Source of the DNA: Rhodanobacter sp. 7MK24
Lineage (GTDB): Bacteria > Pseudomonadota > Gammaproteobacteria > Xanthomonadales > Rhodanobacteraceae
Assembly (NCBI RefSeq): GCF_014842995.1
Contig: NZ_JACYXL010000001.1
Span: 559,183 to 623,182, forward strand
Direction of reading: 5' to 3'
Length of the DNA: 64,000 nucleotides
Numbering within the stretch: position 1 is the first letter of the stretch; each line of letters opens with the position of its first letter. Shown here one piece after another: positions 1 to 64,000 of the stretch. Below the pieces are notes generated by a model, which saw nothing but the letters and a program-made list of their open reading frames with translations, did no database searches and had not been told where the DNA came from. Made by a program: the position numbers and the translations under genes.

Positions 1-1866
1 AGCACCTGGTTCACCGAGCGCAAGGTGCTCACCGCGCATGGCCGCTCACGGGGCAATGCGGAGCTGAAGGACGGACAATGGGGCTGGGTCCGCCTGCAGC
101 GCGTGACGCAGGGCGATGCGGAGCTGAAGGACGCGATGCAGGCAGGTGCGGCGCTGAAGTGGAGTTTCGTGCATCCCGATGGCGGCCCCGACAGCGACCA
201 CACCGTGGTGCGCATCGACCTTGCCCAGCCGGTGCCTGCAGGTGCCACGCTGGCGCTGGACATCGATTTCCTCAGCCAGCTGCCGCGGGTGGTGGAGCGC
301 ACCGGCTGGTGGGGCGACTTCAACCTGGTCGGCCAGTGGTTTCCCAAGATCGGCGTGCTGGAACTGGCGGGCGAACGCGGTGCCACCGCGCCGCGCTGGA
401 ACGTGCACGAGTTCCACTTCAACAGCGAGTTCTACGCCGACTTCGGCAGCTACGACGTGCATCTCGACGTGCCCAGCGACTACACCGTGGGCGCGGTGGG
501 CCAGCTGCAGGGCGAGCCGCAGGCGGCGAACGGTCGCACCACCTACCATTTCATGCAGGGCGATGTGCACGATTTCGCCTGGGTGGCCGCCAAGGGCTAC
601 AAGACGATGGACGGCACCTATACCGGCGCGGGCAGCCCGCCGGTGGCCGTGCGCGTGATCTATCCGACCGAATACGCGGCCAGCGCCGCGCCCACGCTGA
701 AGTCCACCATCGACGCGCTGGGCTATTTCTCGCAGACCATCGCGCCCTATCCCTACCACACGGTCACCGCGGTGATACCGCCGTACAACGCGGACGAGGC
801 GGGTGGCATGGAATACCCGACCTTCTTCACGTCCGAGGGCTACAAGGAGGTCACGCCGGGCACCCTCAGCCAGTACGGCAGCGACTTCGTGAACATCCAC
901 GAATTCGGCCATGGGTATTTCTACGGCATCCTCGCCTCCAACGAGTTCGAGGAGCCGATGCTCGACGAGGGCATGAACGAGTATTGGGACGACCGCATGA
1001 TGCGCGAGCGCAAGCAGGACCTCGTGCTCGCCACGCCATTCATGAAGTGGCTGGGTGTCGCGCCGGCAATGAGCGGATTCCAGATGGAGCGCCTGGGCGC
1101 GCAATTGCAGCGCCCCGAGGATCCGCTGGCGCAGAACAGCTGGGACAGGCTTTCCGGTTCCAGCTACGGCACGGTGTACACGCGCACCGCCACGGCGATG
1201 CATGATCTCGAACAGCGCATCGGCGAGCCGGTGATGCAGAAGGCCATCCGCCTGTACTACCAGCGCTGGAGTTTCCGCCATCCCTCGGTGGCCGACCTGC
1301 GCCAGGCACTCGTCGACGGCTCGGGCGATGCCAAGGACGTCAACGAGATCTTCGACGAGGTGGTGTATGGCACGGCACACATCGATGACCGCGTGATCGA
1401 CATCGACACGAACGAGGTGCTGCCGCCGTCCGGCGTGATGTGGAAGGACGGCAAGCCGATGGCCGACCAGGCTGCGTTGGACAAGCAGGTCGCCAAACAG
1501 CGCGAGGATTGGAAAAAGGCCCATCCCGACGCCAGGCCTGGCGTCGGCGGGCCGTTCCCCTGGCACAGCACGGTGACCGTGTTGCGCGACGGCGCACGCG
1601 TGCCCGAGACCTTGCATGTCATCTTCGCCGACGGCAGCCACGAGGATGTGCGCTGGGATGACGATCGCCGTTGGGCGCGCTTCGAATTCGAGAAGGCCAG
1701 CAAGGTGGTGTCCGCCGAGCTTGATCCCGCCCAGCAGGTTTACCTCGACGCCAACAAACTCAACGACAGCCTCTCGACCAAACCGAACGGCGCTGCTTCC
1801 AGGCGCTGGACGGCCGACGCGGCCGCGTTGCTGCAAACCCTCTACTCGATGCTGGTGACGCTGTGA
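1..1866 (+). CDS. M1-family (gluzincin) metallopeptidase, C-terminal part
   Basis: The frame is open from the first base of the window, so the real start and the N-terminal part lie upstream; at least 621 codons are visible. The zinc signature is complete: HEFGH at bases 898-912, then exactly 18 residues to the third ligand Glu at 967-969 within DEGMNEYWDD, the HEXXH-X18-E spacing of M1 aminopeptidases. It probably trims peptides, most likely outside the cytoplasm as for related Xanthomonadales enzymes, but the signal region is not visible. After the catalytic domain comes a C-terminal region rich in Asp and Lys with no recognisable motif. The next gene starts inside its stop codon (TGATG), so the two are probably translationally coupled. 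Exact substrate unknown. Confidence 0.85.
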   Translation, partial: STWFTERKVLTAHGRSRGNAELKDGQWGWVRLQRVTQGDAELKDAMQAGAALKWSFVHPDGGPDSDHTVVRIDLAQPVPAGATLALDIDFLSQLPRVVERTGWWGDFNLVGQWFPKIGVLELAGERGATAPRWNVHEFHFNSEFYADFGSYDVHLDVPSDYTVGAVGQLQGEPQAANGRTTYHFMQGDVHDFAWVAAKGYKTMDGTYTGAGSPPVAVRVIYPTEYAASAAPTLKSTIDALGYFSQTIAPYPYHTVTAVIPPYNADEAGGMEYPTFFTSEGYKEVTPGTLSQYGSDFVNIHEFGHGYFYGILASNEFEEPMLDEGMNEYWDDRMMRERKQDLVLATPFMKWLGVAPAMSGFQMERLGAQLQRPEDPLAQNSWDRLSGSSYGTVYTRTATAMHDLEQRIGEPVMQKAIRLYYQRWSFRHPSVADLRQALVDGSGDAKDVNEIFDEVVYGTAHIDDRVIDIDTNEVLPPSGVMWKDGKPMADQAALDKQVAKQREDWKKAHPDARPGVGGPFPWHSTVTVLRDGARVPETLHVIFADGSHEDVRWDDDRRWARFEFEKASKVVSAELDPAQQVYLDANKLNDSLSTKPNGAASRRWTADAAALLQTLYSMLVTL

Positions 1867-2744
1867 TGATGGCCAGGACGACTGCCCCGCGCGCCGGCTT
1901 CGGCGCCCTGTTCTCCGCGATGGCTGAGGCCGTGCAATGGCGTTTGCTGCTGCTGTGGCTGCTGCTGATGTTGCTGCCGGCCACGATGGTGGCGCTGCCG
2001 CTGTGGCGCTCGCTCGCGAACCTGCTCGACCACTCCGTGCATGCCGATGCATGGGCACGGCACTTCGATCCCATGATGTTCGGCGATGCGATGTTCGCGA
2101 TGGGTGGGCACGTCGCGTGGCTGAGCGGTGCTTCCTTGCTGGGTCTGGTGTTTGCCCTGCTGCTGTCGCCCTTCCTCAACGGCATGGCGGTGGGCAGCGG
2201 ACGCGCCGGGCGCAGCCTCGATTTCGGCGCGTTGCTGTTGAGCGGCTGGATCGAATACGGTCGCATGTTCCGCGTGATGTTGTGGTCGCTTTTGCCCTAT
2301 GCGGTGGTGATCCTGGTGGCTGGCGTCGCCATGCACATGGCCGACAAGCATGCCGATCAGGCGGTGCTGGAGTCGCAGGCCGATGCCTGGCAGCACGGTG
2401 CGCAATGGGTGCTGCTGGTGGTGTTCGTGCTGATGCACGCCATCGTGGAATCCACCCGCGCAGCCTTCATCGCCGATTCCGGTTTGCGCTCCGCCACCCG
2501 CGCCTTTGGCCGCGGCATTCGGCAACTGCTGCGCCGCCCATTGAAGACACTGCTGTTCTACCTGGTAGTGAGCCTGGTTGGCCTGGTGATTGCCGGTGTG
2601 TTGGGCATCGCGCGTATCCACACCACGGCGGCGGATGGCGGCTTCTGGTTGGGACTTTTGCTCAGCCAGTTGATCGTGGTGGTGCTGGGGTGGATGCGCA
2701 TCGCGCGGCTGTTCGCGCTGGCGCGGCTGGCGCCGGCGCGTTGA
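1866..2744 (+). CDS. Hypothetical polytopic inner-membrane protein
   Basis: A 292-residue protein with about six hydrophobic segments (roughly residues 25-45, 80-100, 115-140, 165-185, 230-250 and 260-280) and a basic loop before the fifth. I do not recognise a catalytic motif. The start shares one base with the stop of the M1 peptidase gene (TGATG); a GTG three bases upstream and a second ATG three bases downstream are alternatives. The overlap suggests co-expression with the peptidase, so a role in placing or assisting that enzyme is possible but is only inference. Confidence 0.75.
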   Translation: MMARTTAPRAGFGALFSAMAEAVQWRLLLLWLLLMLLPATMVALPLWRSLANLLDHSVHADAWARHFDPMMFGDAMFAMGGHVAWLSGASLLGLVFALLLSPFLNGMAVGSGRAGRSLDFGALLLSGWIEYGRMFRVMLWSLLPYAVVILVAGVAMHMADKHADQAVLESQADAWQHGAQWVLLVVFVLMHAIVESTRAAFIADSGLRSATRAFGRGIRQLLRRPLKTLLFYLVVSLVGLVIAGVLGIARIHTTAADGGFWLGLLLSQLIVVVLGWMRIARLFALARLAPAR

Positions 2745-2902
2745 CGTCGTCTGTTTTCCACTGTTTCCACCTGCTGAGAGTGAAGCTCGGGCGCCGGCAG
2801 GCGCTCGAGGCCGCTCTGTCGCTCACGGCAGGCACCGCAAGCGAATCGGGCCACTGAAGCAAAACTGTCGCAGAGCACCTGCTCACGGAAGATGGAGGCC
2901 TC

Positions 2903-3445
2903 TCAACCGCAAGCGACGCGGCGGATCTCCCGATGCGGTGGGTAATACGCAAACACATGCGTATCGCACCCGTAGAAATCCCGATCCTCGATGTGTTCGC
3001 CGCCAAGGCGTTCGGCCACGCGGTCGGAGGCTTCGTTGCCCACCCGCACCAGGCTGATCACGCGCTGTGCGCGCAACTGGTTCCAGGCGAAGTCCAGCAC
3101 CGCGGTGCCAGCTTCGGTGGCGTAGCCATGGTGGCGGTGCTCGGGCTTGAGCATCCAGCCCAGCTCCAGGTCAGGCCAGCCTTCGGGCTGGAACAGGCCG
3201 GCGCGGCCGATGAACTCGCCGGTGGCCTTCAGTTCCAACGCCCACATGCCATAGCCGCGCAATTGCCAGTGGCCCAGCAGCATCGCCAGCGAACGCCAGG
3301 CGTTGGTGCGGTCCAGCGGCTGGCCATCGCCGATGTAGCGGGTGCTGGCCGGGTCGGCCAGCATCGTGGCGTAGTCGTCGAAATGGCGCTCGGTGAGCGC
3401 AGTCAGGCGCAGGCGCGCCGTCTCGATGGTGGGAATGTTGATCAT
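2903..3445 (-). CDS. GNAT family N-acetyltransferase (RimJ/RimL type)
   Basis: A 180-residue acetyltransferase. The N-terminus (IETARLRLTALTERHFDDY) is the usual opening of RimJ/RimL-type GNATs. The fold follows with ELGWMLKPEHRHHGYATEAG, where the R-x-x-G-Y/x-A segment around residues 110-118 is the acetyl-CoA pyrophosphate-binding loop, and with RVGNEASDRVAERLG near the C-terminus. Members acetylate the N-terminal amine of ribosomal proteins or small molecules; the substrate cannot be read from sequence. It lies 18 bases downstream of the SET-domain gene on the same strand, so the two probably form a small operon. Confidence 0.88.
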   Translation of the reverse strand: MINIPTIETARLRLTALTERHFDDYATMLADPASTRYIGDGQPLDRTNAWRSLAMLLGHWQLRGYGMWALELKATGEFIGRAGLFQPEGWPDLELGWMLKPEHRHHGYATEAGTAVLDFAWNQLRAQRVISLVRVGNEASDRVAERLGGEHIEDRDFYGCDTHVFAYYPPHREIRRVACG

Positions 3446-3463
3446 GTCAAATTCAGAAGCAAA

Positions 3464-3928
3464 TCACGTGCCTTCGAGCAACGCCGCTAATGCGCGGGTG
3501 CTCGAAGCGAGGCTTTCCGTCCAGGACAAGCCGACGATTGTCTCACCAGTTGCTGCATCCGCAAAATCCTCGGTCTCGCCGGGGGGGAGCAGGTGGCGGT
3601 AGTCCACGGTGATCTCGCTGTCCACGGGCAGGTCGGCCAAGGCGAACACGAAGCCGAGATGCCATAGCCCGTTGGGCTGGAAACTATGGTTGATGTAGCA
3701 CTCGTCGGGCCAGTCCGGCGACACGGTGTAGCGGTCCTCGAACCAGCGCGCGCTGGCGTACTTCAGCTTGGCCAGTTCCGGCAGGTCGAATTCGGCGTGC
3801 CGGAAGGTCTGGTTGATGGCGTCGGGCGCGGTGAGGATGCTGCCGGCGCGCACCGTCTCGTCGAGAAAGAGGCCCTTGCCTGCACCGGGGATGCGTGAGG
3901 CGGCGATGTGGTAGCGCGGCAGGATCAT
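3464..3928 (-). CDS. SET domain-containing protein (putative lysine methyltransferase)
   Basis: 154 residues from the ATG at 3928; the frame extends upstream but that part overlaps the 5' region of the divergent peptidase gene and is not domain-like. SET hallmarks are visible: RIPGAGKGLFLDETVRAGS at residues 12-30 (S-adenosylmethionine pocket), Asn80-His81 in YINHSFQPN (the NHS-type motif), and the catalytic-type Tyr110 in EITVDY. No pre-SET or post-SET cysteine cluster is present, so this is a minimal stand-alone SET protein. SET proteins methylate protein lysines; bacterial targets are largely unknown. It is co-directional with, and just upstream of, the GNAT gene. Confidence 0.82.
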   Translation of the reverse strand: MILPRYHIAASRIPGAGKGLFLDETVRAGSILTAPDAINQTFRHAEFDLPELAKLKYASARWFEDRYTVSPDWPDECYINHSFQPNGLWHLGFVFALADLPVDSEITVDYRHLLPPGETEDFADAATGETIVGLSWTESLASSTRALAALLEGT

Positions 3929-4021
3929 GGCGGGACCGGTCGGAGCGGGGCGCCAGTGTAGGGCAGGCTTGCATTGGCGGCTTGCTAGAATGTCCGTCTT
4001 CCCCACGTTTCCGGAGTGCCC

Positions 4022-5452
4022 ATGGATACCGCCCGCCTTTCCCGCTTCGTCAGCGGCCTGTGGGACGAGGAGATCGTGCCCAGGCTGGTGGAATACATCC
4101 GCATTCCCAACAAGTCGCCGATGTTCGACAAGGACTGGAAGGCGCACGGTCATATGGACGCGGCGGTGAAGCTGATGAGCGACTGGGCGCAGTCCAAGCT
4201 AGCCGCGTTGCCGGGTGCCACGCTGGAGGTGGTGCAGCTGGAAGGGCGCACGCCGCTCATCTACATCGAGGTGCCGGCTACAGGCGCCAGCAACGACACC
4301 GCGGTGCTGTACGGCCATCTGGACAAGCAGCCGGAGATGACCGGCTGGGCCGAGGGCCTGGGTCCATGGACGCCGGTGCTGAAGGGCGACAAGCTTTACG
4401 GACGCGGTGGCGCGGACGACGGCTACGCCATCTTCGGCTCGCTGGCGGCATTGCTGGCGCTGCGCGAGCAGGGCGTGCCGCATGCGCGCTGCGTGATCCT
4501 GATCGAGGCCTGCGAGGAATCGGGCAGTTACGACCTGCCGTATTACGTCGACCACCTTGCCGCGCGCATCGGCAACCCGTCGCTGGTGGTGTGCCTGGAC
4601 TCGGGCTGCGGCAACTATGAGCAGCTCTGGCTCACCACCTCGCTGCGCGGCATGACCGGCGGCAACCTCACTGTGCAGGTGCTGGAAGAGGGTGTGCATT
4701 CGGGCGACGCCTCGGGCGTGGTGCCATCCAGCTTCCGCATCCTGCGCGAGATCCTGTCGCGGCTGGAGGATCCGGAAACCGGCACGATCAAGCCGAAGGA
4801 GCTCTACGTCGAGATTCCCGCCCAGCGCGTGGAGCAGGCGAAGCACGCGGCCACCGTGCTGGGTAGCGACATCTACAGCAAGTTTCCCTGGGCTGAAGGC
4901 ATGCAGCCGGTCACGCACGAGCTACCGGAGCTGGTGCTCAACCGCACCTGGCGCCCGCAGCTGGCGGTCACCGGCATCGGCGGCATCCCGCCGCTGGACA
5001 GCGCCGGCAACGTGCTGCGCCCGTTCACCGCGGTGAAGCTGAGCCTGCGCGTGCCGCCTACGCTGGACGCGAAGAAGGCCGGCCAGCTCCTCAAGCAGTT
5101 GCTGGAAAAGGACCCGCCCTACGGTGCCAAGGTCAGCTTCGACCTGGAGAAGGACGGCAGCGGCTGGAATGCGCCGGCGCTGTCGCCGTGGCTCGCCCAG
5201 GCGGTGGACGAGGCGTCGATGAACCAGTTCGGCGCACCGGCCACCTACATGGGCGAGGGCGGTTCCATCCCGTTCATGGGCATGCTGGGCGAGAAGTTCC
5301 CCCAGGCGCAGTTCCTGATCACCGGCGTGCTGGGTCCGCACTCCAACGCGCATGGCCCCAACGAATTCCTGCATATTCCCACCGGCAAGAAGGTGTCGGC
5401 GGTGGTGGCCGAGGTGGTGGCCAAGCACTATGCGCAGGGCGCGAAGGACTGA
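4022..5452 (+). CDS. M20 family dipeptidase/metallopeptidase
   Basis: A 476-residue di-zinc peptidase. Metal-site and catalytic residues are in the expected order: His99-x-Asp101 in YGHLDKQPE, the GRGGADD segment, Glu165-Glu166 in EACEESGS, the aspartate in CLDSGC, and a C-terminal histidine in HSNAHGPNEF. The inserted dimerisation (lid) domain lies about residues 210-370. These enzymes hydrolyse dipeptides or similar amide substrates in the cytoplasm; no signal peptide is seen. I chose ATG 4022 because GGAG at 4013-4016 then lies five bases upstream; the GTG at 4016 would overlap that ribosome-binding site. Confidence 0.92.
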   Translation: MDTARLSRFVSGLWDEEIVPRLVEYIRIPNKSPMFDKDWKAHGHMDAAVKLMSDWAQSKLAALPGATLEVVQLEGRTPLIYIEVPATGASNDTAVLYGHLDKQPEMTGWAEGLGPWTPVLKGDKLYGRGGADDGYAIFGSLAALLALREQGVPHARCVILIEACEESGSYDLPYYVDHLAARIGNPSLVVCLDSGCGNYEQLWLTTSLRGMTGGNLTVQVLEEGVHSGDASGVVPSSFRILREILSRLEDPETGTIKPKELYVEIPAQRVEQAKHAATVLGSDIYSKFPWAEGMQPVTHELPELVLNRTWRPQLAVTGIGGIPPLDSAGNVLRPFTAVKLSLRVPPTLDAKKAGQLLKQLLEKDPPYGAKVSFDLEKDGSGWNAPALSPWLAQAVDEASMNQFGAPATYMGEGGSIPFMGMLGEKFPQAQFLITGVLGPHSNAHGPNEFLHIPTGKKVSAVVAEVVAKHYAQGAKD

Positions 5453-5496
5453 TGCGGTTTTCTCCCTCTTCCCGCTGGGAGAGGAGGTAAAGGCTC

Positions 5497-6189
5497 ATGG
5501 ATCATTCCCACCTCGCTGCCAACTGGGCCGACGTCCGCCATCGCGTGGACGAGGCCTGCCGCGCTGCCGGGCGCGATCCCGCCGAAGTCTCCATCCTGCC
5601 TGTCAGCAAGACCTTCGACGCCGACGTGGTGCGTGCGGCGGTGGCGTTGGGTCTGCGCCGTTTCGGCGAGAACAAGGTGCAGGAGATCCGCGACAAATCC
5701 GGCCCGCTGGCCGACTGCGGCATTGCCTGGGTGGTGATCGGTCACCTGCAGACCAACAAGGCCAAGGAAGTGGCGCGGCTGGCCAGCGAGGTGCAGTCGC
5801 TGGACCGTATCGAACTCGCCGATGCATTGCACCGCCGCCTGCAGGCCGAAGGGCGCCGTCTGGACGTGCTGGTACAGGTGAAAACTTCCCCCGAGGAAAG
5901 CAAGCATGGCCTGTCGCCCGATGCATTGCCGGCCTTCCTGGACAGCCTCGCGCACTACGAGACCTTGCGCGTGCGTGGCCTGATGACTCTCGCCACCCAT
6001 AGCGACGACCCGGCCGAGGTGCGCGCCTGCTTCCGCGAACTGCGGGAGCTGCGCGATACAGCCCAGGCGCAAGGCCATGACCTGCCGAGGCTTTCCATGG
6101 GCATGAGCGGCGATTTCCCGTTGGCGATCGCCGAAGGCGCCACCGAAGTGCGCATCGGCAGTGCGATCTTCGGACGCCGCCCGGTGTAG
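5497..6189 (+). CDS. yggS: YggS/PROSC family pyridoxal-phosphate homeostasis protein
   Basis: A 230-residue alanine-racemase-fold protein. Lys38 in LPVSKTFD is the conserved PLP-binding lysine, followed by RFGENKVQE and WVVIGHLQTNK, both signatures of the YggS family; the C-terminal SMGMSGDFPLAIAEGATEVRIGSAIFG segment binds the PLP phosphate. It keeps free PLP low and has no known catalytic turnover. In many gammaproteobacteria it sits beside pilT or proC, which are not here. A GGAGG box lies just upstream of the ATG. A perfect 16-bp hairpin follows the stop. Confidence 0.94.
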   Translation: MDHSHLAANWADVRHRVDEACRAAGRDPAEVSILPVSKTFDADVVRAAVALGLRRFGENKVQEIRDKSGPLADCGIAWVVIGHLQTNKAKEVARLASEVQSLDRIELADALHRRLQAEGRRLDVLVQVKTSPEESKHGLSPDALPAFLDSLAHYETLRVRGLMTLATHSDDPAEVRACFRELRELRDTAQAQGHDLPRLSMGMSGDFPLAIAEGATEVRIGSAIFGRRPV

Positions 6190-6212
6190 GCCGATCTTTG
6201 AAACAAATCGGA

Positions 6213-6247
6213 AATCCGACCCGAAACCCCCGGTTTCGGGTCGGATT
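6213..6247 (+). terminator. Perfect 16-bp stem hairpin after yggS
   Basis: Bases 6213-6228 are exactly complementary to 6232-6247 with a 3-base loop (CCC). It begins 24 bases after the yggS stop and precedes the NlpC/P60 gene by about 180 bases. There is no T-tract, so it is either a Rho-assisted or RNA-end-protecting structure or a dispersed palindrome rather than a textbook intrinsic terminator. Confidence 0.5.
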
Positions 6248-6430
6248 GGACAATTTTCGGAAGAATCTGCCGTTTTTCGGATGTGACGGGTGTATCGGTT
6301 GTTTGCGAACGACAGAGTTCAGTTAACCTCGATCCAACAACCTCGCGGAACCGTCTTGGTAAGTTCACCCCTTCGTCACGTCACCCGCACGTCAGGTGGC
6401 GCCTCCGAGAACCGTAGGGGTTACCGCCTC

Positions 6431-7240
6431 ATGCCAATCCAGCGATTGACCGGTGTTGCCGCGCTCGTTCCGATGCTGCTGCTGGCCACTCCTTCGCATG
6501 CGACGACCCATCGCGTCCTGAAGCACCACACCCAGTCCCGCCGTTCCCATGTCGTTGCCAAAGCCTCGGTCGACAATCATTACTCGCAGGTTCCCGGCGT
6601 TCTCGCTTCCCCGCTGTCGCTGAATCCGTGGTTTGCCCTCAGCCCGATGCCGGCCCTGGCCTCGCCCAACCTGGCGGGTTTTGGCGGCAATGCGGCGCCG
6701 GCCTTCGGCGTCGAGCACAGCGTGCTCGCACCGGTAGCCGCTGCTCCGGCCGTGGCCGAAGTCGCGAAGGCGACCGAAGGTCAGGCGGAGGGTGATGCCG
6801 ACATGCAGGTCGACAACATCAGCGACCTGCGCAAGTCCCTGATCGACCTGGCGATGAACCTGCGCAACGTGCGTTACGTGCGCGGCGGCAAGAGCCCGTC
6901 CACCGGCTTCGATTGCAGCGGTTTTGTGCGCTACGTGTTCGCTCACGCGATCGGCGTGCAGTTGCCGGCCAATTCCGCCTCGCAATTCCTCGACGGTCTC
7001 AAGGTGAATCGCGCGGACATGAAGCCGGGCGACCTCGTGTTCTTCCATACCGGCGGTCGTCGTCACGGTGGCATCAGCCACGTGGGCATCTACATTTCCA
7101 ACGGCCAGTTCATCCATGCGCCGACCTACGGCAAGCGGGTGCAGATCTCCAGCCTCGATGAGGCCTACTGGGCCAAGCGCTTTGTCGGCGCCAAGCGCCC
7201 AGACGGCATGCTGGCGCTGACCGGTGGCGGCAACGGTTGA
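6431..7240 (+). CDS. Secreted NlpC/P60 family cysteine peptidase (cell-wall hydrolase)
   Basis: 269 residues from ATG 6431, preceded by AGGGGT. A signal peptide (IQRLTGVAALVPMLLLATPSHA, about residues 3-24) is followed by a low-complexity Ala/Pro-rich linker and a C-terminal NlpC/P60 domain (about 135-265). The catalytic set is Cys162 in FDCSGFVRYVF, His217 in SHVGIYI and His229 in QFIHAP. Such enzymes cut D-glutamyl-diaminopimelate bonds of peptidoglycan in the periplasm, as E. coli MepS does. The frame is open upstream, but that part has no signal sequence. An intrinsic terminator follows directly. Confidence 0.92.
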   Translation: MPIQRLTGVAALVPMLLLATPSHATTHRVLKHHTQSRRSHVVAKASVDNHYSQVPGVLASPLSLNPWFALSPMPALASPNLAGFGGNAAPAFGVEHSVLAPVAAAPAVAEVAKATEGQAEGDADMQVDNISDLRKSLIDLAMNLRNVRYVRGGKSPSTGFDCSGFVRYVFAHAIGVQLPANSASQFLDGLKVNRADMKPGDLVFFHTGGRRHGGISHVGIYISNGQFIHAPTYGKRVQISSLDEAYWAKRFVGAKRPDGMLALTGGGNG

Positions 7241-7264
7241 TCCTGGCCGCATCGCCATTCGTTG

Positions 7265-7288
7265 AAGCCGCCCGCGTGGCGGCTTTTT
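7265..7288 (+). terminator. Intrinsic terminator after the NlpC/P60 gene
   Basis: AAGCCGCC (7265-7272) pairs with GGCGGCTT (7278-7285) around a 5-base loop and runs into TTTTT. It lies 25 bases past the stop codon. Confidence 0.88.
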
Positions 7289-7435
7289 CATGGCGCGCAT
7301 CCAGGTGCGCCAGTCTGTGGACACGTTGCGGGCGCGCAAAACGGTAATCCTGTCGTTTTGTCTTGGGGCTGTCCGAGCATGGCGAGCGACCGACGCAGAC
7401 GTTACGCTAGCGCATTGCCTCTATTGCACTTCTGC

Positions 7436-8098
7436 ATGCCCAATCTTCCGCCGGTTACCCGCAATCTGCTGATCGCCAATGTGCTGGTGTTCGCACTGCA
7501 ATTGTTCCTGCACGACGTGGACACCCTGGCGCTGAGCCGGTACTTCGCTTTGTGGCCGCTGGGGCCGGACGTGACCGGTGCGGTGGCGGGCGGCCAGGTC
7601 ATCACGGTGGGCTTCCGGTTCTGGCAGGTGGTCACCTACGCGTTTATGCACGGCGGCTACACCCACATTCTGTTCAACATGATGGCGCTGTACATGTTCG
7701 GCGGGGTGATCGAGCGTACCTTCGGCGCACGCAACTTCACCGTGTACTACTTCGTCTGCGCGGTCATCGCAGCGGTAGCACAGCTGCTGGTGGTGAAGTT
7801 CTTCACCCACGGTGTCTATCCGACCATTGGCGCTTCGGGCGCGATCTTCGGCCTGCTGCTGGCCTTCGGCATGCTGTACCCGAAGGAGAAGGTGTTCCTG
7901 ATCTTCCTGCCGATCCCGATGCCGGCGTGGCTTTTCGTGATCGGCTATGCGGCGGTGGAACTGGTGCTGGGCGTCACCGGCACGCAGGCCGGCGTGGCGC
8001 ATTTCGCGCACCTCGGCGGCATGGTCGGCGGCTATGTCATGATCCAGTACTGGCGCGGCCGCCTGCCGCTGAAACCGAAGCGCCAATTGCTGCGCTGA
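7436..8098 (+). CDS. Rhomboid family intramembrane serine protease
   Basis: 220 residues from ATG 7436 (MPNLPPVTRNLL); the open frame upstream reads as non-membrane sequence. Six or so transmembrane helices carry the rhomboid signatures: HGGYTHILFNMMALYMFG (loop and TM2 with His and Asn), GASGAIFG with catalytic Ser134, and AHFAHLGGMVGG with catalytic His192. It cleaves membrane proteins within or near the bilayer; natural substrates are unknown. The permease gene follows by 14 bases on the same strand. Confidence 0.93.
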   Translation: MPNLPPVTRNLLIANVLVFALQLFLHDVDTLALSRYFALWPLGPDVTGAVAGGQVITVGFRFWQVVTYAFMHGGYTHILFNMMALYMFGGVIERTFGARNFTVYYFVCAVIAAVAQLLVVKFFTHGVYPTIGASGAIFGLLLAFGMLYPKEKVFLIFLPIPMPAWLFVIGYAAVELVLGVTGTQAGVAHFAHLGGMVGGYVMIQYWRGRLPLKPKRQLLR

Positions 8099-8112
8099 TT
8101 ACAGGGAAACGC

Positions 8113-9480
8113 ATGAGCCAAGACCTGCAGCGCCGCCTCACGCCGCGCCACATCACTTTCATGGCGCTGGGCATGTGCATAGGCGCCGGGCTGTTCCTCG
8201 GTTCGGGCAGCACGATCAAGCTGGCCGGGCCGTCGGTGCTGTTCGCCTACCTGATCTGCGGCGCGATGATCTTCATCATCATGCGCGCGTTGGGCGAGAT
8301 GGCGGCGCACGAGCCCATTGCCGGCTCCTTCAGCGCCTATGCGCACAAATACCTCGGGCCGTTCGCCGGTTACCTCACCGGCTGGAACTACTGGATCCTG
8401 ATGATGGGCGTAGGCATCGTCGAGAGCACGGCGGTGGGCATCTACATGAAGACCTGGTTTCCCGCTTCGCCGCAGTGGATCTGGGCTTTCGCCAGCGTGG
8501 CGATGATCGGCGGACTGAACCTGCTGGCAGTGAAGGTGTACGGCGAGCTGGAGTTCTGGTTCTCGCTGATCAAGGTGCTTACCGTGGTGCTGATGATCGC
8601 CGGCGGTTTCGCGATGATCTGGCTAGGCTGGGGCAACCACGGCACGCCGGTGGGCCTGTCCAACCTGTGGACGCACGGCGGCTGGTTCCCGCACGGCGTC
8701 ACCGGCATGGTGCTGGCGTTGCCGGTGCTGGTGTTTTCTTTCGGCGGCATCGAGACCATCGGCATGGCGGCAGCCGAGGCCGCACAGCCGGAATGCACGA
8801 TCCCGCGCGCGGTGAACTCGGTGATCTGGCGCATCCTGATCTTCTACATCGGCTCGCTGTTCGTGATCATGGCGATCTATCCGTGGAACGAGCTGGATGC
8901 GAACAGCAGCCCGTTCGTCACCACCTTCGCGCGGCTTGGCATTCCCAGTGCGGCGGGGCTGATCAACTTCGTGGTGATTACCGCGGCGCTGTCCAGCTTC
9001 AACTCCACCACCTTCAGTGGCAGCCGCATGCTGCACAGCCTCGCCACCAAGGGACAGGCGCCAGCAGCAATGGGCCGCACCAGCACGCAAGGCGTGCCGG
9101 TGCGCGGCGTGCTGGTGACGATGGCGTTCCTGCTGTTCGGCGTGCTGATGAACTACCTGGTGCCTGGGCGCATCTTCGGCATGATGATGTCCATCCTCGC
9201 GTTCAACACCGTGTGGACCTGGGGCATGGTGCTGGTGGCGCACTGGAGCTTCCGTCGCCGCCAGGCGCAGCCGCTGGGTTTCCGCCTGCGCGTGTGGCCG
9301 CTGTCCAGCGTGGTGTGCCTGGCCTTCCTCGCTTTCGTGTGGGTGATGCTGGGCTACAGCCCCGATACCCGCGTGGCGCTCTACGTGGGCGTGGCATGGA
9401 TCGCGCTGCTCACCGTGGCCTATTACGCGTTCGGTATCGAGCGGCGCATGCGGCAGGTCACTGCATCGGGCGTAGCCTGA
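8113..9480 (+). CDS. APC-superfamily amino acid permease
   Basis: 455 residues from ATG 8113 (MSQDLQRRLTPRHITFMALG). The first helix carries the unwound glycine motif GMCIGAGLFLGSGS that binds the substrate amino/carboxyl groups in the AAT family, and about twelve hydrophobic segments follow. FGGIETIGMAAAEAAQPECTIPRAV matches the conserved region of AroP/ProY/CycA-type permeases. It is a proton-coupled inner-membrane importer of an amino acid; specificity is not readable. It probably shares a transcript with the rhomboid gene and ends at a strong intrinsic terminator. Confidence 0.92.
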   Translation: MSQDLQRRLTPRHITFMALGMCIGAGLFLGSGSTIKLAGPSVLFAYLICGAMIFIIMRALGEMAAHEPIAGSFSAYAHKYLGPFAGYLTGWNYWILMMGVGIVESTAVGIYMKTWFPASPQWIWAFASVAMIGGLNLLAVKVYGELEFWFSLIKVLTVVLMIAGGFAMIWLGWGNHGTPVGLSNLWTHGGWFPHGVTGMVLALPVLVFSFGGIETIGMAAAEAAQPECTIPRAVNSVIWRILIFYIGSLFVIMAIYPWNELDANSSPFVTTFARLGIPSAAGLINFVVITAALSSFNSTTFSGSRMLHSLATKGQAPAAMGRTSTQGVPVRGVLVTMAFLLFGVLMNYLVPGRIFGMMMSILAFNTVWTWGMVLVAHWSFRRRQAQPLGFRLRVWPLSSVVCLAFLAFVWVMLGYSPDTRVALYVGVAWIALLTVAYYAFGIERRMRQVTASGVA

Positions 9481-9512
9481 CTCCGGCATAGGTTCGCTTC
9501 GGCATCCCATCC

Positions 9513-9544
9513 AAAAGCGCGCGGCGCGGGCCGTGCGCTTTTTT
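9513..9544 (+). terminator. Intrinsic terminator after the amino acid permease gene
   Basis: A 13-bp stem (9513-9525 with 9530-9542, one G-T wobble) with a 4-base loop ends in TTTTTT at 9539-9544. It separates the permease from the frm operon. Confidence 0.9.
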
Positions 9545-9597
9545 CATGCGCATCGTTCGTCCGCACCTTCGCCCTGGCTGTGATGACTAGATGGCCT

Positions 9598-9614
9598 ATA
9601 CTCCCCCTGAGTAT
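9598..9614. promoter_or_regulatory. Likely FrmR operator
   Basis: ATACTC-CCCCT-GAGTAT: 6-bp inverted half-sites flanking a C-tract, 15 bases before the frmR start. CsoR/FrmR-family operators are known to have A/T-rich inverted ends around a short G/C tract, as here. FrmR bound here would block transcription of frmRAB until formaldehyde modifies it. The site is seen; binding is inferred. Confidence 0.65.
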
Positions 9615-9629
9615 CAGAGGCGAACGTCC

Positions 9630-9920
9630 ATGCCGTACTCGACTCACGAGAAGAAGCGGGCACTCGTGCGCGTGCGCCGTATCGACGGTCAGCTGGACGC
9701 GCTGGCGCAAGCGCTGGAGCAGGAGGTGGACTGTGGCGCCGTGCTGCAGCAGATCGCGGCGATCCGCGGCGCGGTGAACGGGTTACTGGGCGAGGTGCTG
9801 GAAAGCCATCTGCGCGCCAGCCTCGTACCCCGTGCAGGACCTAGGCGCCGCGCGACAAAAACAAATGACGCGGCGGCAATGGAGCAGACCATCGCCTTGC
9901 TGCGCACTTATCTCAAGTAG
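9630..9920 (+). CDS. frmR: FrmR, formaldehyde-sensing transcriptional repressor (CsoR/RcnR family)
   Basis: A 96-residue all-helical repressor from ATG 9630. Pro2, Cys35 and His60 are all present; Pro2 and Cys35 are the residues that formaldehyde cross-links in characterised FrmR, and Cys35-His60 distinguishes it from copper-sensing CsoR. The helix RVRRIDGQLDALAQALEQ contacts DNA. The C-terminal 30 residues are more basic than usual (GPRRRATKTND). It heads the frmR-frmA-frmB operon and has a palindromic operator just upstream, so it is very probably autoregulated. Confidence 0.92.
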   Translation: MPYSTHEKKRALVRVRRIDGQLDALAQALEQEVDCGAVLQQIAAIRGAVNGLLGEVLESHLRASLVPRAGPRRRATKTNDAAAMEQTIALLRTYLK

Positions 9921-11078
<1,158 letters not shown>

Positions 11079-11446
11079 CGGCAAGCCCATCTCCTCCAAG
11101 GAGCGAGATGGGAGTGAGGATATGGATGGAGCGCTGCGCTTCGACCGTAAGCTCACCTAGTGTTGGGCGCCGTCATGCGGCACATCCATGTACCTCATCC
11201 TTCGGGCGGTTTTCGCCGGGCAAATCGGCTTCCCTGCCGATTTGTCTCCCGAAGGGAGAAGGAGCAGTCGAGGCGGCTCGGATTAAACGGCTTCTTGCTC
11301 GTCATTCCGGCGAAAGCCGGGGTCCGTCGCCTGCAACGCCTCGAATGCAAAGCCGCTGGATTCTTGCTTGATCAGCCATTCGGCAGTTGAGAAGCGCCTC
11401 CAGGGATGACGAGCAAAATCAAAGCTTTCTTGATAGGGAGAATCCT
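11079..11446. other. frmA-frmB intergenic region with stem-loops, no gene seen
   Basis: A 368-base gap with no convincing coding frame. It holds a stem-loop in which 11221-11229 pairs with 11236-11244 (9 bp, 6-base loop), enclosed by CCTTCGGG (11199-11206) pairing with CCCGAAGG (11248-11255), and then a dispersed-type inverted repeat at 11295-11416. The unusual size for an operon gap suggests later insertion of the repeats; frmB may rely on read-through or on a promoter I could not identify. Confidence 0.6.
11295..11416. repeat. Palindromic repeat, family B copy 1
   Basis: The ends TTGCTCGTCATTCC (11295-11308) and 11403-11416 are inverted copies with one mismatch. Inside, CCGGC-GAAA-GCCGG (11307-11320) forms a GNRA-capped hairpin. 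The CGTCATYCCGGCG core is shared with the element at 12302-12389, so both belong to one dispersed family. Confidence 0.6.
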
Positions 11447-12283
11447 ATGAACCTTGAGCGCATCGAACACCGCGCCTGCTTCGGCGGCTGGCAGGACGTG
11501 TACCGCCACGACTCGGCTGTCCTGGGCTGCACGATGAACTTCGCCGTCTACCTGCCGCCGCAGGCGGGGCAGGAGCGACTGCCGGTGCTGTACTGGCTGT
11601 CGGGCCTCACCTGCACTGAACAGAACTTCATCGCCAAGGCCGGCGCACAGCGCTACGCGGCCGAACATGGCGTGGTCGTGGTGGCGCCGGACACCAGTCC
11701 GCGCGGCGAGGGCGTGGCGGATGATCCGGCGTATGACCTAGGCCAGGGTGCGGGCTTCTATCTCAACGCCACCGAGCAGCCATGGGCGGCGCATTACCGC
11801 ATGCGCGACTACGTGGTGGACGAGCTGCCTGCGCTGGTGGAGGCCAATTTCTCCGTCAACGATGCGCGTGGCATCAGCGGACATTCGATGGGCGGGCATG
11901 GCGCGCTGACGATCGCCCTGGGCAATCCGGGGCGGTACCGCAGCGTGTCGGCGTTTTCACCCATCGTTGCACCCGCAAAGGTGCCCTGGGGCGAGAAGGC
12001 CTTCTCGGCTTATCTCGGTCCGGACCGTGCGCAATGGGCACGCCATGACGCCACCGGGCTGCTGAAGACGGCCAGCGAGCGGTTGCCGCTGCTGGTAGAC
12101 CAGGGTGAGGTCGATGAATTCCTCGCCACGCAGCTCAAGCCGGAATTGCTGCGCGAAGCCTGCGCGAAGGCGAACCATCCGCTGACCCTGCGCCTGCATC
12201 CAGGCTACGACCACAGCTACTACTTCGTGGCCAGCTTCATCGGCGAGCACATCGCCTGGCATGCGCGGGCGATGAAAGCTTGA
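11447..12283 (+). CDS. frmB: S-formylglutathione hydrolase
   Basis: A 278-residue alpha/beta-hydrolase of the esterase D family from ATG 11447. The nucleophile is Ser147 in [18 protein letters not shown] matches the oxyanion region, and the C-terminal [18 protein letters not shown] contains the catalytic histidine, with the aspartate in [11 protein letters not shown]. It hydrolyses S-formylglutathione to formate and glutathione, completing the pathway begun by FrmA. AGGGAGAA lies just upstream of the start. A large inverted repeat follows and probably ends the transcript. Confidence 0.95.
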
Positions 12284-12301
12284 TGGAGCCCTGATTTCGC
12301 T

Positions 12302-12389
12302 CGTCATCCCGGCGCAGGCCAGGATCCAGCAGCAGTGTCGCTTGAGTGAGTTTGATCGCCACTGGATCCCGGCCTGCGCCGGGATGACG
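12302..12389. repeat. Palindromic repeat, family B copy 2; likely bidirectional terminator
   Basis: 28-base arms (12302-12329 and 12362-12389) are inverted with one mismatch around a 32-base centre. It lies between the convergent frmB and rapA genes, the usual place for such REP-like elements, and probably stops or insulates transcription from both sides. Its CGTCATCCCGGCG end is shared with the element at 11295. Confidence 0.75.
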
Positions 12390-12422
12390 AACAGGGAGCG
12401 CGGAGCCGATGGTGTTCCGCGA

Positions 12423-15272
12423 TCAGCGCAGCGCGAGGAAATCCGCGCTGACCACGAAGCGCACCGCGTCCAGTCGCAGGCGCGATTGCGGCAACGCGGT
12501 CAGCAGGGCGTCGCGTTCGGCGGCCACCGTGGCGATCTCCGCGGCACTGATCGAAGGGTTCACCGCAAGCAGTGCATGCAGGCGTGCCAGTTCCGCATCC
12601 AACGCCGCGGCTGCTTCGGCCGTGGCCTCGTCTATCGTGGCCTGCGCGCGCGCGCGCGCGGCGGCCTCGGCTTTCTCGAGCATCGGCGGCACCAGCTTGG
12701 CGAGGAACTTGCGGTAGCGCGGCACTTCGATGTTGCGGTCGGCGGCCTTGCGCAGTGCGATGTCGCTGGGCTGGAAATCCGTTCGCTCGGCGAGCCGGGT
12801 GTCGATGGTGATCGTGATCGGCAGCGCGGGCAGGAAGCGCTCCGCGTCGAGCCGGCGGTCGGCCACGCACTCCAGCACAAACACCGTCTGCAGCAGTGCG
12901 CTGCGCGGCGGCAGCGCATCGTCCACCATGAAGGCGGCGTTGCCCTGTTCGCCGGAGAGCGCGAGGTCGAGCGCGCCGGCGACCATCGGGTGGTCGAGCC
13001 GCAGCAACGGCAATTCCTCGCGCGCCAGCGCCACGGCGCGACTGAAGGTGGCCGACTGCGGGCCTTCGGCGAAACCGGGCAGGGCGTCGGTGGAGAGGTA
13101 TTGCGGGTCGAGCAGCAGCACCTTGCCGCCCAGTTCCTCGGCATGGATGCCATAGCCTTCCAGCAGGCGTTGCACGAAGGCATCGCGCGCGGGGTCGTCG
13201 TCCTCGCGGCGGAACGCGCGCTCCAGCTCGTCCGCGTGCGGGTCGCGGCTGGCCGCCAGTTCCAGCAGGTGGTCGCGGCCGGCACGGATCAGCTCGGCCA
13301 TCTGCTCGTGCGCGGCGCGGGTTTCGGCGAGCAGCACGTCCAGTTCCTGGTCGCGGTCATCGTCGCCGCGTGCATGCTGGCCGGCGAGCTGCGCCAGCGT
13401 GTCGCCAAAACGGCGAAGCAGTTCACGGCCGTCGGCGGGGCTCTGCCGGAACGCGTCCACGCCTTCGTCGTACCAGCGCGCCAGCACGTGCTGCGCGCTG
13501 TCGGCCACGGCGAGGATGTGGATGCTGATGTCGTGGCTCTGGCCGATGCGATCGAGGCGGCCGATACGTTGTTCGAGCAGGTCGGGGTCCAGCGGCAGGT
13601 CCCACAGCACCAGGCGGTGGGCGAACTGGAAGTTGCGACCCTCCGAACCGATCTCGGAACACAGCAGCAGGCGTGCACCGTCGGGTTGGGCGAAGTAGGC
13701 CGCGTTGCGGTCGCGCTGCACGATGCCCAGCCCCTCATGGAAGCGCGCGATGCCGGCGCCGGTGCGCGTGCGCAGGGCTTCTTCCAGGGCCAGCACCTTG
13801 GCCTGGCTGCGGCAGATCAGCAGGAACTTGTCTTGCGGATGTGCATCGAGCAATTCGACCAGCGCGTTTAGGCGTGGATCGTTCGTGTAGTCGTGTTCCA
13901 GTGCCGGTGACGGTTGCTGGATGTCGGCGTGGAACTCGGCGAGCAGCGACTGGCGCGTGGCTTCGTCCAGATTGCCGGCGTCCAGCACCTGCCATTGCGG
14001 CACGCGTTGCGGGAAGCCGCCGATGCCGGCGCGGCGGTTGCGGAACATCGCACGGCCGGTGCCGTGGCGATCGATCAGCGCGGCGAGGATTTCGCGCGCG
14101 TGCTCGGGCCTGGTGGTGTCGGCCAGGCGCGCCTCAAGCGTTGCGTCGGCTGCGAAGGCGGTGCGCAGCATGGTGCGCTCGGCTTCGTCCAGCGCCTCGC
14201 CGTCAAGCAGCTTGTCGGCCACCTGCGACAGCGGCTGGAAGCGTTCGGCTTCGGCGAGATAGCCGTCGAGGTCGTGGTAGCGCTGCGGATCGAGCAGGCG
14301 CAGGCGGGCGAAATGGCCGCTGCGGCCCAACTGCTCCGGCGTGGCGGTGAGCAGGATCACGCCGGGTGTCCTCGCAGCCAGCTGTTCCACCAGCGTGTAG
14401 CGTGGGCTGGCGGCTTCCGGCGCCCATGCGAGGTGATGCGCCTCGTCCACCACCAGCAGATCCCATGACGCGTCCAGCAATTGCTGCGCGCGCTTCGGAT
14501 TCGCCTCGAGAAAGGTGAAGTCCGCGATCACCAGTTGCTCGTCTTCGAACGGGTTGTCGGCGGACGCATCTTCGCCGGCCGACGTGAGCGCTTCGCAGCG
14601 CTCCTCGTCGTAGATGGCGAAGCTGAGGTTGAAACGGCGCAGCAGCTCCACGAACCACTGGTAGACCAGCGTGTCGGGCAACAACAGCAGTACGCGCGAA
14701 GCGCGGCCGGTGGCGAGCTGGCGCGCCACGATCATGCCGGCCTCGATCGTCTTGCCCAGGCCAACCTCGTCGGCCAGCAGTACGCGGGGCGGCCGACGCG
14801 CGGCGGCGATGCCTGCCACGCGCAACTGATGCGGAACCAGGCCGATGCGTGCGGCGCCAAGACCCCATGCAGGCGAGCGGCGCGCCTCGGCGCGGCGGCG
14901 CAGGCCTTCCACGCGCAACTCGAACTGCGCCACGGCATCGGTGCGGCCGCCGATCAGGCGGTCGTCGGCCTGGCTCACGCTCTGCTCGTCGTCGAGCTGC
15001 CCCTCGTGCAATTCGCGGCCCTCGCCGCGATAGATCAGCAGCTCCTCGCGGATCTCCACCTGCTCGACCAGGAACGCGATGCCCTTGCCGGCCACGCGCT
15101 GCCCGGCACGGAACTCCGCGCGCACCAGCGGGGCGGAATCCATCGCATAGGGCCGCAGCACGCCTGCCCTGGCGAACAGCACCTGCACGCCGCGCCCTTC
15201 CACGCGCAGCACGGTGCCGAGGCCGAGCTCGGGCTCGGCGGTGGAGATCCAGCGTTGACCAGGTACGAACAT
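12423..15272 (-). CDS. rapA: RapA (HepA), RNA polymerase-associated SWI2/SNF2 ATPase
   Basis: 949 residues from ATG 15272; E. coli RapA has 968. The N-terminal tandem Tudor-like domains (MFVPGQRWISTAEPELGLG onward) are followed by the helicase core: Walker A GLGKT at 171-175 in LLADEVGLGKTIEAG, DEAH at 276-279, LLTATP, and motif VI QRIGRLDRIGQ. The C-terminal part is the RapA-specific region. It binds core RNA polymerase and uses ATP to release stalled polymerase or to reactivate backtracked complexes. No strong ribosome-binding site is seen at this start; an in-frame TTG ten codons upstream is the alternative. Confidence 0.95.
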   Translation of the reverse strand: MFVPGQRWISTAEPELGLGTVLRVEGRGVQVLFARAGVLRPYAMDSAPLVRAEFRAGQRVAGKGIAFLVEQVEIREELLIYRGEGRELHEGQLDDEQSVSQADDRLIGGRTDAVAQFELRVEGLRRRAEARRSPAWGLGAARIGLVPHQLRVAGIAAARRPPRVLLADEVGLGKTIEAGMIVARQLATGRASRVLLLLPDTLVYQWFVELLRRFNLSFAIYDEERCEALTSAGEDASADNPFEDEQLVIADFTFLEANPKRAQQLLDASWDLLVVDEAHHLAWAPEAASPRYTLVEQLAARTPGVILLTATPEQLGRSGHFARLRLLDPQRYHDLDGYLAEAERFQPLSQVADKLLDGEALDEAERTMLRTAFAADATLEARLADTTRPEHAREILAALIDRHGTGRAMFRNRRAGIGGFPQRVPQWQVLDAGNLDEATRQSLLAEFHADIQQPSPALEHDYTNDPRLNALVELLDAHPQDKFLLICRSQAKVLALEEALRTRTGAGIARFHEGLGIVQRDRNAAYFAQPDGARLLLCSEIGSEGRNFQFAHRLVLWDLPLDPDLLEQRIGRLDRIGQSHDISIHILAVADSAQHVLARWYDEGVDAFRQSPADGRELLRRFGDTLAQLAGQHARGDDDRDQELDVLLAETRAAHEQMAELIRAGRDHLLELAASRDPHADELERAFRREDDDPARDAFVQRLLEGYGIHAEELGGKVLLLDPQYLSTDALPGFAEGPQSATFSRAVALAREELPLLRLDHPMVAGALDLALSGEQGNAAFMVDDALPPRSALLQTVFVLECVADRRLDAERFLPALPITITIDTRLAERTDFQPSDIALRKAADRNIEVPRYRKFLAKLVPPMLEKAEAAARARAQATIDEATAEAAAALDAELARLHALLAVNPSISAAEIATVAAERDALLTALPQSRLRLDAVRFVVSADFLALR

Positions 15273-15463
15273 TGCACAGCCATGTCGATTCAGGGGGGGC
15301 AATTATCCGCGCTGCGGGGCGGGATGGACAGCGAAGGCGCGACAAAAGGCCTTGTGAGCTATCGCTGCATTGCGGGATATTCATCACATAGGTACGGATG
15401 CACGGTTCCGCTTGTCGGTCAAATTTGTCCGCTGATCGCCTGACATCTAGCGCCAGCGCCCGT

Positions 15464-15477
15464 GGTGTGTAGATTGC
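15464..15477 (+). promoter_or_regulatory. Possible sigma-54 promoter for the minor pilin operon
   Basis: TGGTGTG-N4-TTGCA has the invariant GG (15464-15465) and GC (15476-15477) separated by exactly 10 bases, as required for sigma-54 -24/-12 promoters. It lies about 25 bases before the fimT start. The -24 half is only partly consensus and no enhancer site was identified. Confidence 0.35.
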
Positions 15478-15501
15478 ACAGTTGCAAACTAAGGGGGATC
15501 C

Positions 15502-16119
15502 ATGCGCGTTCCGTCGCAATCACGAAGCGTTCCGGCTATCGGCACGCCATGTCGCGCCCGTGGCTTCACCATCGTCGAACTGATGATCACGATTGCCGTC
15601 GCGGCAATCCTGCTGGTGATCGCGGTACCGAGCTTCAACAAGATCATCAACACCAATCGGCTCAATGCTGCGGCCAACTCCTTGATCGGTGCGCTCAACA
15701 CTGCGCGCATGGCAGCGATCCAGCAAAACGCCACGGCTCAATTCTGCAGCAACGTGGCAGCTACCAACAAAACTGGCTCCACCGATACGTTGGGCGTCGC
15801 GTGCAACACGAATACCGGGGAGGTCTTCGTGTTCTCTGCCGGCGCAACTTCCGCCACTCAGTTGACAGCCCCGCCACCCGAGTTGAGCGTTTCTTCGATA
15901 CAGATCCATGGCACTGTCGCGGCGATCCGTTACAACAGCCAGGGCCTGGGCTACGCGCCCGGTTCGACCACACCCTTTGACAGCTCGACGGGCGGTGTGG
16001 TGGTGGATGTCTGTTCGACGGCGCTCAGTAGCAACAACCATATCCAGATCAGTATGGCTGCCGGCAGCATCGTCAGTACCACTACCACTAGCAACACCGG
16101 CTCGGATACCTGCCCATGA
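15502..16119 (+). CDS. fimT: GspH/FimT family minor pseudopilin
   Basis: A 205-residue type IV minor pilin. The prepilin peptidase site is RG|FTIVELMI, with the conserved Glu at position +5 of the mature protein and a hydrophobic helix to about residue 45, followed by a Ser/Thr-rich beta domain with several cysteines. It should be processed by PilD and, with PilV, PilW, PilX and PilE, forms the priming complex that starts pilus assembly and presents PilY1. AAGGGGG sits directly before the ATG. It is the first gene of a six-gene operon and overlaps pilV by 4 bases. Confidence 0.9.
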   Translation: MRVPSQSRSVPAIGTPCRARGFTIVELMITIAVAAILLVIAVPSFNKIINTNRLNAAANSLIGALNTARMAAIQQNATAQFCSNVAATNKTGSTDTLGVACNTNTGEVFVFSAGATSATQLTAPPPELSVSSIQIHGTVAAIRYNSQGLGYAPGSTTPFDSSTGGVVVDVCSTALSSNNHIQISMAAGSIVSTTTTSNTGSDTCP

Positions 16120-16607
16120 TGCAGCGCGCGCAAACAGACATGTTGGGGCGCAGCCGCCAGTCGGGCGTGGGCCTCATCGAGGTATTGATCGCTGTGCTGG
16201 TGTTATCCATCGGTTTCCTAGGCATTGCCGCGTTGCAGGCGCGCTCGCTGTCGATGAACAACAGTTCGATGGCGCGCAGCATGGCCACCATAGACAGCTA
16301 TTCCATCCTTGATGCCATGCGTGCGGATCTGACCAACGCACAGAGCGGCACCTACAACACTGCGACCCCGCTAGCAGCCAATGCCTGCCCCACAACTACC
16401 GATACGTTGGCCCATACGCAGCTTACTCAATGGTGCAACCAACTGGCTGCCGGGCTTGGTGCATCCGCCAGCACCACTGGCAATATCAATTGCACGGGGA
16501 CATTGGGTATCTGCACCGTCACCGTGACGTACGACGACAGCAAGTCCAGATCCTCTGCCGCGGACACCACGACCATGCAGACCGTCACCACGCAGGCCAT
16601 GCTATGA
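16116..16607 (+). CDS. pilV: PilV, type IV pilus minor pilin
   Basis: A 163-residue minor pilin with cleavage site SG|VGLIEVLIAVLVLSIGFLG, the +5 Glu being present. The segment GIAALQARSLSMNNSSMARS after the transmembrane helix is typical of PilV. Its ATG overlaps the fimT stop (ATGA) and its own end overlaps pilW, indicating translational coupling. It sits in the inner membrane before incorporation near the pilus tip. Cysteines in the C-terminal domain probably form disulfides. Confidence 0.92.
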   Translation: MMQRAQTDMLGRSRQSGVGLIEVLIAVLVLSIGFLGIAALQARSLSMNNSSMARSMATIDSYSILDAMRADLTNAQSGTYNTATPLAANACPTTTDTLAHTQLTQWCNQLAAGLGASASTTGNINCTGTLGICTVTVTYDDSKSRSSAADTTTMQTVTTQAML

Positions 16608-17668
16608 GCCGCCGCCTCGCAAAAGCTCTTGCCGGCTTTACCCTGATCGAATTGATGGTGGCCATGCTGCTGGGGTTGATCGTCATCGGCGGCGTCACCA
16701 GCGTTTTTCTTGCCAATCAGCAGGTCTATCGCACCAATGCCGCGCTGGGGGATGTGCAGGATGGTACGCGCATGTCGTTCGAGATGCTTGCACAAAACAT
16801 CCGCGAAGCCGGGCTTCTTGGCTGCGGCAACAATGGGCAAGTGACCAACGTGTTGCCGGAGAGCCCCGCCAATGGCGGTACGGCATGGTGGGCCAACTGG
16901 AACAACAACCTTATGGGCTACGGTGCAGGCACGGCAGCCAATCCGGCGCTTACCGTTGGGACTGCGACGGGGAATCAAGTGTCGGGCACCGATTCACTGG
17001 CTGTCCTGAGTGCGGCGGACCTCGGTCTGAGCATCAACACCCAAGCCGTTTCAACCACGTCCTTCACACTCAATGGCACCAGTAGTGACCTTGCCGCTAA
17101 TAAGGTCATGATCGTGTGCGACCCTTGGGAAGCCACCATCTTCCGCGCCAGCAGTTATACCTCGGGCGCGAAACCAGTCATTGGCTATGCCTTGACCTCA
17201 GGCAGCACGACCGACAATACCTCCACCAATCTGCGTCCGTACAACACGGTAGGCGGTGTTGCTGCGACTTACGCTGCAAATTCGCCTATCGCGACGCTTG
17301 CGGCAGGTGTCTGGTACATCGGCTACAACCCCGTCGGGAACGGCAGCACATCGTTGTACCTTGCCAGCGTGGACACCACGACGGGCGCCGTCACGTCGCA
17401 GGAAATGGTGCGTGGCGTCACTGCTATGAGCATCAAGTACAACCTGCTCAATACGACCAGTTTCGTGACGGCGTCCGCCGTAGGGGCCAGCAATTGGTCG
17501 TCGGTGGTTGCGGTGCAGATCAGCCTGACCGTGCAACAAACCAGCACCGCAAACGCAGGAGTCAGTGCCAACGCCGGTACCTATACCGGCACGGGCACTA
17601 CTGCTGCCGCTGCACCGATTCAGCGCAGCTACACCATCACTTCCACTGTGCGCAACCGGGTGAACTGA
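16604..17668 (+). CDS. pilW: PilW, type IV pilus minor pilin
   Basis: 354 residues from ATG 16604, which overlaps the pilV stop. The prepilin motif is AG|FTLIELMVAMLLGLIVIGGV, and the downstream segment SVFLANQQVYRTNAALGDVQDGTRMSFE, which includes the PilW-specific helix, is followed by a long Thr/Asn/Ser-rich beta-domain. A frame continuous with this one extends upstream of 16604 but overlaps pilV and lacks pilin features. It is a priming-complex component with PilV, PilX and PilY1. Confidence 0.92.
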   Translation: MSRRLAKALAGFTLIELMVAMLLGLIVIGGVTSVFLANQQVYRTNAALGDVQDGTRMSFEMLAQNIREAGLLGCGNNGQVTNVLPESPANGGTAWWANWNNNLMGYGAGTAANPALTVGTATGNQVSGTDSLAVLSAADLGLSINTQAVSTTSFTLNGTSSDLAANKVMIVCDPWEATIFRASSYTSGAKPVIGYALTSGSTTDNTSTNLRPYNTVGGVAATYAANSPIATLAAGVWYIGYNPVGNGSTSLYLASVDTTTGAVTSQEMVRGVTAMSIKYNLLNTTSFVTASAVGASNWSSVVAVQISLTVQQTSTANAGVSANAGTYTGTGTTAAAAPIQRSYTITSTVRNRVN

Positions 17669-17669
17669 C

Positions 17670-18257
17670 ATGAGCCTGTTTCTCTTGCGTGGCTTGCAGC
17701 ATCGCTCTCGTCAGCGCGGCGTGGCCCTGGCGGTGGCAATGATCCTGCTATTGGTGGTCACTCTCGTGGGCCTTGCAGCGGTGAGCGGCACGCTCATGCA
17801 ACAGAAGATGTCGGCCAACTTCTACGATCGCCAAACCGCGTTCCAGTCCACCGAAGCGGCGATGCGTCAAGCAGCACTGGCCATCCAGGCGACCACAACG
17901 GCGGCGCCAGCCGGATTCTACGACTGCTCGACCCCTGCCGGAAGCAGCACAGCCGCCAATTCGTGCCTGTCCAATCCGTTTGTCGACACCAACGTACCGA
18001 GCAGCAATATCACCACCGTAGCGACCACTGCGTACAACGCTGGCAACATGGTGGCCAGCAAGCCACAGTACATCGTCCAGTATATGGGCAACTTCCCGAC
18101 GCCCGTGCCCCCGGTGAAGCAAACCAGCCACACGTCGTATGGCGGCTCGTCGGCCAAGCCGACGGCAGATTTCTATCGCGTCACTGCTCGCAGTGGCGAC
18201 CCGACAGTCATTGGCGGTCGCGCTTATGTGGTGCTGCAGTCAGTGTTCCGTAACTGA
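17670..18257 (+). CDS. pilX: PilX, type IV pilus assembly minor pilin
   Basis: A 195-residue protein with the PilX N-terminal domain: RQRG|VALAVAMILLLVVTLVGLAAVS then LMQQKMSANFYDRQTAFQSTEAAMR. Like other PilX proteins it lacks a glutamate at mature position 5, which suggests that it interacts differently at the pilus tip. It begins two bases after the pilW stop. A 97-base gap, the largest in the operon, separates it from pilY1. Confidence 0.92.
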   Translation: MSLFLLRGLQHRSRQRGVALAVAMILLLVVTLVGLAAVSGTLMQQKMSANFYDRQTAFQSTEAAMRQAALAIQATTTAAPAGFYDCSTPAGSSTAANSCLSNPFVDTNVPSSNITTVATTAYNAGNMVASKPQYIVQYMGNFPTPVPPVKQTSHTSYGGSSAKPTADFYRVTARSGDPTVIGGRAYVVLQSVFRN

Positions 18258-18354
18258 GCAATGTAAATAACCCTGTCCTGGCCGAAATAGTCTGGGCATG
18301 GCACGAATGAACTTGCGCGCGTCGCACGCTGGAAAGTCTGGAAGGGGTAAATCC

Positions 18355-21300
18355 ATGAATAAACACGTCAGCTGGGCCCTGCTTGCGTTAGCTGCCACCT
18401 TGGCGGCGACCTTGGCAGGCGGCAATGTGTCCGCCAGCCCCGCGTCCTCGTCCACTACGACCTCCTCTTGTGGGCAGGCCGGTGGCACGTGCAGTGAAGA
18501 TTTCACGGGTGCGTCGGCCAGTCTGTCATGGACGACCTTGGGAACGACCGGCAGTTCAAGTTCAAAGAATGCCTGCCTCACGGCGGGTAATGGCTCAGGA
18601 TCCATCCAGGCATGCCCAAGCAGCTTCAGCTATACGAGTGGAAGTACGACGACCACGTATACTCTTCCCACGAACGAAACGACGGTTGGCCAAGGCGCGC
18701 TGCTGCTAACACCCGCCTTGAACTACCAAACCGGCGCCATCCTATCGGCGTTCAATCCGTTTCCGCTGAGCCAGGGCATCAACATTACCTTCACCACCTA
18801 TACCTTCGGTGGCGATAGCGGTGGTACGGCCAAGAACGGTGCGGACGGCATCACCTTCATCCTGACGGATGGCACTAAGGCTACCCCGACGACGACCGGC
18901 GGCAACGGCGGCGCCATGGGGTATGGCTGCTCGAATGCCAATGCCGGCACCTATCAGGGTATTGCCAATGCTTACCTTGGCCTTGGTATCGACGAATACG
19001 GTAACTTCCTCAACAGTGGCAATTGGGTGGCAGCAACTTCGGGTGGGGGCGCACCAACGAACGCCATCGTCCCGAATGTCACCCAGGTAGTGAATGGAAA
19101 GACGTATTACTGGGTATACGGCGACAACAGCAGCGGTGGCATCTACAACTCCAACGATACCTTCAATAGCGAAGGATCGACAGCCAACGGCACTAACTCG
19201 TGGGGCGGGACGGGCAGTTCGCAATACCAGCCGGAGCGCATCGGCTTGCGTGGCTCGGGAAATACCACTTGGGCGGCGCTGCAAACGCTGAATTCCACCT
19301 ATTATTCGGGGACTTCGCCCAGTTCGAGCAAGATCTATTCGGCCTGTCAATCCGGAAAATACGTTTCGGGTGGCAGCGGGACCGGTACCAATCCATACAC
19401 ATACACTGTGCTTCCTGCTGGCAATTACGCTGCGATTACCGGGGGATATGCCGTGTTGCCCGGTGGATTCTGTACACCATCGAGCACTAATACGGCCACT
19501 TGCCAGGCATCCGGCTACACAGTGGGTTCGCAGCTGATCGCGAACGAGACATCGGGCGTCACGCGCAATCCCACGACATCATCATCGGGAGCCGCGAATC
19601 CGCTGGCTTGGCCGATCACCTATCAGCTGAAGATTTCGGCTGGTGGATTGCTCAGTCTTTCCTACAGCTACAACGGCGGCGCCATGACGCCGGTGATGAG
19701 CAATACCAATATCACGTTGAGCAACGGTACCTTGCCGGCTTCGCTGCGCTTTGGTTTCTCGGCGGGTACAGGTGGCGACTACAACGTGCATGAGATCACC
19801 TGTTTCAAAGCTTCGCCATTGACCTCCACCAGTAGCGCGGCGGCCAACACCATCCAGTCAGGTCAGTACAAGACGGGTACGCAGATCTATTTGGCCAGTT
19901 ATTCCGCCAGCCCTTGGTGGGGCAGCCTGCAGGCCATTCCGCTGGTCGTGAGCAGCAGTGGCGGTCTGATCGCCAGCAACACCGCTACTTGGGATGGCAA
20001 ATGCACGCTGACTAGCGGCTGGTGCGACACCATGGGTACGAACAGTAGTGGCAATCCGGTCTACAAGGTTACTGCCACGAATGGATTCGTGGCTCCAGAA
20101 AGCCGCGTACTGGTGACCGCGAAGGGCAACGATGTGACTACAAGTGGGTCCGGCGTGGGCTTCTCGATGCAGCAGGCTTTGACCAGTTATCCCTCGGCCG
20201 TGCAGACCGCATTCACCGCGGCAGCCACCACAGACAGCGCACCTGCAACTTCCACCGCTCCGGCCATCACCATGACTGGCCAAAACGTTCTGGGCTGGTT
20301 GCTTGGCCAGCGATGCAACGAGCAGCTCTACAGCACCACGCAATCCACCAATGGTCCGTGGATGTACACGGGGGGCGCCTGCTCCACTACGACAGCCGCG
20401 GGAAACCTGAACTCGCGTACTTATGTGCTGGGCGACATCATCGACTCCAGCCCCACTTGGGTAGGCGCGCCGGTGGTAGGCCAGTACAACAATACCTTCA
20501 TCGATGGCCTCTACGGCTCTGCTGTCACACCGCCGGAAAATCAAAGTGGGGCGCAAACCTACGCCACGTTCGTCAGTAACTACGCGACACGCACCAACGT
20601 GGTGTACGTGGGTAGCAACGATGGTTACCTGCATGGTTTCGAGGCCGGCTATTTCAATACCAGCAGCAGCAGCGTTACCTGCGGGTCGACGGCGGTCGTT
20701 AGCAGCTTCAGCGATCCTTGTGGCACCGGCGCCGGCAGCAACGATGGAAAGGAAGTGATCGGTTACATGCCATACAACGTGCTGCTTACTCAGGCAGCTC
20801 AGCTCGCCAATCCGCTTGGCACGCACCAGTACCTGGTGGACGCCACGCCTGGCGTGGGCGACCTGTTCTACGGTCAGAGTTGCACATCAGGCATTTGCTC
20901 CGGCGGCAGTTGGCACACCTGGCTCGTGGGTGGCGTAGGTTCCAACGGCAAGGAGGTCTATGCGTTGGACGTGACCAATCCGACCAACTTCTCCACCACC
21001 AACGCCGGCTCGCTCGTGATCGGCGACTGGACCAACGCCACCCTACCGAACCTCGGCAATACTGTGGGGACGCCTTCCGTCGTGCGCATGCATAACGGCC
21101 AATGGGCGATCATCTTCGGCAATGGCCTAAATAGCGGCCAGAGCGCTGGTGTTTACATCGGCCTTGTGAACTCGAGCACCAGTGCGGTGTCATTCTTGTT
21201 CCTGAATACCGGCGTGGGTTCGAGCACCGTCAAGAACGGCATCGCCTACGTCACTCCGGTGGATCTCGATGGTGATGGCATCGTGGATTACCTCTACGCT

Positions 21301-22281
21301 GGCGACCAGCAAGGCAATGTGTGGCGCTTCGATGTGACCAGCAAGACTGCCAGTGGTTGGAGCGTTTCGAACTTTGGCGGCACGGCATCCACCTGCAGCA
21401 ACAGCAGCAACATCACCAATGGCACCGTGAACACTTCCGCCTGTTCACCTCTGTTCACCGCGTCGACCACGACGACGACCAACGGCACCACCACCATTAC
21501 CCCGCAGCCGATCACCACGGGCATTGTCACGGCCACCATCCAGACAAATGGTGTGAGCCGCAACATGTTGTATTTCGGCACGGGTCAGCAGACGCCGCAA
21601 ACTGGCAACTCGGCTGTGACGTACGCGCCCGCATCCACCGGTTCCAGCGCCACCATCCAGCAGCAGGCGTTCTATGGCATCTGGGACTGGAACATGAGTG
21701 GCTGGAACAGCGCGTCCAGCACGCAATTCGCATCGCAAACGGGCACCTACAGCATTTCGACCAGTAACCTGCAGGCAATCACTTCCACGAGCACGACGGT
21801 AACCGGCCAAGGCCAAGTCACCGGGTACCGCACCTTGTCCGCCGCCACCACTATTTGCTGGGCCGGAAGCAGTACTTGCTCACCTGCTTCAAGCAATACG
21901 CAATACGGCTGGATGTACAATTTGCCAAGCACCAACGAGCAGATCATCTACAGCCCAACCATTATCCAGGGGGCGGTCGTAGTGAACACCGCTATTCCGC
22001 CCGCCTCGTCGACCACCCAATGTACGGCGAATACCCAGACAGGGTGGACGATGGCTTTCGACGCAACCAGCGGTGGTGCTTTGACGCAAGGGTTCTTCCC
22101 GAGTTTCAATAACGCCAGCGGGGTGCAGGCTAATGCCGTCGGTACGCCAACTGCTTTGGTCTACAACGGCCAGACCTACCTAGTGTCCCAAACTGTCACG
22201 GGCGGCGCGTTTGTCCAGCGAGTGACTCCCCCGAACAACAACAGCCCGGCTCGTGTTTCATGGCGTGAGATCAGGAATTGA
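18355..22281 (+). CDS. pilY1: PilY1-type pilus tip protein with lectin-like N-terminal domain
   Basis: 1308 residues from ATG 18355, preceded by GAAGGGG. After a signal peptide (to about residue 27) residues about 45-485 look like an L-type lectin fold: GADGITFILTDG at 162-173, GLGIDEYGN at 210-218, and LRFGFSAGTGGDYNVHEI near the end, the pattern seen in legume-lectin-like bacterial domains. The von Willebrand A domain of Pseudomonas PilY1 is not apparent. The C-terminal half is the PilY1 beta-propeller, with the calcium loop Asp970-x-Asp972-x-Asp974-x3-Asp978 (DLDGDGIVD) followed by YLYAGDQQGNVWRFDV. Calcium binding there controls pilus extension and retraction in Pseudomonas. It is secreted and carried on the pilus tip; the lectin part suggests glycan adhesion. 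Domain boundaries are estimates. Confidence 0.9.
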   Translation: MNKHVSWALLALAATLAATLAGGNVSASPASSSTTTSSCGQAGGTCSEDFTGASASLSWTTLGTTGSSSSKNACLTAGNGSGSIQACPSSFSYTSGSTTTTYTLPTNETTVGQGALLLTPALNYQTGAILSAFNPFPLSQGINITFTTYTFGGDSGGTAKNGADGITFILTDGTKATPTTTGGNGGAMGYGCSNANAGTYQGIANAYLGLGIDEYGNFLNSGNWVAATSGGGAPTNAIVPNVTQVVNGKTYYWVYGDNSSGGIYNSNDTFNSEGSTANGTNSWGGTGSSQYQPERIGLRGSGNTTWAALQTLNSTYYSGTSPSSSKIYSACQSGKYVSGGSGTGTNPYTYTVLPAGNYAAITGGYAVLPGGFCTPSSTNTATCQASGYTVGSQLIANETSGVTRNPTTSSSGAANPLAWPITYQLKISAGGLLSLSYSYNGGAMTPVMSNTNITLSNGTLPASLRFGFSAGTGGDYNVHEITCFKASPLTSTSSAAANTIQSGQYKTGTQIYLASYSASPWWGSLQAIPLVVSSSGGLIASNTATWDGKCTLTSGWCDTMGTNSSGNPVYKVTATNGFVAPESRVLVTAKGNDVTTSGSGVGFSMQQALTSYPSAVQTAFTAAATTDSAPATSTAPAITMTGQNVLGWLLGQRCNEQLYSTTQSTNGPWMYTGGACSTTTAAGNLNSRTYVLGDIIDSSPTWVGAPVVGQYNNTFIDGLYGSAVTPPENQSGAQTYATFVSNYATRTNVVYVGSNDGYLHGFEAGYFNTSSSSVTCGSTAVVSSFSDPCGTGAGSNDGKEVIGYMPYNVLLTQAAQLANPLGTHQYLVDATPGVGDLFYGQSCTSGICSGGSWHTWLVGGVGSNGKEVYALDVTNPTNFSTTNAGSLVIGDWTNATLPNLGNTVGTPSVVRMHNGQWAIIFGNGLNSGQSAGVYIGLVNSSTSAVSFLFLNTGVGSSTVKNGIAYVTPVDLDGDGIVDYLYAGDQQGNVWRFDVTSKTASGWSVSNFGGTASTCSNSSNITNGTVNTSACSPLFTASTTTTTNGTTTITPQPITTGIVTATIQTNGVSRNMLYFGTGQQTPQTGNSAVTYAPASTGSSATIQQQAFYGIWDWNMSGWNSASSTQFASQTGTYSISTSNLQAITSTSTTVTGQGQVTGYRTLSAATTICWAGSSTCSPASSNTQYGWMYNLPSTNEQIIYSPTIIQGAVVVNTAIPPASSTTQCTANTQTGWTMAFDATSGGALTQGFFPSFNNASGVQANAVGTPTALVYNGQTYLVSQTVTGGAFVQRVTPPNNNSPARVSWREIRN

Positions 22282-22284
22282 GTA

Positions 22285-22773
22285 ATGAGTATCGAGCATT
22301 TGTCCAAATCACAACGCGCCGCTTTCGGTTTCAGTCTTTTGGAATTGATGATTGTGGTAGCGATCCTCGCGATCCTTGCGGCGATCGCGATCCCCTCGTA
22401 CCAGAACTATGTGGTCAAGACTAATCGCTCGGCGGCCGAGGGTTGCATGTCCCAGTACGCGAACTACATGGAACGGTTCTATACCACCAATCTGCGCTAT
22501 GACCTGATACCTCCCAGTTCGGGAACCGCGGCCGGCACGCCAAATCCTGTCACTGGCACAACGCCAACGTTGACACTGGATTGCGCAACTACCGCGCAGA
22601 CTGGCAGCAACTACGCTTATACCGTCCCGGCAGTTTCGACAACGGGCTATACCATCCAGGCCACGCCGATCAATGCACAGCTCACGCGCGATACACAGTG
22701 CGGTACGCTGAAATTGAACCAGATTGGTACGCGTCAAAGTGCCGCTACTGCGGCCCAATGCTGGGGCGGCTGA
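22285..22773 (+). CDS. pilE: PilE-type minor pilin
   Basis: A 162-residue pilin ending the operon, three bases after pilY1. Processing site FG|FSLLELMIVVAILAILAAIAIPSYQNYV is canonical, with the +5 Glu. The C-terminal disulfide loop is Cys...CW near the end (QCGTLKLNQ to AAQCWGG), typical of PilE minor pilins. It is inferred to link the priming complex to the major pilin. Its stop is only 3 bases from the stop of the convergent hydroxylase gene, so the two transcripts must overlap at their ends. Confidence 0.9.
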   Translation: MSIEHLSKSQRAAFGFSLLELMIVVAILAILAAIAIPSYQNYVVKTNRSAAEGCMSQYANYMERFYTTNLRYDLIPPSSGTAAGTPNPVTGTTPTLTLDCATTAQTGSNYAYTVPAVSTTGYTIQATPINAQLTRDTQCGTLKLNQIGTRQSAATAAQCWGG

Positions 22774-22776
22774 AGC

Positions 22777-23454
22777 TCAGTTCTCCGCCCATTGCCTTAG
22801 CAGGTTGTGATACGTACCGGTAAGTTGCAGCACGGCGTCGCGGTCCGCACCGGTGGCGACGAGGCGCTGGATCGAAGCATCCAGCTCGAACAGCAGACGA
22901 CGGCGACCGTCGTCGCGCACCAGGCTTTGCACCCAGAAGAATGCGGCGATGCGTGCGCCGCGTGTCACCGGTTGCACGCGGTGCAGGCTGCTCGCGGGGT
23001 AGATGATGGCGTCGCCGGCAGGAAGCTTCACCTCGTGCTCGCCGTAGGTATCGCTGACGATCAGTTCGCCGCCGTCGTACTTGTCCGGTTCGCTGAGGAA
23101 CAGCGTGCAGGAGATGTCGCTGCGCAACTGCTCGCCGTTGGGCAGCGCCATTACCGAGCCGTCGACGTGCATGCCGTATTCGCCGCCGCCCTCGTAGCGG
23201 TTGAAGCGTGGCGACAGCGTGCGCAGGGGCAGGGTGGCGGCGTGGTAGAGCGGATGCTTCGCCAGCGCGGTGAGCACCGTTTCGCCCAGTTGCCTGCGCA
23301 GCGGCGAGGCGTCGGGCAATTGCACGTTGTGTTTCACCTGCGCGCCCTGCGCTCCTACGGTTTCACGGCCGTCGGTCCATTCGGCAGTATCCAGCGCAGT
23401 GCGCAGCTGTTTGAGCTGTTCGCGGTCGAGGATGTCGGGGATGTGCAGCAGCAT
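22777..23454 (-). CDS. PiuC/YbiX family Fe(II)/2-oxoglutarate-dependent hydroxylase (PKHD type)
   Basis: 225 residues from ATG 23454, the normal length of the family. The iron ligands His96-x-Asp98 (YGMHVDGS) and His158, and the 2-oxoglutarate-binding Arg168 ten residues later, are all in place within the double-stranded beta-helix. These cytoplasmic enzymes are usually encoded beside catecholate siderophore receptors and are repressed by Fur. Here the gene lies downstream of a Fiu-like receptor on the same strand, 211 bases away, so it probably belongs to the same iron-starvation response. Its substrate is not established. Confidence 0.92.
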
Positions 23455-23665
23455 GGGGATGTTTCTCGACGTAGGCTGCCGGATGGCCAGGATTCGTTCG
23501 TGCCGAGCGTAGCTTGCGCTGGCAGGCAAAGTCGAAGCGTCACGTGTGCCAGGATCCCTCGACTTCCCTGCTGCACTGAGTGTGGCCATCCATGGCAACT
23601 CTCTGCGCCGCGCCCTCGGTGCTACGCCCAGGGCAAACGGTTGCAGCGGTTAAGCCGCTTCTTCA

Positions 23666-26008
23666 TCAGAAGTGGAAGTTCGCCGTCAGCATGCCCGAAC
23701 GCGGCGTGCCCGGGATATAGCGGTAGCCACTCTTGTTGATTGCCGCGACATAGGTCTTGTCGAGCAGGTTGTAGAGATTGAGCTGCAGGTCGAAGTGCCG
23801 GTTGATGGTGTAGGTGGCCATGGCGTCGAACACCCAGTACGACTTGGCGTACTGCGGCGTGCCGATGGCGCTGTCGGCGCCGCGCTGCATCTCGCCGGAG
23901 TAGCGCGCACCGCCGCCGATGGTGAGGCCGAACGGCAGGCGGTAGGTGGTCCAGCTGGTGAAGGCGCTCTTGGGCGTATAGGCCAGTGCGTTGCTGCCAT
24001 CGACGGCGGGCGCCGAGGTGCTGGTGGCGCTGCTGACGCCTCCATTGCTGAGGCTGGTGTGCATGCTGGTGAAGCCGGCATTGACTGCCCAGTTCGTGGT
24101 GATCTGGCCGACCGCGGTGATTTCCACGCCCTGCACGCGCTTCTGGCCGATCTGGTAGTACAGCAGGGTGGTGGGGTCCTGCTCCAGGTCATTGCTGACG
24201 GTGGTGCGATAGAGCGCGGTGGTCAGCAGCAGGCGTTCGTCGAACAGGTTCCACTTGGTGCCCACTTCGGCGGTGCGCGCCCGTTCCGGTTCGAGCATGG
24301 GGTTGTCCGCGCTGTTGACGGAGCTGCTCAGGGAGAGGCTGTCGCCGCCGGGCGGTTGTGCGGAGGTGGATAGTGCTGCGTAGACGCTGCCGTTTGTCGC
24401 CGGCTTGTAGATCAGCGCGAGCTGCCAGCTGGTGAGGTTGCCGGACGTATCGGCAGCGAGGCCGGGCACGATGGTGCCGGTAGCCAGCTTGCCGCAGACT
24501 GGCGCGTTTTTGCCGCCGCAGGCGACGGTGCTGTCGAAGTCGGTGTCGTAGTGGTCGAGACGCGCGCCGGCATTGACCTGCCATTGCTCGCCGAACTTCA
24601 GCGTGTCGAACAGGTAGGCGGCTGCCGTGTTGGTCCTGCCGCTGGTCCAGCCGCCGTTGGGGCCATAGAGCAGCGCGGTGCCGACATCGGGATCCGGATC
24701 GTACAGATTGGCCGCGGGCCAGGTGCTGCCGTTGAGCGCGGCGAGCGTGGTGGTGTTGAGCTTCTCCTGGCTCAGTTCGATGCCGGTGCTGAGGCTGTGG
24801 CTGATCGCGCCCGTATCGAAGTTGGCGGCGAGGTTGAGCTGGTTGGCGACGATGCGGTTGATCTGGTCCTCGAAATTCGGATTGCTGCGCGCCAGCGTCC
24901 AGGTGGACGGATCGGCCGGGTTTGGCGTCAACAGATTGGCGGCGGTGGCCGTGAACGAGGTGAGCAGATAGTTCTCCTGCGTGCGGCCCCAGCGCAGGGT
25001 GTCGTGCAGCGTCACGTTGTCCGAGAAGTCGTGCTGCAGGATCGCGGTGAACATGTTCTCGACGACATGATCATGATCCTGGTCGGTGCCGTAGAAGTTG
25101 CTGGGATCGACAGCCGGCGCACTGGCGATGAACGGGCGCGTGGGATCGGGCGAGGAGTAGCCGGGCAGGCCGACGGTAGGCACGCCGCCATCGGGCACGT
25201 TGTCCTGCTTCACGTGCAAGAAATCGAGGTACACGCGCGTGGACGTGTTCAGCCCCAGGGCCAGCGAGGGCGCCACGCCCCAGCGATCGTTCTCCACGTC
25301 GTGGCGGCCGGGCACGCCGCTGTTCTGGTCGAGCACGTTGAGGCGGAAGGCGGCGCCGTTGCCGATCTGCTGGTTCCAGTCGGCGGTGGCGCGTTTCTGG
25401 TCATAGCTGCCGTAGGACACCGAACCGGACGCGGCATCCTTCAGCGTAGGCTGCTTGGTCACCATGTTGATGGCGCCGGAAGGTGCGGTACGGCCGTATT
25501 CCGTGCTGTCCGGGCCTTTGGTCACCTCGATCTGCTCGATGTTGAACACGTCGCGGGAGATGGTGTTCAGGTCGCGCACGCCATCCACGAAGATGCTGCT
25601 GGTGGTGTTGAAGCCACGCATGTAGACGGCGTCGCCGGTATTGGTGGAGCCGTTCTCGCCCAGGAAGAACGTGCCCACGCCAGGCGTGTTGCGCAGCGCT
25701 TCGGTGAGTGTGGTGGCGCCTTGTTGCTGGATCAGGTCCTTGCTGATGACCTGGATGGTTTGCGGCGTGTCCACCAGCGGCTGGGTGAACTTGGGCGAGG
25801 AGAGTTGCGCGGTGGTGGTGGTGCCTTCCACCGTGACGCCTTGCAGGTGTTTGGCCTGGGAAGTTTGCGCATCGGTGGTGGGCGACGAGGCGTCGGTCGC
25901 CATGGCGGGCAAGGCCAGCGCAAGGCCGGTCGCCAGCGTGGCGGCGGTGAGCGGAGAGGCGGCAACGCGGCGCGCCACGGGATGCTTGCGGCTCTTGACG
26001 AAATCCAT
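23666..26008 (-). CDS. TonB-dependent catecholate siderophore receptor (Fiu-like)
   Basis: A 780-residue outer-membrane receptor. The signal peptide ends about residue 37 (LALALPAMA). The plug domain reads TPQTIQVISKDLIQQQGATT, EALRNTPGV, MRGF and FVDGVRD, then IEQIEVTKGPDSTEYGRTAPSGAINMVTKQP, characteristic of siderophore receptors such as Fiu. The barrel follows and ends in a terminal aromatic residue (TANFHF), needed for outer-membrane insertion. It imports ferric siderophores with energy from TonB-ExbBD. A Fur-box-like site lies about 110 bases upstream and the PiuC-type gene downstream, both usual for Fiu. Confidence 0.93.
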   Translation of the reverse strand: MDFVKSRKHPVARRVAASPLTAATLATGLALALPAMATDASSPTTDAQTSQAKHLQGVTVEGTTTTAQLSSPKFTQPLVDTPQTIQVISKDLIQQQGATTLTEALRNTPGVGTFFLGENGSTNTGDAVYMRGFNTTSSIFVDGVRDLNTISRDVFNIEQIEVTKGPDSTEYGRTAPSGAINMVTKQPTLKDAASGSVSYGSYDQKRATADWNQQIGNGAAFRLNVLDQNSGVPGRHDVENDRWGVAPSLALGLNTSTRVYLDFLHVKQDNVPDGGVPTVGLPGYSSPDPTRPFIASAPAVDPSNFYGTDQDHDHVVENMFTAILQHDFSDNVTLHDTLRWGRTQENYLLTSFTATAANLLTPNPADPSTWTLARSNPNFEDQINRIVANQLNLAANFDTGAISHSLSTGIELSQEKLNTTTLAALNGSTWPAANLYDPDPDVGTALLYGPNGGWTSGRTNTAAAYLFDTLKFGEQWQVNAGARLDHYDTDFDSTVACGGKNAPVCGKLATGTIVPGLAADTSGNLTSWQLALIYKPATNGSVYAALSTSAQPPGGDSLSLSSSVNSADNPMLEPERARTAEVGTKWNLFDERLLLTTALYRTTVSNDLEQDPTTLLYYQIGQKRVQGVEITAVGQITTNWAVNAGFTSMHTSLSNGGVSSATSTSAPAVDGSNALAYTPKSAFTSWTTYRLPFGLTIGGGARYSGEMQRGADSAIGTPQYAKSYWVFDAMATYTINRHFDLQLNLYNLLDKTYVAAINKSGYRYIPGTPRSGMLTANFHF

Positions 26009-26116
26009 CGGTGAAACGCTCCACGGCAGTTCGGAACAGGGGGCGCAGGGTGGTGCTGCCTTCGCATGTCGCGATGGCGCGGTTGCCCCGTGCGGATCGG
26101 CGGCGAGGTTAATTCA

Positions 26117-26137
26117 AACAAGAATGATTCGCAATAA
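26117..26137. promoter_or_regulatory. Fur box-like site upstream of the TonB receptor gene
   Basis: Sequence around AAGAATGATTCGCAATAA resembles the 19-bp Fur consensus (GATAATGATAATCATTATC), with its core GAATGATTCGCA common in Xanthomonadales iron genes. It lies in the otherwise unassigned 26009-26238 region between the divergent receptor and PanE-type genes, oriented to control the receptor. Confidence 0.6.
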
Positions 26138-26238
26138 ATGCGTGCGCGATTCAGGCGCGCAACGGATCTCGGGCGGCTCGGCAGCGGCGAATCGTGGCGC
26201 TACGCTTGAACGGACTTAGTCACAAGGAAACCAGAGCA

Positions 26239-27165
26239 ATGCGCATCCTGATCGTGGGCGCCGGCGCCACCGGCGGCTATTTCGGCGGCCGCTTGCTGCA
26301 GGCAGGGCAGGACGTGACCTTTCTGGTGCGCGAGCGGCGAGCGGCGATGCTCGCGCAGCATGGCCTGCGCATCCGCAGCGCGACGGGCGATGCGGACATG
26401 GCAGCGCCGCCCACGGTCACCGTGGCCACGCTGCGCGCGCCATTCGACCTCGTCCTGTTGAGCTGCAAAGCCTGGGATTTGCCGCAGGCTATGGAGGACA
26501 TCGTGCCCGCCATGGGCGAACAGAGCACAGTGCTGCCCGTGCTCAACGGCATGCGTCAGCTCGATCTGCTCGATGCGCGCTTCGGCGCCGCCCGCGTGCT
26601 GGGTGGGCAATGCGCCATTGCCGCCACGCTGGACGACGACGGCACCGTGCGCCATCTCAACCGCACCCACAGCCTCGGCTTCGGCGAGCGCGACGGCAGC
26701 GATTCGGAGCGCGTGCGACGCATCGCGCAGGCGATGGCAGGCGCGAACTTCGACGCGCGCGCCAGCCGTCATGCCGTGCAGGACATGTGGGACAAATGGG
26801 TGTTCCTCGCCGCCCTTGCCGGCATCACCTGCCTGATGCGCGCGCCGGTTGGCGACATCGTGGCCGCGACAGGCGGTCGCGAGGCCACGCTGGCCCTGCT
26901 CGACGACTGCCGCCGCATCGCCGTCGCCTGTGGCCACGAGCCAGGCGCGGCGGTGATCGAACGCGCCCACGGCCTGTTGACCGAGGCCGGTTCCACGTTC
27001 AGCGCCTCGATGCTGCGCGACCTCGAGCACGGCAGTCGCGTCGAAGCAGACCACGTGCTCGGCGATCTGCTGGCGCGTGGCGAAGCCCATGGCGTGGCCA
27101 CGCCGCTATTGCGCCTCGCGTACGCACATTTGAAGGCTTACGAAGCGCGCAGGGCGCGCAGTTGA
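26239..27165 (+). CDS. Ketopantoate reductase family protein (ApbA/PanE)
   Basis: 308 residues from ATG 26239, with AAGGA upstream. The NADPH-binding motif GAGATGGYFGGRL is at residues 7-19, CKAWD and LNGM occur at the expected spacing, and the C-terminal helical domain has MWDKWVFLAALAGITCLMR with the conserved lysine region. It would reduce 2-dehydropantoate to pantoate for coenzyme A synthesis, although many genomes carry PanE paralogues of other specificity. No other pantothenate gene is nearby, so I leave the symbol blank. It is divergent from the TonB receptor. Confidence 0.88.
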   Translation: MRILIVGAGATGGYFGGRLLQAGQDVTFLVRERRAAMLAQHGLRIRSATGDADMAAPPTVTVATLRAPFDLVLLSCKAWDLPQAMEDIVPAMGEQSTVLPVLNGMRQLDLLDARFGAARVLGGQCAIAATLDDDGTVRHLNRTHSLGFGERDGSDSERVRRIAQAMAGANFDARASRHAVQDMWDKWVFLAALAGITCLMRAPVGDIVAATGGREATLALLDDCRRIAVACGHEPGAAVIERAHGLLTEAGSTFSASMLRDLEHGSRVEADHVLGDLLARGEAHGVATPLLRLAYAHLKAYEARRARS

Positions 27166-27208
27166 GGCGGCTGCCGTTGCATGGTTGAGGAGTGCATGCA
27201 GCGCGCAT

Positions 27209-27238
27209 AAAAAAGCGCCGCGCTTGTGCGCGGCGCTT
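27209..27238 (-). terminator. Intrinsic terminator of the M13 peptidase gene
   Basis: Read on the minus strand, an 11-bp perfect stem (27228-27238 with 27213-27223, 4-base loop) is followed by a run of six T (A's at 27209-27214 on the plus strand). It lies 45 bases past the peptidase stop and between convergent genes. Confidence 0.88.
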
Positions 27239-27283
27239 GAAAGTGCACGAACCGCGACGACAAGCGCCGCGGTTCGGAGGGTG

Positions 27284-29416
27284 TCACCAGATCTTCACCT
27301 GCTTGTCGCCCGAACGCACCATCGCATCGCCTGGCTTGCACTGGAAGGCAGTGGCGAAGGCAGTCATGTCCGACGGCGAAGCGATCGCGCGGATCGCGAT
27401 CGGCGAGTGCGGATCGGTGTTGAGGCGCAGCTCGGCCGCCTTCTCGCGCATGCTGCCGCGCCACACGCGCGCCCAGTTGAGGAAGAAGCGCTGGTCCTGG
27501 GTGTAGCCGTCGATCTTCTGGTCGGCCTCGGACGGGTCCTTCTTCAGCGCGGTCTGCAGCGCCTCGTAGGCGATGTTGAGGCCGCCCAGGTCGGCGATGT
27601 TCTCGCCCAGGGTCAGCTTGCCGTTGACGTGCAGGTCCGGCTTGTCCTTGATCGGCGCGTAGCCGTCGTACTGGTCCACCAGCGCCTTGGTGCGCTCGTC
27701 GAACTGCTTCTTGTCCTGCGGCGTCCACCAGTCCTTCTTGTTGCCGTCGCCGTCGAACTGGCTGCCCTGGTCGTCGAAGCCGTGGCTGGATTCGTGGCCG
27801 ATCACCGCGCCGATGCCGCCGTAGTTGATCGCGTCGTCGCCCTTCGCATAGAAGAACGGCGCCTGCAGGATCGCGGCCGGGAAGTTGATGGTGTTGGTGC
27901 TGGGGTCGTAGTAGGCGTTGACCGTCTGCGGGGTCATGCCCCATTCCTTGCGGTCGGTCTTCTTGCCGATGTGCGAGAGGTCGTACTGGTAGTTGTACTT
28001 CTGCGCCGCCTGCAGGTTGGCGTACCAGTTGTCCTGGCTGATGGTGAGGCCGGACCAGTCGCGCCACTCGCCCTGATCGGGATAGCCGATCTTGGGCAGG
28101 AACTTGTTCCACTTGTCGACGGCCTTGGCCTTGGTGGTGTCGCTCATCCAGTCCAGGTGCTCGATGCGGTTCTTCAGCGCGTCGCGCACGTTGGTGACGA
28201 GTTCCTCGGCACGCTGCTTGGCTTCCGGCGTGAAGTACTTGGCCACGTACAGCTCGCCCAGACCCATGCCCATCGCACCGTTGACGTCGCCCAGCACCTG
28301 CTTCCAGCGCGCTTTCTGCTCGGGCGTGCCGGACAGGGTCTTGCCGTAGAAGTCGAACTTGTTGTCGCGGAAGGTCTTGGACAGCGCATTGGAGGCGTCG
28401 TCGATGGTGTGGAAGCGCAGGTAGGCCTGCCACTCGGACACCGGCGCGCCGGTCAGCAGCTTGTCGAACTCGGCGAAGAACTTCGGCTGCGACAGCGAGA
28501 AGCCGTTGTCGATGGTCACGCCCTGGGCCTTGAAGAACTGTTCCCAGCTGAAGTGCGGGGTGACCTTGTCGGCGTCCTTGACGCTGACGAAGTGGTATTG
28601 GTTGTCGAGGTCGCGCATCTCGGTGGGCGCCAGCGAGGCGCCGGCCAGCGCCGTCTCGAACTTCATCACCGCGTCGGCCTGCTGCTTGGCGTCGGCCTCG
28701 GCCACGCCGGCCAGTTCGAGCGTCTTGGCGATATAGGCGACGTACGCAGTGCGCAGATCCTTGTACTCGGGCTTGAAGTAGTAGTCCTTGGTGGGCAGGC
28801 CCAGGCCGCCCTGGTTCGCGAAGCCTATCTGCTGGGTGGCGTCCTTGAAGTCCGCGCCGGAGCCGAAGCTGAACACCTGGCCGTCGCCATCGGCGGCGTC
28901 CTGGTTGAGGAAGTTCACGATGTCGGCGGTGTTCTTCAGGCCGTCGATGGCGGCGAGCTTGGGCTTGACCGGGTCGAAGCCGGCCTTCTCGATCGCGGCG
29001 TCGTCCATGCCCGACTTGTACAGCCAGCCGATCTTCTGCTCGACCGAGCCGGCCTTGGCGCTGTCGGCGCCCTTGGCGGCGTCCTCGACCAGCTGGTGCT
29101 GGTCGTCCAGGCTCTTTGCGTACAGTTGGACAAAGGATCCCCACATGGGGTAGTCCGACGGGATCGGGTTGGCGGCGACCCACTTCGCGTTGACGAAGCT
29201 GTTGAAGTCCGTGCAGGCCTCGGTGCTCGCGCCCAGTTCGCTGACGTCGAACACGCTGGTCGGTGCGGCGGCTGCAGCGGTGGTGGCGGCAGGGGCAGGG
29301 GCGGTGGCCGCCTTGGCCGGTGCCGGTGCGGCGGCCTGCTCGCTCTTGCCGCAGCCGGTCAGCGCCAACGCGACAGCGGCTGCCAGCGCCAGGGGCTTCA
29401 GGAATTGCTGGGTCAT
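27284..29416 (-). CDS. M13 family metalloendopeptidase lipoprotein (PepO/neprilysin-like)
   Basis: 710 residues. The lipobox LALTGC puts the lipidated cysteine at position 22, so it is an envelope-anchored enzyme; an Ala/Pro linker follows to about residue 52. The catalytic domain contains HESSH at 541-545 and GENIADLGG with the third zinc ligand Glu605, plus NAYYDPSTNTINFPAAIL, the substrate-binding NAYY motif. The C-terminal CKPGDAMVR...KIW is the usual M13 ending. It should hydrolyse oligopeptides in the periplasm. It is followed by an intrinsic terminator; the M14 peptidase gene lies 126 bases upstream on the same strand. Confidence 0.95.
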   Translation of the reverse strand: MTQQFLKPLALAAAVALALTGCGKSEQAAAPAPAKAATAPAPAATTAAAAAPTSVFDVSELGASTEACTDFNSFVNAKWVAANPIPSDYPMWGSFVQLYAKSLDDQHQLVEDAAKGADSAKAGSVEQKIGWLYKSGMDDAAIEKAGFDPVKPKLAAIDGLKNTADIVNFLNQDAADGDGQVFSFGSGADFKDATQQIGFANQGGLGLPTKDYYFKPEYKDLRTAYVAYIAKTLELAGVAEADAKQQADAVMKFETALAGASLAPTEMRDLDNQYHFVSVKDADKVTPHFSWEQFFKAQGVTIDNGFSLSQPKFFAEFDKLLTGAPVSEWQAYLRFHTIDDASNALSKTFRDNKFDFYGKTLSGTPEQKARWKQVLGDVNGAMGMGLGELYVAKYFTPEAKQRAEELVTNVRDALKNRIEHLDWMSDTTKAKAVDKWNKFLPKIGYPDQGEWRDWSGLTISQDNWYANLQAAQKYNYQYDLSHIGKKTDRKEWGMTPQTVNAYYDPSTNTINFPAAILQAPFFYAKGDDAINYGGIGAVIGHESSHGFDDQGSQFDGDGNKKDWWTPQDKKQFDERTKALVDQYDGYAPIKDKPDLHVNGKLTLGENIADLGGLNIAYEALQTALKKDPSEADQKIDGYTQDQRFFLNWARVWRGSMREKAAELRLNTDPHSPIAIRAIASPSDMTAFATAFQCKPGDAMVRSGDKQVKIW

Positions 29417-29542
29417 GGACTTCCCTCTCTTTCGTGTGTGGTGCCGCCGTGGCGGCGTCTGCGTGTGCTGGCCGGGCCTCGGTGGTTACCCCCTCCGACC
29501 ATGACCGCCCACGCTAGGTCGTTCGTCATGGTCGGCACAGTG

Positions 29543-31342
29543 TCAAAGGTCAGGGGTGGGGCTGGCAATGGGCAGCTGCCGGAGCCCGGCCGCGTCCAGC
29601 CGCAGCACCGGATAAGCCCCCACGTCCTGCACCGCATACCACGGCGAATGGCGGAAGAAGAAATCCAGCCGCGCGTAACTGTTGGCGGCGAAAGCCGGGT
29701 CGTCGTGCAGCTTCTTGTCGAACGCAGCTTTCAGTGCCGGGTCCTTCGCCAGCATGTCGCGCGCCAGCCTTTCCAGCACCCGCGGTTCGCCGTATTCCTT
29801 GGCTTCGAAGATGGCGTCGAGATAGCCCCACTGCAGCAGGGAGTCGGGGGCTTGCGGTTCCAGCAGTTCGATGGCCACGTTGGCGGCCCGTTGATCCATG
29901 GGGACGACCACCGAGCCGGGCGGCAGGGTGACGGTGCGCTGCACGCTGGCGAGCTTGAAGTCGCGCAGCATCAGGTGGCCCTCGAAAGGCTTCGTCGCCC
30001 ATTTCGGATCCTCCAACTGGTAGCCCTCGGCGGTGATCGTCATGGCGTGGTCGAGGCGCCGATAGCGGATGCCGTGCGCATCGAGCCTGTCGATGATCGT
30101 CGTCCACTGCGCGGGCACCACGTAGGCGGCGGGTGGCGTGACGGAAAGGTCGGGCAGCAGCCCGTTCCAGTTCGGTATGTCGTAGGTTTTCGGTGTGTGC
30201 GGGTCGTATTGGATCCAGGTGCCGCCGGAGATGTCGCTGCGGGTCAACGTATATGCGTAGCCTTTCAGCTCGTAGGGCGTCGAAACCGGGTCGGGCTTGA
30301 AGGTGAGCGGCACGCTGGCATGCGCATCGTGTGCGCGGGCGATGGTGTCGGCATCGGCCTTGGCGGTGGCTTCGAGCAGCGCGGCAGGATGCGCGTCGAT
30401 ATCGGCCAGCATCAGTTCGATCAGGTCGTATGCCGCCTGCACGCGTACCGCGTAGGGTTTGAGCATGTGCGTTTCGATCAGCAGCGCGGGCCGGTTTTGC
30501 AGCGCCGCATAGCCGGTGGAGAAGCGCGGACCGGAGCCGAAATTCTCGATGCCCTTGGTGGGATCAGCGCCGTCCTTGAACTCCAGGTAGATCGAGGCGA
30601 GATGGCCGCGCCTGTCGTACGCAGGCATCACGGTGTCGGTAAGGTGCTTCTGCCAATCCGCGAGCACGGGAGCCAGCTTGTGCGGATCCTCGGTGTACCA
30701 GGTGAGGTCGTACTGGTAGTCCGCACCGTCGGTGGTGTGCACATCCACCAAGAAGTCCGGCAGCCATACCTGCCACAGCTTCAGCCATGCGCGCATTTCC
30801 GGCGCGTCGGCCTTTATGTAGTCGCGGTTGAGGTTGAGGTATTGCGACTGGCCGCGGAAGCCCATGCTCTGCGGGCCGTTCTGGTTGATGCGGTTGTACG
30901 GCGAGCTGTGTTCGTGGCCGTCCACGCTGAACACCGGTATATAGACCAGCACCGAGTGGTCGAGCAGGCGCGGGTACTTGCCGGTGACGGCGAAGTCGCG
31001 CAGCAGCATCAGTCCGGCGTCCTTGCCCTCGATCTCGCCGGGATGGATGCCGGCCTGCACCAGCACGACGGGCTTGTGCGCCGCACGCGCGGCCTCTGGC
31101 GTGAACGTGCCGTTGCCGCTGGCGATCACCACCGTCATCGGCCGGCCTTCCGGCGTGGTGCCGAAGGTTTCCAGTCTGATCTTGCCGGGCGCGGCGTGTT
31201 GCAGCCGTTCGAGGTACGCCAGCGTGTCGGCGTAGCTCGGCGTGGTGCGGAAGTGCGCGGCTTCGGCGGGCGTGGTCCAGTCGGTGGCGTGCGCGCCGGT
31301 GGCGGCGAACGCGAGCAGGGCGAGCAATGACCATTTGGGCAT
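29543..31342 (-). CDS. Secreted M14 family zinc carboxypeptidase
   Basis: 599 residues with a signal peptide (KWSLLALLAFAATGAHA, about 3-19). The zinc ligands His100 and Glu103 lie in GIHPGEIEGKD, the third ligand histidine in DFLVDVHTTDGAD, and the substrate-binding region in PVFSVDGHEHSSPYNRINQNGP. It would remove C-terminal residues from peptides in the periplasm or medium. It is about twice the length of pancreatic-type carboxypeptidases; the C-terminal 250 residues carry no motif I recognise. The M13 peptidase gene follows on the same strand. Confidence 0.92.
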   Translation of the reverse strand: MPKWSLLALLAFAATGAHATDWTTPAEAAHFRTTPSYADTLAYLERLQHAAPGKIRLETFGTTPEGRPMTVVIASGNGTFTPEAARAAHKPVVLVQAGIHPGEIEGKDAGLMLLRDFAVTGKYPRLLDHSVLVYIPVFSVDGHEHSSPYNRINQNGPQSMGFRGQSQYLNLNRDYIKADAPEMRAWLKLWQVWLPDFLVDVHTTDGADYQYDLTWYTEDPHKLAPVLADWQKHLTDTVMPAYDRRGHLASIYLEFKDGADPTKGIENFGSGPRFSTGYAALQNRPALLIETHMLKPYAVRVQAAYDLIELMLADIDAHPAALLEATAKADADTIARAHDAHASVPLTFKPDPVSTPYELKGYAYTLTRSDISGGTWIQYDPHTPKTYDIPNWNGLLPDLSVTPPAAYVVPAQWTTIIDRLDAHGIRYRRLDHAMTITAEGYQLEDPKWATKPFEGHLMLRDFKLASVQRTVTLPPGSVVVPMDQRAANVAIELLEPQAPDSLLQWGYLDAIFEAKEYGEPRVLERLARDMLAKDPALKAAFDKKLHDDPAFAANSYARLDFFFRHSPWYAVQDVGAYPVLRLDAAGLRQLPIASPTPDL

Positions 31343-31370
31343 GTGGATTTCCCCCAGTCGGGTGGTTTGC

Positions 31371-31448
31371 GCAGGAGCGCACCCTGTGCGCGATTGCTTT
31401 GTGCTCCGAACGAAGCGAAAGGCAATCGCGCACAGGGTGCGCTCCTGC
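31371..31448. repeat. Palindromic repeat, family A copy 1
   Basis: Perfect 27-base arms (31371-31397 and 31422-31448) surround a 24-base centre. The end consensus GCAGGAGCGCACCCTGTGCG is shared with 49297-49373. It lies between the co-directional DUF502 and M14 genes and overlaps the end of neither (31451 is the DUF502 stop side, 3 bases away), so it may act as a terminator or mRNA end protector. Confidence 0.8.
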
Positions 31449-31450
31449 AG

Positions 31451-32113
31451 TCAGGGTGCGTGGTCGGGCAGGCGCTGTGGCGCCGGCAGGCTGTCCGGTG
31501 CCACTGCGCCGCCGGAGATGATGAAGGCCATCGCCTGGTCCATCGTCCAATCGGTGGGCGTGAGTTCGCTCATCGGCACCAGTTCCAGGTAGCCGCCGGT
31601 GGGATTGGGCGTGGTGGGGATGTACACCGCCGCCATCTCGCGGCCGGTGCCTTCCTCGATCAGTGTGCGGGTGACGAAGCCCACCACCTTCATGCCCGGC
31701 CGCGGGAAATCCACCAGCACCACGCGCTGCGTGCCTCCGGGTTTGTTCTGCAGTACCGCGGTCAGCTTCTTGGTGCCGCCGTAGATCGTCTGCACCAGCG
31801 GTATGCGCTGCAGCAGGGCGTCGAAGGCATCGAGCAGGCGCCGGCCGATCACGCGGTTCGCCAGCCAACCCACGGTGTACAGGCCGCCCAGCGTCAGCAG
31901 CAGGGCGAGCACGAACACCAGGCCGCTCTTGTTGAGCGTATCGGCGGCGTGTGGAGCGACCAGCCTCAGCGTTTCCGTCAGCGCTGCCACCATGGGGGCG
32001 CCGATGCCAGCCAGCAGGCCCAGCACGAACTTGAACACCAGCACCGTGACCCACAGCGGCAGGAAGGTGAGCAGACCAGTGATCAGGTAGCGTTTGACTC
32101 GAAGCGGGGGCAT
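31451..32113 (-). CDS. DUF502 family membrane protein
   Basis: 220 residues from ATG 32113 (MPPLRVKRYLITGLLTFLPLW). Two transmembrane segments (about residues 8-34 and 62-84) precede a soluble domain with the DUF502 signatures RIPLVQTIYGGTKKL, VVLVDFPRPGM, VGFVT and YIPTTPNPTGGYLELVP. The family is widespread in bacteria and in plants (COV proteins) but its biochemical role is unknown. Transcription runs toward the palindromic repeat and M14 gene; the TDT transporter gene lies 44 bases upstream on the same strand. Confidence 0.9.
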   Translation of the reverse strand: MPPLRVKRYLITGLLTFLPLWVTVLVFKFVLGLLAGIGAPMVAALTETLRLVAPHAADTLNKSGLVFVLALLLTLGGLYTVGWLANRVIGRRLLDAFDALLQRIPLVQTIYGGTKKLTAVLQNKPGGTQRVVLVDFPRPGMKVVGFVTRTLIEEGTGREMAAVYIPTTPNPTGGYLELVPMSELTPTDWTMDQAMAFIISGGAVAPDSLPAPQRLPDHAP

Positions 32114-32157
32114 GGCGATGCACAGGTGAAGAGGGAGGGCCCATTGTAGGGAACGAC

Positions 32158-33213
32158 TCAGTGTTGCGCGTGCGTGCCATGCCGCAGTCCCTTGCGGTAC
32201 AGCCGGCGCAGGCCGATCAGCGCCACCAGCAGCCACAACGCGAGGCTCGCGTACACGCCGGCGGCGGGGATCGCCAGCAGGAAGTCGGCGTGCAGTGCCT
32301 GTGCCAGTTCGAACGTACCCACGGTGTACATGCCGATCGGGAACACGATGTCCCAATCATCCGTCTCGTAGCGCAGCGGCACGTGGCGCCACACGTGCCG
32401 CCACACCTCCAGGATCACCAGCAGCGGAATCCACCAGGTGGCGGTGGCCCAGAAGAACAGCGTGAAACCCTTCACGAACGGCAGCAGCTCGGTCAGCGCG
32501 CCGCGCGCTGGCGCGTGGATCACGATCAGGCTGCCGGCGAGCGTGGTGACGGCCAGCGCGCCCATGTCGATCCAGTACGGCGGGGTGAACTCGCGCGCGC
32601 GCAGCGGGAAGAACACCATGCGGTACACCACCAGGGTGATGATCAGCAGATACAGTGCCGCGCCCAGCATGTACAGGCTCAGCGCCATGAACTGGAGGCG
32701 ATCAGGGTCGGCTCGGTTGGCCGCGACCAGGGTCAAGAGTGCCGACAACGCCTGGGTGGACACCACCGCCACCAGCCAGCCGCCATTGATGCTGCGGGTG
32801 AAGCCGGGCTTGAAGCGCGCGGTGATGGTGGCGGCGAAGAACAGATAGATCAGCACGAGCCACAGCGCCGCGCCGGCCACCGACAGTACTGCCGCCAGCA
32901 TGGGCAGCGGACGGACCAGCACGCACTGGCTGCCCAGCACGCAGGTGGCTGCGGCCAAGGTGAGGAAGCCGGCTCCGCGCGAAGGATCGGTGAAGTCTGC
33001 CACCACTTCGTGGCGGAAGCGCGCCAGCCGCAGCAGGCTCAGCGCCAGCAGCCACGCATAGGTCAGCAGGTTGAGCACGAACAGCGCCTGCGCCAGCCGC
33101 GGCAGGCCGTGCTGGCTGGCGTCCACCGACACGATGCCGGTGGCCATCACCAGCGCAAAGCAGCCCGGGTCGAGCCGGCGCACGCGGATCAACAGGTTTT
33201 CAGCCAGTGCCAT
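32158..33213 (-). CDS. TDT family transporter (TehA/Mae1/SLAC1-like)
   Basis: 351 residues from ATG 33213, with about ten hydrophobic helices, the fold size of the tellurite-resistance/dicarboxylate transporter family. The opening DPGCFALVMATGIVSV is the conserved first helix, and W-D-IVFPIGMYTVGTFELA near the end is the last family signature. Members move C4-dicarboxylates, sulfite or anions through the inner membrane; which one applies here cannot be read. It may share a transcript with the DUF502 gene downstream. The divergent ECF sigma factor gene begins 126 bases away. Confidence 0.87.
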   Translation of the reverse strand: MALAENLLIRVRRLDPGCFALVMATGIVSVDASQHGLPRLAQALFVLNLLTYAWLLALSLLRLARFRHEVVADFTDPSRGAGFLTLAAATCVLGSQCVLVRPLPMLAAVLSVAGAALWLVLIYLFFAATITARFKPGFTRSINGGWLVAVVSTQALSALLTLVAANRADPDRLQFMALSLYMLGAALYLLIITLVVYRMVFFPLRAREFTPPYWIDMGALAVTTLAGSLIVIHAPARGALTELLPFVKGFTLFFWATATWWIPLLVILEVWRHVWRHVPLRYETDDWDIVFPIGMYTVGTFELAQALHADFLLAIPAAGVYASLALWLLVALIGLRRLYRKGLRHGTHAQH

Positions 33214-33338
33214 GCGGTTCTCCGCAAGCCCATTGCGGCGATTATGCGAGCCGCTGGCGTCATCGCCGGGTGACGCACTGTGATTTTTTCCGTGCCCGTG
33301 CGAATCATGCTGGCAACGACGGGGATGCGTGGACGGAC

Positions 33339-33860
33339 ATGGGCGGCAAGGCAGACCAGCAACGTTTCGAGGCACTGTGGCGCGAACACCGGGGCATCGT
33401 GTTCAAGGTGGCCGGCGTCTACGCACGGGGTGCCGAAGAGCGGCTCGACCTGGCGCAGGAGATCGGCGCGCAGCTGTGGCGATCCTTCGCGGCTTTCGAC
33501 GAGCGGCGCGCGAAGTTCAGCACCTGGCTATACCGCATCGCACTGAACGTGGCGATCTCGCACCTGCGCCGCGCCGGCGGCGAGGCTGTGCGCTTCGAGC
33601 CGTTGGACGATGCGCATCTGGAAACCATCGCGGGCGAACCGGCCGTGGAGCCGGACGAACGTCTCGACGCGCTGTACGCCTTCATCGGCGAGCTGGATGC
33701 GCTCAACCGCGCGCTGATCCTGCTGTACCTGGAAGACCGGAGCTACGCCGAAATCGCCGAAGTGCTCGGCATCAGCGCCACCAACGTGGCCACCAAGATC
33801 AATCGCATCAAGACCCGGCTGCGCGGCCGGATGACCGCCGCGGCCACCACCGGAGCATGA
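33339..33860 (+). CDS. ECF-type RNA polymerase sigma factor
   Basis: A 173-residue sigma-70 family protein from ATG 33339, preceded by GGACGGAC. Region 2 is about residues 10-80 (LDLAQEIGAQLWRSFAAFDERRAKFSTWLYRIALNVAISHLRR) and region 4 about 115-165 (LDALNRALILLYLEDRSYAEIAEVLGISATNVATKINRIKTRL). Its stop overlaps the start of a membrane protein by 4 bases, the arrangement of sigma/anti-sigma pairs. No autoregulatory promoter could be recognised upstream. It is unrelated in detail to the SigF-like factor at 51311. Confidence 0.9.
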   Translation: MGGKADQQRFEALWREHRGIVFKVAGVYARGAEERLDLAQEIGAQLWRSFAAFDERRAKFSTWLYRIALNVAISHLRRAGGEAVRFEPLDDAHLETIAGEPAVEPDERLDALYAFIGELDALNRALILLYLEDRSYAEIAEVLGISATNVATKINRIKTRLRGRMTAAATTGA

Positions 33861-34528
33861 CCATGGAACTCGACGAGATGAAGCTTGCGTGGCAGACGCT
33901 GGGCCGGCAACTGGAACGGCAGAACGCGTTGAACGAACAGTTGTTCCGCCAGGGACAGGCCGATCGCCTGCGCCGCCACCTGCGGCCGCTGGTGTGGGGG
34001 CAGTCGCTGCAGATCGCGCTGGGTATCGTGCTGATGCTGTGGGGCATCAGTTTCTGGTCGACGCATGTGGGCCTGTGGCAGGCGATGGCCTGCGGCATCG
34101 CCATGCAGGTATTCGGCACGCTGGCGCTGATCTTTCCGGCGCGGCTGCTCTCGATGCAGCAAGGCGTTGATTACGCCGCGCCGGTGCTGGAGATCCAGCG
34201 CCGCTTGGTGCAGATGCGCGCATGGCGGGTGAAGGTGGAGGCGCCGGTGTTCGCCGTGCTGGGCAGCGTGATCTGGATTCCTGCGATGCTGATGCTGATC
34301 CAGTACGACTGGGATCGGATGGGCCATCCCGACTGGTGGTGGCGTGCTCCCGGCCTGGCGACATGGATGCTGCTGAGCGGAGCCGTTTCGCTGGGTGTGG
34401 TCGCGCTGGCCTATGTGATATTGCGCAGGCTCGGCCATCGCCGCTGGCTGGAGAACAACTTCGCCGGCAACGCCATCGTGAAGGCCGAATCAGCGTTGCA
34501 GGAGATCGCGCGATTCGAGCGGGAGTGA
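33857..34528 (+). CDS. Membrane protein, putative partner of the adjacent ECF sigma factor
   Basis: 223 residues, overlapping the sigma gene by 4 bases (ATGA); ATG 33863 is an alternative start. A charged cytoplasmic N-terminus (MELDEMKLAWQTLGRQLERQNALNEQLF, roughly residues 3-30) is followed by four hydrophobic segments in two pairs: about 50-65, 72-90, 130-150 and 165-190. No zinc-binding anti-sigma HxxxCxxC motif is present. The overlap suggests that it regulates the sigma factor, but sequence alone does not prove an anti-sigma role. Confidence 0.8.
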   Translation: MTMELDEMKLAWQTLGRQLERQNALNEQLFRQGQADRLRRHLRPLVWGQSLQIALGIVLMLWGISFWSTHVGLWQAMACGIAMQVFGTLALIFPARLLSMQQGVDYAAPVLEIQRRLVQMRAWRVKVEAPVFAVLGSVIWIPAMLMLIQYDWDRMGHPDWWWRAPGLATWMLLSGAVSLGVVALAYVILRRLGHRRWLENNFAGNAIVKAESALQEIARFERE

Positions 34529-34548
34529 GGCGTGCGACCCGTGACGCG

Positions 34549-34734
34549 TCATCGCCTGCGCAATCGACAGGCCGACTCGCACGAAACGAGCGCCTCGTAG
34601 GCGGCGTCCAGTTCCACCCGCGAATCGCGGGGAAGGTAACCGATGTGCTCACTAGGGCTGCGCACGATGTCGACAGGAGTCTCGGGACGCTTCGTGGAAG
34701 CAGCGGGGGCGATAGGCGAGTTCGTGGTGTCCAT
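34549..34734 (-). CDS. Possible small hypothetical protein
   Basis: A 61-codon frame starting at ATG 34734 in the 315-base gap between the sigma-partner gene and the GlxA-type regulator. Most third codon positions are G or C, as in the neighbouring genes, which argues for coding, but no ribosome-binding site, domain or signal peptide is seen. It could be translated or be chance. Nothing else was recognised in this gap. Confidence 0.3.
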   Translation of the reverse strand: MDTTNSPIAPAASTKRPETPVDIVRSPSEHIGYLPRDSRVELDAAYEALVSCESACRLRRR

Positions 34735-34843
34735 GGGCTTCGTCGAGGTGATGTTGACGACGATGGACGTTAGCTCTCGCAACCGACGAGGTAATCGGGC
34801 GCGATGGACAAATGGACGGTCGAAGCCGCCATATGCCGTTGCC

Positions 34844-35827
34844 TCAGAACACCGCGACATCGACGGCCTGGAAGCGCTTGCGGAAAGTGGCCGGCGTCAG
34901 TTGCGTGTGACGGGCGAACAGGCGGGAGAAAGTCGCGACGTCGAGATAGCCCACTTCGGCGGCCACCTGCGCCACGCCCAACGTCGTCGTTTCCAGCAGC
35001 AGCTTGGCTTTCTCGATGCGCAGGTCGTGCAGCAGGTCCAGCGGCGAACACCCCGCTTCTGCGCGGAATCTTCGCAGCAACGTGCGGCTGGAGAGGTTGA
35101 ATGAGGCAGCCAGCGCACTCAGCCTGTAGCGTTCGGCGAGACGCTGCTCGAACCATGCACCGACCGCGCGCGCGAAGGACTCCTTGCGCTTGTGGCCCAG
35201 TCGGCGGTCGAGGTAAGGCGCCTGGCTGCGCGGTCCCTGGTCGATCAGGCTGAAACGGCCGACGGCGCGAGCCAGGCTGCTGCCGGCGCAGTCGCGGATC
35301 AGCTGCAGGGCAAGGTCGCCATATGCCGTGAAGGCGCCCGACGTGACGATTTCGCCCGCGCGCACCAGCACGGCGTCGGGCAACACTTCGACGCGGGGAT
35401 AACGCCGCGCCATTTCGCCCGCCAGCGCCCAGGCGGTGGTGGCTTGCCGCCCATCAAGCAGGCCGGCATCGGCAAGCAGCAGACTGCCGCCGCAGATGGA
35501 GGCGACCTTGCGTTGCTCGGCCGCGCGGCGGATGAGTGCTTTCTCCGCATCGAGGGCGGCCAATGCCGCGGTGATTTCCTCGCTGCCGCTGAAGTCGAAG
35601 GCCGGCACCACCAGCAGATCGAATGGCGCGGGCGCGACGACTGACAATTGCGCACCACCGGCGAGGCGCACCGTGCCGGCACGCGTGCCGATGATGGCCA
35701 CAGAGAAGGGCGCCGGTGCGTCCGGCCTGCGCATCGCACTGATGCGATTGGCAACCAGCAAGACATCCGACAGGCCAAGCACTTCGGCGCCCATGCATCC
35801 GTCATAGGCAAGAATGGCGACACGCAC
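34844..35827 (-). CDS. GlxA-type AraC family regulator with DJ-1/PfpI domain
   Basis: 327 residues from GTG 35827, chosen because GGAAG lies five bases upstream; the frame remains open further upstream without family similarity. The N-terminal DJ-1/PfpI-like domain (about 1-185) starts VRVAILAYDGCMGAEVLGLSDVL and has the cysteine Cys112 in ASICGGSLLLADAGLL. The C-terminal AraC DNA-binding domain has two helix-turn-helix units (LSALAASFNLSSRTLLRRF and VAQVAAEVGYLDVATFSRLF). Members often respond to amidated or N-containing metabolites. The target genes are not evident; a membrane-protein gene is divergent 423 bases away. Confidence 0.9.
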   Translation of the reverse strand: MRVAILAYDGCMGAEVLGLSDVLLVANRISAMRRPDAPAPFSVAIIGTRAGTVRLAGGAQLSVVAPAPFDLLVVPAFDFSGSEEITAALAALDAEKALIRRAAEQRKVASICGGSLLLADAGLLDGRQATTAWALAGEMARRYPRVEVLPDAVLVRAGEIVTSGAFTAYGDLALQLIRDCAGSSLARAVGRFSLIDQGPRSQAPYLDRRLGHKRKESFARAVGAWFEQRLAERYRLSALAASFNLSSRTLLRRFRAEAGCSPLDLLHDLRIEKAKLLLETTTLGVAQVAAEVGYLDVATFSRLFARHTQLTPATFRKRFQAVDVAVF

Positions 35828-36250
35828 GGCGGCTTCCAGTGGTGATGGTGGGCCAAGCGTGGCGCTTTCGTTCGGCACGTCAAGCGCCCTGTGCGCGATT
35901 CGATGCGGATGGCGAGATCGCCTGTCGATATGTCGCCATTGCCCCATGACGCCATCGTGCCGGCCACCTACGCTGCTGGCGCAGTTCGTTCCATCGCCGA
36001 TTCCTCGCCGATGGCGACGATGCGGGGCCTGGCGGCAGCTTCAGGGCGACCGGCTTGGTTGTCTTCGCGATCTGTGAATGCTTCGCGAGGCACCTGCGGA
36101 CGTAGATGCCCGCATGGCCGACGGTGCCGGCACGGACGCAACGCAGCTTTGCGGCCTGTTTCGCGCTGCCTGGCAAGCGCCCGCTGGTCAGTCGGCGCCG
36201 GTTGCCCTGCGGCTCGCTACGGCCGCTTCCTTTTTCAGTGGAGAAACATC
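35828..36250. other. Intergenic region, no gene seen
   Basis: 423 bases between the divergent GlxA-type regulator and the membrane-protein gene at 36251. Frames here lack start signals and domain similarity. A short CCATCG/CGATGG inverted repeat lies near 35993-36016 and the segment from about 35886 (GCGCCCTGTGCGCGATT) resembles one arm of the family A palindrome without its partner, so it may be a repeat remnant. Confidence 0.4.
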
Positions 36251-36757
36251 ATGGAAAACCTTGGCGAGAAGCCCGCACGCCTGTTGCTGCGCGCGACATT
36301 GTTCGCAGGCACGCTCGATTTGCTGTCAGCCATGGCCTATGTGCTGATCGATGGCAGGAATCCGCTGGCGGTGCCTGTCGGCATTGCCTCGGCCGTATGG
36401 CCGGGGGCATTGAAAGCGGGCGCGCCGGCGCTGGTGGTCGGCGTGCTGTTGCATTTCGCCATCATGTTGGCGATGGTCGCCGCGTACGTGATGGTGGCGC
36501 GTCGGTTGCCGCGGCTCGCCGCGAGGCCGGCAATTTCCGGCACGCTGTACGGCATGGCGCTGTGGGCGGTGATGAACCTCATCGTGCTGCCGCTGCGCTG
36601 GCCTGCACTGTTTCCGCACGTCACCGTCGTCTCGTTCGCCGAGCAGATTTTCAGCCATGTCGTGCTGGTCGGTCTGCCGCTGGCCTGGATGACGCGCAAT
36701 TCGTTGCTGGGAACCGGTCGCGTGGGCTCTTTCGGCGAACTGCCGCAGGCCGGTTGA
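36251..36757 (+). CDS. Hypothetical four-helix membrane protein
   Basis: 168 residues with four hydrophobic segments (about 12-30, 55-80, 95-115 and 130-150) and short loops; TGGAG precedes the ATG by eight bases. The segment GTLDLLSAMAYVLIDGRNP and the later GMALWAVMNLIVLPLR resemble small uncharacterised DUF1440-like membrane proteins, but I am not certain of the family. No catalytic motif is seen. It might be a target of the divergent GlxA-type regulator, which is inference from position only. Confidence 0.72.
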   Translation: MENLGEKPARLLLRATLFAGTLDLLSAMAYVLIDGRNPLAVPVGIASAVWPGALKAGAPALVVGVLLHFAIMLAMVAAYVMVARRLPRLAARPAISGTLYGMALWAVMNLIVLPLRWPALFPHVTVVSFAEQIFSHVVLVGLPLAWMTRNSLLGTGRVGSFGELPQAG

Positions 36758-36890
36758 AACGCCGCGCATCCTCGCTGACGGCGTTTTCGTCATGCCGGCT
36801 TTGGCCATCAGGGACGGCGTCATCCTGTTCTACGAGGGCTGGAACCTTGCCGAGACATGACTCCCGCAGCAGACAGGTTCGCTGCAGGGG

Positions 36891-37343
36891 TCAGCGCGCC
36901 CGCGGCTTCAATCGCACGTAGACCTGTTTGCGCACGCGTGCGATTACCTCGCCGGAGGCGGTGGTGATCTCGTTCTCGAACCAGCGCAGCACCTTTTCGC
37001 CCTTGGCCGCGGCGGCGCGCAGTTCATCGAGAGTGGTGTCGTCGAGCTGGAACTGGGCGTAGACGTCCTCGCGGCCGGGCGCCACGAAATCGATGGCGGC
37101 GGCTTGATCCCAGACGTAGTAGTCGGGGCCGAGGCGATGCATCGCCAGCAGCATCCAGAACGGGTCGACCATCGCGAACAGGTTGCCGCCGAACTGGCTC
37201 TTGACGTAGTTGCGGTTCCACGGACGCAGGCGCAGCACGATCGTCGCCCGGCTGTAGTCCTCGCTGAGCGACTGTACGCGGATGCTGTTGAACAGGAACG
37301 GCGGCCAGAGATTCATCAGCCGACGGAAAGTGGATGCACGCAT
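36891..37343 (-). CDS. DUF4442 hot-dog fold protein (putative thioesterase)
   Basis: 150 residues. The N-terminus FRRLMNLWPPFLFNSIRV and the central NRNYVKSQFGGNLFAMVDPFWMLL match DUF4442 proteins, which adopt the hot-dog fold of the YiiD C-terminal domain and acyl-CoA thioesterases. The YVWDQAAAIDFVAPG and VYAQFQL strands complete the sheet. A role in acyl-thioester hydrolysis is plausible but undemonstrated. No operon partner: neighbours on both sides are separated by more than 70 bases. Confidence 0.85.
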   Translation of the reverse strand: MRASTFRRLMNLWPPFLFNSIRVQSLSEDYSRATIVLRLRPWNRNYVKSQFGGNLFAMVDPFWMLLAMHRLGPDYYVWDQAAAIDFVAPGREDVYAQFQLDDTTLDELRAAAAKGEKVLRWFENEITTASGEVIARVRKQVYVRLKPRAR

Positions 37344-37417
37344 GAAGGCACGGAACAGCGGGAAGTGTTCCGTACTTTAGCGTATGGAGTGGATGGCGGC
37401 CAGACGTGCCGCCCTCA

Positions 37418-38275
37418 TCAGAACAACAAAGATGCCATGCGCCGGCGGTACCGGCTTACCAGTTCGGCATCGTCCAACGTGGCGAAGGCGGCGATCAGGC
37501 GCTTTTTGGCAGCGCCGTCGTTCCAGTCGCGTGCTTTTTCGAGGATGGCGAGGAACTGTTCCAGGCCGGTGCCCGGATCGTTGCCCAGCAGCAGGCGTAC
37601 GCCAAGCAGGTCGCGGGCTTCCCAGTCGGCTGGGTTGGCGGCGATGCGCTGCTCGAGTTCGGCTTGCGCGGGGGCGTCTTTCAGCGCGCGCGCCAATTCC
37701 AGCTGATGGCGCAGGCGCACGGCGCGGGCGTCGGTGGCGAGATTGGCGGGCAGGGCGTCGAGCTCGCTGGCAGCGGCGTCGCTGTGGCCGGCCTGCGCCA
37801 GCGCCGTGGCGAGATCGAGTTTGAGCTCGGCACGGTCGGGTTCGGCAGCGATAGCCTGCTGCAGGCGATTGATCGCCGCTTCAGGCGTTTCGGCGGGCAG
37901 CTCGACTTCTTCTGTTTCGCCTTCCAGCACTTGCACATGGCGTTCGAGGAATTCACGCAACTGGCCCAGCGGCAGCGCGCCGGCAAAGCCGTCGGCGATC
38001 TGGCCGTCTTTCACCAGCACCACGGTGGGCACGCTGCGGATGCCGAACATCGTGGCGAGCTGCTGGTTCTTGTCCACATCCACCTTGCCGAGGCGGAACG
38101 CGCCCTTGTATTCGGCGGCGAGTTGCTCCAGCAACGGGCCCAGCGTCTTGCAGGGGCCGCACCACGTGGCCCAGAAATCCACCAGTACCGGCGTATCCAG
38201 CGAGGCGTTGAGCACGTCGGCCTCGAAATTCTGTTCGGTAACGTCGAAGACGTGGTCGAGAGTGGCGTCGGTCAC
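37418..38275 (-). CDS. CnoX-type thioredoxin (YbbN) with TPR-like C-terminal domain
   Basis: 285 residues from GTG 38275 (E. coli CnoX has 284). The thioredoxin domain (1-115) carries Cys39-Gly-Pro-Cys42 in FWATWCGPCK and a cis-proline loop SVPTVVL, so unlike E. coli CnoX, which has SQHC, this protein should have redox activity. Residues 130-285 form the tetratricopeptide-like helical region, with PETPEAAINRLQQAIAAEPDRAELKLDLATAL as the first repeat. CnoX protects chlorine-stressed proteins and hands them to GroEL. The start is chosen by GGAA upstream and by family length. Confidence 0.9.
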   Translation of the reverse strand: MTDATLDHVFDVTEQNFEADVLNASLDTPVLVDFWATWCGPCKTLGPLLEQLAAEYKGAFRLGKVDVDKNQQLATMFGIRSVPTVVLVKDGQIADGFAGALPLGQLREFLERHVQVLEGETEEVELPAETPEAAINRLQQAIAAEPDRAELKLDLATALAQAGHSDAAASELDALPANLATDARAVRLRHQLELARALKDAPAQAELEQRIAANPADWEARDLLGVRLLLGNDPGTGLEQFLAILEKARDWNDGAAKKRLIAAFATLDDAELVSRYRRRMASLLF

Positions 38276-38387
38276 GGCGGATTCCGTTCGTGGATGAATG
38301 AAGATTGGTGAAATGGAGTGCGCGAGCCAGCATATCAAGCCCCTGCGATGTCGCCCGTGATGCAGCCGGATTTGCGAGAATCGCCAG

Positions 38388-39032
38388 ATGGATCTGTCCC
38401 CAACGGATGCACCCGACGACGCGACGGCGGCGCAGGCGCTGCTGATCTGCGAGCACTGCGACACCGTGTATCACCGACGCCCGCTGGCGAAAGGCGAGGG
38501 GGCCGAGTGCGCGCGTTGCGGAGCGGTGCTGGAGCGTTGCCGCGGCATGCGTGCGAACGGCCTCCTGGCGCTGATCCTGACCGCGCTGGTGGTGTTCGCG
38601 CAGGCCACGCTATGGCCCATCGTGACGCTGGGTCTCAACGGCCAATACGTGGATGCCACGCTGTGGGACGTGATCCACACCATGTGGCTGGACCAGTCGC
38701 AGGTGGTGGCGGTGCTGGCGGCGCTTACGCTGTTCGTGTTCCCGCTGTGCAAGATCTTCGCGCTCGGCTGGCTGCTGCTGTACGCACGCAGCGGCCGTCG
38801 CGCGCCGGGCTTTCGCCCGCTGATGGTGGCGATGCACCACCTCGGCCCATGGACGATGAGCGAGGTGTTCGTGCTGGGCGCACTGGTTTCCATCGTCAAG
38901 GCGCACCTGTATTTCGACGTGCTGCCCGATCCGGGCATCTATGCGTATGCGGGATTGATGCTGTTGATCACGGTGTTTGCAGGGGTGGACCTGAGCCGGC
39001 TGTGGGACGAGACGCGCGAGGAGTCGCCATGA
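38388..39032 (+). CDS. pqiA: Paraquat-inducible protein A, first half-size PqiA
   Basis: A 214-residue inner-membrane protein equivalent to one half of E. coli PqiA (about 417 residues). It opens with a zinc-ribbon-like CEHC...CARCG pair (residues 21-45) and continues with four transmembrane helices; TLWDVIHTMWLDQSQVVAVLAALTLFVFPLCKI is the family core. The Pqi system forms a transenvelope lipid path, PqiA being the inner-membrane component that feeds PqiB. Its stop overlaps the start of a second PqiA-like gene by 4 bases. I saw no SoxR/SoxS site upstream. Confidence 0.92.
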   Translation: MDLSPTDAPDDATAAQALLICEHCDTVYHRRPLAKGEGAECARCGAVLERCRGMRANGLLALILTALVVFAQATLWPIVTLGLNGQYVDATLWDVIHTMWLDQSQVVAVLAALTLFVFPLCKIFALGWLLLYARSGRRAPGFRPLMVAMHHLGPWTMSEVFVLGALVSIVKAHLYFDVLPDPGIYAYAGLMLLITVFAGVDLSRLWDETREESP

Positions 39033-39661
39033 GCACCTTGCCGCGCGCCACCGAACTGGGCCTGATCGGCTGTCATGTCTGCGGCCAGGTGTGCCGTGCG
39101 GTAGACGAGGGCGACGGCGTCCTGGCCTGCCCTCGTTGCGGCTCGTCCTTGCACCGGCGCAAGCCGGCGGTCTATGCCCGCTGCTGGGCGCTGCTGATCG
39201 CCGCGTTCCTGATGTACGTTCCCGCCAACGTGCTGCCGATCATGCGCACCGCGAGCCTGGGCGACATCGACGACAACACCATCCTCAGCGGTGTGGTGGA
39301 GTTGTGGGTGAAGGGTTCGCCTGGCCTGGCGGTGATCGTGTTCTGCGCCAGCATCATGGTGCCGATGCTGAAGTTCCTTGCATTGAGCACGCTGCTCATC
39401 ACCTGCCGCCGCGGCAGCAACTGGGCGCGGCGGCAGCGCGCGCAGCTGTATCGGTTGGTGGAGCTGATCGGCTACTGGTCGATGCTGGACGTGTTCGTGG
39501 TGGCGCTGCTCACCGCGCTGGTACGCTTCGGCTACTTCAGCCTGGTGGAGCCGTTGCCGGGTGTGGTGTTTTTCGGCCTTACCGTGGTGCTGACCATGTT
39601 CGCCTCGATGTGCTTCGATCCCCGGCTGATCTGGGATGGCAAGGAAGATTCCGATGACTGA
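39029..39661 (+). CDS. pqiA: Paraquat-inducible protein A, second half-size PqiA
   Basis: 210 residues from ATG 39029. It repeats the PqiA half-domain: CHVC...CPRCG (residues 15-38), then RKPAVYARCWALLIAAFLMYVPANVLPIMR and three further helices. With the previous gene it replaces the single two-domain PqiA of enterobacteria. Both carry a complete Cys4 cluster. Its last bases overlap the pqiB start by 8, so all four pqi genes are translationally linked. Confidence 0.92.
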   Translation: MSTLPRATELGLIGCHVCGQVCRAVDEGDGVLACPRCGSSLHRRKPAVYARCWALLIAAFLMYVPANVLPIMRTASLGDIDDNTILSGVVELWVKGSPGLAVIVFCASIMVPMLKFLALSTLLITCRRGSNWARRQRAQLYRLVELIGYWSMLDVFVVALLTALVRFGYFSLVEPLPGVVFFGLTVVLTMFASMCFDPRLIWDGKEDSDD

Positions 39662-41315
39662 CGAGCAAGCCGGCGCCTTGCCGCGTCCCGTGCTGCGCAA
39701 GCGGCGCAGCACCCCCTGGCTGATCTGGCTGGTGCCGGCGCTGGCCGCAATCGTGGGCCTGTCACTGGTGGTGAACGCCTGGCTGCAGGCCGGTCCGGTG
39801 ATCACCATCAGCTTCCAGACCGCGCAGGGGCTGGCCGAGGGCAAGACACCGGTGAAGTACAAGGAGGTGGTGATCGGCAAGGTGGACAAGATCCGCCTCA
39901 GCAGCGACCGCAGCCACGTGCTGGTGAAGGTGGCGCTGGAGAAGAGCGCGGGATCGTTCGCCACCGAAGGCACGCGCTACTGGGTGGTGCGTCCGCGCAT
40001 CGGGCTGGGTGGCGTCTCCGGCGTGGATACGCTGTTCTCGGGCGCCTATATCGGCGCCGATACCGGCGATTCGCAAACGCCGCAGGAGGAGTTCAAGGGC
40101 CTGGAAATCCCGCCCGCGGTGACCCATGGCGAACCGGGCAAGAGCTTCGTCTTGCATGCCGACGACCTCGGTTCGCTGGACATCGGTTCGCCCGTGTACT
40201 TCCGCCGCATGCAGGTGGGGCGCGTGGTGTCCTACCAGTTGGACAAGGACGGCAAGGGCGTGACCTTCGCGGTATTCATCGACAGCCCGAACGACCGCTA
40301 CGTGGACAGCGGAACCCGCTTCTGGAACGCCAGCGGCGTGGATGTCTCGCTGGGTGCGGACGGCCTCAAGCTCAACACGCAGTCGATCGCCGCCGTGCTG
40401 GCCGGTGGCGTGGCCTTCCAGGATCCGGGTGGCCCGCACGACGATACGCCGGCGGGCGACGGCACCGGTTTCCAATTGTTCGCCGACCAGGCTTCCGCGA
40501 TGGCGCCGCCGGACGGCGAGCCGCATTACATCCGCATGCGCTTCGACCAGTCGCTGCGCGGGCTGGCGGTGGGCGCGCCGGTGGAGTTCCTCGGGATGAA
40601 CTTCGGCAGGGTGGTGTCGATCCGCATGGACTACGACGAGAAGGCCCATCGTTTCCCGTTCATCGTCGGTGCCGTGATCTACCCCGAGCGGCTGGGCCAG
40701 GCGCACGACAAGCTGGTGGCGCTGGCGAAGCAGCACGGCGACAACGCCGACCTCTCGCACATGGTCGGCACCCTGGTCGGCCACGGCCTGCGGGCGCAGG
40801 CGCGCACCGGCAACCTGCTTACCGGCCAGCTCTACATCGCGATGGACTTCCTGCCGAATGCGCCGAAGGCAAGCTACGACCCCGATGCGCGACCGCTGGA
40901 AATTCCCACCGCACCCGGCAGCTTCGACAAGCTGCAGGAGCAGATGGCCGATATCGTGGGCAAGCTGGACAAGATTCCGTTCGACCAGATCGGCAACCAC
41001 CTCAACGACTCGCTGGCCAACCTCGACGCCACCCTCAAGCAGGTGAACGGCCAGACCCTGCCGGCGCTCAACGACACCTTGCACGACGCCCGCAAGACGC
41101 TGGGCGCGGCGAACGACACGTTCTCCACCGACTCGCCGCTGCAGCAGAACCTGGGCAACACGATGCAGGAACTGCAGCGCACGATGCGTTCGCTGCGCGT
41201 GCTCACCGATTACCTCGGCGTGCATCCCGAGTCGCTGTTGCGCGGCCGCCAGGCCGATCCCGCGCCTGCCGTGCAGAAGCAACCCGCCGCCCAACCGAAC
41301 AGGAGCCAGCCATGA
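39654..41315 (+). CDS. pqiB: PqiB, MCE-domain lipid transport protein
   Basis: 553 residues from ATG 39654, preceded by AAGGAAG. One N-terminal transmembrane helix (STPWLIWLVPALAAIVGLSLVV) is followed by three MCE domains (about 45-140, 155-260, 285-400), each with the G-x-x-V/K-x-x-G-K/RV signature such as VKYKEVVIGKVDKI and VYFRRMQVGRVVSY. The C-terminal coiled coil (about 430-520) forms the needle-like channel in E. coli PqiB. It spans the periplasm between PqiA and PqiC and is thought to move phospholipids. Confidence 0.94.
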   Translation: MTDEQAGALPRPVLRKRRSTPWLIWLVPALAAIVGLSLVVNAWLQAGPVITISFQTAQGLAEGKTPVKYKEVVIGKVDKIRLSSDRSHVLVKVALEKSAGSFATEGTRYWVVRPRIGLGGVSGVDTLFSGAYIGADTGDSQTPQEEFKGLEIPPAVTHGEPGKSFVLHADDLGSLDIGSPVYFRRMQVGRVVSYQLDKDGKGVTFAVFIDSPNDRYVDSGTRFWNASGVDVSLGADGLKLNTQSIAAVLAGGVAFQDPGGPHDDTPAGDGTGFQLFADQASAMAPPDGEPHYIRMRFDQSLRGLAVGAPVEFLGMNFGRVVSIRMDYDEKAHRFPFIVGAVIYPERLGQAHDKLVALAKQHGDNADLSHMVGTLVGHGLRAQARTGNLLTGQLYIAMDFLPNAPKASYDPDARPLEIPTAPGSFDKLQEQMADIVGKLDKIPFDQIGNHLNDSLANLDATLKQVNGQTLPALNDTLHDARKTLGAANDTFSTDSPLQQNLGNTMQELQRTMRSLRVLTDYLGVHPESLLRGRQADPAPAVQKQPAAQPNRSQP

Positions 41316-41923
41316 GCCGCCGGCATGCTTGGATATTCGCCGGCGCCCTGGCGCTGGCTCTTGCCGGTTGCGCTTCCGCGCCGATGCATTACTACACGTT
41401 GACGACGCAGGGCGCCCCTGCGGTGCGCATCGCTCCTGTGCCCTATCCGTTCGAGCTTTCGCCCGTGAACGTGCCCGCCCAGGTGGATGTGCCGCAACTG
41501 GTGGTGCGCACGGGCGGGCAGGGCATGCAGCCATTGAATGACCAGCGCTGGATCGCCCCGCTGGGCGACGAGATCCACAGCGCGTTGTCCGCCGACCTGG
41601 CCAGCGCGCTGGGTGTGGCGGACATGGGCGGCCTGCCCGGCAACGGCCAGCCGCGCCTGCGCATCACCCTCGATGTGCGCCGCTTCGAGTCGGTGCCTGG
41701 CGACCACGCATTGATCGAGGCCGCATGGAGCCTGCACCTGGCAGGCACCTCCGGCGGCCAGGACGCACTGTCCTGCACCAGCCTCGTCAACGAACAGGTG
41801 GGGGCTGGCTACGATGCGCTGGTGGCCGGCCACCAGCGAGCGCTGGCATCGTTGGCCAACCGCATCGCCGCCGCCGCACGGGCCTACGAGGCCGGCAACC
41901 GGCCTGGCTGCCCTGCCGATTGA
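41312..41923 (+). CDS. pqiC: PqiC, outer-membrane lipoprotein of the Pqi complex
   Basis: 203 residues with signal peptide and lipobox LALAGC (lipid-bearing Cys at 20). The ABC-transport auxiliary domain follows: YYTLTT near the N-terminus and RITLDVRRFESVPGDHALIEAAWSL in the centre are typical of PqiC (DUF330). PqiC anchors the end of the PqiB channel to the outer membrane. The start overlaps the pqiB stop by 4 bases. leuS begins 73 bases downstream and may be transcribed separately. Confidence 0.92.
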   Translation: MSRRHAWIFAGALALALAGCASAPMHYYTLTTQGAPAVRIAPVPYPFELSPVNVPAQVDVPQLVVRTGGQGMQPLNDQRWIAPLGDEIHSALSADLASALGVADMGGLPGNGQPRLRITLDVRRFESVPGDHALIEAAWSLHLAGTSGGQDALSCTSLVNEQVGAGYDALVAGHQRALASLANRIAAAARAYEAGNRPGCPAD

Positions 41924-41960
41924 GACCGCTGCCGGCGGGGAACGGCGGCCATTCTGCTAA

Positions 41961-45186
<3,226 letters not shown>

Positions 45187-45187
<1 letters not shown>

Positions 45188-46203
45188 TGCCACTCGCCCC
45201 GGCGCAATGGCAGAGGGCGCTGGCCGGCGATCAACTGGCGCCGGTCTACCTGCTTGCGGGCGAAGAACTGCTGGTGCTGGAGGCCGCCGACGCACTGCGC
45301 GTGCGTGCGCGTCAGCTGGGTTACACCGAGCGCGAAGTGCTCGAAGCCGGGCCGCATTTCGACTGGGACGACCTCGCGCGTGCCGCTGCAGGCATGTCCT
45401 TGTTCGCCACCCGCCGCCTGCTCGACCTGCGCCTGCCTACCGGCCGTCCAGGCGTGGATGGCGCCAAGGCGATCACCGAGTTTTGCGCCAACCCGCCGCC
45501 CGACGTCACCTTGCTGGTCACCGCGATGGAATGGAGCAGCAAGCATGATGGCGCATGGAGCAAGAAGCTCGATGCCGCGGGCACCATGGTGGTGTTCAAC
45601 GCACCCAAGCCCAGCGAATGGGCGGCGTGGATAGGCGCGCGACTCGCCTCGCGCGGCCTCGGCGCCACGCCTGACGCCGCGGCGTTGCTGGCCGAGCGCG
45701 TGGAAGGCAACCTGCTGGCTGCCGCACAGGAAGTGGACAAGCTTGCCGTGCTGCGTGCGGGCGACAGCAGCCGCATCGATGCCGACGCGATGGAAAGCCT
45801 GGTCGCCGACAGCGCCCGCTACGACGTATTCAAGCTCACCGATGCCGCGCTGGCGGGAGAGGGCGCGCGTGCGTTGCGCATTCTCGCTGGCCTGCGCGCC
45901 GAGGGTGACGAGTTGATCGCCATGATGGGTTGGGTGGTGAACCAGCTGCAGCTTGCCCTGCGCCTCGCCAACGCGCCGGATCTTGCCGCGCAGGCGCGCG
46001 CCGAGCGCTTGTGGCCGGCGCGCGAGCAGCTGTTCCGCAAGGCGTTGCGGCGCGCGCCGCGCGAACACTGGCTGGCTTGCCTGGCCCGGGCTTCGCGGAT
46101 TGACCGCATCGCCAAGGGACGGGAACAGGGCGAACCTTGGCGCGAGGCCGAGCGCCTGATCGCGGCGATGGCCGAACCGCGGGTGGCACGGGCGCTCGCA
46201 TGA
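45187..46203 (+). CDS. holA: DNA polymerase III delta subunit
   Basis: 338 residues, the family's usual length. The opening LAPVYLLAGEELLVLEAADALR and the segment VYLLAGEE-type strand match the HolA N-terminal domain; VTAMEWSSKHDGAWSKKLDAAGTMVVF, EGNLLAAAQEVDKL and the C-terminal LRILAGLRAEGDELIAMMGWVVNQL follow in the right order. The delta subunit opens the beta sliding clamp within the clamp-loader complex. It is translationally coupled to lptE; 112 bases without features separate it from nadD. Confidence 0.95.
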
Positions 46204-46315
46204 TCGCCATGCCGTCTGCTTCGCTCCCTCTCCACGCCGGGGTGAGTGGTGGGTGCTCGCGACAATCCTTCATGATCGCACTTCGGCTCGCGCCAGTTGC
46301 AGCGGAGGTCGCGCG

Positions 46316-46954
46316 ATGAGCGCTCGCCCGCTTGCGGTCTTCGGCGGCACCTTCGACCCCGTGCACATCGGCCATCTCACCGTCGCCTGGGAGGCTGCCG
46401 AGCTGCTGGATGCGGAGGTAAGGTTGATGCCGGCCAACGTGCCACCGCACCGGGCGGCGCCGTTGGCTTCTGCCGCGGAGCGGGTGGCGATGCTGCGCGC
46501 GGCGCTGGCCGGGCAGTCGCGGCTGGTGCTGGATGCACGCGAGCTGGAGCGCGACGGACCTTCGTACACCATCGATACGTTGATCGAGCTACGCGCAGAG
46601 CAAGATGACCGCCCACTGGTGCTGTTGCTTGGCGCCGATGCGTTTGCGGGATTGCCGACATGGCACTGTTGGCGCGAATTGTTCGACGTCGCACATATCG
46701 GCGTGCTGAGCCGGCCGGGTGTTCCAGCGGCGCTTTCCGACGAGTTGCTGCATGAGGTGGTGCCGCGCCGTAGCAATGATGTCGATGCTCTACGCCATCA
46801 GCCCGCCGGCATGGTGATCGAGCTGACGGTCACGCCGCTGGAAATCTCCGCGACGCGCATCCGTGAGTTGCTTGCCGCTGGGCGCGATCCCCGTTACCTG
46901 CTGCCGGCAGGTCTGTTCGACACCCCCGCATTGCTGGCGCCTTATCGCGACTAG
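46316..46954 (+). CDS. nadD: Nicotinate-nucleotide adenylyltransferase
   Basis: 212 residues from ATG 46316, preceded by GGAGG. The nucleotidyltransferase signature GGTFDPVHIGH at residues 10-20 contains the T/HxGH motif, and EISATRIREL near the C-terminus is the ISxTxIR motif that binds ATP. It makes deamido-NAD from nicotinate mononucleotide and ATP. In most gammaproteobacteria rsfS follows directly; here rsfS lies 7.5 kb downstream, beyond an accessory block. The convergent monooxygenase gene ends 15 bases past its stop. Confidence 0.96.
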   Translation: MSARPLAVFGGTFDPVHIGHLTVAWEAAELLDAEVRLMPANVPPHRAAPLASAAERVAMLRAALAGQSRLVLDARELERDGPSYTIDTLIELRAEQDDRPLVLLLGADAFAGLPTWHCWRELFDVAHIGVLSRPGVPAALSDELLHEVVPRRSNDVDALRHQPAGMVIELTVTPLEISATRIRELLAAGRDPRYLLPAGLFDTPALLAPYRD

Positions 46955-46969
46955 TCGTCCGTGGTTCGC

Positions 46970-48529
46970 TCATTGTTTTTGCATGCCGTGTGCATGCATG
47001 TAGTCGTGCAAACGCCGCGGATCTTGGTCAGGAGCGGCAAGCGCGACGTAACCATCGGGGCGAATCAGGTAGAACCCATCGCGTTTGAAGCCGGCGCGTT
47101 TCATGTCGGCGTTCCACGCGAATACATGGATCGAAAGCTCGTGCTCGGCACATGTCGCACTCAGATCCGCGTGTAATGCACCGTAGACATGCACCTGCCA
47201 CGCCAACGATTCGAGCGGGCCGAAATTGTCGGGCTGCATATTGTCCCATGCCGTTGGGACGCGGACCCATGGCAAGCGATCGCCTCCATGCACGGCACCG
47301 GCCTTGCCTGCACTCAGCCTGCTGTGCCGATATTCGATGCCGATTTGCGACATCGTGCGGAACAGAAGTCGCCGCATTGGCGACCATCGGAACAACAAAG
47401 GTGCAATCACTGGAATCAGCTGCGTGCGGACAAGCCGTGCGAGCCGGCCTTCGCTGGTGGCCAGGGTAAAGCCACGATCCGTCGTGGCAACCAGCCGACG
47501 GGCAAACCTGATTCGTTCAACCTCGTAGGTATCGAGCAGGCTCTCGGTGGCGTGTTGGTTCGACACGGCGGCAAGTTTCCATGCCAGGTTCACTGCATCG
47601 CCGATGCCGGTATTCATGCCCTGGCCGCCGGCCGGACTGTGGATATGCGCGGCGTCGCCCAGCAGAAACACACGCCCCTGCCGGAACGACGGCGCCACCC
47701 GGTGATGCACGCGGTAGGTCGAGAACCAGTTCACCTTCACGACGTCGAGTCCGAGATGTGCGATCGCGCGTGGACTGATATCGTCGAACGTCAGCTCGCC
47801 GTTTTCATCGGTGGGTTCGCGCACGGTGCCGACCAGGCGTACGCAGCCCTGTTCCTTGAGCGGGAAGACCGCGAGAAAGTCGGCGTCGTCGAGATCGATA
47901 TGCAGCTCATGATCGGTGGTCGGGCCATGGGCTTGTATGTCGGCGACGTAGAACCGCTGTGTGTAAGTTCCACCGGGAAAGGTGAACCCCAACCCATTCC
48001 TGACCGCCGAGCGCGCGCCGTCGCAACCGGCAAGATAGGTCGCGTGACAGATCGCCTCCGCACCATCGGACTGCCTGAGCTTGGCGCGCACGCCGTCACG
48101 CGACTGGTCAAAAGCGAGCAGCTCGGTCTGACGCTCCACCGTCACTCCCAGCGCCTCCAGCCGTTTGATCAGCAGTCGTTCGTGGGCGTCCTGCGGAAAG
48201 ACCAGTCCGAACGGAAACGGGCTCAGGCCGTTGCCGATCTGCCCGAAAGGCACCCGTGCGGCCTTGCTGCTCCTGACCCACAGATTGACGCCGGCAATCT
48301 GGACGCCGCGGCTGACAACCGCATCGGCCACGCCGACCTGCCGGTAAAACTCCAGCGTGCGCGATTGCACCGCCAAGGCACGCGAGGTGCTTCCTGCTTC
48401 GGTGGTCTTGTCGATGATCCGTACGGCAATGCCGAGCCGGGTCAGCCACAGCGCCAGCACGAGGCCGGTAGGACCGGCGCCGACGATCAGCACTTGGGTG
48501 TCATGGGCATCGGATCGTGCAGCTTGCAT
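46970..48529 (-). CDS. FAD-dependent aromatic-ring monooxygenase (PheA/TfdB/MhpA type)
   Basis: 519 residues with the class A flavoprotein hydroxylase motifs: GAGPTG at 17-22 (FAD ADP-binding), the DG motif in AGCDGARSAVRN, and the GD motif in GRVFLLGDAAHIHSPAGGQGMNTGIGDAVNL. A thioredoxin-like C-terminal domain (about 400-519) resembles that of phenol hydroxylases. It would hydroxylate a phenolic or other aromatic compound with NAD(P)H and oxygen; the substrate is not known, and no ring-cleavage genes are nearby. By eye it is less G+C-rich than its neighbours, which may indicate transfer. It lies at the nadD end of the accessory block. Confidence 0.9.
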   Translation of the reverse strand: MQAARSDAHDTQVLIVGAGPTGLVLALWLTRLGIAVRIIDKTTEAGSTSRALAVQSRTLEFYRQVGVADAVVSRGVQIAGVNLWVRSSKAARVPFGQIGNGLSPFPFGLVFPQDAHERLLIKRLEALGVTVERQTELLAFDQSRDGVRAKLRQSDGAEAICHATYLAGCDGARSAVRNGLGFTFPGGTYTQRFYVADIQAHGPTTDHELHIDLDDADFLAVFPLKEQGCVRLVGTVREPTDENGELTFDDISPRAIAHLGLDVVKVNWFSTYRVHHRVAPSFRQGRVFLLGDAAHIHSPAGGQGMNTGIGDAVNLAWKLAAVSNQHATESLLDTYEVERIRFARRLVATTDRGFTLATSEGRLARLVRTQLIPVIAPLLFRWSPMRRLLFRTMSQIGIEYRHSRLSAGKAGAVHGGDRLPWVRVPTAWDNMQPDNFGPLESLAWQVHVYGALHADLSATCAEHELSIHVFAWNADMKRAGFKRDGFYLIRPDGYVALAAPDQDPRRLHDYMHAHGMQKQ

Positions 48530-48639
48530 GGCGCAGGCCCGGTCGATGATCGCGAGATATCGAGCATGCCATAGCGAACCGCAGCGAGCGACCAGTATCG
48601 GGCACGCGTCTATCCTTCCAGCCGGCGGCGTGCGTCAGC

Positions 48640-49257
48640 TCATGCCGTCCTCGGGATAAACCGCAACGCCACCGAGTTCATGCAATAGCGCAACCCCGTC
48701 GGCTGCGGCCCGTCGTCGAACACGTGGCCGAGGTGGCTGTCGCAGCCGGCGCAGCTGACGGCGATGCGCTCTATGCCGAAGCTGTCGTCGCGGGTTTCGA
48801 TCACGTTGCGTTTCGCGATGGGGCGCCAGAAGCTGGGCCAGCCGGTGCCGGAGTCGAATTCGGTGGTGGCGTTGTAGAGCGCGGTAGCGCAGGCGACGCA
48901 GCGGAAGAGGCCGGGTTGCGCGGGGCGTTCGTGCGGGCCGCTGAAGGCGCGTTCGGTGCCGGCGCGCCGCATCACGTCGAATGCCAGCGGCGACAGGCGC
49001 GATCGCCATTGCGCGTCGGTGAGCACCAGTCGCTGTACCTGCCGGACACCGAGGTCGCGGCCATCGTCGGAAAAGCATTCCAGGGCCACCTCGCCGGGCT
49101 GGTCGTGGACCAGCGCCGGCAGACCGCCCCCGGCACCGGCCGCAAGCAGGCGGGGCAGGGCGATGCTGCCGCCGACGGCGAGCAGGGCACCGCCGCCCAG
49201 CGCGGCGCGCAGGAAACGGCGGCGATCCATTGCAATGGTTTCGTCGATGCGGGACAT
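48640..49257 (-). CDS. msrB: Tat-exported peptide-methionine (R)-S-oxide reductase MsrB
   Basis: 205 residues from ATG 49257, with a strong GGAGG upstream. The N-terminus is a twin-arginine signal: DRRRFLRAALGGGALLAVGG (residues 11-30) before a hydrophobic stretch ending near residue 42. The MsrB domain has two zinc pairs (Cys120-Cys123 and Cys169-Cys172), GTGWPSF at 137-143, SHLGHVF and catalytic Cys192 in RYCMNS. It should reduce the R form of methionine sulfoxide in periplasmic proteins. The dipZ gene lies upstream on the same strand and could supply electrons. A family A palindrome lies between the two genes. I see no sigma-F-type promoter of its own. Confidence 0.93.
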   Translation of the reverse strand: MSRIDETIAMDRRRFLRAALGGGALLAVGGSIALPRLLAAGAGGGLPALVHDQPGEVALECFSDDGRDLGVRQVQRLVLTDAQWRSRLSPLAFDVMRRAGTERAFSGPHERPAQPGLFRCVACATALYNATTEFDSGTGWPSFWRPIAKRNVIETRDDSFGIERIAVSCAGCDSHLGHVFDDGPQPTGLRYCMNSVALRFIPRTA

Positions 49258-49296
49258 GGCGACCTCCGATGACGCGAGTGCGGATGGAAGATCCCG

Positions 49297-49373
49297 GTAG
49301 GAGCGCACCTTGTGCGCGATTGCCTTGTGCTTTGATCAAGGCAGAAGCATTCGCGCACAAGGTGCGCTCCTGC
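49297..49373. repeat. Palindromic repeat, family A copy 2
   Basis: Perfect 21-base arms (49299-49319 and 49351-49371) flank a centre containing GCCTTG/CAAGGC (49322-49327 with 49337-49342). The consensus AGGAGCGCACCYTGTGCGCG is shared with the element at 31371. It sits in the 126-base gap between dipZ and msrB, where it could attenuate or process the transcript. Confidence 0.8.
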
Positions 49374-49383
49374 CGGATGTGGT

Positions 49384-51111
49384 TCAGCCGAAGGTGAAGG
49401 CGTAGGCGTGTATGCCGGGGTCGAGGAAGGTGATGGTGAACGTGCGTTCGCCGTTGCCGTGCGCCTGGCGCACCAGCTGGTACAGGCGCTGTTCGGTGAC
49501 GGTGCCGTTGCCTTGCGCATCGGTGTCCATGCCGTGGTCGGCGCCGGGTGCCTGGCCGTCGAGCGTGATGCGGAAACGAACCGGCCTGCCGTCCTTGCCG
49601 GGGCCGAGCACGAGGTGCAGGTCGCGGCCGCGGAAGCGGTAGGTGATGGAGCCGTCCGTCATGTCCGATGTGGCGCTCTGCGGCTGCACGACCCAGCGGC
49701 CGGCGAGCGCCCACTGGTTGGCGGCGAGTTGCGCGGGCGTGCGGTAATCGTAGGCCTCGTCGTGCGCGACCTGGCCGCTGGCGAAGTTCTCGGAGCGCGC
49801 GTAGCCCACGTAGGTTTCCGGCGAGCGGTCGTCGTCGTTCGAGATGGCCGCTTCCGCACCTTTCGCACCGGGCTGCACGTAGCCGGCGGGCAGATTGGTG
49901 TTGCCGGCTTCGGCGAGCAGTTGGCGGATCACGTCCTCGTCTTCGGCGTAACCGCCTTCGCCGAAGCTGTGGTGGCGGATGCGACCCCGCGTATCGATGA
50001 AGTATTCCGCCGGCCAGTATTCGTTGTTGAAGCCCTGCCAGATCGCGTAGTCGGAATCCAGCGCCACCGGGTAGCGGACGCCAAGCCGTTGCACGGCGGC
50101 CTGCACGTTGGCCGGATCCTTCTCGAAAGCGAATTCGGGCGAGTGCACGCCGATCACCACCAGGCCGTGATCCTTGTACTTGTCGTACCAGGCTTCGACG
50201 TAGGGCAGCGAGCGCAGGCAGTTGATGCAGGAATAGGTCCAGAAATCCACCAGCACCACCTTGCCGTGCAATGCGGCGGGCGTGAGCCGTTTGCTGTTGA
50301 TCCACCCGGTGGCGCCGGTGAGCGAGGGCAAGCTGCCTTCCACCGGCAATGCCTCGCCGGGCTTGGTCGCAGGCGAGGCTGCGGCGGCGGGCATCGGCTG
50401 CACGGCGGCGATCAGTTTCTGCTCGAGGCCATTCGTGCTGGCCAGGGAAACGCGGGTGAGCAGGCCCGTGTCCGCGCCCATCGCGATGGCACCCACACCG
50501 GCCAGTACCAGTGCGCCCAGCGCACGGCGTACCCACTCGCCCGCACCCAGCGAGCGCTTCATCAGCGCGAACACCCGGCCGCCCACGGCCAGGGCCAGGG
50601 CCAGCGAAGTGGCGGCGCCCAGCGCGTAGGTGAGCAGCAACAAGGTGGTGGTGACGCTGGCGCCCTTGAGCGCCGCGCCGGTCAGCAGCAGGCCGAGGAT
50701 GGGCCCTGCGCAGGGCGCCCACAGCAGGCCGGTGGCGATGCCCAGGCCTACGGAACCCCAGATCGATCCGTTGTCATCGTCGGTGCGTTGAGAGAGCTTG
50801 TTGCCCAGAGCCACGAATGGCCGCGTCAACCACTCCGCGACATGCGTGGAAAGCAGGGTCAGGCCAAGCAGGGCCAGCACCACCAGGGCCACCGCGCGGC
50901 CGTACTGGTTGGCGTGCACCGCCCAGCCGCCACCCACGGCAGCCAGCGTGGCTACCAGCGCAAACGTAAGCGCCATGCCGATCAGCATCGGCAGGCCGCT
51001 CTTCAGGAACGGACGGTCGGCGCGCGCGAACACGAAGGGCAGCACCGGCAGGATGCAGGGGCTGAGGATGGTCAGCGCGCCGCCGAGGTAGGCAAGGATC
51101 AGCAGGAGCAT
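49384..51111 (-). CDS. DipZ-type thiol:disulfide protein: CcdA domain, thioredoxin-like domain and C-terminal beta domain
   Basis: 575 residues from ATG 51111. Residues 1-225 are a CcdA/DsbD-beta-like membrane domain with six to eight helices and the redox pair Cys19 (SPCILP) and Cys134 (WAPCAGP). Residues about 255-420 are a thioredoxin-like domain with Cys295-x-x-Cys298 (YSCINCLR). Residues about 430-575 resemble the carbohydrate-binding-like module at the end of mycobacterial DipZ. Such proteins carry electrons from cytoplasmic thioredoxin across the membrane to periplasmic targets. A GTAACC-N16-CGAA site lies directly upstream and msrB downstream, so its client is probably MsrB. The longer frame upstream of 51111 would include the promoter and is rejected. 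Confidence 0.92.
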   Translation of the reverse strand: MLLLILAYLGGALTILSPCILPVLPFVFARADRPFLKSGLPMLIGMALTFALVATLAAVGGGWAVHANQYGRAVALVVLALLGLTLLSTHVAEWLTRPFVALGNKLSQRTDDDNGSIWGSVGLGIATGLLWAPCAGPILGLLLTGAALKGASVTTTLLLLTYALGAATSLALALAVGGRVFALMKRSLGAGEWVRRALGALVLAGVGAIAMGADTGLLTRVSLASTNGLEQKLIAAVQPMPAAAASPATKPGEALPVEGSLPSLTGATGWINSKRLTPAALHGKVVLVDFWTYSCINCLRSLPYVEAWYDKYKDHGLVVIGVHSPEFAFEKDPANVQAAVQRLGVRYPVALDSDYAIWQGFNNEYWPAEYFIDTRGRIRHHSFGEGGYAEDEDVIRQLLAEAGNTNLPAGYVQPGAKGAEAAISNDDDRSPETYVGYARSENFASGQVAHDEAYDYRTPAQLAANQWALAGRWVVQPQSATSDMTDGSITYRFRGRDLHLVLGPGKDGRPVRFRITLDGQAPGADHGMDTDAQGNGTVTEQRLYQLVRQAHGNGERTFTITFLDPGIHAYAFTFG

Positions 51112-51142
51112 GGTGGTGGTCCGTTGGGGTGTGTGCCGGTGA

Positions 51143-51168
51143 TTCGCTGCCACGTCGCGGATGGTTAC
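51143..51168 (-). promoter_or_regulatory. SigF-type promoter of the dipZ-msrB transcription unit
   Basis: On the minus strand GTAACC (51168-51163), 16 bases, then CGAA (51146-51143). This is the exact -35/-10 pattern I know for Caulobacter SigF. The expected start of RNA is 20-30 bases before the dipZ ATG at 51111. Confidence 0.8.
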
Positions 51169-51182
51169 ATCCCGCATGCAAG

Positions 51183-51208
51183 GTAACCGTGACGCCCGGC
51201 GTAGCGAA
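51183..51208 (+). promoter_or_regulatory. SigF-type autoregulatory promoter of the sigF-nrsF operon
   Basis: GTAACC (51183-51188), 16 bases, CGAA (51205-51208), an exact match on the plus strand. It is back to back with the dipZ promoter, the two -35 elements being 14 bases apart. It places the RNA start after about 51213, so the sigma gene cannot start at ATG 51176. Confidence 0.8.
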
Positions 51209-51310
51209 TTGCCGGATGGAATCACCTTATGGGACGAACAACCCTTGACCGCCGATGGCACCTTGGTATGGGATGGCGGCTTCGCCCCGTCATCGGATTA
51301 CCGCGCCTCC

Positions 51311-51892
51311 GTGTCTGCCGAGCCAGCCAGCGCCAACGAACAGGCCGAGCGCCAGCGCGCCGCCTGGATGGCCGCCGCGCAGGCGGGAGACCGCCGTGCC
51401 TACGAGCGCGTGCTGGCCGATTCGGTGGCGCTGATCCGGGCAGTGGCGCGCCGCCAAGGCATGGGCGTGGATGGGCTGGACGACGTGGTGCAGGAGACCC
51501 TGCTCACCGTGCACCGCGTGCGCCACACCTACGATCCAACGCGTTCCTACGACGCCTGGCTCGGCGCCATTGCCGGGCGCCGCGCCATCGATGCGCTGCG
51601 CGGCCAGGGCCGGCGCGGCCGGCGCGAACTGCACGACGACATCGCGCTGGACCAGCACCCTGACCGTGACGACGCGAGCATGGACGCCGAACGCAACCAG
51701 CAGGCGCGGCGCCTGCGTGAGGCCATCGCACAATTGCCCCCCGGCCAGCGCGAGGCGGTGGAGCAGCTCGGCCTGCGCGAGCAGTCGCTGGCCGAGGCGG
51801 CTGCGCACACCGGCCGCAACACCGGTGCGCTGAAAGTGAACCTGCACCGCGCCCTGAAAGCCTTGCGCGACCGCCTGAACGGAGATTCCTGA
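51311..51892 (+). CDS. sigF: SigF-like ECF sigma factor
   Basis: 193 residues from GTG 51311. Region 2 includes DDVVQETLLTVHRVRHTYDPTRSYDAWLGAIAGRRAIDALR and region 4 QLPPGQREAVEQLGLREQSLAEAAAHTGRNTGALKVNLHRALKALRDRL. The upstream ATG at 51176 is in frame but lies before the predicted promoter; the GTG gives the normal length but lacks a clear ribosome-binding site, so the start is uncertain. The gene is followed after 5 bases by nrsF. Together they match the SigF/NrsF modules that respond to oxidants or heavy metals at the envelope. Its targets here are predicted from the three GTAACC-N16-CGAA sites. Confidence 0.88.
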   Translation: MSAEPASANEQAERQRAAWMAAAQAGDRRAYERVLADSVALIRAVARRQGMGVDGLDDVVQETLLTVHRVRHTYDPTRSYDAWLGAIAGRRAIDALRGQGRRGRRELHDDIALDQHPDRDDASMDAERNQQARRLREAIAQLPPGQREAVEQLGLREQSLAEAAAHTGRNTGALKVNLHRALKALRDRLNGDS

Positions 51893-51897
51893 GCACC

Positions 51898-52548
51898 ATG
51901 TCCGAGCCACGCCACCAAGCCCTGATCGACGCGCTCGGTGCCGAGCTGGTGCCGGTGCGGCGCCTGCTGCCGCCGTGGCTGCGCACCGTGGGCTGGCTGG
52001 CGCTGGTTGCGGCGTTCGCGGCGCTGCTGTTTGCGCATTATGGCGATGCACCCATGCTGCGCCGTTGGGCCGGCGCACCAGACCTCGCCTGGGCCGCGTT
52101 CGGCGCGGTGCTCACCGCGATCACGGCGGCCTGGGCGGCGTTCACGCTGGCCGTGCCGGGGCGTTCGCGCGCCTGGGCCTGGCTGCCGTTGCCGCCCGCG
52201 CTGTTGTGGATCGGCGCCAGCGGTCTGGGCTGCCTGCGCACCTGGCTGGCACCGGGCCCCAGCATCGTCACGTTGCATCAGTCCGCGGACTGCCTGGTCT
52301 TCATCATCGGCTTCTCGATTCCGTTGTCGGCGCTGCTGGTGTGGCTGTTGCGCCGCGCCTGCCCGTTGCGCCCGCTGCTGGCCGCGTTGCTGGTGGGCCT
52401 GGCCAGCGCCGCCGCTTCGGCCTGCCTGCTGGAGATCTGCCACGCCTACGATGCGGCCGCCACCGACCTGCTCACGCATGCGCTGGCGGTGGGCATCGTG
52501 GTCGCGGCGAACACGGCGATGGGCGGGCGGCTGCTGTCGCGGCATTGA
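51898..52548 (+). CDS. nrsF: NrsF (DUF1109) membrane anti-sigma factor
   Basis: 216 residues with six hydrophobic segments (about 30-48, 65-85, 93-112, 130-150, 158-178 and 192-210) and a short cytoplasmic N-terminus, the DUF1109 architecture. Five cysteines are present (112, 132, 155, 176, 181); Cys132 and Cys181 correspond closely to the two cysteines (131 and 181) reported, as I recall, as important in Caulobacter NrsF. It should hold SigF at the membrane and release it when oxidised or metal-bound. It is encoded directly after sigF. A large palindrome begins at the base after its stop. Confidence 0.9.
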   Translation: MSEPRHQALIDALGAELVPVRRLLPPWLRTVGWLALVAAFAALLFAHYGDAPMLRRWAGAPDLAWAAFGAVLTAITAAWAAFTLAVPGRSRAWAWLPLPPALLWIGASGLGCLRTWLAPGPSIVTLHQSADCLVFIIGFSIPLSALLVWLLRRACPLRPLLAALLVGLASAAASACLLEICHAYDAAATDLLTHALAVGIVVAANTAMGGRLLSRH

Positions 52549-52814
52549 GAGCCTGTTCACGATCTCCAAGTGCCCCGCGTTGCCATCGAGTGGTCGTCAG
52601 GTGGTGGCGCGTGGCGCAGCGCCTGACTGGCTGTCAGGTCAAGCCGCGCGCTGCCGCATGGCGGCCACTCGATGGCAACCCATAGGGCCGGGTCTGTTTG
52701 CCCGCATGCCGGCGTCATCACTCAGTCGTGGACGGACGTCCACTCCCTCCTTCTTCCTTGGCCTGCGCGCAAACAGCTCTCGGCGCGGGGCGCTTGGAGA
52801 TCGTGAACAGGCTC
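52549..52814. repeat. Nested palindromic element between nrsF and the Met-rich peptide gene
   Basis: Outer arms 52549-52576 and 52787-52814 (28 bases each) are inverted with one mismatch, ending in GAGCCTGTTCACGATCTCC. Inside, 52579-52593 and 52665-52679 are a perfect 15-base inverted pair; CCTGAC/GTCAGG (52622-52638) lies within it, and GTGGAC/GTCCAC (52728-52743) forms a separate hairpin. No coding frame is supported in this 266-base stretch. It fits exactly between the nrsF stop and the next SigF promoter, so it may be a non-autonomous mobile element or a structured terminator. A 3-bp TGA flank on both sides could be a target duplication but is too short to trust. Confidence 0.7.
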
Positions 52815-52818
52815 TGAT

Positions 52819-52844
52819 GTAACCGGCGGCGCGTCCGTGGCGAA
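52819..52844 (+). promoter_or_regulatory. SigF-type promoter of the Met-rich MXKDX peptide gene
   Basis: GTAACC (52819-52824), 16 bases, CGAA (52841-52844), an exact match, four bases after the large palindrome and 58 bases before the start codon. Confidence 0.8.
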
Positions 52845-52902
52845 GGGGAGGGTGGAGGTGGCGTGACCGCTTCCGTCCCTTTCCTCACTCAAGGATCCAC
52901 CC

Positions 52903-53202
52903 ATGAACACACGCACGCTTGCCGCCCTTGCGCTTTCCGTTGCGGTCGCTGCCTTCGCCGTCGCGCCCGCCTTCGCGCAGGATGCCATGCCCGCCAGTGC
53001 CGGCACGGCGATGTCGCACGACGCGATGCAATCCAAGGATGCGATGAAGGGTTCCATGAACAAGGACGACATGATGAAGAAGGACGCGATGAAGTCCGGC
53101 GCGATGAAGTCCAAGGCGATGAAGTCCGACGCCACGATGAAAAAGGACGACGCGATGAAGATGAAGCCGAGTACCGGCAATGCCATGAGCAGCGGTGGCT
53201 GA
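52903..53202 (+). CDS. Exported methionine-rich MXKDX-repeat protein (MrpX-like)
   Basis: 99 residues with AAGGA upstream. A signal peptide (RTLAALALSVAVAAFAVAPAFA) is cleaved about residue 25, leaving a 74-residue mature peptide with 14 methionines (19 percent) and 13 lysines and no cysteine, tyrosine, tryptophan or phenylalanine. Units such as KDAMK, SGAMK, SKAMK and KDDAMK repeat through residues 35-85, the pentapeptide MXKDX pattern. It is probably disordered. Similar peptides under SigF/NrsF (MrpX of Azospira) act as sacrificial scavengers of hypochlorite, being oxidised at methionine and re-reduced by a methionine sulfoxide reductase. The exact SigF-type promoter and the nearby MsrB support this; metal binding is the main alternative. 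Confidence 0.88.
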   Translation: MNTRTLAALALSVAVAAFAVAPAFAQDAMPASAGTAMSHDAMQSKDAMKGSMNKDDMMKKDAMKSGAMKSKAMKSDATMKKDDAMKMKPSTGNAMSSGG

Positions 53203-53210
53203 TGCACGGG

Positions 53211-53241
53211 CGGCATGGCGGGCAAGCCACCCGCCATGCCG
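53211..53241 (+). terminator. Terminator-like hairpin after the Met-rich peptide gene
   Basis: CGGCATGGCGGG (53211-53222) pairs perfectly with 53230-53241 around a 7-base loop, eight bases past the stop. The following GTTTC is a weak T-tract. Confidence 0.6.
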
Positions 53242-53305
53242 CGTTTCACGCCATGCGGGCGAGGCGGGCGGATAATCGCGTGATTCTCCGCAACGGATCA
53301 CGCGC

Positions 53306-54388
53306 ATGGCCTCTTTCGCACAGCAGCTCGGAATCGAACACCCGCTGATCCAGGCGCCGATGGCCGGCGCGAGCACGCCGGCGCTGGCCGCGGCAGTCTC
53401 GGAGGCCGGTGGCTTGGGCTCGCTGGGCGTGGGCTATATCGAGCCGCAGGCGATCCTCGATCAGGCCGCGCAGGTGCGCGCGCTCACCGGTCGACCGTTC
53501 GCGCTGAACCTGTTCGTGTTGCCCGACGACTTCGAGCCGGATATGGCGGCCGTGGCGCGTGCCCGCGCGCGGCTGGACGCGCTTATGGAGCGCGAGGGAC
53601 TCGAGGTGCGCACCAGCCTGCCAATGCGCTGGGCACCCCGCTTCTCCGAACAGTTCGCCGCGCTGTGCGAGGCGCGGCCCGCCGTGGCCAGCTTCGCGTT
53701 CGATCTGCTGACGCCGGCGCAGATGCAGGAAATCAAGCGTCGCGACATCTACGTGGTCGGCACCGCCACCACGGCAGCGGAGGCGCGCGCCTGGGCCGAG
53801 CGCGGCGCCGACACGGTATGCGTGCAGGGGGGCGAGGCGGGTGGGCATCGCGGCGGGTTCCTGCATGCGGGCGAGACGCCGCTGATCGGCCTGTTCGCGC
53901 TGATTCCGCTGGCAGTGCGCGCGGTCGCGGCGAGCGGTAGGGAAATCCCGGTGATCGCCGCCGGTGGCATCATGGACGGCGCGGGCATGCTCGCTGCCGA
54001 AGTGCTGGGCGCCGCGGCCAGCCAGCTCGGCACGGCCTTCCTCGCCTGTCCGGAGTCGTCCGCGGCGGAAGCGTGGAAGCGCGATCTGGCGACAGCGGAA
54101 GACCATCGCATAGCCACCATCCGCAGCTTCTCCGGCCGCGCCGCACGCGGCCTGCGCAACCGCTACGTCGAGGCGATGGAAAGCATGGCGGACGAACTGC
54201 CGGCCTATCCCGTGCTCAACGCGCTCACCGCGCCCCTGCGGCGCGCGGCGGCCGCGGCCGGTCGCGCCGATCTCGTTTCCGAATGGTGCGGCCAGGCTGC
54301 TGCGCTGGCGCACCCACAGCCTGCCGCCGAACTGGTGGCGCGACTGATGCACGAATACCGGCTGGCGCGGCGGGCGCTGGCGCATTGA
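53306..54388 (+). CDS. Nitronate monooxygenase family flavoprotein
   Basis: A 360-residue FMN-dependent TIM-barrel enzyme. It begins QQLGIEHPLIQAPMAGASTPALAAAVSEAGGLGSLG, the family opening, continues with VCVQGGEAGGHRGGF (FMN phosphate and catalytic histidine region) and VIAAGGIMDGAGMLAAEVLGAAASQLGTAFL. It oxidises nitronates such as propionate-3-nitronate to aldehydes and nitrite, a detoxification step in the cytoplasm. It sits at the rsfS end of the accessory block. No SigF-type site precedes it, so a link to the SigF group is only positional. Confidence 0.92.
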   Translation: MASFAQQLGIEHPLIQAPMAGASTPALAAAVSEAGGLGSLGVGYIEPQAILDQAAQVRALTGRPFALNLFVLPDDFEPDMAAVARARARLDALMEREGLEVRTSLPMRWAPRFSEQFAALCEARPAVASFAFDLLTPAQMQEIKRRDIYVVGTATTAAEARAWAERGADTVCVQGGEAGGHRGGFLHAGETPLIGLFALIPLAVRAVAASGREIPVIAAGGIMDGAGMLAAEVLGAAASQLGTAFLACPESSAAEAWKRDLATAEDHRIATIRSFSGRAARGLRNRYVEAMESMADELPAYPVLNALTAPLRRAAAAAGRADLVSEWCGQAAALAHPQPAAELVARLMHEYRLARRALAH

Positions 54389-54439
54389 TGGCCCAGACAG
54401 CGCGTATGCCGCCTTGACCTGCGCCGACACGACGGGCGT

Positions 54440-54445
54440 TATACT
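54440..54445 (+). promoter_or_regulatory. Possible -10 element of the rsfS promoter
   Basis: TATACT lies about 50 bases before the TTG start of rsfS. A TTGACC at 54414-54419 could be the -35 element but the 20-base spacer is longer than optimal, so only the -10 is reasonably supported. Confidence 0.4.
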
Positions 54446-54493
54446 GCCGCCGCGCCGCTCAGGCGCGTGACTCCGTACCGAGGCATCCCCACC

Positions 54494-54880
54494 TTGAGCA
54501 CTAGCCGCAAGACCAAGGCCGACACCACGGCCGAACTGCGCAAGACCGTCATCGCAGCGCTGGAAGAACTGAAGGCCAAGGACGTCCGCGAAATCGACGT
54601 GCGCGGCAAGACCTCCATCGCCGACCTGCTGGTGATCGCCTCCGGCACTTCCGCACGCCACGTCAAATCCATCGCCGACGAAGTGGTGAAGTTCGCCAAG
54701 AAGGCGGGCGTGATGCCGCTGGGCGTGGAAGGCGAACAGGAAGCCGAATGGGTGCTGGTGGACCTGGGCGACGTGATCGTCCACGTGATGCTGCCGCGCA
54801 TCCGCGAGTTCTACGGCCTGGAACGGCTGTGGACGGTGGGCGACCGTGAGCCGGATGTCGATGCGGCGAGCGCGGGGTGA
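54494..54880 (+). CDS. rsfS: Ribosomal silencing factor RsfS
   Basis: 128 residues from TTG 54494 (then STSRKTKADTTAELRK); a GTG at 54467 in the same frame is the alternative. Family signatures: KAKDVREIDVRGKTSIADLLVIASGTSARHVKSIADEV, then GVEGEQEAEWVLVDLGDVIVHVMLPRIREFYGLERLW, essentially the entire RsfS fold. It binds uL14 on the large subunit and blocks subunit joining in stationary phase or starvation. The rare TTG start may keep its level low. rlmH, the usual partner, follows after 298 bases. Confidence 0.95.
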   Translation: MSTSRKTKADTTAELRKTVIAALEELKAKDVREIDVRGKTSIADLLVIASGTSARHVKSIADEVVKFAKKAGVMPLGVEGEQEAEWVLVDLGDVIVHVMLPRIREFYGLERLWTVGDREPDVDAASAG

Positions 54881-55178
54881 GCACCCGCTTTTCCTCCTCT
54901 CCCTTGCGGAGGGGATGCAGCTTTTCTCCCTTCCATCGGCGGAACGGGCGCAGCTTTTCTCCCTCTCCCCTAAGGGGAGAGGGCCGGGGGGAGGGGCGAA
55001 TTTTGCGATGCCCTTTCCACGAAGCGGACAAGCGCTTCGATGGTTTTTCCCGCCGGCCCCGATCCCTCACCTCGATCCTCAAAGCTGCGGTCATCCATGG
55101 CTGCTCCGCGCGTGACCCGAGGGGGAGAGGAGGCGAACGCGGGCGCTGCGCGCCGACTTTTATCGTGGGACAGCAATC
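54881..55178. other. rsfS-rlmH intergenic region with hairpin, no gene seen
   Basis: The region has pyrimidine-rich CTCTCCC runs and one clear hairpin (54961-54970 with 54974-54983, 3-base loop), resembling the dispersed CCCTCTCCCC...GGGGAGAGGG repeats common in proteobacterial genomes. The last 100 bases show no recognisable element. No coding frame here has a credible start. In other genomes rsfS and rlmH are adjacent, so this repeat is probably a later insertion. Confidence 0.5.
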
Positions 55179-55649
55179 ATGCGCGCGCGCCTGATTGCTG
55201 TCGGCGAGCGCATGCCCGCCTGGGTGGCGGAAGGCTTCGCCGAGTACCGCAAGCGCCTCTCGCACGAATTGCCGCTGGAGCTGGTCGAGCTGAAACCCGG
55301 TGTGCGCGGCAAGGGACGTGACGATGCGAAGGCGATCCTCGACGAGGGCACCGCGATACTCGCCACGCTGCCGCGCGACTGCCACGTCGTGGCACTGGAC
55401 GGCCGCGGCAAGACCTGGTCCAGCGAAGACCTGGCCGCGCAACTCACGGCATGGCGCATGTCGGGGCGCGAACTGGCCTTCCTGATCGGCGGCCCCGATG
55501 GCCACGCGCCCGCGGTGCTGTCGCGCGCCGACCAGCGTTGGTCGCTGGGTCCGCTCACCCTGCCGCACATGCTGGTGCGGCTGGTGCTGGCCGAACAGCT
55601 GTACCGCGCCACGACCATCGTGGCGGGGCATCCCTACCATCGGGCCTAG
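55179..55649 (+). CDS. rlmH: 23S rRNA pseudouridine-1915 N3-methyltransferase
   Basis: 156 residues, the standard length of this SPOUT enzyme. The AdoMet knot is built from LPRDCHVVALDGRGKTWSSEDLA, GRELAFLIGGPDGHAPAV and the C-terminal LSLGPLTLPHMLVRLVLAEQLYRATTIVAGHPYHR, with the invariant Tyr-His near the end. It methylates pseudouridine 1915 in helix 69 of 23S rRNA in assembled 70S ribosomes. Next to rsfS, as in most bacteria. Confidence 0.96.
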   Translation: MRARLIAVGERMPAWVAEGFAEYRKRLSHELPLELVELKPGVRGKGRDDAKAILDEGTAILATLPRDCHVVALDGRGKTWSSEDLAAQLTAWRMSGRELAFLIGGPDGHAPAVLSRADQRWSLGPLTLPHMLVRLVLAEQLYRATTIVAGHPYHRA

Positions 55650-55656
55650 TCCGCCC

Positions 55657-56181
55657 ATGTCGCTGCCGCTGCCGCTGCTCGGCTGACTGTTCGCGTTCGG
55701 GGTGGTGGCCCACGACACCGAGGAAGCATGGTTGCTTCCGTCGTGGCCAGGGCGTCCGCGGTTCCGCCGGGCGAACGTGGAGGCCGCTTCGTTCCGCTTC
55801 GCCGCTGCGGTCCTGTCGCTGGTTGCGCTGCTGGCCGCGTGGCTCGCAGATGTCGGCGGCGCGCACAGCCTGGGCGCATATTTCATCGCAGGTTACGCCA
55901 CGGCCATGGTGCTGAACGTGTTCCTGCCGCATGTCGCCGCGACGGTGGCCTTGCGTGCCTACGCGCCGGGCACAGCCACCGCCTTGTTGTTCAACCTGCC
56001 GCTCGGTGGCTGGCTCGTGTATCGATCGCTGGCCGAGCACTGGATCGAACCATCCGCATTCGCCGTGTCCGGCCCGTTGACGGTGCTCGGCATTGCCGCC
56101 CTTGGCGCGGCGCTGCTTTGGCTGGGCAACCGGCACGTGGCTGCAGCGGGCAGGCGTTCATCGCAGGACGGCATGCGGTAG
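55657..56181 (+). pseudogene. HXXEE domain membrane protein, interrupted near its N-terminus
   Basis: From ATG 55657 the frame reads MSLPLPLLG, then TGA at 55684-55686, then continues without interruption LFAFGVVAHDTEEAWLLPSW to a stop at 56181. The HDTEE motif shortly after the stop codon is the hallmark of HXXEE membrane proteins, and later HWIEP and four hydrophobic segments fit the family. A single TGG-to-TGA change would explain the break. Alternatively translation starts at GTG 55702, which would remove the first helix but keep HXXEE. Family function is unknown. Confidence 0.6.
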
Positions 56182-56212
56182 GCTCGGCAGTCGTTTCCAT
56201 TGCGGAGTTGCC

Positions 56213-56662
56213 ATGACCTCCCTCGTCCGCCCTGCCACCCTCCACGACCTCGATGCATTGGTGCCGCTGTTCGACGGCTATCGCCAGTTCTACGGCAAGC
56301 CGTCCGACGAACAGGGCGCGCGCGAATTCCTCACGGCGCGCTTGCGCCTGAACGAATCGCTGATCCTGCTGGCGCGCGATGGGCACGGCGTCGCGCAGGG
56401 TTTCACCCAGCTCTATCCGCTGTTCTCCTCGGTACGCATGGTGCGCACCTGGCTGCTCAACGATCTGTTCGTGGCCGCGCACGCGCGCCGGCAGGGCGTG
56501 GCGAAGGCGCTGCTCGAAGCGGCGGCAACGCATGCGAAGAAGCTGGGCGCGGCCAGCCTGTCGCTGTCCACCGCGCACGACAACCTGCCGGCGCAGACCT
56601 TGTACGAATCGCTGGGCTGGCAGCGCGACCTGCAGTTCCGCGAATACAGTCTCGTGCTTTGA
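56213..56662 (+). CDS. GNAT family N-acetyltransferase
   Basis: 149 residues from ATG 56213, preceded by GCGGAG. The GNAT fold is complete: [23 protein letters not shown] at the start, [32 protein letters not shown] containing the acetyl-CoA loop R-x-x-G-V-A, and [20 protein letters not shown] near the end. It is similar to small amine-acetylating GNATs of the YhdJ/PaiA type; the substrate is unknown. The maf gene follows after 11 bases and may be co-transcribed. Confidence 0.88.
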
Positions 56663-56673
56663 AGGATCGCAGG

Positions 56674-57246
56674 ATGCTCTATCTCGCCTCGCAATCGCCA
56701 CGTCGTCGCGAATTGCTGACACAGCTCGGGATCGATTTCCGCGTGATCGACGTGGATGTGCCCGAATTGCGTGCTGCGCAGGAGTCGCCGCGCGAGTACG
56801 TGAACCGTGTCGCCCGCGACAAGGCGCGTGCCGGGTTGGCTGCGCTCGCAGAAGCGGCCGGTGCCATGGTGCTGGGTGCGGATACCGAGGTGGTGCTGGA
56901 CGACGAAGTGTTCGGCAAACCGCGCGACGCGCAGGACGCTGCAACCATGCTGCGTCGCCTTTCCGGTTGCACGCACGCGGTGATTTCGGCCGTGTGGCTG
57001 CTCGATGCGCGTGGCGAGCGCAGCGCCTGCTGCGTGTCGCGCGTGCGTTTCGCGGAACTGGACGATGCCGCCATAACCGCCTATGTCGCTACCGGCGAAT
57101 CCCTCGGCAAGGCTGGCGCCTATGCCATCCAGGGACGCGGTGCGACCCTGGTCGAGCATCTGGAAGGCAGCTATTCCGGCGTGATGGGCCTGCCGCTGTT
57201 CGAGACCGCGCAATTGCTGCGCGCGGCGGCGATCTATCCGGGTTGA
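56674..57246 (+). CDS. maf: Maf family nucleoside triphosphate pyrophosphatase
   Basis: 190 residues from ATG 56674. The signature [21 protein letters not shown] binds nucleotide phosphates; further Maf motifs are [22 protein letters not shown], and [26 protein letters not shown]. It hydrolyses dTTP, UTP or modified pyrimidine nucleotides to monophosphates (YhdE type). It usually follows rsfS-rlmH, as here apart from two inserted genes. Its last 13 bases overlap those of the convergent CPBP protease gene. Confidence 0.93.
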
Positions 57247-58031
57247 TGCAGCGACGCGAACAGCGCCGCCATCGCCAGCAGGTTGTTGCAGCCGTGGGCA
57301 ATCACCGCGGGCCACAGCGAACCCGAGCGCAGCCGGAGCCACGCGAGCGCCACGCCCAGCAGCGCGAGATTGGGCAGTGCGTACCACAGCCAGTGCAGGT
57401 CCGGCAGGTGCACCAGCGCGAACAGCACGGCGCTGACCAGCACGGCCCAGGCGGTGCGCAAGCGGCGCAGCAGGGCGGAGAGCAGCACGCCACGGAACAG
57501 CAGTTCCTCCACCAATGGGCCGGCGCTCGCCACCACCAGCGTCAGCGCGATGCCGAAGCCGAGGCTGGTGTCGCCGCCCAGTTGCTTCACATCCTGCGGC
57601 ACGGCGTGGCCGTGTGCGATCAATTCGGTGAGCTTGCCGCCGACCCAGGGCATCGCCAACCCCACCACCACGGCAACGGCACACCAGGCCGCGGTGGGCA
57701 CGGTAAAGCCGAAGCCCGGCGGTTGCGCTCGCGACCACAGCGGCGGCCAGAAGCGCCGCGCCAGCCACAGCGTGGCGGCGGCATCGGCAAGCAGCACGAT
57801 CATCACCAGGGAGCTCTTGACGTCCGCGTCCGCCATCGCGGCATGCACATCGCTTATCGCGGCATGGTGATGAGCCAGGCCGATGGCCATGCCCAGCAGC
57901 AGGACCACCAGCATGCCGATGGCCACCTGCAGCGCGAAATACAGCACGATCATGCCCAGCGCGTGGCCTATCTCCGGCAGGCGCGTGCTTGCAGGCGGCA
58001 TGGGCGAAGGGCTGAAGCGCGGTGCATCCAT
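57234..58031 (-). CDS. CPBP family intramembrane glutamic endopeptidase
   Basis: 265 residues from ATG 58031. Eight or so hydrophobic helices carry the CPBP (Abi/Rce1-like) active site: Glu175-Glu176 and Arg180 in VEELLFRG, His208 in FALVHL, and His246...Asn250 in HGCNN. Such enzymes cleave membrane-bound or prenylated-type substrates; bacterial examples include bacteriocin-maturation proteases. The terminal 13 bases overlap maf on the other strand. Confidence 0.92.
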
Positions 58032-58201
58032 CGGGCGGTGAATCCTTGCGCCTGGTGGACGAAACGCCGGAGCGCGCGGCGCCGCATTCCGTGCAGCCAT
58101 CTTGGCGGCTGCGCGCGGGCATTGGCAATGCGCCGTCCGGCACGGTGCCGCTTGTATAGTGGGCTGCATTTCCCGCCACGATGGCGCCGGCGTACGTCCG
58201 C

Positions 58202-59740
58202 ATGTTCGAATTCGACTGGTTGATCGATCCCACCGCCTGGGCCGGTCTCCTCACCCTGGTGGTGCTGGAAATCGTGCTGGGCATCGACAACCTGGTATTC
58301 GTCGCGATCCTCTCCGACAGGCTGCCGTCGCAACGGCGCGACCACGCGCGCCTGCTCGGCCTCGGACTCGCCCTGGTGATGCGCCTTGCGCTGCTGGCGG
58401 CGATGTCGTGGCTGGTCCGGCTCACCGCGCCCATCGTGGAGTGGCACGGCCTGTCGCTGTCGTGGCGAGACATCATCCTGCTCGCGGGCGGCGGCTTCCT
58501 GCTGTTCAAGGCCACGCTGGAACTGCACGAACGCCTGGAAGGTGGCGACGAGCATCGTTCCGAAAGCCGTGCGCAGGCACGCTTCTGGCCGGTGGTGGTG
58601 CAGATCGTGGCGCTGGACCTGGTGTTCTCGCTGGATTCGGTGATCACTGCGGTAGGCATGGCCAACCACCTTTCGGTGATGATGATCGCGGTGGTGATCG
58701 CGGTGCTGCTGATGATCCTGGCGAGCAAGCCGCTCACCGCGTTCATCAACGCGCGGCCGACGGTGGTGATCCTGTGCCTGTCCTTCCTCCTGATGATCGG
58801 CTTCAGCCTGGTCGCCGAAAGCCTAGGCTTCCACATCCCGAAGGGTTATCTGTACGCCGCGATCGGCTTCTCCATCGTGATCGAGGCGCTCAACCAGACC
58901 ATGCGCCGCAATCGCCGGCGCAGCCTGCTGGCCAGCGCGCGTACGTTGCGCGAGCGCACGGCGCAGGCGGTGCTGCGCCTGCTGGGTACCGGCAGCACGG
59001 AGGAAGAGGCGGTCCCGGCTGCCGCCGCCGGAAACGGCGCGGTGTTCGGCAAGGACGAGCTGGCGATGGTGCAGGGCGTACTCGACCTGGCGCATCGCCC
59101 GGTGCGTTCCATCATGACGCCGCGCCCGGAAATCAGCTGGATCGACCCGCGCGAGGACGCCGCCAAGCTGCGCGCCGAAGTCGCTGCCTGCGGCCATCAC
59201 TGGATACCGCTGGCGGCCGACGACCTCGACCAACTGGTCGGCGTAGCCACTTCGCACGACCTGCTGGCCAGCCTGCAGGAACACGGCCACATCGACGCCG
59301 AGCGTGTGGTGCGCAAACCGATGACCGTGCCGGCATCGCTGAGCGTGCTGCGCCTGATCGACGAATTCCGCCGTTCGCCGCTGCAGGTGGCGCTGGTGGT
59401 GGACGAGTACGGCAGCGTGCTCGGCCTGGTCACGCCGGCAGATGTGCTGGCGAGTATTGCCGGTGAGTTTTCCGAAGCGGGCGACGGGGATCCGGCAGCG
59501 GTGCGCGAGGCCGATGGTTCGTGGTTGCTGGATGCCAGCCTCGATTTGCGCCGGGTGGAGCAGTTGCTGGGTCATCGGCTGGGCGGGGATGACAGTTTTT
59601 CCAGCCTCGCAGGATATGCGTTGCAACAGCTGGGGCGATTGCCCGCAGTGGGGGAGCGGTTTGCCAGTGAAGGGTTGAGGTTTGAGGTGGTGGCGATGGA
59701 TGGAGCGCGTATCGAGCGCTTGCGTGTCGCGACTGCCTAG
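58202..59740 (+). CDS. TerC family membrane protein with CBS and CorC domains (YoaE/YegH-like)
   Basis: 512 residues from ATG 58202 (E. coli YoaE is 518); an ATG 21 bases upstream is possible. Residues 1-235 form the TerC domain, with [20 protein letters not shown] and its second copy [18 protein letters not shown] providing the paired acidic metal-site motifs. Residues about 290-410 are two CBS domains ([33 protein letters not shown]), and about 425-512 a CorC/HlyC transporter-associated domain. TerC proteins export Mn2+ or supply metal to exported proteins; nucleotide sensing by CBS is likely. Confidence 0.93.
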
Positions 59741-60334
59741 CGTTCGATCAAGTCTGTTGGTGCTTTGCGCTGCTCTTTTTTTTGATGTGGCAGGGTGTGT
59801 TGGCATCCGCGAACGCCATCTTCCCGCTTGCGGGGGAGGGATTGGGAGAGAGAGCTCTTGCCTCCAGGATCATGCGAGTTTCAGAGCAGTTTCGTGCCGT
59901 TGCCGCGGCGCGAGTTACTTTTCTCTTGTCTCTTGCGTGGCCAAGTGAAAAGTAACCACACGCGCGTAAGGAACGCGCGTGAACGGCGCAGCCGGCCCGA
60001 AGGGCGGAAGGCAGGATGCCTGGGGTAAAAGAGAAGGCCGCCCCGGTGCGGTGCTCTCCGGGCATTCCCGGATCAGGTCCGGGACAGGCTCTGCCCTCCG
60101 AGTCCGCGAGGCGTGGCCGGGCTTTTCGGCCGGGTTCCTGCCCGGTCGAAAAGGCGTTGCCCTCCATGGCAACGCCCGCTGCGCGGCCTGATCGGCCACG
60201 CTTCACCACCGCATAGGAGCCCCTGAAAAAGCAGCGCGCTCCTGCGCGCAGAAGCAACAGCCAGAGCGGTGGTTCGCTGCTTTGAACGCTGTAGTTAAGC
60301 GACGCGCGGAAGGCGCGTTCGCTTGAATGAGTGA
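59741..60334. other. Stem-loop-rich non-coding region
   Basis: 594 bases without a convincing gene. GTTACTTTTC (59914-59923) is inverted at 59947-59956; CACGCGCGT (59959-59967) pairs with 59973-59981; further GGCCGGG/CCCGG-type arms follow around 60115-60160. The AGTTACTTTTC...GAAAAGTAAC pair flanking a short loop resembles intergenic repeats in Xanthomonadaceae. It may be a dispersed element or a structured RNA. No promoter or terminator was assigned. Confidence 0.45.
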
Positions 60335-60619
60335 TTAGGCATCCGTCACGTCCGACGTAGCGCGGGCACGAACGCGGATCTTGGCGATGGAAACCCAGGT
60401 TTCCTTGCTTGGGTTTAACTCAGGATACGCTTGAATGGCTGGATTGATTGTCTCATCCATGATGGCGGACATCGCTCGGCCAATGCCGAGCTTGATCTCT
60501 CGATGGAACTCGTCCGGTACTCCTTCGAGTGCGCCGTTGAGCGCGTGGTCTAGAGCGGCCACAGCATCAATTCCACCGTCCCGGAGCGACTGTGCGCAAC
60601 TAAGAGTCGGAAGCTTCAT
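60335..60619 (-). CDS. Small hypothetical protein
   Basis: 94 residues of ordinary composition: MKLPTLSCAQSLRDGGIDAV, then VAALDHALNGALEGVPDEFHREIKLG and a C-terminal acidic/basic tail. No domain, signal peptide or membrane segment is seen. The gene is less G+C-rich than its surroundings and lacks a clear ribosome-binding site. The predicted helix EFHREIKLGIGRAMSAIMDETI suggests a small helical protein. It may be a recent acquisition; function unknown. Confidence 0.6.
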   Translation of the reverse strand: MKLPTLSCAQSLRDGGIDAVAALDHALNGALEGVPDEFHREIKLGIGRAMSAIMDETINPAIQAYPELNPSKETWVSIAKIRVRARATSDVTDA

Positions 60620-60651
60620 CTAGACGGTCGTATTGTGAGATTTAAGGGGCT

Positions 60652-61047
60652 TTAGCCGACAAGCAAGGCGCGGACCAGACCCGCCAGCGCCATCAGCAGC
60701 GTTGCTGCCCAGCCCACCATGCCCAGCGCGAAGCCGCCGCCGCGACGGGCGGCATCCTGCAGGTAGGCCAGCGCGTACCAGACGCGGCCGACGATCCATA
60801 CCAGTCCCGCCACGCCGGCCCAGCCGCCGTAGCCGTAGTGCACGGCCACCCACAACGTGGGCAGGAACAGCAGTACGGCTTCCAGGGTGTTCATCTGCAC
60901 GCGATAGGCGCGCTCGAAATCGGGATGGCCGCTGATGGCGGGCGCCTTGATGCCGTATTTGCCGCGCGCGCGGCCTACCGCGAACATCGTGCCGAACTGC
61001 AGCAGCACGGCAAGCAGGACAACCAGGGCGGGCAGTTGCTGGAGCAT
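60652..61047 (-). CDS. MAPEG family membrane protein
   Basis: 131 residues from ATG 61047. Four hydrophobic helices and the family signature FERAYRVQMNTLEAVLLFLP (residues 49-68) identify a MAPEG protein (microsomal glutathione transferase/eicosanoid enzyme fold). The Arg-x-x-x-Asn-x-x-Glu pattern that binds glutathione in eukaryotic relatives is present. It may conjugate glutathione to hydrophobic electrophiles in the inner membrane, but bacterial activities are poorly defined. No operon partner. Confidence 0.88.
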   Translation of the reverse strand: MLQQLPALVVLLAVLLQFGTMFAVGRARGKYGIKAPAISGHPDFERAYRVQMNTLEAVLLFLPTLWVAVHYGYGGWAGVAGLVWIVGRVWYALAYLQDAARRGGGFALGMVGWAATLLMALAGLVRALLVG

Positions 61048-61145
61048 GGCGCGTCTCTTCGGGAAAGGTGTACCACTGTAGCGGTTTGGCGCGGGGGCGC
61101 GCGAGGCGCTATCGTCGTTGCGGGCATCCATGCGGGAGGGGCGAC

Positions 61146-62027
61146 ATGGACTGGCAGAAGGGCGAGAACAGCGACAACGTCGAGGAAGGCAGCGGTGGCG
61201 GTGGCGGCGGAGGTTTCCAGCCGGGCGGGGTCCATCTAGGCCTGGGCGGCTTGCTGATCCTCCTGGTGCTCAGCCTGATCTTCAAGCGCGATCTGATCAC
61301 GCCTTTTCTGGGTGGCGGCGTGGGGGTGCAGCAGACCTCCGGACAGACGCAGCCCACGCGGGCCGTCAGTTGCCAGAATCCCGGCGACGGGCAGATCGCG
61401 TTCGCCTGCCACATCATGGGCTCCACCGAGAAAACCTGGGGCGACTACTTCGCCGCGATGGGCAAGACCTATGTCGATCCCAAGCTGCACCTGTTCCAGG
61501 GCGAGGTAGCCACGGCGTGCGGTGCCGCTTCCACCGCGGTGGGGCCGTTCTATTGCCCGGGCGACCGGAAGGTCTACCTCGACCTCGGCTTCTTCCAGGA
61601 ACTGCAGGACCGCTTCCACGCTTCCGGCGATTTCGCGCGGGCCTACGTGATTGCGCACGAAGTCGGCCATCACGTGCAGAACCTGCTCGGCGTGTTCGAC
61701 AAGGTGCGGCAACTGCAGCAGCAGGGTTATCCGATGGACGGCGCCGACGGCCTCTCGGTGCGGCAGGAGCTGCAGGCCGACTGTTTCGCCGGCGTGTGGG
61801 CCAACCGCACGCAGCAGCGGCTCGACTGGCTGCAGGCGGGCGACGTGGAATCCGCGCTCAATGCGGCCAGTGCGGTTGGCGACGACACCCTGCAGAAGGA
61901 AACCGAGGGCCGCGTGATGCCCGACACCTTCACACACGGCACCTCGGCGCAGCGCGTGAAGTGGTTCAAGGCCGGCATGCAGAGCGGCGACATCAGGAGC
62001 TGCAACACGTTCGCGGGCGAGCCGTGA
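61146..62027 (+). CDS. YpfJ-type neutral zinc metallopeptidase
   Basis: 293 residues with GGGAGGGG upstream. A Gly-rich cytoplasmic N-terminus (residues 14-26) precedes one transmembrane helix (about 33-48) and a periplasmic domain. The zinc site is HEVGH at 171-175, with further conserved QELQADCFAGVWAN (third ligand Glu/Asp region) at 212-225. Four cysteines (76, 88, 125, 137) probably form disulfides. Substrates of YpfJ proteins are unknown. Confidence 0.92.
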   Translation: MDWQKGENSDNVEEGSGGGGGGGFQPGGVHLGLGGLLILLVLSLIFKRDLITPFLGGGVGVQQTSGQTQPTRAVSCQNPGDGQIAFACHIMGSTEKTWGDYFAAMGKTYVDPKLHLFQGEVATACGAASTAVGPFYCPGDRKVYLDLGFFQELQDRFHASGDFARAYVIAHEVGHHVQNLLGVFDKVRQLQQQGYPMDGADGLSVRQELQADCFAGVWANRTQQRLDWLQAGDVESALNAASAVGDDTLQKETEGRVMPDTFTHGTSAQRVKWFKAGMQSGDIRSCNTFAGEP

Positions 62028-62097
62028 GGACACGCCAAGGGTGATCAGGTATTCCTTGCCGTAACCCCGCGGCAGCCAGCGGAGGCGCTGTCGTTGC

Positions 62098-64000
62098 TCA
62101 CGCGTGCACGTCGCAGAGCTTCATCAGCAACTGCTGCTGGGCGTCGTGCAACGCTTCGCCGGGGCCGCATGTGGCGGGGCGATAGCTTCCGTCGGCCTGC
62201 AGGTCGGCCGCGCCGATGTTGTCTTCCAGGTAAAGCTGCAACGCCGCGTGGATGCGCTGCTGCAGCTTGCGGCCTTCGATGGGGAAGGCGCATTCCACGC
62301 GGCGATCCAGGTTGCGCTCCATCAGGTCCGCACTGGAGAGATAGAGCGTCGGGTCGCCGGCATTGGCGAACCAGTAGGCGCGGCTGTGTTCGAGGAAGCG
62401 GCCGATCACCGAGCGCACGCGGATGTGTTCCGACACGCCGGGTACGCCGGGTCGCAGGCAGCACATGCCGCGCACGATGAGGTCGATGCGTACGCCGGCG
62501 ATGCTGGCCTTGTACAGCGCGCGGATGACCTTGGGCTCGGTCAGCGCATTGACCTTGATGATGATCTGCGCCGGCTTGCCCGCCGCGGCATGTTCGGTCT
62601 CGCGACCGATCAGTTCCAGCAGGGTTTTCTTCAGGGTGAACGGTGCCTGCAGCAGCTTCTTCATGCGCAGCGCCTTGCCCATGCCGGTGAGCTGGCTGAA
62701 GAGCTTGTGCACGTCCTCGCACAGCGCTTCGTCGGAGGTGAGCAGGCTGTAATCGGTGTAGAGCCGCGCATTGCCGGTGTGGTAGTTGCCGGTGCCCATG
62801 TGCGCGTAGCGCACCAGCTCGCTGCCCTCGCGGCGCTGGATCAACATCAGCTTGGCGTGGGTCTTGATGCCCACCACGCCGTAGATCACCATCGCGCCGG
62901 CCTGCTGCAGGCGCGAGGCTAGCGAGAGGTTGGATTCCTCGTCGAAGCGTGCGCGCAGTTCCACCACGGCGGTCACTTCCTTGCCCGCGCGCGCCGCGTC
63001 CACCATGGCGTCGACGATTTCCGAATCCGCGCCGGTGCGGTACAGCGTCTGCTTGATCGCCAGCACCTGCGGGTCCTTGGCCGCCTGCCGCAGCAGTTCC
63101 ACCACCGGCGTGAACGACTCGTAAGGGTGCAGCAGCAGCACGTCCCGTTTCGCGATCACCGCGAACAGATCCTCGGCGTGCTTCAGCAGCTTGGGCAACG
63201 CGGGTACGAAGGACGGGTACTGCAGCGCGGGGTAATTCACCTTGCTGGCGATGCTGAACAGCCGCGCCAGGTTCACCGGGCCGTTCACCTCGTACAGTTC
63301 CGATTCGGCAAGGCCGAACTGTTTCAGCAGGTAGGTGCTGAGGTTTTTCGGGCAGTTGTCCGCCACTTCCAGCCGCACCGCGTCGCCGAAGCGGCGCGAA
63401 TACAGTTCGCCGCGCAGCGCCAGTGCCAGGTCTTCCACGTCCTCGGGATCGAGCGCGAGGTCGGCGTTGCGGGTGAGCCGGAACTGGTAGCAGCCCAGTA
63501 CGTTCATGCCGGGGAACAGCTCTTCGGCGTGAGCGTGGATGATCGAGGACAGCAGCACGTAGCAGTCGCCGTGCCCGGCGACATCGGCGGGCATCTGGAT
63601 CAGGCGGGGCAGCACGCGCGGTGCCGGCACCACGGCGAGTCCGGAGTCGCGGCCGAACGCGTCCACGCCGTCCAGCTGCACGATGAAGTTGAGGCTCTTG
63701 TTGACCAGCAGCGGGAACGGATGGGTGGGATCCAGCCCGATCGGCGTCACCAGCGGCGCCACCTCCGCGCGGAAATAGTGGCGTACCCATTGCCTCTGCT
63801 TCTGCGTCCACTCGTCGCGTCGCGTGATGCGGATGCCGTGCGTGGTCAGTTCCGGCAGGATGCGCTCGTTGAGGATCGAGTACTGCCGCTCGATCTGCCG
63901 GTGGGCGATCACGCCGATCTCCGCCAGCACCTGGCGCGGCGCCATGCCATCGACGCCGGGGAGTTCGCGCTCCAGCGCGATCTGGCCCTTCAGCCCCGCC
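62098..64000 (-). CDS. ppk1: Polyphosphate kinase 1, C-terminal part
   Basis: 634 codons are visible; the frame continues past the right edge, so the N-terminal residues (about 60-70 of the usual 690-700) lie outside the window. An internal ATG at 63945 is not the start because LKGQIALERELPGVDG upstream belongs to the protein. Signatures include DPTHPFPLLVNKSLNF, the autophosphorylated histidine in RYAHMGTGNYHTGNARLYTDY, and the second histidine in EHSRAYWFANAGDP. It forms polyphosphate from ATP reversibly. The partner ppx is not in the window. Confidence 0.96.
   Translation of the reverse strand, partial: AGLKGQIALERELPGVDGMAPRQVLAEIGVIAHRQIERQYSILNERILPELTTHGIRITRRDEWTQKQRQWVRHYFRAEVAPLVTPIGLDPTHPFPLLVNKSLNFIVQLDGVDAFGRDSGLAVVPAPRVLPRLIQMPADVAGHGDCYVLLSSIIHAHAEELFPGMNVLGCYQFRLTRNADLALDPEDVEDLALALRGELYSRRFGDAVRLEVADNCPKNLSTYLLKQFGLAESELYEVNGPVNLARLFSIASKVNYPALQYPSFVPALPKLLKHAEDLFAVIAKRDVLLLHPYESFTPVVELLRQAAKDPQVLAIKQTLYRTGADSEIVDAMVDAARAGKEVTAVVELRARFDEESNLSLASRLQQAGAMVIYGVVGIKTHAKLMLIQRREGSELVRYAHMGTGNYHTGNARLYTDYSLLTSDEALCEDVHKLFSQLTGMGKALRMKKLLQAPFTLKKTLLELIGRETEHAAAGKPAQIIIKVNALTEPKVIRALYKASIAGVRIDLIVRGMCCLRPGVPGVSEHIRVRSVIGRFLEHSRAYWFANAGDPTLYLSSADLMERNLDRRVECAFPIEGRKLQQRIHAALQLYLEDNIGAADLQADGSYRPATCGPGEALHDAQQQLLMKLCDVHA

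Follow-up and report, generated by a model that had tools for sequence, protein, structure and literature searches.

A close described counterpart of the locus studied here is EcfF/OsrA (ECF16) of Bradyrhizobium japonicum, which controls Msr enzymes together with a CcdA/thioredoxin pair; a route in which CcdA/DsbD passes electrons to thioredoxin and thioredoxin to Msr was proposed for it in 2012 (PMC3420878). The ECF16 consensus promoter is tGTAACc-N16-CGAA (PMC3420878), and the motif used below, GTAACC-N16-CGAA, is the published promoter of ECF16 (SigF/NrsF) systems, verbatim (PMC3511200, PMC3420878). In the cognate membrane anti-sigma factors a pair of cysteines is conserved, C131/C181 in Caulobacter (PMC3511200) and C129/C179 in OsrA (PMC3420878). 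Two perchlorate islands also encode MsrA and MsrB with predicted export (PMC4623255); the word thioredoxin is absent from that report, as far as its main text goes, which deals with Azospira and with these islands. Throughout, comparisons with the literature refer to the available portions of the cited papers.

In this study, we analysed a window of 64,000 nucleotides, i.e. the whole stretch of Rhodanobacter DNA presented above, and followed its predicted promoters through the genome and through the family Rhodanobacteraceae. The results indicate that an ECF16-type SigF/NrsF pair probably controls a regulon for the repair of methionine oxidation in the periplasm.

The sigF-nrsF locus and its promoters

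The features of the locus are as follows.

48640-49257, minus strand: msrB, exported (twin-arginine type) methionine-R-sulfoxide reductase, second gene after dipZ (PF01641, 149 bits)
49294-49376, no strand: 30-nt inverted repeat, REP-like, between dipZ and msrB, arms 93% complementary
49384-51111, minus strand: dipZ, CcdA-type membrane domain, thioredoxin domain and Thioredoxin_10 (Pfam DsbD_TM, Redoxin and Thioredoxin_10)
51143-51168, minus strand: predicted ECF16 promoter of dipZ-msrB, exact motif, 32 bp before the dipZ start
51183-51208, plus strand: predicted ECF16 promoter of sigF-nrsF, exact motif, suggesting autoregulation
51245-51892, plus strand: sigF, ECF16-type sigma factor (PF04542 and PF08281 above cut-off)
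51898-52548, plus strand: nrsF, membrane anti-sigma factor, 5 bp downstream of sigF (PF06532, DUF1109/NrsF, 70.5 bits, cut-off 26.8)
52548-52815, no strand: MITE-like insertion of 268 bp between nrsF and the third promoter, 32-nt terminal inverted repeats, 97%
52819-52844, plus strand: predicted ECF16 promoter of the Met-rich peptide gene, exact motif, 59 bp before the start
52903-53202, plus strand: gene of a Met-rich (MXKDX-like) peptide, 99 aa, predicted export, recognised by composition

The original prediction placed three exact copies of GTAACC-N16-CGAA at this locus, and it was right on all three positions. They are the only exact copies in the 64,000 nt and all are intergenic; 0.04 are expected on average, and none of 100 shuffles reached three. 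The site upstream of the sigF operon is of the tGTAACc-N16-CGAA type. Profile searches (Pfam, TIGR) likewise confirmed the identities proposed for MsrB, DipZ, the sigma factor and NrsF; the Met-rich peptide scored 33 bits against the MXKDX model TIGR02953, under its curated cut-off of 41. Sites and gene set together support the proposal that one ECF16-type SigF/NrsF unit connects DipZ with an MsrB of the Tat type and with a Met-rich peptide.

MsrB belongs to the SelR/MsrB family (TIGR00357, 166 bits, cut-off 113) and carries an RRRFL twin-arginine stretch, zinc-type cysteines at 120/123/169/172 and a catalytic-type cysteine, C192. A twin-arginine pattern was found in all 67 MsrB orthologues; it was a lenient one and may have taken in codons lying upstream. 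As judged from its domains, the product of the first gene fits DipZ, with a CcdA/DsbD_TM part, a thioredoxin CxxC and a C-terminal Thioredoxin_10; its cysteines lie at 19/134 in the membrane part and in CINC at 295/298, and the nearest solved structures are those of DipZ (5cyy/2hyx). The inverted repeat between the two genes has a related pair at 31371-31448.

For sigF, two in-frame start candidates exist, TTG at 51245 and GTG at 51311. SigF is assigned to the ECF16 type by its sigma regions, the adjacent NrsF, the cysteine pair and the promoter. In NrsF, C112 and C132 are present in 68/68 orthologues and C181 in 58/68; C132/C181 is the putative equivalent of the published pair, as judged by position. 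The Met-rich peptide has 14 Met among the 73 residues that follow its likely signal peptide (judged by reading).

Regulon members and their conservation in Rhodanobacteraceae

A genome-wide motif search, suggested along with the original prediction, gave a mixed answer. Ten exact GTAACC-N16-CGAA sites were found, against five for the reversed control pattern, so that the motif alone is not specific. Six of the ten are backed: the three of the window, and three conservation-backed ones preceding a lipoprotein-type exported msrA, a catalase-family gene and a gene whose exported product fits no known family. With six supported sites the regulon is not the compact one that had been described. The other four (L007-L010) have no supportable target, as judged by reading, which ruled out a motif specific by itself.

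On genomic grounds, specificity comes from conservation. A close sigF orthologue, with identities of 62-100% and in one case divided between two contigs, is present in 69 of the 147 family genomes, here called SigF+. The extended pattern GTAACC-N16-CGAATA, whose TA was added only after the msrA sites had been seen, gave 114 matches against 5 for the control in these 69 genomes, and 6 against 6 in the 78 genomes lacking SigF; part of the SigF+ matches away from known targets were read individually. Among the sites seen are one before cutA-dsbD in a single genome (G045) and sites before moeA in two (G003, G045), the genes being named by reading; these sites were left out of account.

The site before the remote msrA is exact in 64/67 relatives with SigF versus 0/23 examined relatives without it. 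Matches to msrA occur in 144 genomes, and 90 of these were examined (67 SigF+, 23 SigF-); the other 54 are 52 SigF- genomes with weaker matches and two SigF+ genomes, G069 and G128, that have no close orthologue. Nine of the 23 SigF- genomes have the same promoter at a divergent ECF16 pair (SigF identity 32-37%), yet their msrA has no site. The protein matches PF01625 (PMSR domain, 186 bits) and TIGR00401 (159 bits) and contains the GCFWG motif. No Cys follows GCFWG in any of the 81 orthologues with a placeable start (9/90 were unplaceable), and MsrA is therefore likely to depend on an external reductant. A lenient lipobox pattern was found in 55/62 SigF+ orthologues. MsrB alone would leave the S-sulfoxide unrepaired; MsrA and MsrB together would cover both sulfoxide stereoisomers, and the idea of a cycle run by MsrB alone was dropped once the site before the exported msrA had been found.

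For the catalase-family gene, whose product has a membrane-anchor-like N-terminus, a site of at least 9/10 with N16 was present in 24/30 and then in 4/4 further SigF+ orthologues, and in 0/16 SigF- ones (34 SigF+ and 16 SigF- out of 74 genomes with a match). Among the SigF+ orthologues examined, those of G003, G029 and G045 have no site.

At the locus itself, a site was accepted if it matched 9/10 at N16 and kept GTAAC intact, or if it was exact with a spacer of N15-N17; all counts are taken over related genomes, which are not independent. The arrangement msrB/dipZ-sigF-nrsF is kept across the family (69 loci), with a site before sigF in 69/69 loci (54 exact) and before dipZ or msrB in 68/69 (54 exact with N16). 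DipZ is present at the sigF locus in 62/69 SigF+ genomes, one cut by a contig end; among the seven others, one has it elsewhere under its own site. In the 78 SigF- genomes, some DipZ match occurs in 28 and a full-length one in five, and none of these five loci has a GTAAC-N-N15-17-CGAA site. In the metagenome-assembled genome L367, found among the best 80 of at least 477 relatives, msrA, msrB and dipZ lie side by side, divergent from sigF-nrsF.

The expected conservation of the gene set thus holds for sigF-nrsF and dipZ-msrB, and not for the Met-rich gene, which with its site is the least conserved member (20/69 loci). The third site was called in 22/69 loci, where it precedes Met-rich genes in 20 and DUF2282-type genes, occupying the same slot under the same promoter, in two (G128 and G024, Pfam for G128 only). 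In the window genome and in G022 it lies about 270 bp farther out than in the other congeners having one. At eleven more loci nrsF is followed by an exported MKSD-repeat gene for which no site was called, the best candidates reaching 7-9/10 at irregular spacing; a Met-rich gene always belonging to the regulon was ruled out by these 11 of the 31 loci with such a gene after nrsF.

The claim that MsrB and DipZ stand in place of MsrP survives in part. The window genome has no match to PF00174 (MsrP-type), in a search whose control gave matches in 9 of 14 genomes; MsrB is not alone, however, and the exported MsrA is the better-tested member. A replacement of MsrP throughout the family was ruled out by some PF00174 match in 34/69 SigF+ genomes, linked to cytochrome b561 in 15. 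In some relatives the b561 and PF00174 pair stands under the same promoter, and it occurs in 6/6 genomes without DipZ at the sigF locus versus 9/63 others (DipZ being sought at the locus only). Nor do SigF-lacking relatives all lack ECF16, as a divergent pair was found in at least 10/78; in genus g11/g12, a DUF2282-type gene follows the site at three such loci (L143, L145 and L150, Pfam for one).

A predicted methionine repair cycle and its alternatives

What the sequences show is the promoter sites and how they are conserved, the genes present and the lack of a PF00174 match; the inducer, sigma binding, the role of the peptide and electron transfer are inferred. An envelope oxidant would modify the NrsF cysteines and release SigF, which would transcribe sigF-nrsF itself, dipZ-msrB and the gene of the Met-rich peptide and, at other places in the genome, the exported msrA, the catalase-family gene and the gene of the exported protein that fits no family. 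The Met-rich peptide may act as a sacrificial pool soaking up oxidant, reduced like other envelope proteins by MsrA (S-sulfoxide) and MsrB (R-sulfoxide). DipZ would recharge both enzymes with electrons from cytoplasmic thiols, passed from its CcdA part to its thioredoxin part.

That the promoter matches arose by chance, or were inherited without function while the genes are controlled otherwise, is very improbable: the ten exact genomic matches against five for the control would allow it, and both the 114:5 and 6:6 ratios in genomes with and without SigF and the msrA counts (64/67 versus 0/23) speak against it. It is also possible that the three local sites are real but that what counts is sigF-nrsF and dipZ-msrB alone, with the Met-rich peptide a bystander that has no part in repair, as its 20/69 loci and the 11 MKSD-repeat genes without a called site would suggest. 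We consider this unlikely, given that the third site, where called, is exact in 21/22 loci, that an MXKDX-like gene of G052 lies behind an exact site away from the sigF locus, and that related peptides belong to the SigF regulons of Brucella (PMC8315932) and Azospira (PMC4623255).

A response to metals would give the peptide another role, that of a metal binder, with MsrA, MsrB and DipZ present because metals oxidise envelope proteins. Caulobacter SigF/NrsF does respond to Cr and Cd (PMC3511200), and DUF2282-type genes follow the same promoter both in the Met-rich slot of G128 and G024 and at the three divergent loci of g11/g12. The other well-conserved targets, however, encode enzymes that reduce sulfoxides, thiol reductants and a protein of the catalase family, and no metal transporter or bufferin figures among the six supported ones of the window genome, the genes at the four remaining sites having been judged by reading; this makes a metal response quite improbable.

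Within the preferred reading, that of a methionine repair regulon, one extension is offered tentatively, as something less likely than not: a modular methionine economy under a single ECF16 factor. Electrons would reach MsrA/MsrB from cytoplasmic thiols, by way of DipZ or of an exported thioredoxin paired with a divergent CcdA, or else would pass through cytochrome b561 with a Tat-type PF00174 protein; this source and the sink (Met-rich versus DUF2282 bufferin-type peptide) would swap behind the same promoter. If true, thiol- versus respiratory-chain-driven envelope repair and Met versus Cys sinks would form an evolvable switch under fixed regulation. The relatives provide a natural genome set with a fixed regulator but differing electron sources and sink peptides, and the predicted regulon could be tested by one RNA-seq experiment. 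It may help explain the envelope-oxidant resistance of soil Rhodanobacter and Dyella.

Comparison with known systems

Brucella BcrS/AbcS with BcrXQP has the ECF16 pair, the same promoter, an MXKDX peptide and HOCl-linked methionine repair in common with Rhodanobacter; its repair enzyme is MsrP/MsrQ (PMC8315932), whereas Rhodanobacter has MsrA, MsrB and DipZ and no PF00174 match in its genome. Azospira SigF/NrsF-MrpX-YedYZ shares SigF/NrsF, a Met-rich peptide and periplasmic methionine cycling, and differs in its core reductase, YedYZ (PMC4623255). In Caulobacter, the SigF/NrsF promoter is identical (GTAACC-N16-CGAA) and NrsF has two important Cys, but the regulon is chromium/cadmium-responsive and msrA homologues were unchanged in arrays (PMC3511200). 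The MsrP/MsrQ (YedYZ) pair that marks hypochlorite scavenging of the MrpX/BcrX type was not found in the window genome, as far as PF00174 matches tell.

Neisseria uses another sigma group and another anti-sigma factor, and its fused MsrAB has a thioredoxin domain of its own. Its Ecf/sigmaE-msrAB system resembles that of Rhodanobacter in the ECF control of MetSO reductase genes and in having an anti-sigma factor (PMC3420878, PMC3511200, PMC2893595). Streptococcal CcdA/Etrx-MsrAB pathways also join extracytoplasmic thioredoxin-fold partners of MsrAB to CcdA; they are Gram-positive, and no ECF16 control appears in the available portions of the two reports (PMC3914529, PMC7034828).

EcfF/OsrA shares the ECF16 sigma factor and its DUF1109 anti-sigma factor, promoters of the GTAAC type, MetSO reductases, among them one in the periplasm, and, as proposed feeder, a DsbD-core and membrane thioredoxin pair (bll1027-26); the electron carriers are two separate proteins in this alphaproteobacterium and a single DipZ in Rhodanobacter (PMC3420878). 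The word methionine-rich is absent from the main text of that paper. By its sites and genes, the present locus has the EcfF/OsrA-like combination of an exported MetSO reductase and CcdA/thioredoxin under one ECF16 promoter set. The novelty claimed for the unit must be narrowed, the same electron route having been proposed for EcfF/OsrA (PMC3420878) and exported MsrA/MsrB being known from perchlorate islands (PMC4623255); it is the combination that is new, namely MsrA, MsrB, DipZ and a bait peptide under the predicted control of a single ECF16 factor, with modules that look swappable in relatives. A soil bacterium appears to co-control, through one stress-activated sigma factor, known parts in a new combination, well conserved in its bacterial family. 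This extends ECF16 to a family of the Gammaproteobacteria and, in place of MsrP, to a complete kit for thiol-driven repair.

Promoter sites at the locus and in the genome

The original prediction placed three exact GTAACC-N16-CGAA sites around the divergent dipZ-msrB and sigF-nrsF genes. All three were recovered at these positions, for an expectation of 0.04 in the window. One is upstream of sigF, and the others lie 32 bp from the dipZ ATG and 59 bp from the start of the Met-rich peptide gene.

51143-51168, minus strand: exact site before dipZ-msrB
51183-51208, plus strand: exact site before sigF-nrsF
52819-52844, plus strand: exact site before the Met-rich gene
52548-52815: MITE-like element, 268 bp, immediately next to the nrsF stop, with terminal inverted repeats of 32 nt
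49294-49376 and 31371-31448: repeat pairs of REP-like type (GTAGGAGCGCACC..GCGCGA)
G000:C11:386366-387412: L303, exported 349-aa protein, behind a conserved ECF16 site (G000 is the genome of the window)

The five genes kept the identities first given to them, but the Met-rich peptide, at 33 bits, falls below the curated family cut-off of 41. Either TTG 51245 or GTG 51311 is possible as the sigF start. NrsF has conserved cysteines (C132 in 68/68 and C181 in 58/68 orthologues), which, together with the presence of this PF06532 gene beside sigF, fit ECF16. The motif itself is already known as an ECF16/SigF promoter sequence: published excerpts give GTAACC-N16-CGAA as the Caulobacter SigF-binding sequence (PMC3511200), and tGTAACc-N16-CGAA as the proposed consensus of ECF group 16 (quoted in excerpts of PMC3420878).

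For G022, the offset of the site points to the 268-bp MITE-like element there too; judged by spacing, it is absent from the other congeners with the third site. One REP-like pair falls between dipZ and msrB, where it might influence transcription running on into msrB.

In the 4.15-Mb genome, 10 exact sites were counted versus 5 for the reversed pattern used as control. The seven off-locus sites were assessed by reading. Three have a plausible target, namely an exported MsrA gene (PF01625; site 30 bp 5'), a catalase-family ORF (PF00199) and the gene of the exported 349-aa protein, but for the other four no plausible target was found by reading. A close SigF orthologue is present in 69 of 147 Rhodanobacteraceae genomes (hereafter SigF+). 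The extended motif GTAACC-N16-CGAATA occurs 114 times in these (control, 5), with a match in 56 of the 69, versus 6 times (control, 6) in the 78 SigF- genomes, where 2 of the 6 matches precede divergent ECF16 genes (G143, G010).

Conservation of the predicted regulon

Conservation of the gene set within the family was borne out for its core, with the sigF site present in 69/69 loci (exact in 54), msrB in 67 and dipZ in 62, but not for the Met-rich gene with its site (20/69). A site precedes dipZ or msrB in 68/69 loci, exact in 54. The third site, 3' of nrsF, is found in 22/69, before 20 Met-rich and 2 DUF2282-type genes; the latter type occupies the Met-rich slot in G024 and G128 (Pfam for G128). 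At another 11 loci, a gene for an exported MKSD-repeat protein is located downstream of nrsF and has no called site (best 7-9 of 10). These loci are Dyella-like (e.g. L084, L102, L126), the gene lies about 0.3-0.6 kb beyond nrsF, and the sigF promoter is a candidate source of its transcription.

Off-locus, an exact site is upstream of the exported msrA orthologue in 64/67 SigF+ versus 0/23 SigF- genomes (Fisher 2e-18, kinship ignored). At a threshold of at least 9/10 positions, the counts are 67/67 and 1/23, the latter a 9/10 site 428 bp from the match. Exported MsrA has no Cys after GCFWG in 81/81 orthologues with a placeable start, and 55 of the 62 such SigF+ orthologues show a lenient lipobox pattern. 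Among a first set of 30 catalase-family orthologues, 21 have an exact site, 24 at least 9/10 with N16, and two more are exact at N15; no site was found in G003, G029 and G045. Further orthologues gave exact sites in 4/4 SigF+ genomes, and sites of at least 9/10 in 0/16 SigF- ones. The 349-aa protein, without a match in Pfam or NCBIfam, occurs in 17/147 genomes, all SigF+ (exact N16 site in 8, 9/10 N16 in 1, exact N15 in 3, 9/10 N15 in 4, none in 1).

Among the SigF loci of the best 80 of 477 relatives, those from named organisms belong chiefly to Rhodanobacter, Dyella, Frateuria and Fulvimonas, the nearest being Rhodanobacter sp. DHB23 (SigF 88%). Seven of the eight weakest of these 80 are alphaproteobacterial by record label, which would fit horizontal transfer. 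The close NrsF type is rare outside the family, with 3/274 class genomes including our own (E <= 1e-15, a threshold that divergent types would escape). Neighbouring arrangements include dipZ, msrB and msrA adjoining, divergent from sigF-nrsF (L367, a Lysobacterales MAG), msrB-msrA adjoining sigF-nrsF (L384, an Acidobacteria-labelled record), and msrA plus msrB within 3 kb (L385 and L386, Rhizobium and Sphingomonadales MAGs).

Possibly exchangeable electron sources and sinks

In six genomes (G003, G024, G029, G045, G058, G083), msrB is directly behind the site and DipZ is absent from the locus, to which the search was confined. A cytochrome b561 gene followed by an exported PF00174 (MsrP-type) protein gene is present in 6/6 of these versus 9/63 other SigF+ genomes (Fisher 4e-5, two genera only); the 63 include G134, whose dipZ is relocated under its own site (L272). 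The site before b561 in these 15 pairs is exact in 11 and 9/10 in one, and none was found in the stretch examined in three. A PF00174 search of the window genome gave no match. Six loci in six genomes (L276, L277, L279, L290, L292, L309) carry a CcdA gene divergent from an exported thioredoxin gene, with a separate site before either gene (Pfam for L279 alone), an analogue of Bradyrhizobium bll1027-26. Exact sites also precede cutA-dsbD in G045, which has no DipZ at the locus (L420), and moeA in G003 and G045 (L400/L409), gene names being by reading; these sites would be consistent with the provision of reductant and of molybdenum cofactor.

Elsewhere in the family, genera g11 and g12 (L142-L150) have divergent ECF16/NrsF pairs with an identical promoter, and G095 has such a pair in addition to the close one. 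Behind the same promoter are DUF2282-type genes (L143, L145, L150 read; Pfam for L143) and, by reading, DUF692-like genes, a Caulobacter-like regulon within the same family. In genomes with these pairs, no site was found at msrA or at the catalase-family genes tested. In the SigF-lacking genus g26 (G072, G057), dipZ adjoins exported msrA at L305 and L306. No GTAAC-type ECF16 site was found there in the 9 kb examined, and this pairing thus exists without SigF control.

Proposed mechanism and known systems

MsrA reduces the S- and MsrB the R-form of methionine sulfoxide with thioredoxin-type donors, and CcdA/DsbD proteins transfer electrons across the membrane. The observed part of the mechanism comprises the promoters, their conservation, the gene set and the absent PF00174 match. 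An envelope oxidant would convert methionines of the Met-rich peptide to sulfoxides, MsrA and MsrB would reduce these, and both would be recharged through DipZ from cytoplasmic thiols. NrsF cysteines take part in signalling, according to excerpts of PMC3420878 and PMC3511200.

Within the literature covered, subscription papers and preprints being outside its scope, no report linking Rhodanobacter, Msr and a sigma factor was found. In the same literature, DipZ and Msr together matched only one paper, which by its listing concerns Salmonella CpxR and chlorhexidine, and no match listed showed MsrA, MsrB, DipZ and a Met-rich peptide in one ECF16 regulon. Parts of the set have precedents, each known from excerpts of its source: exported MsrA/MsrB in perchlorate islands (PMC4623255), an MXKDX peptide with MsrPQ under Brucella BcrS (PMC8315932), and Msr with CcdA/Trx under Bradyrhizobium EcfF/OsrA, where the electron route is those authors' own proposal (PMC3420878).
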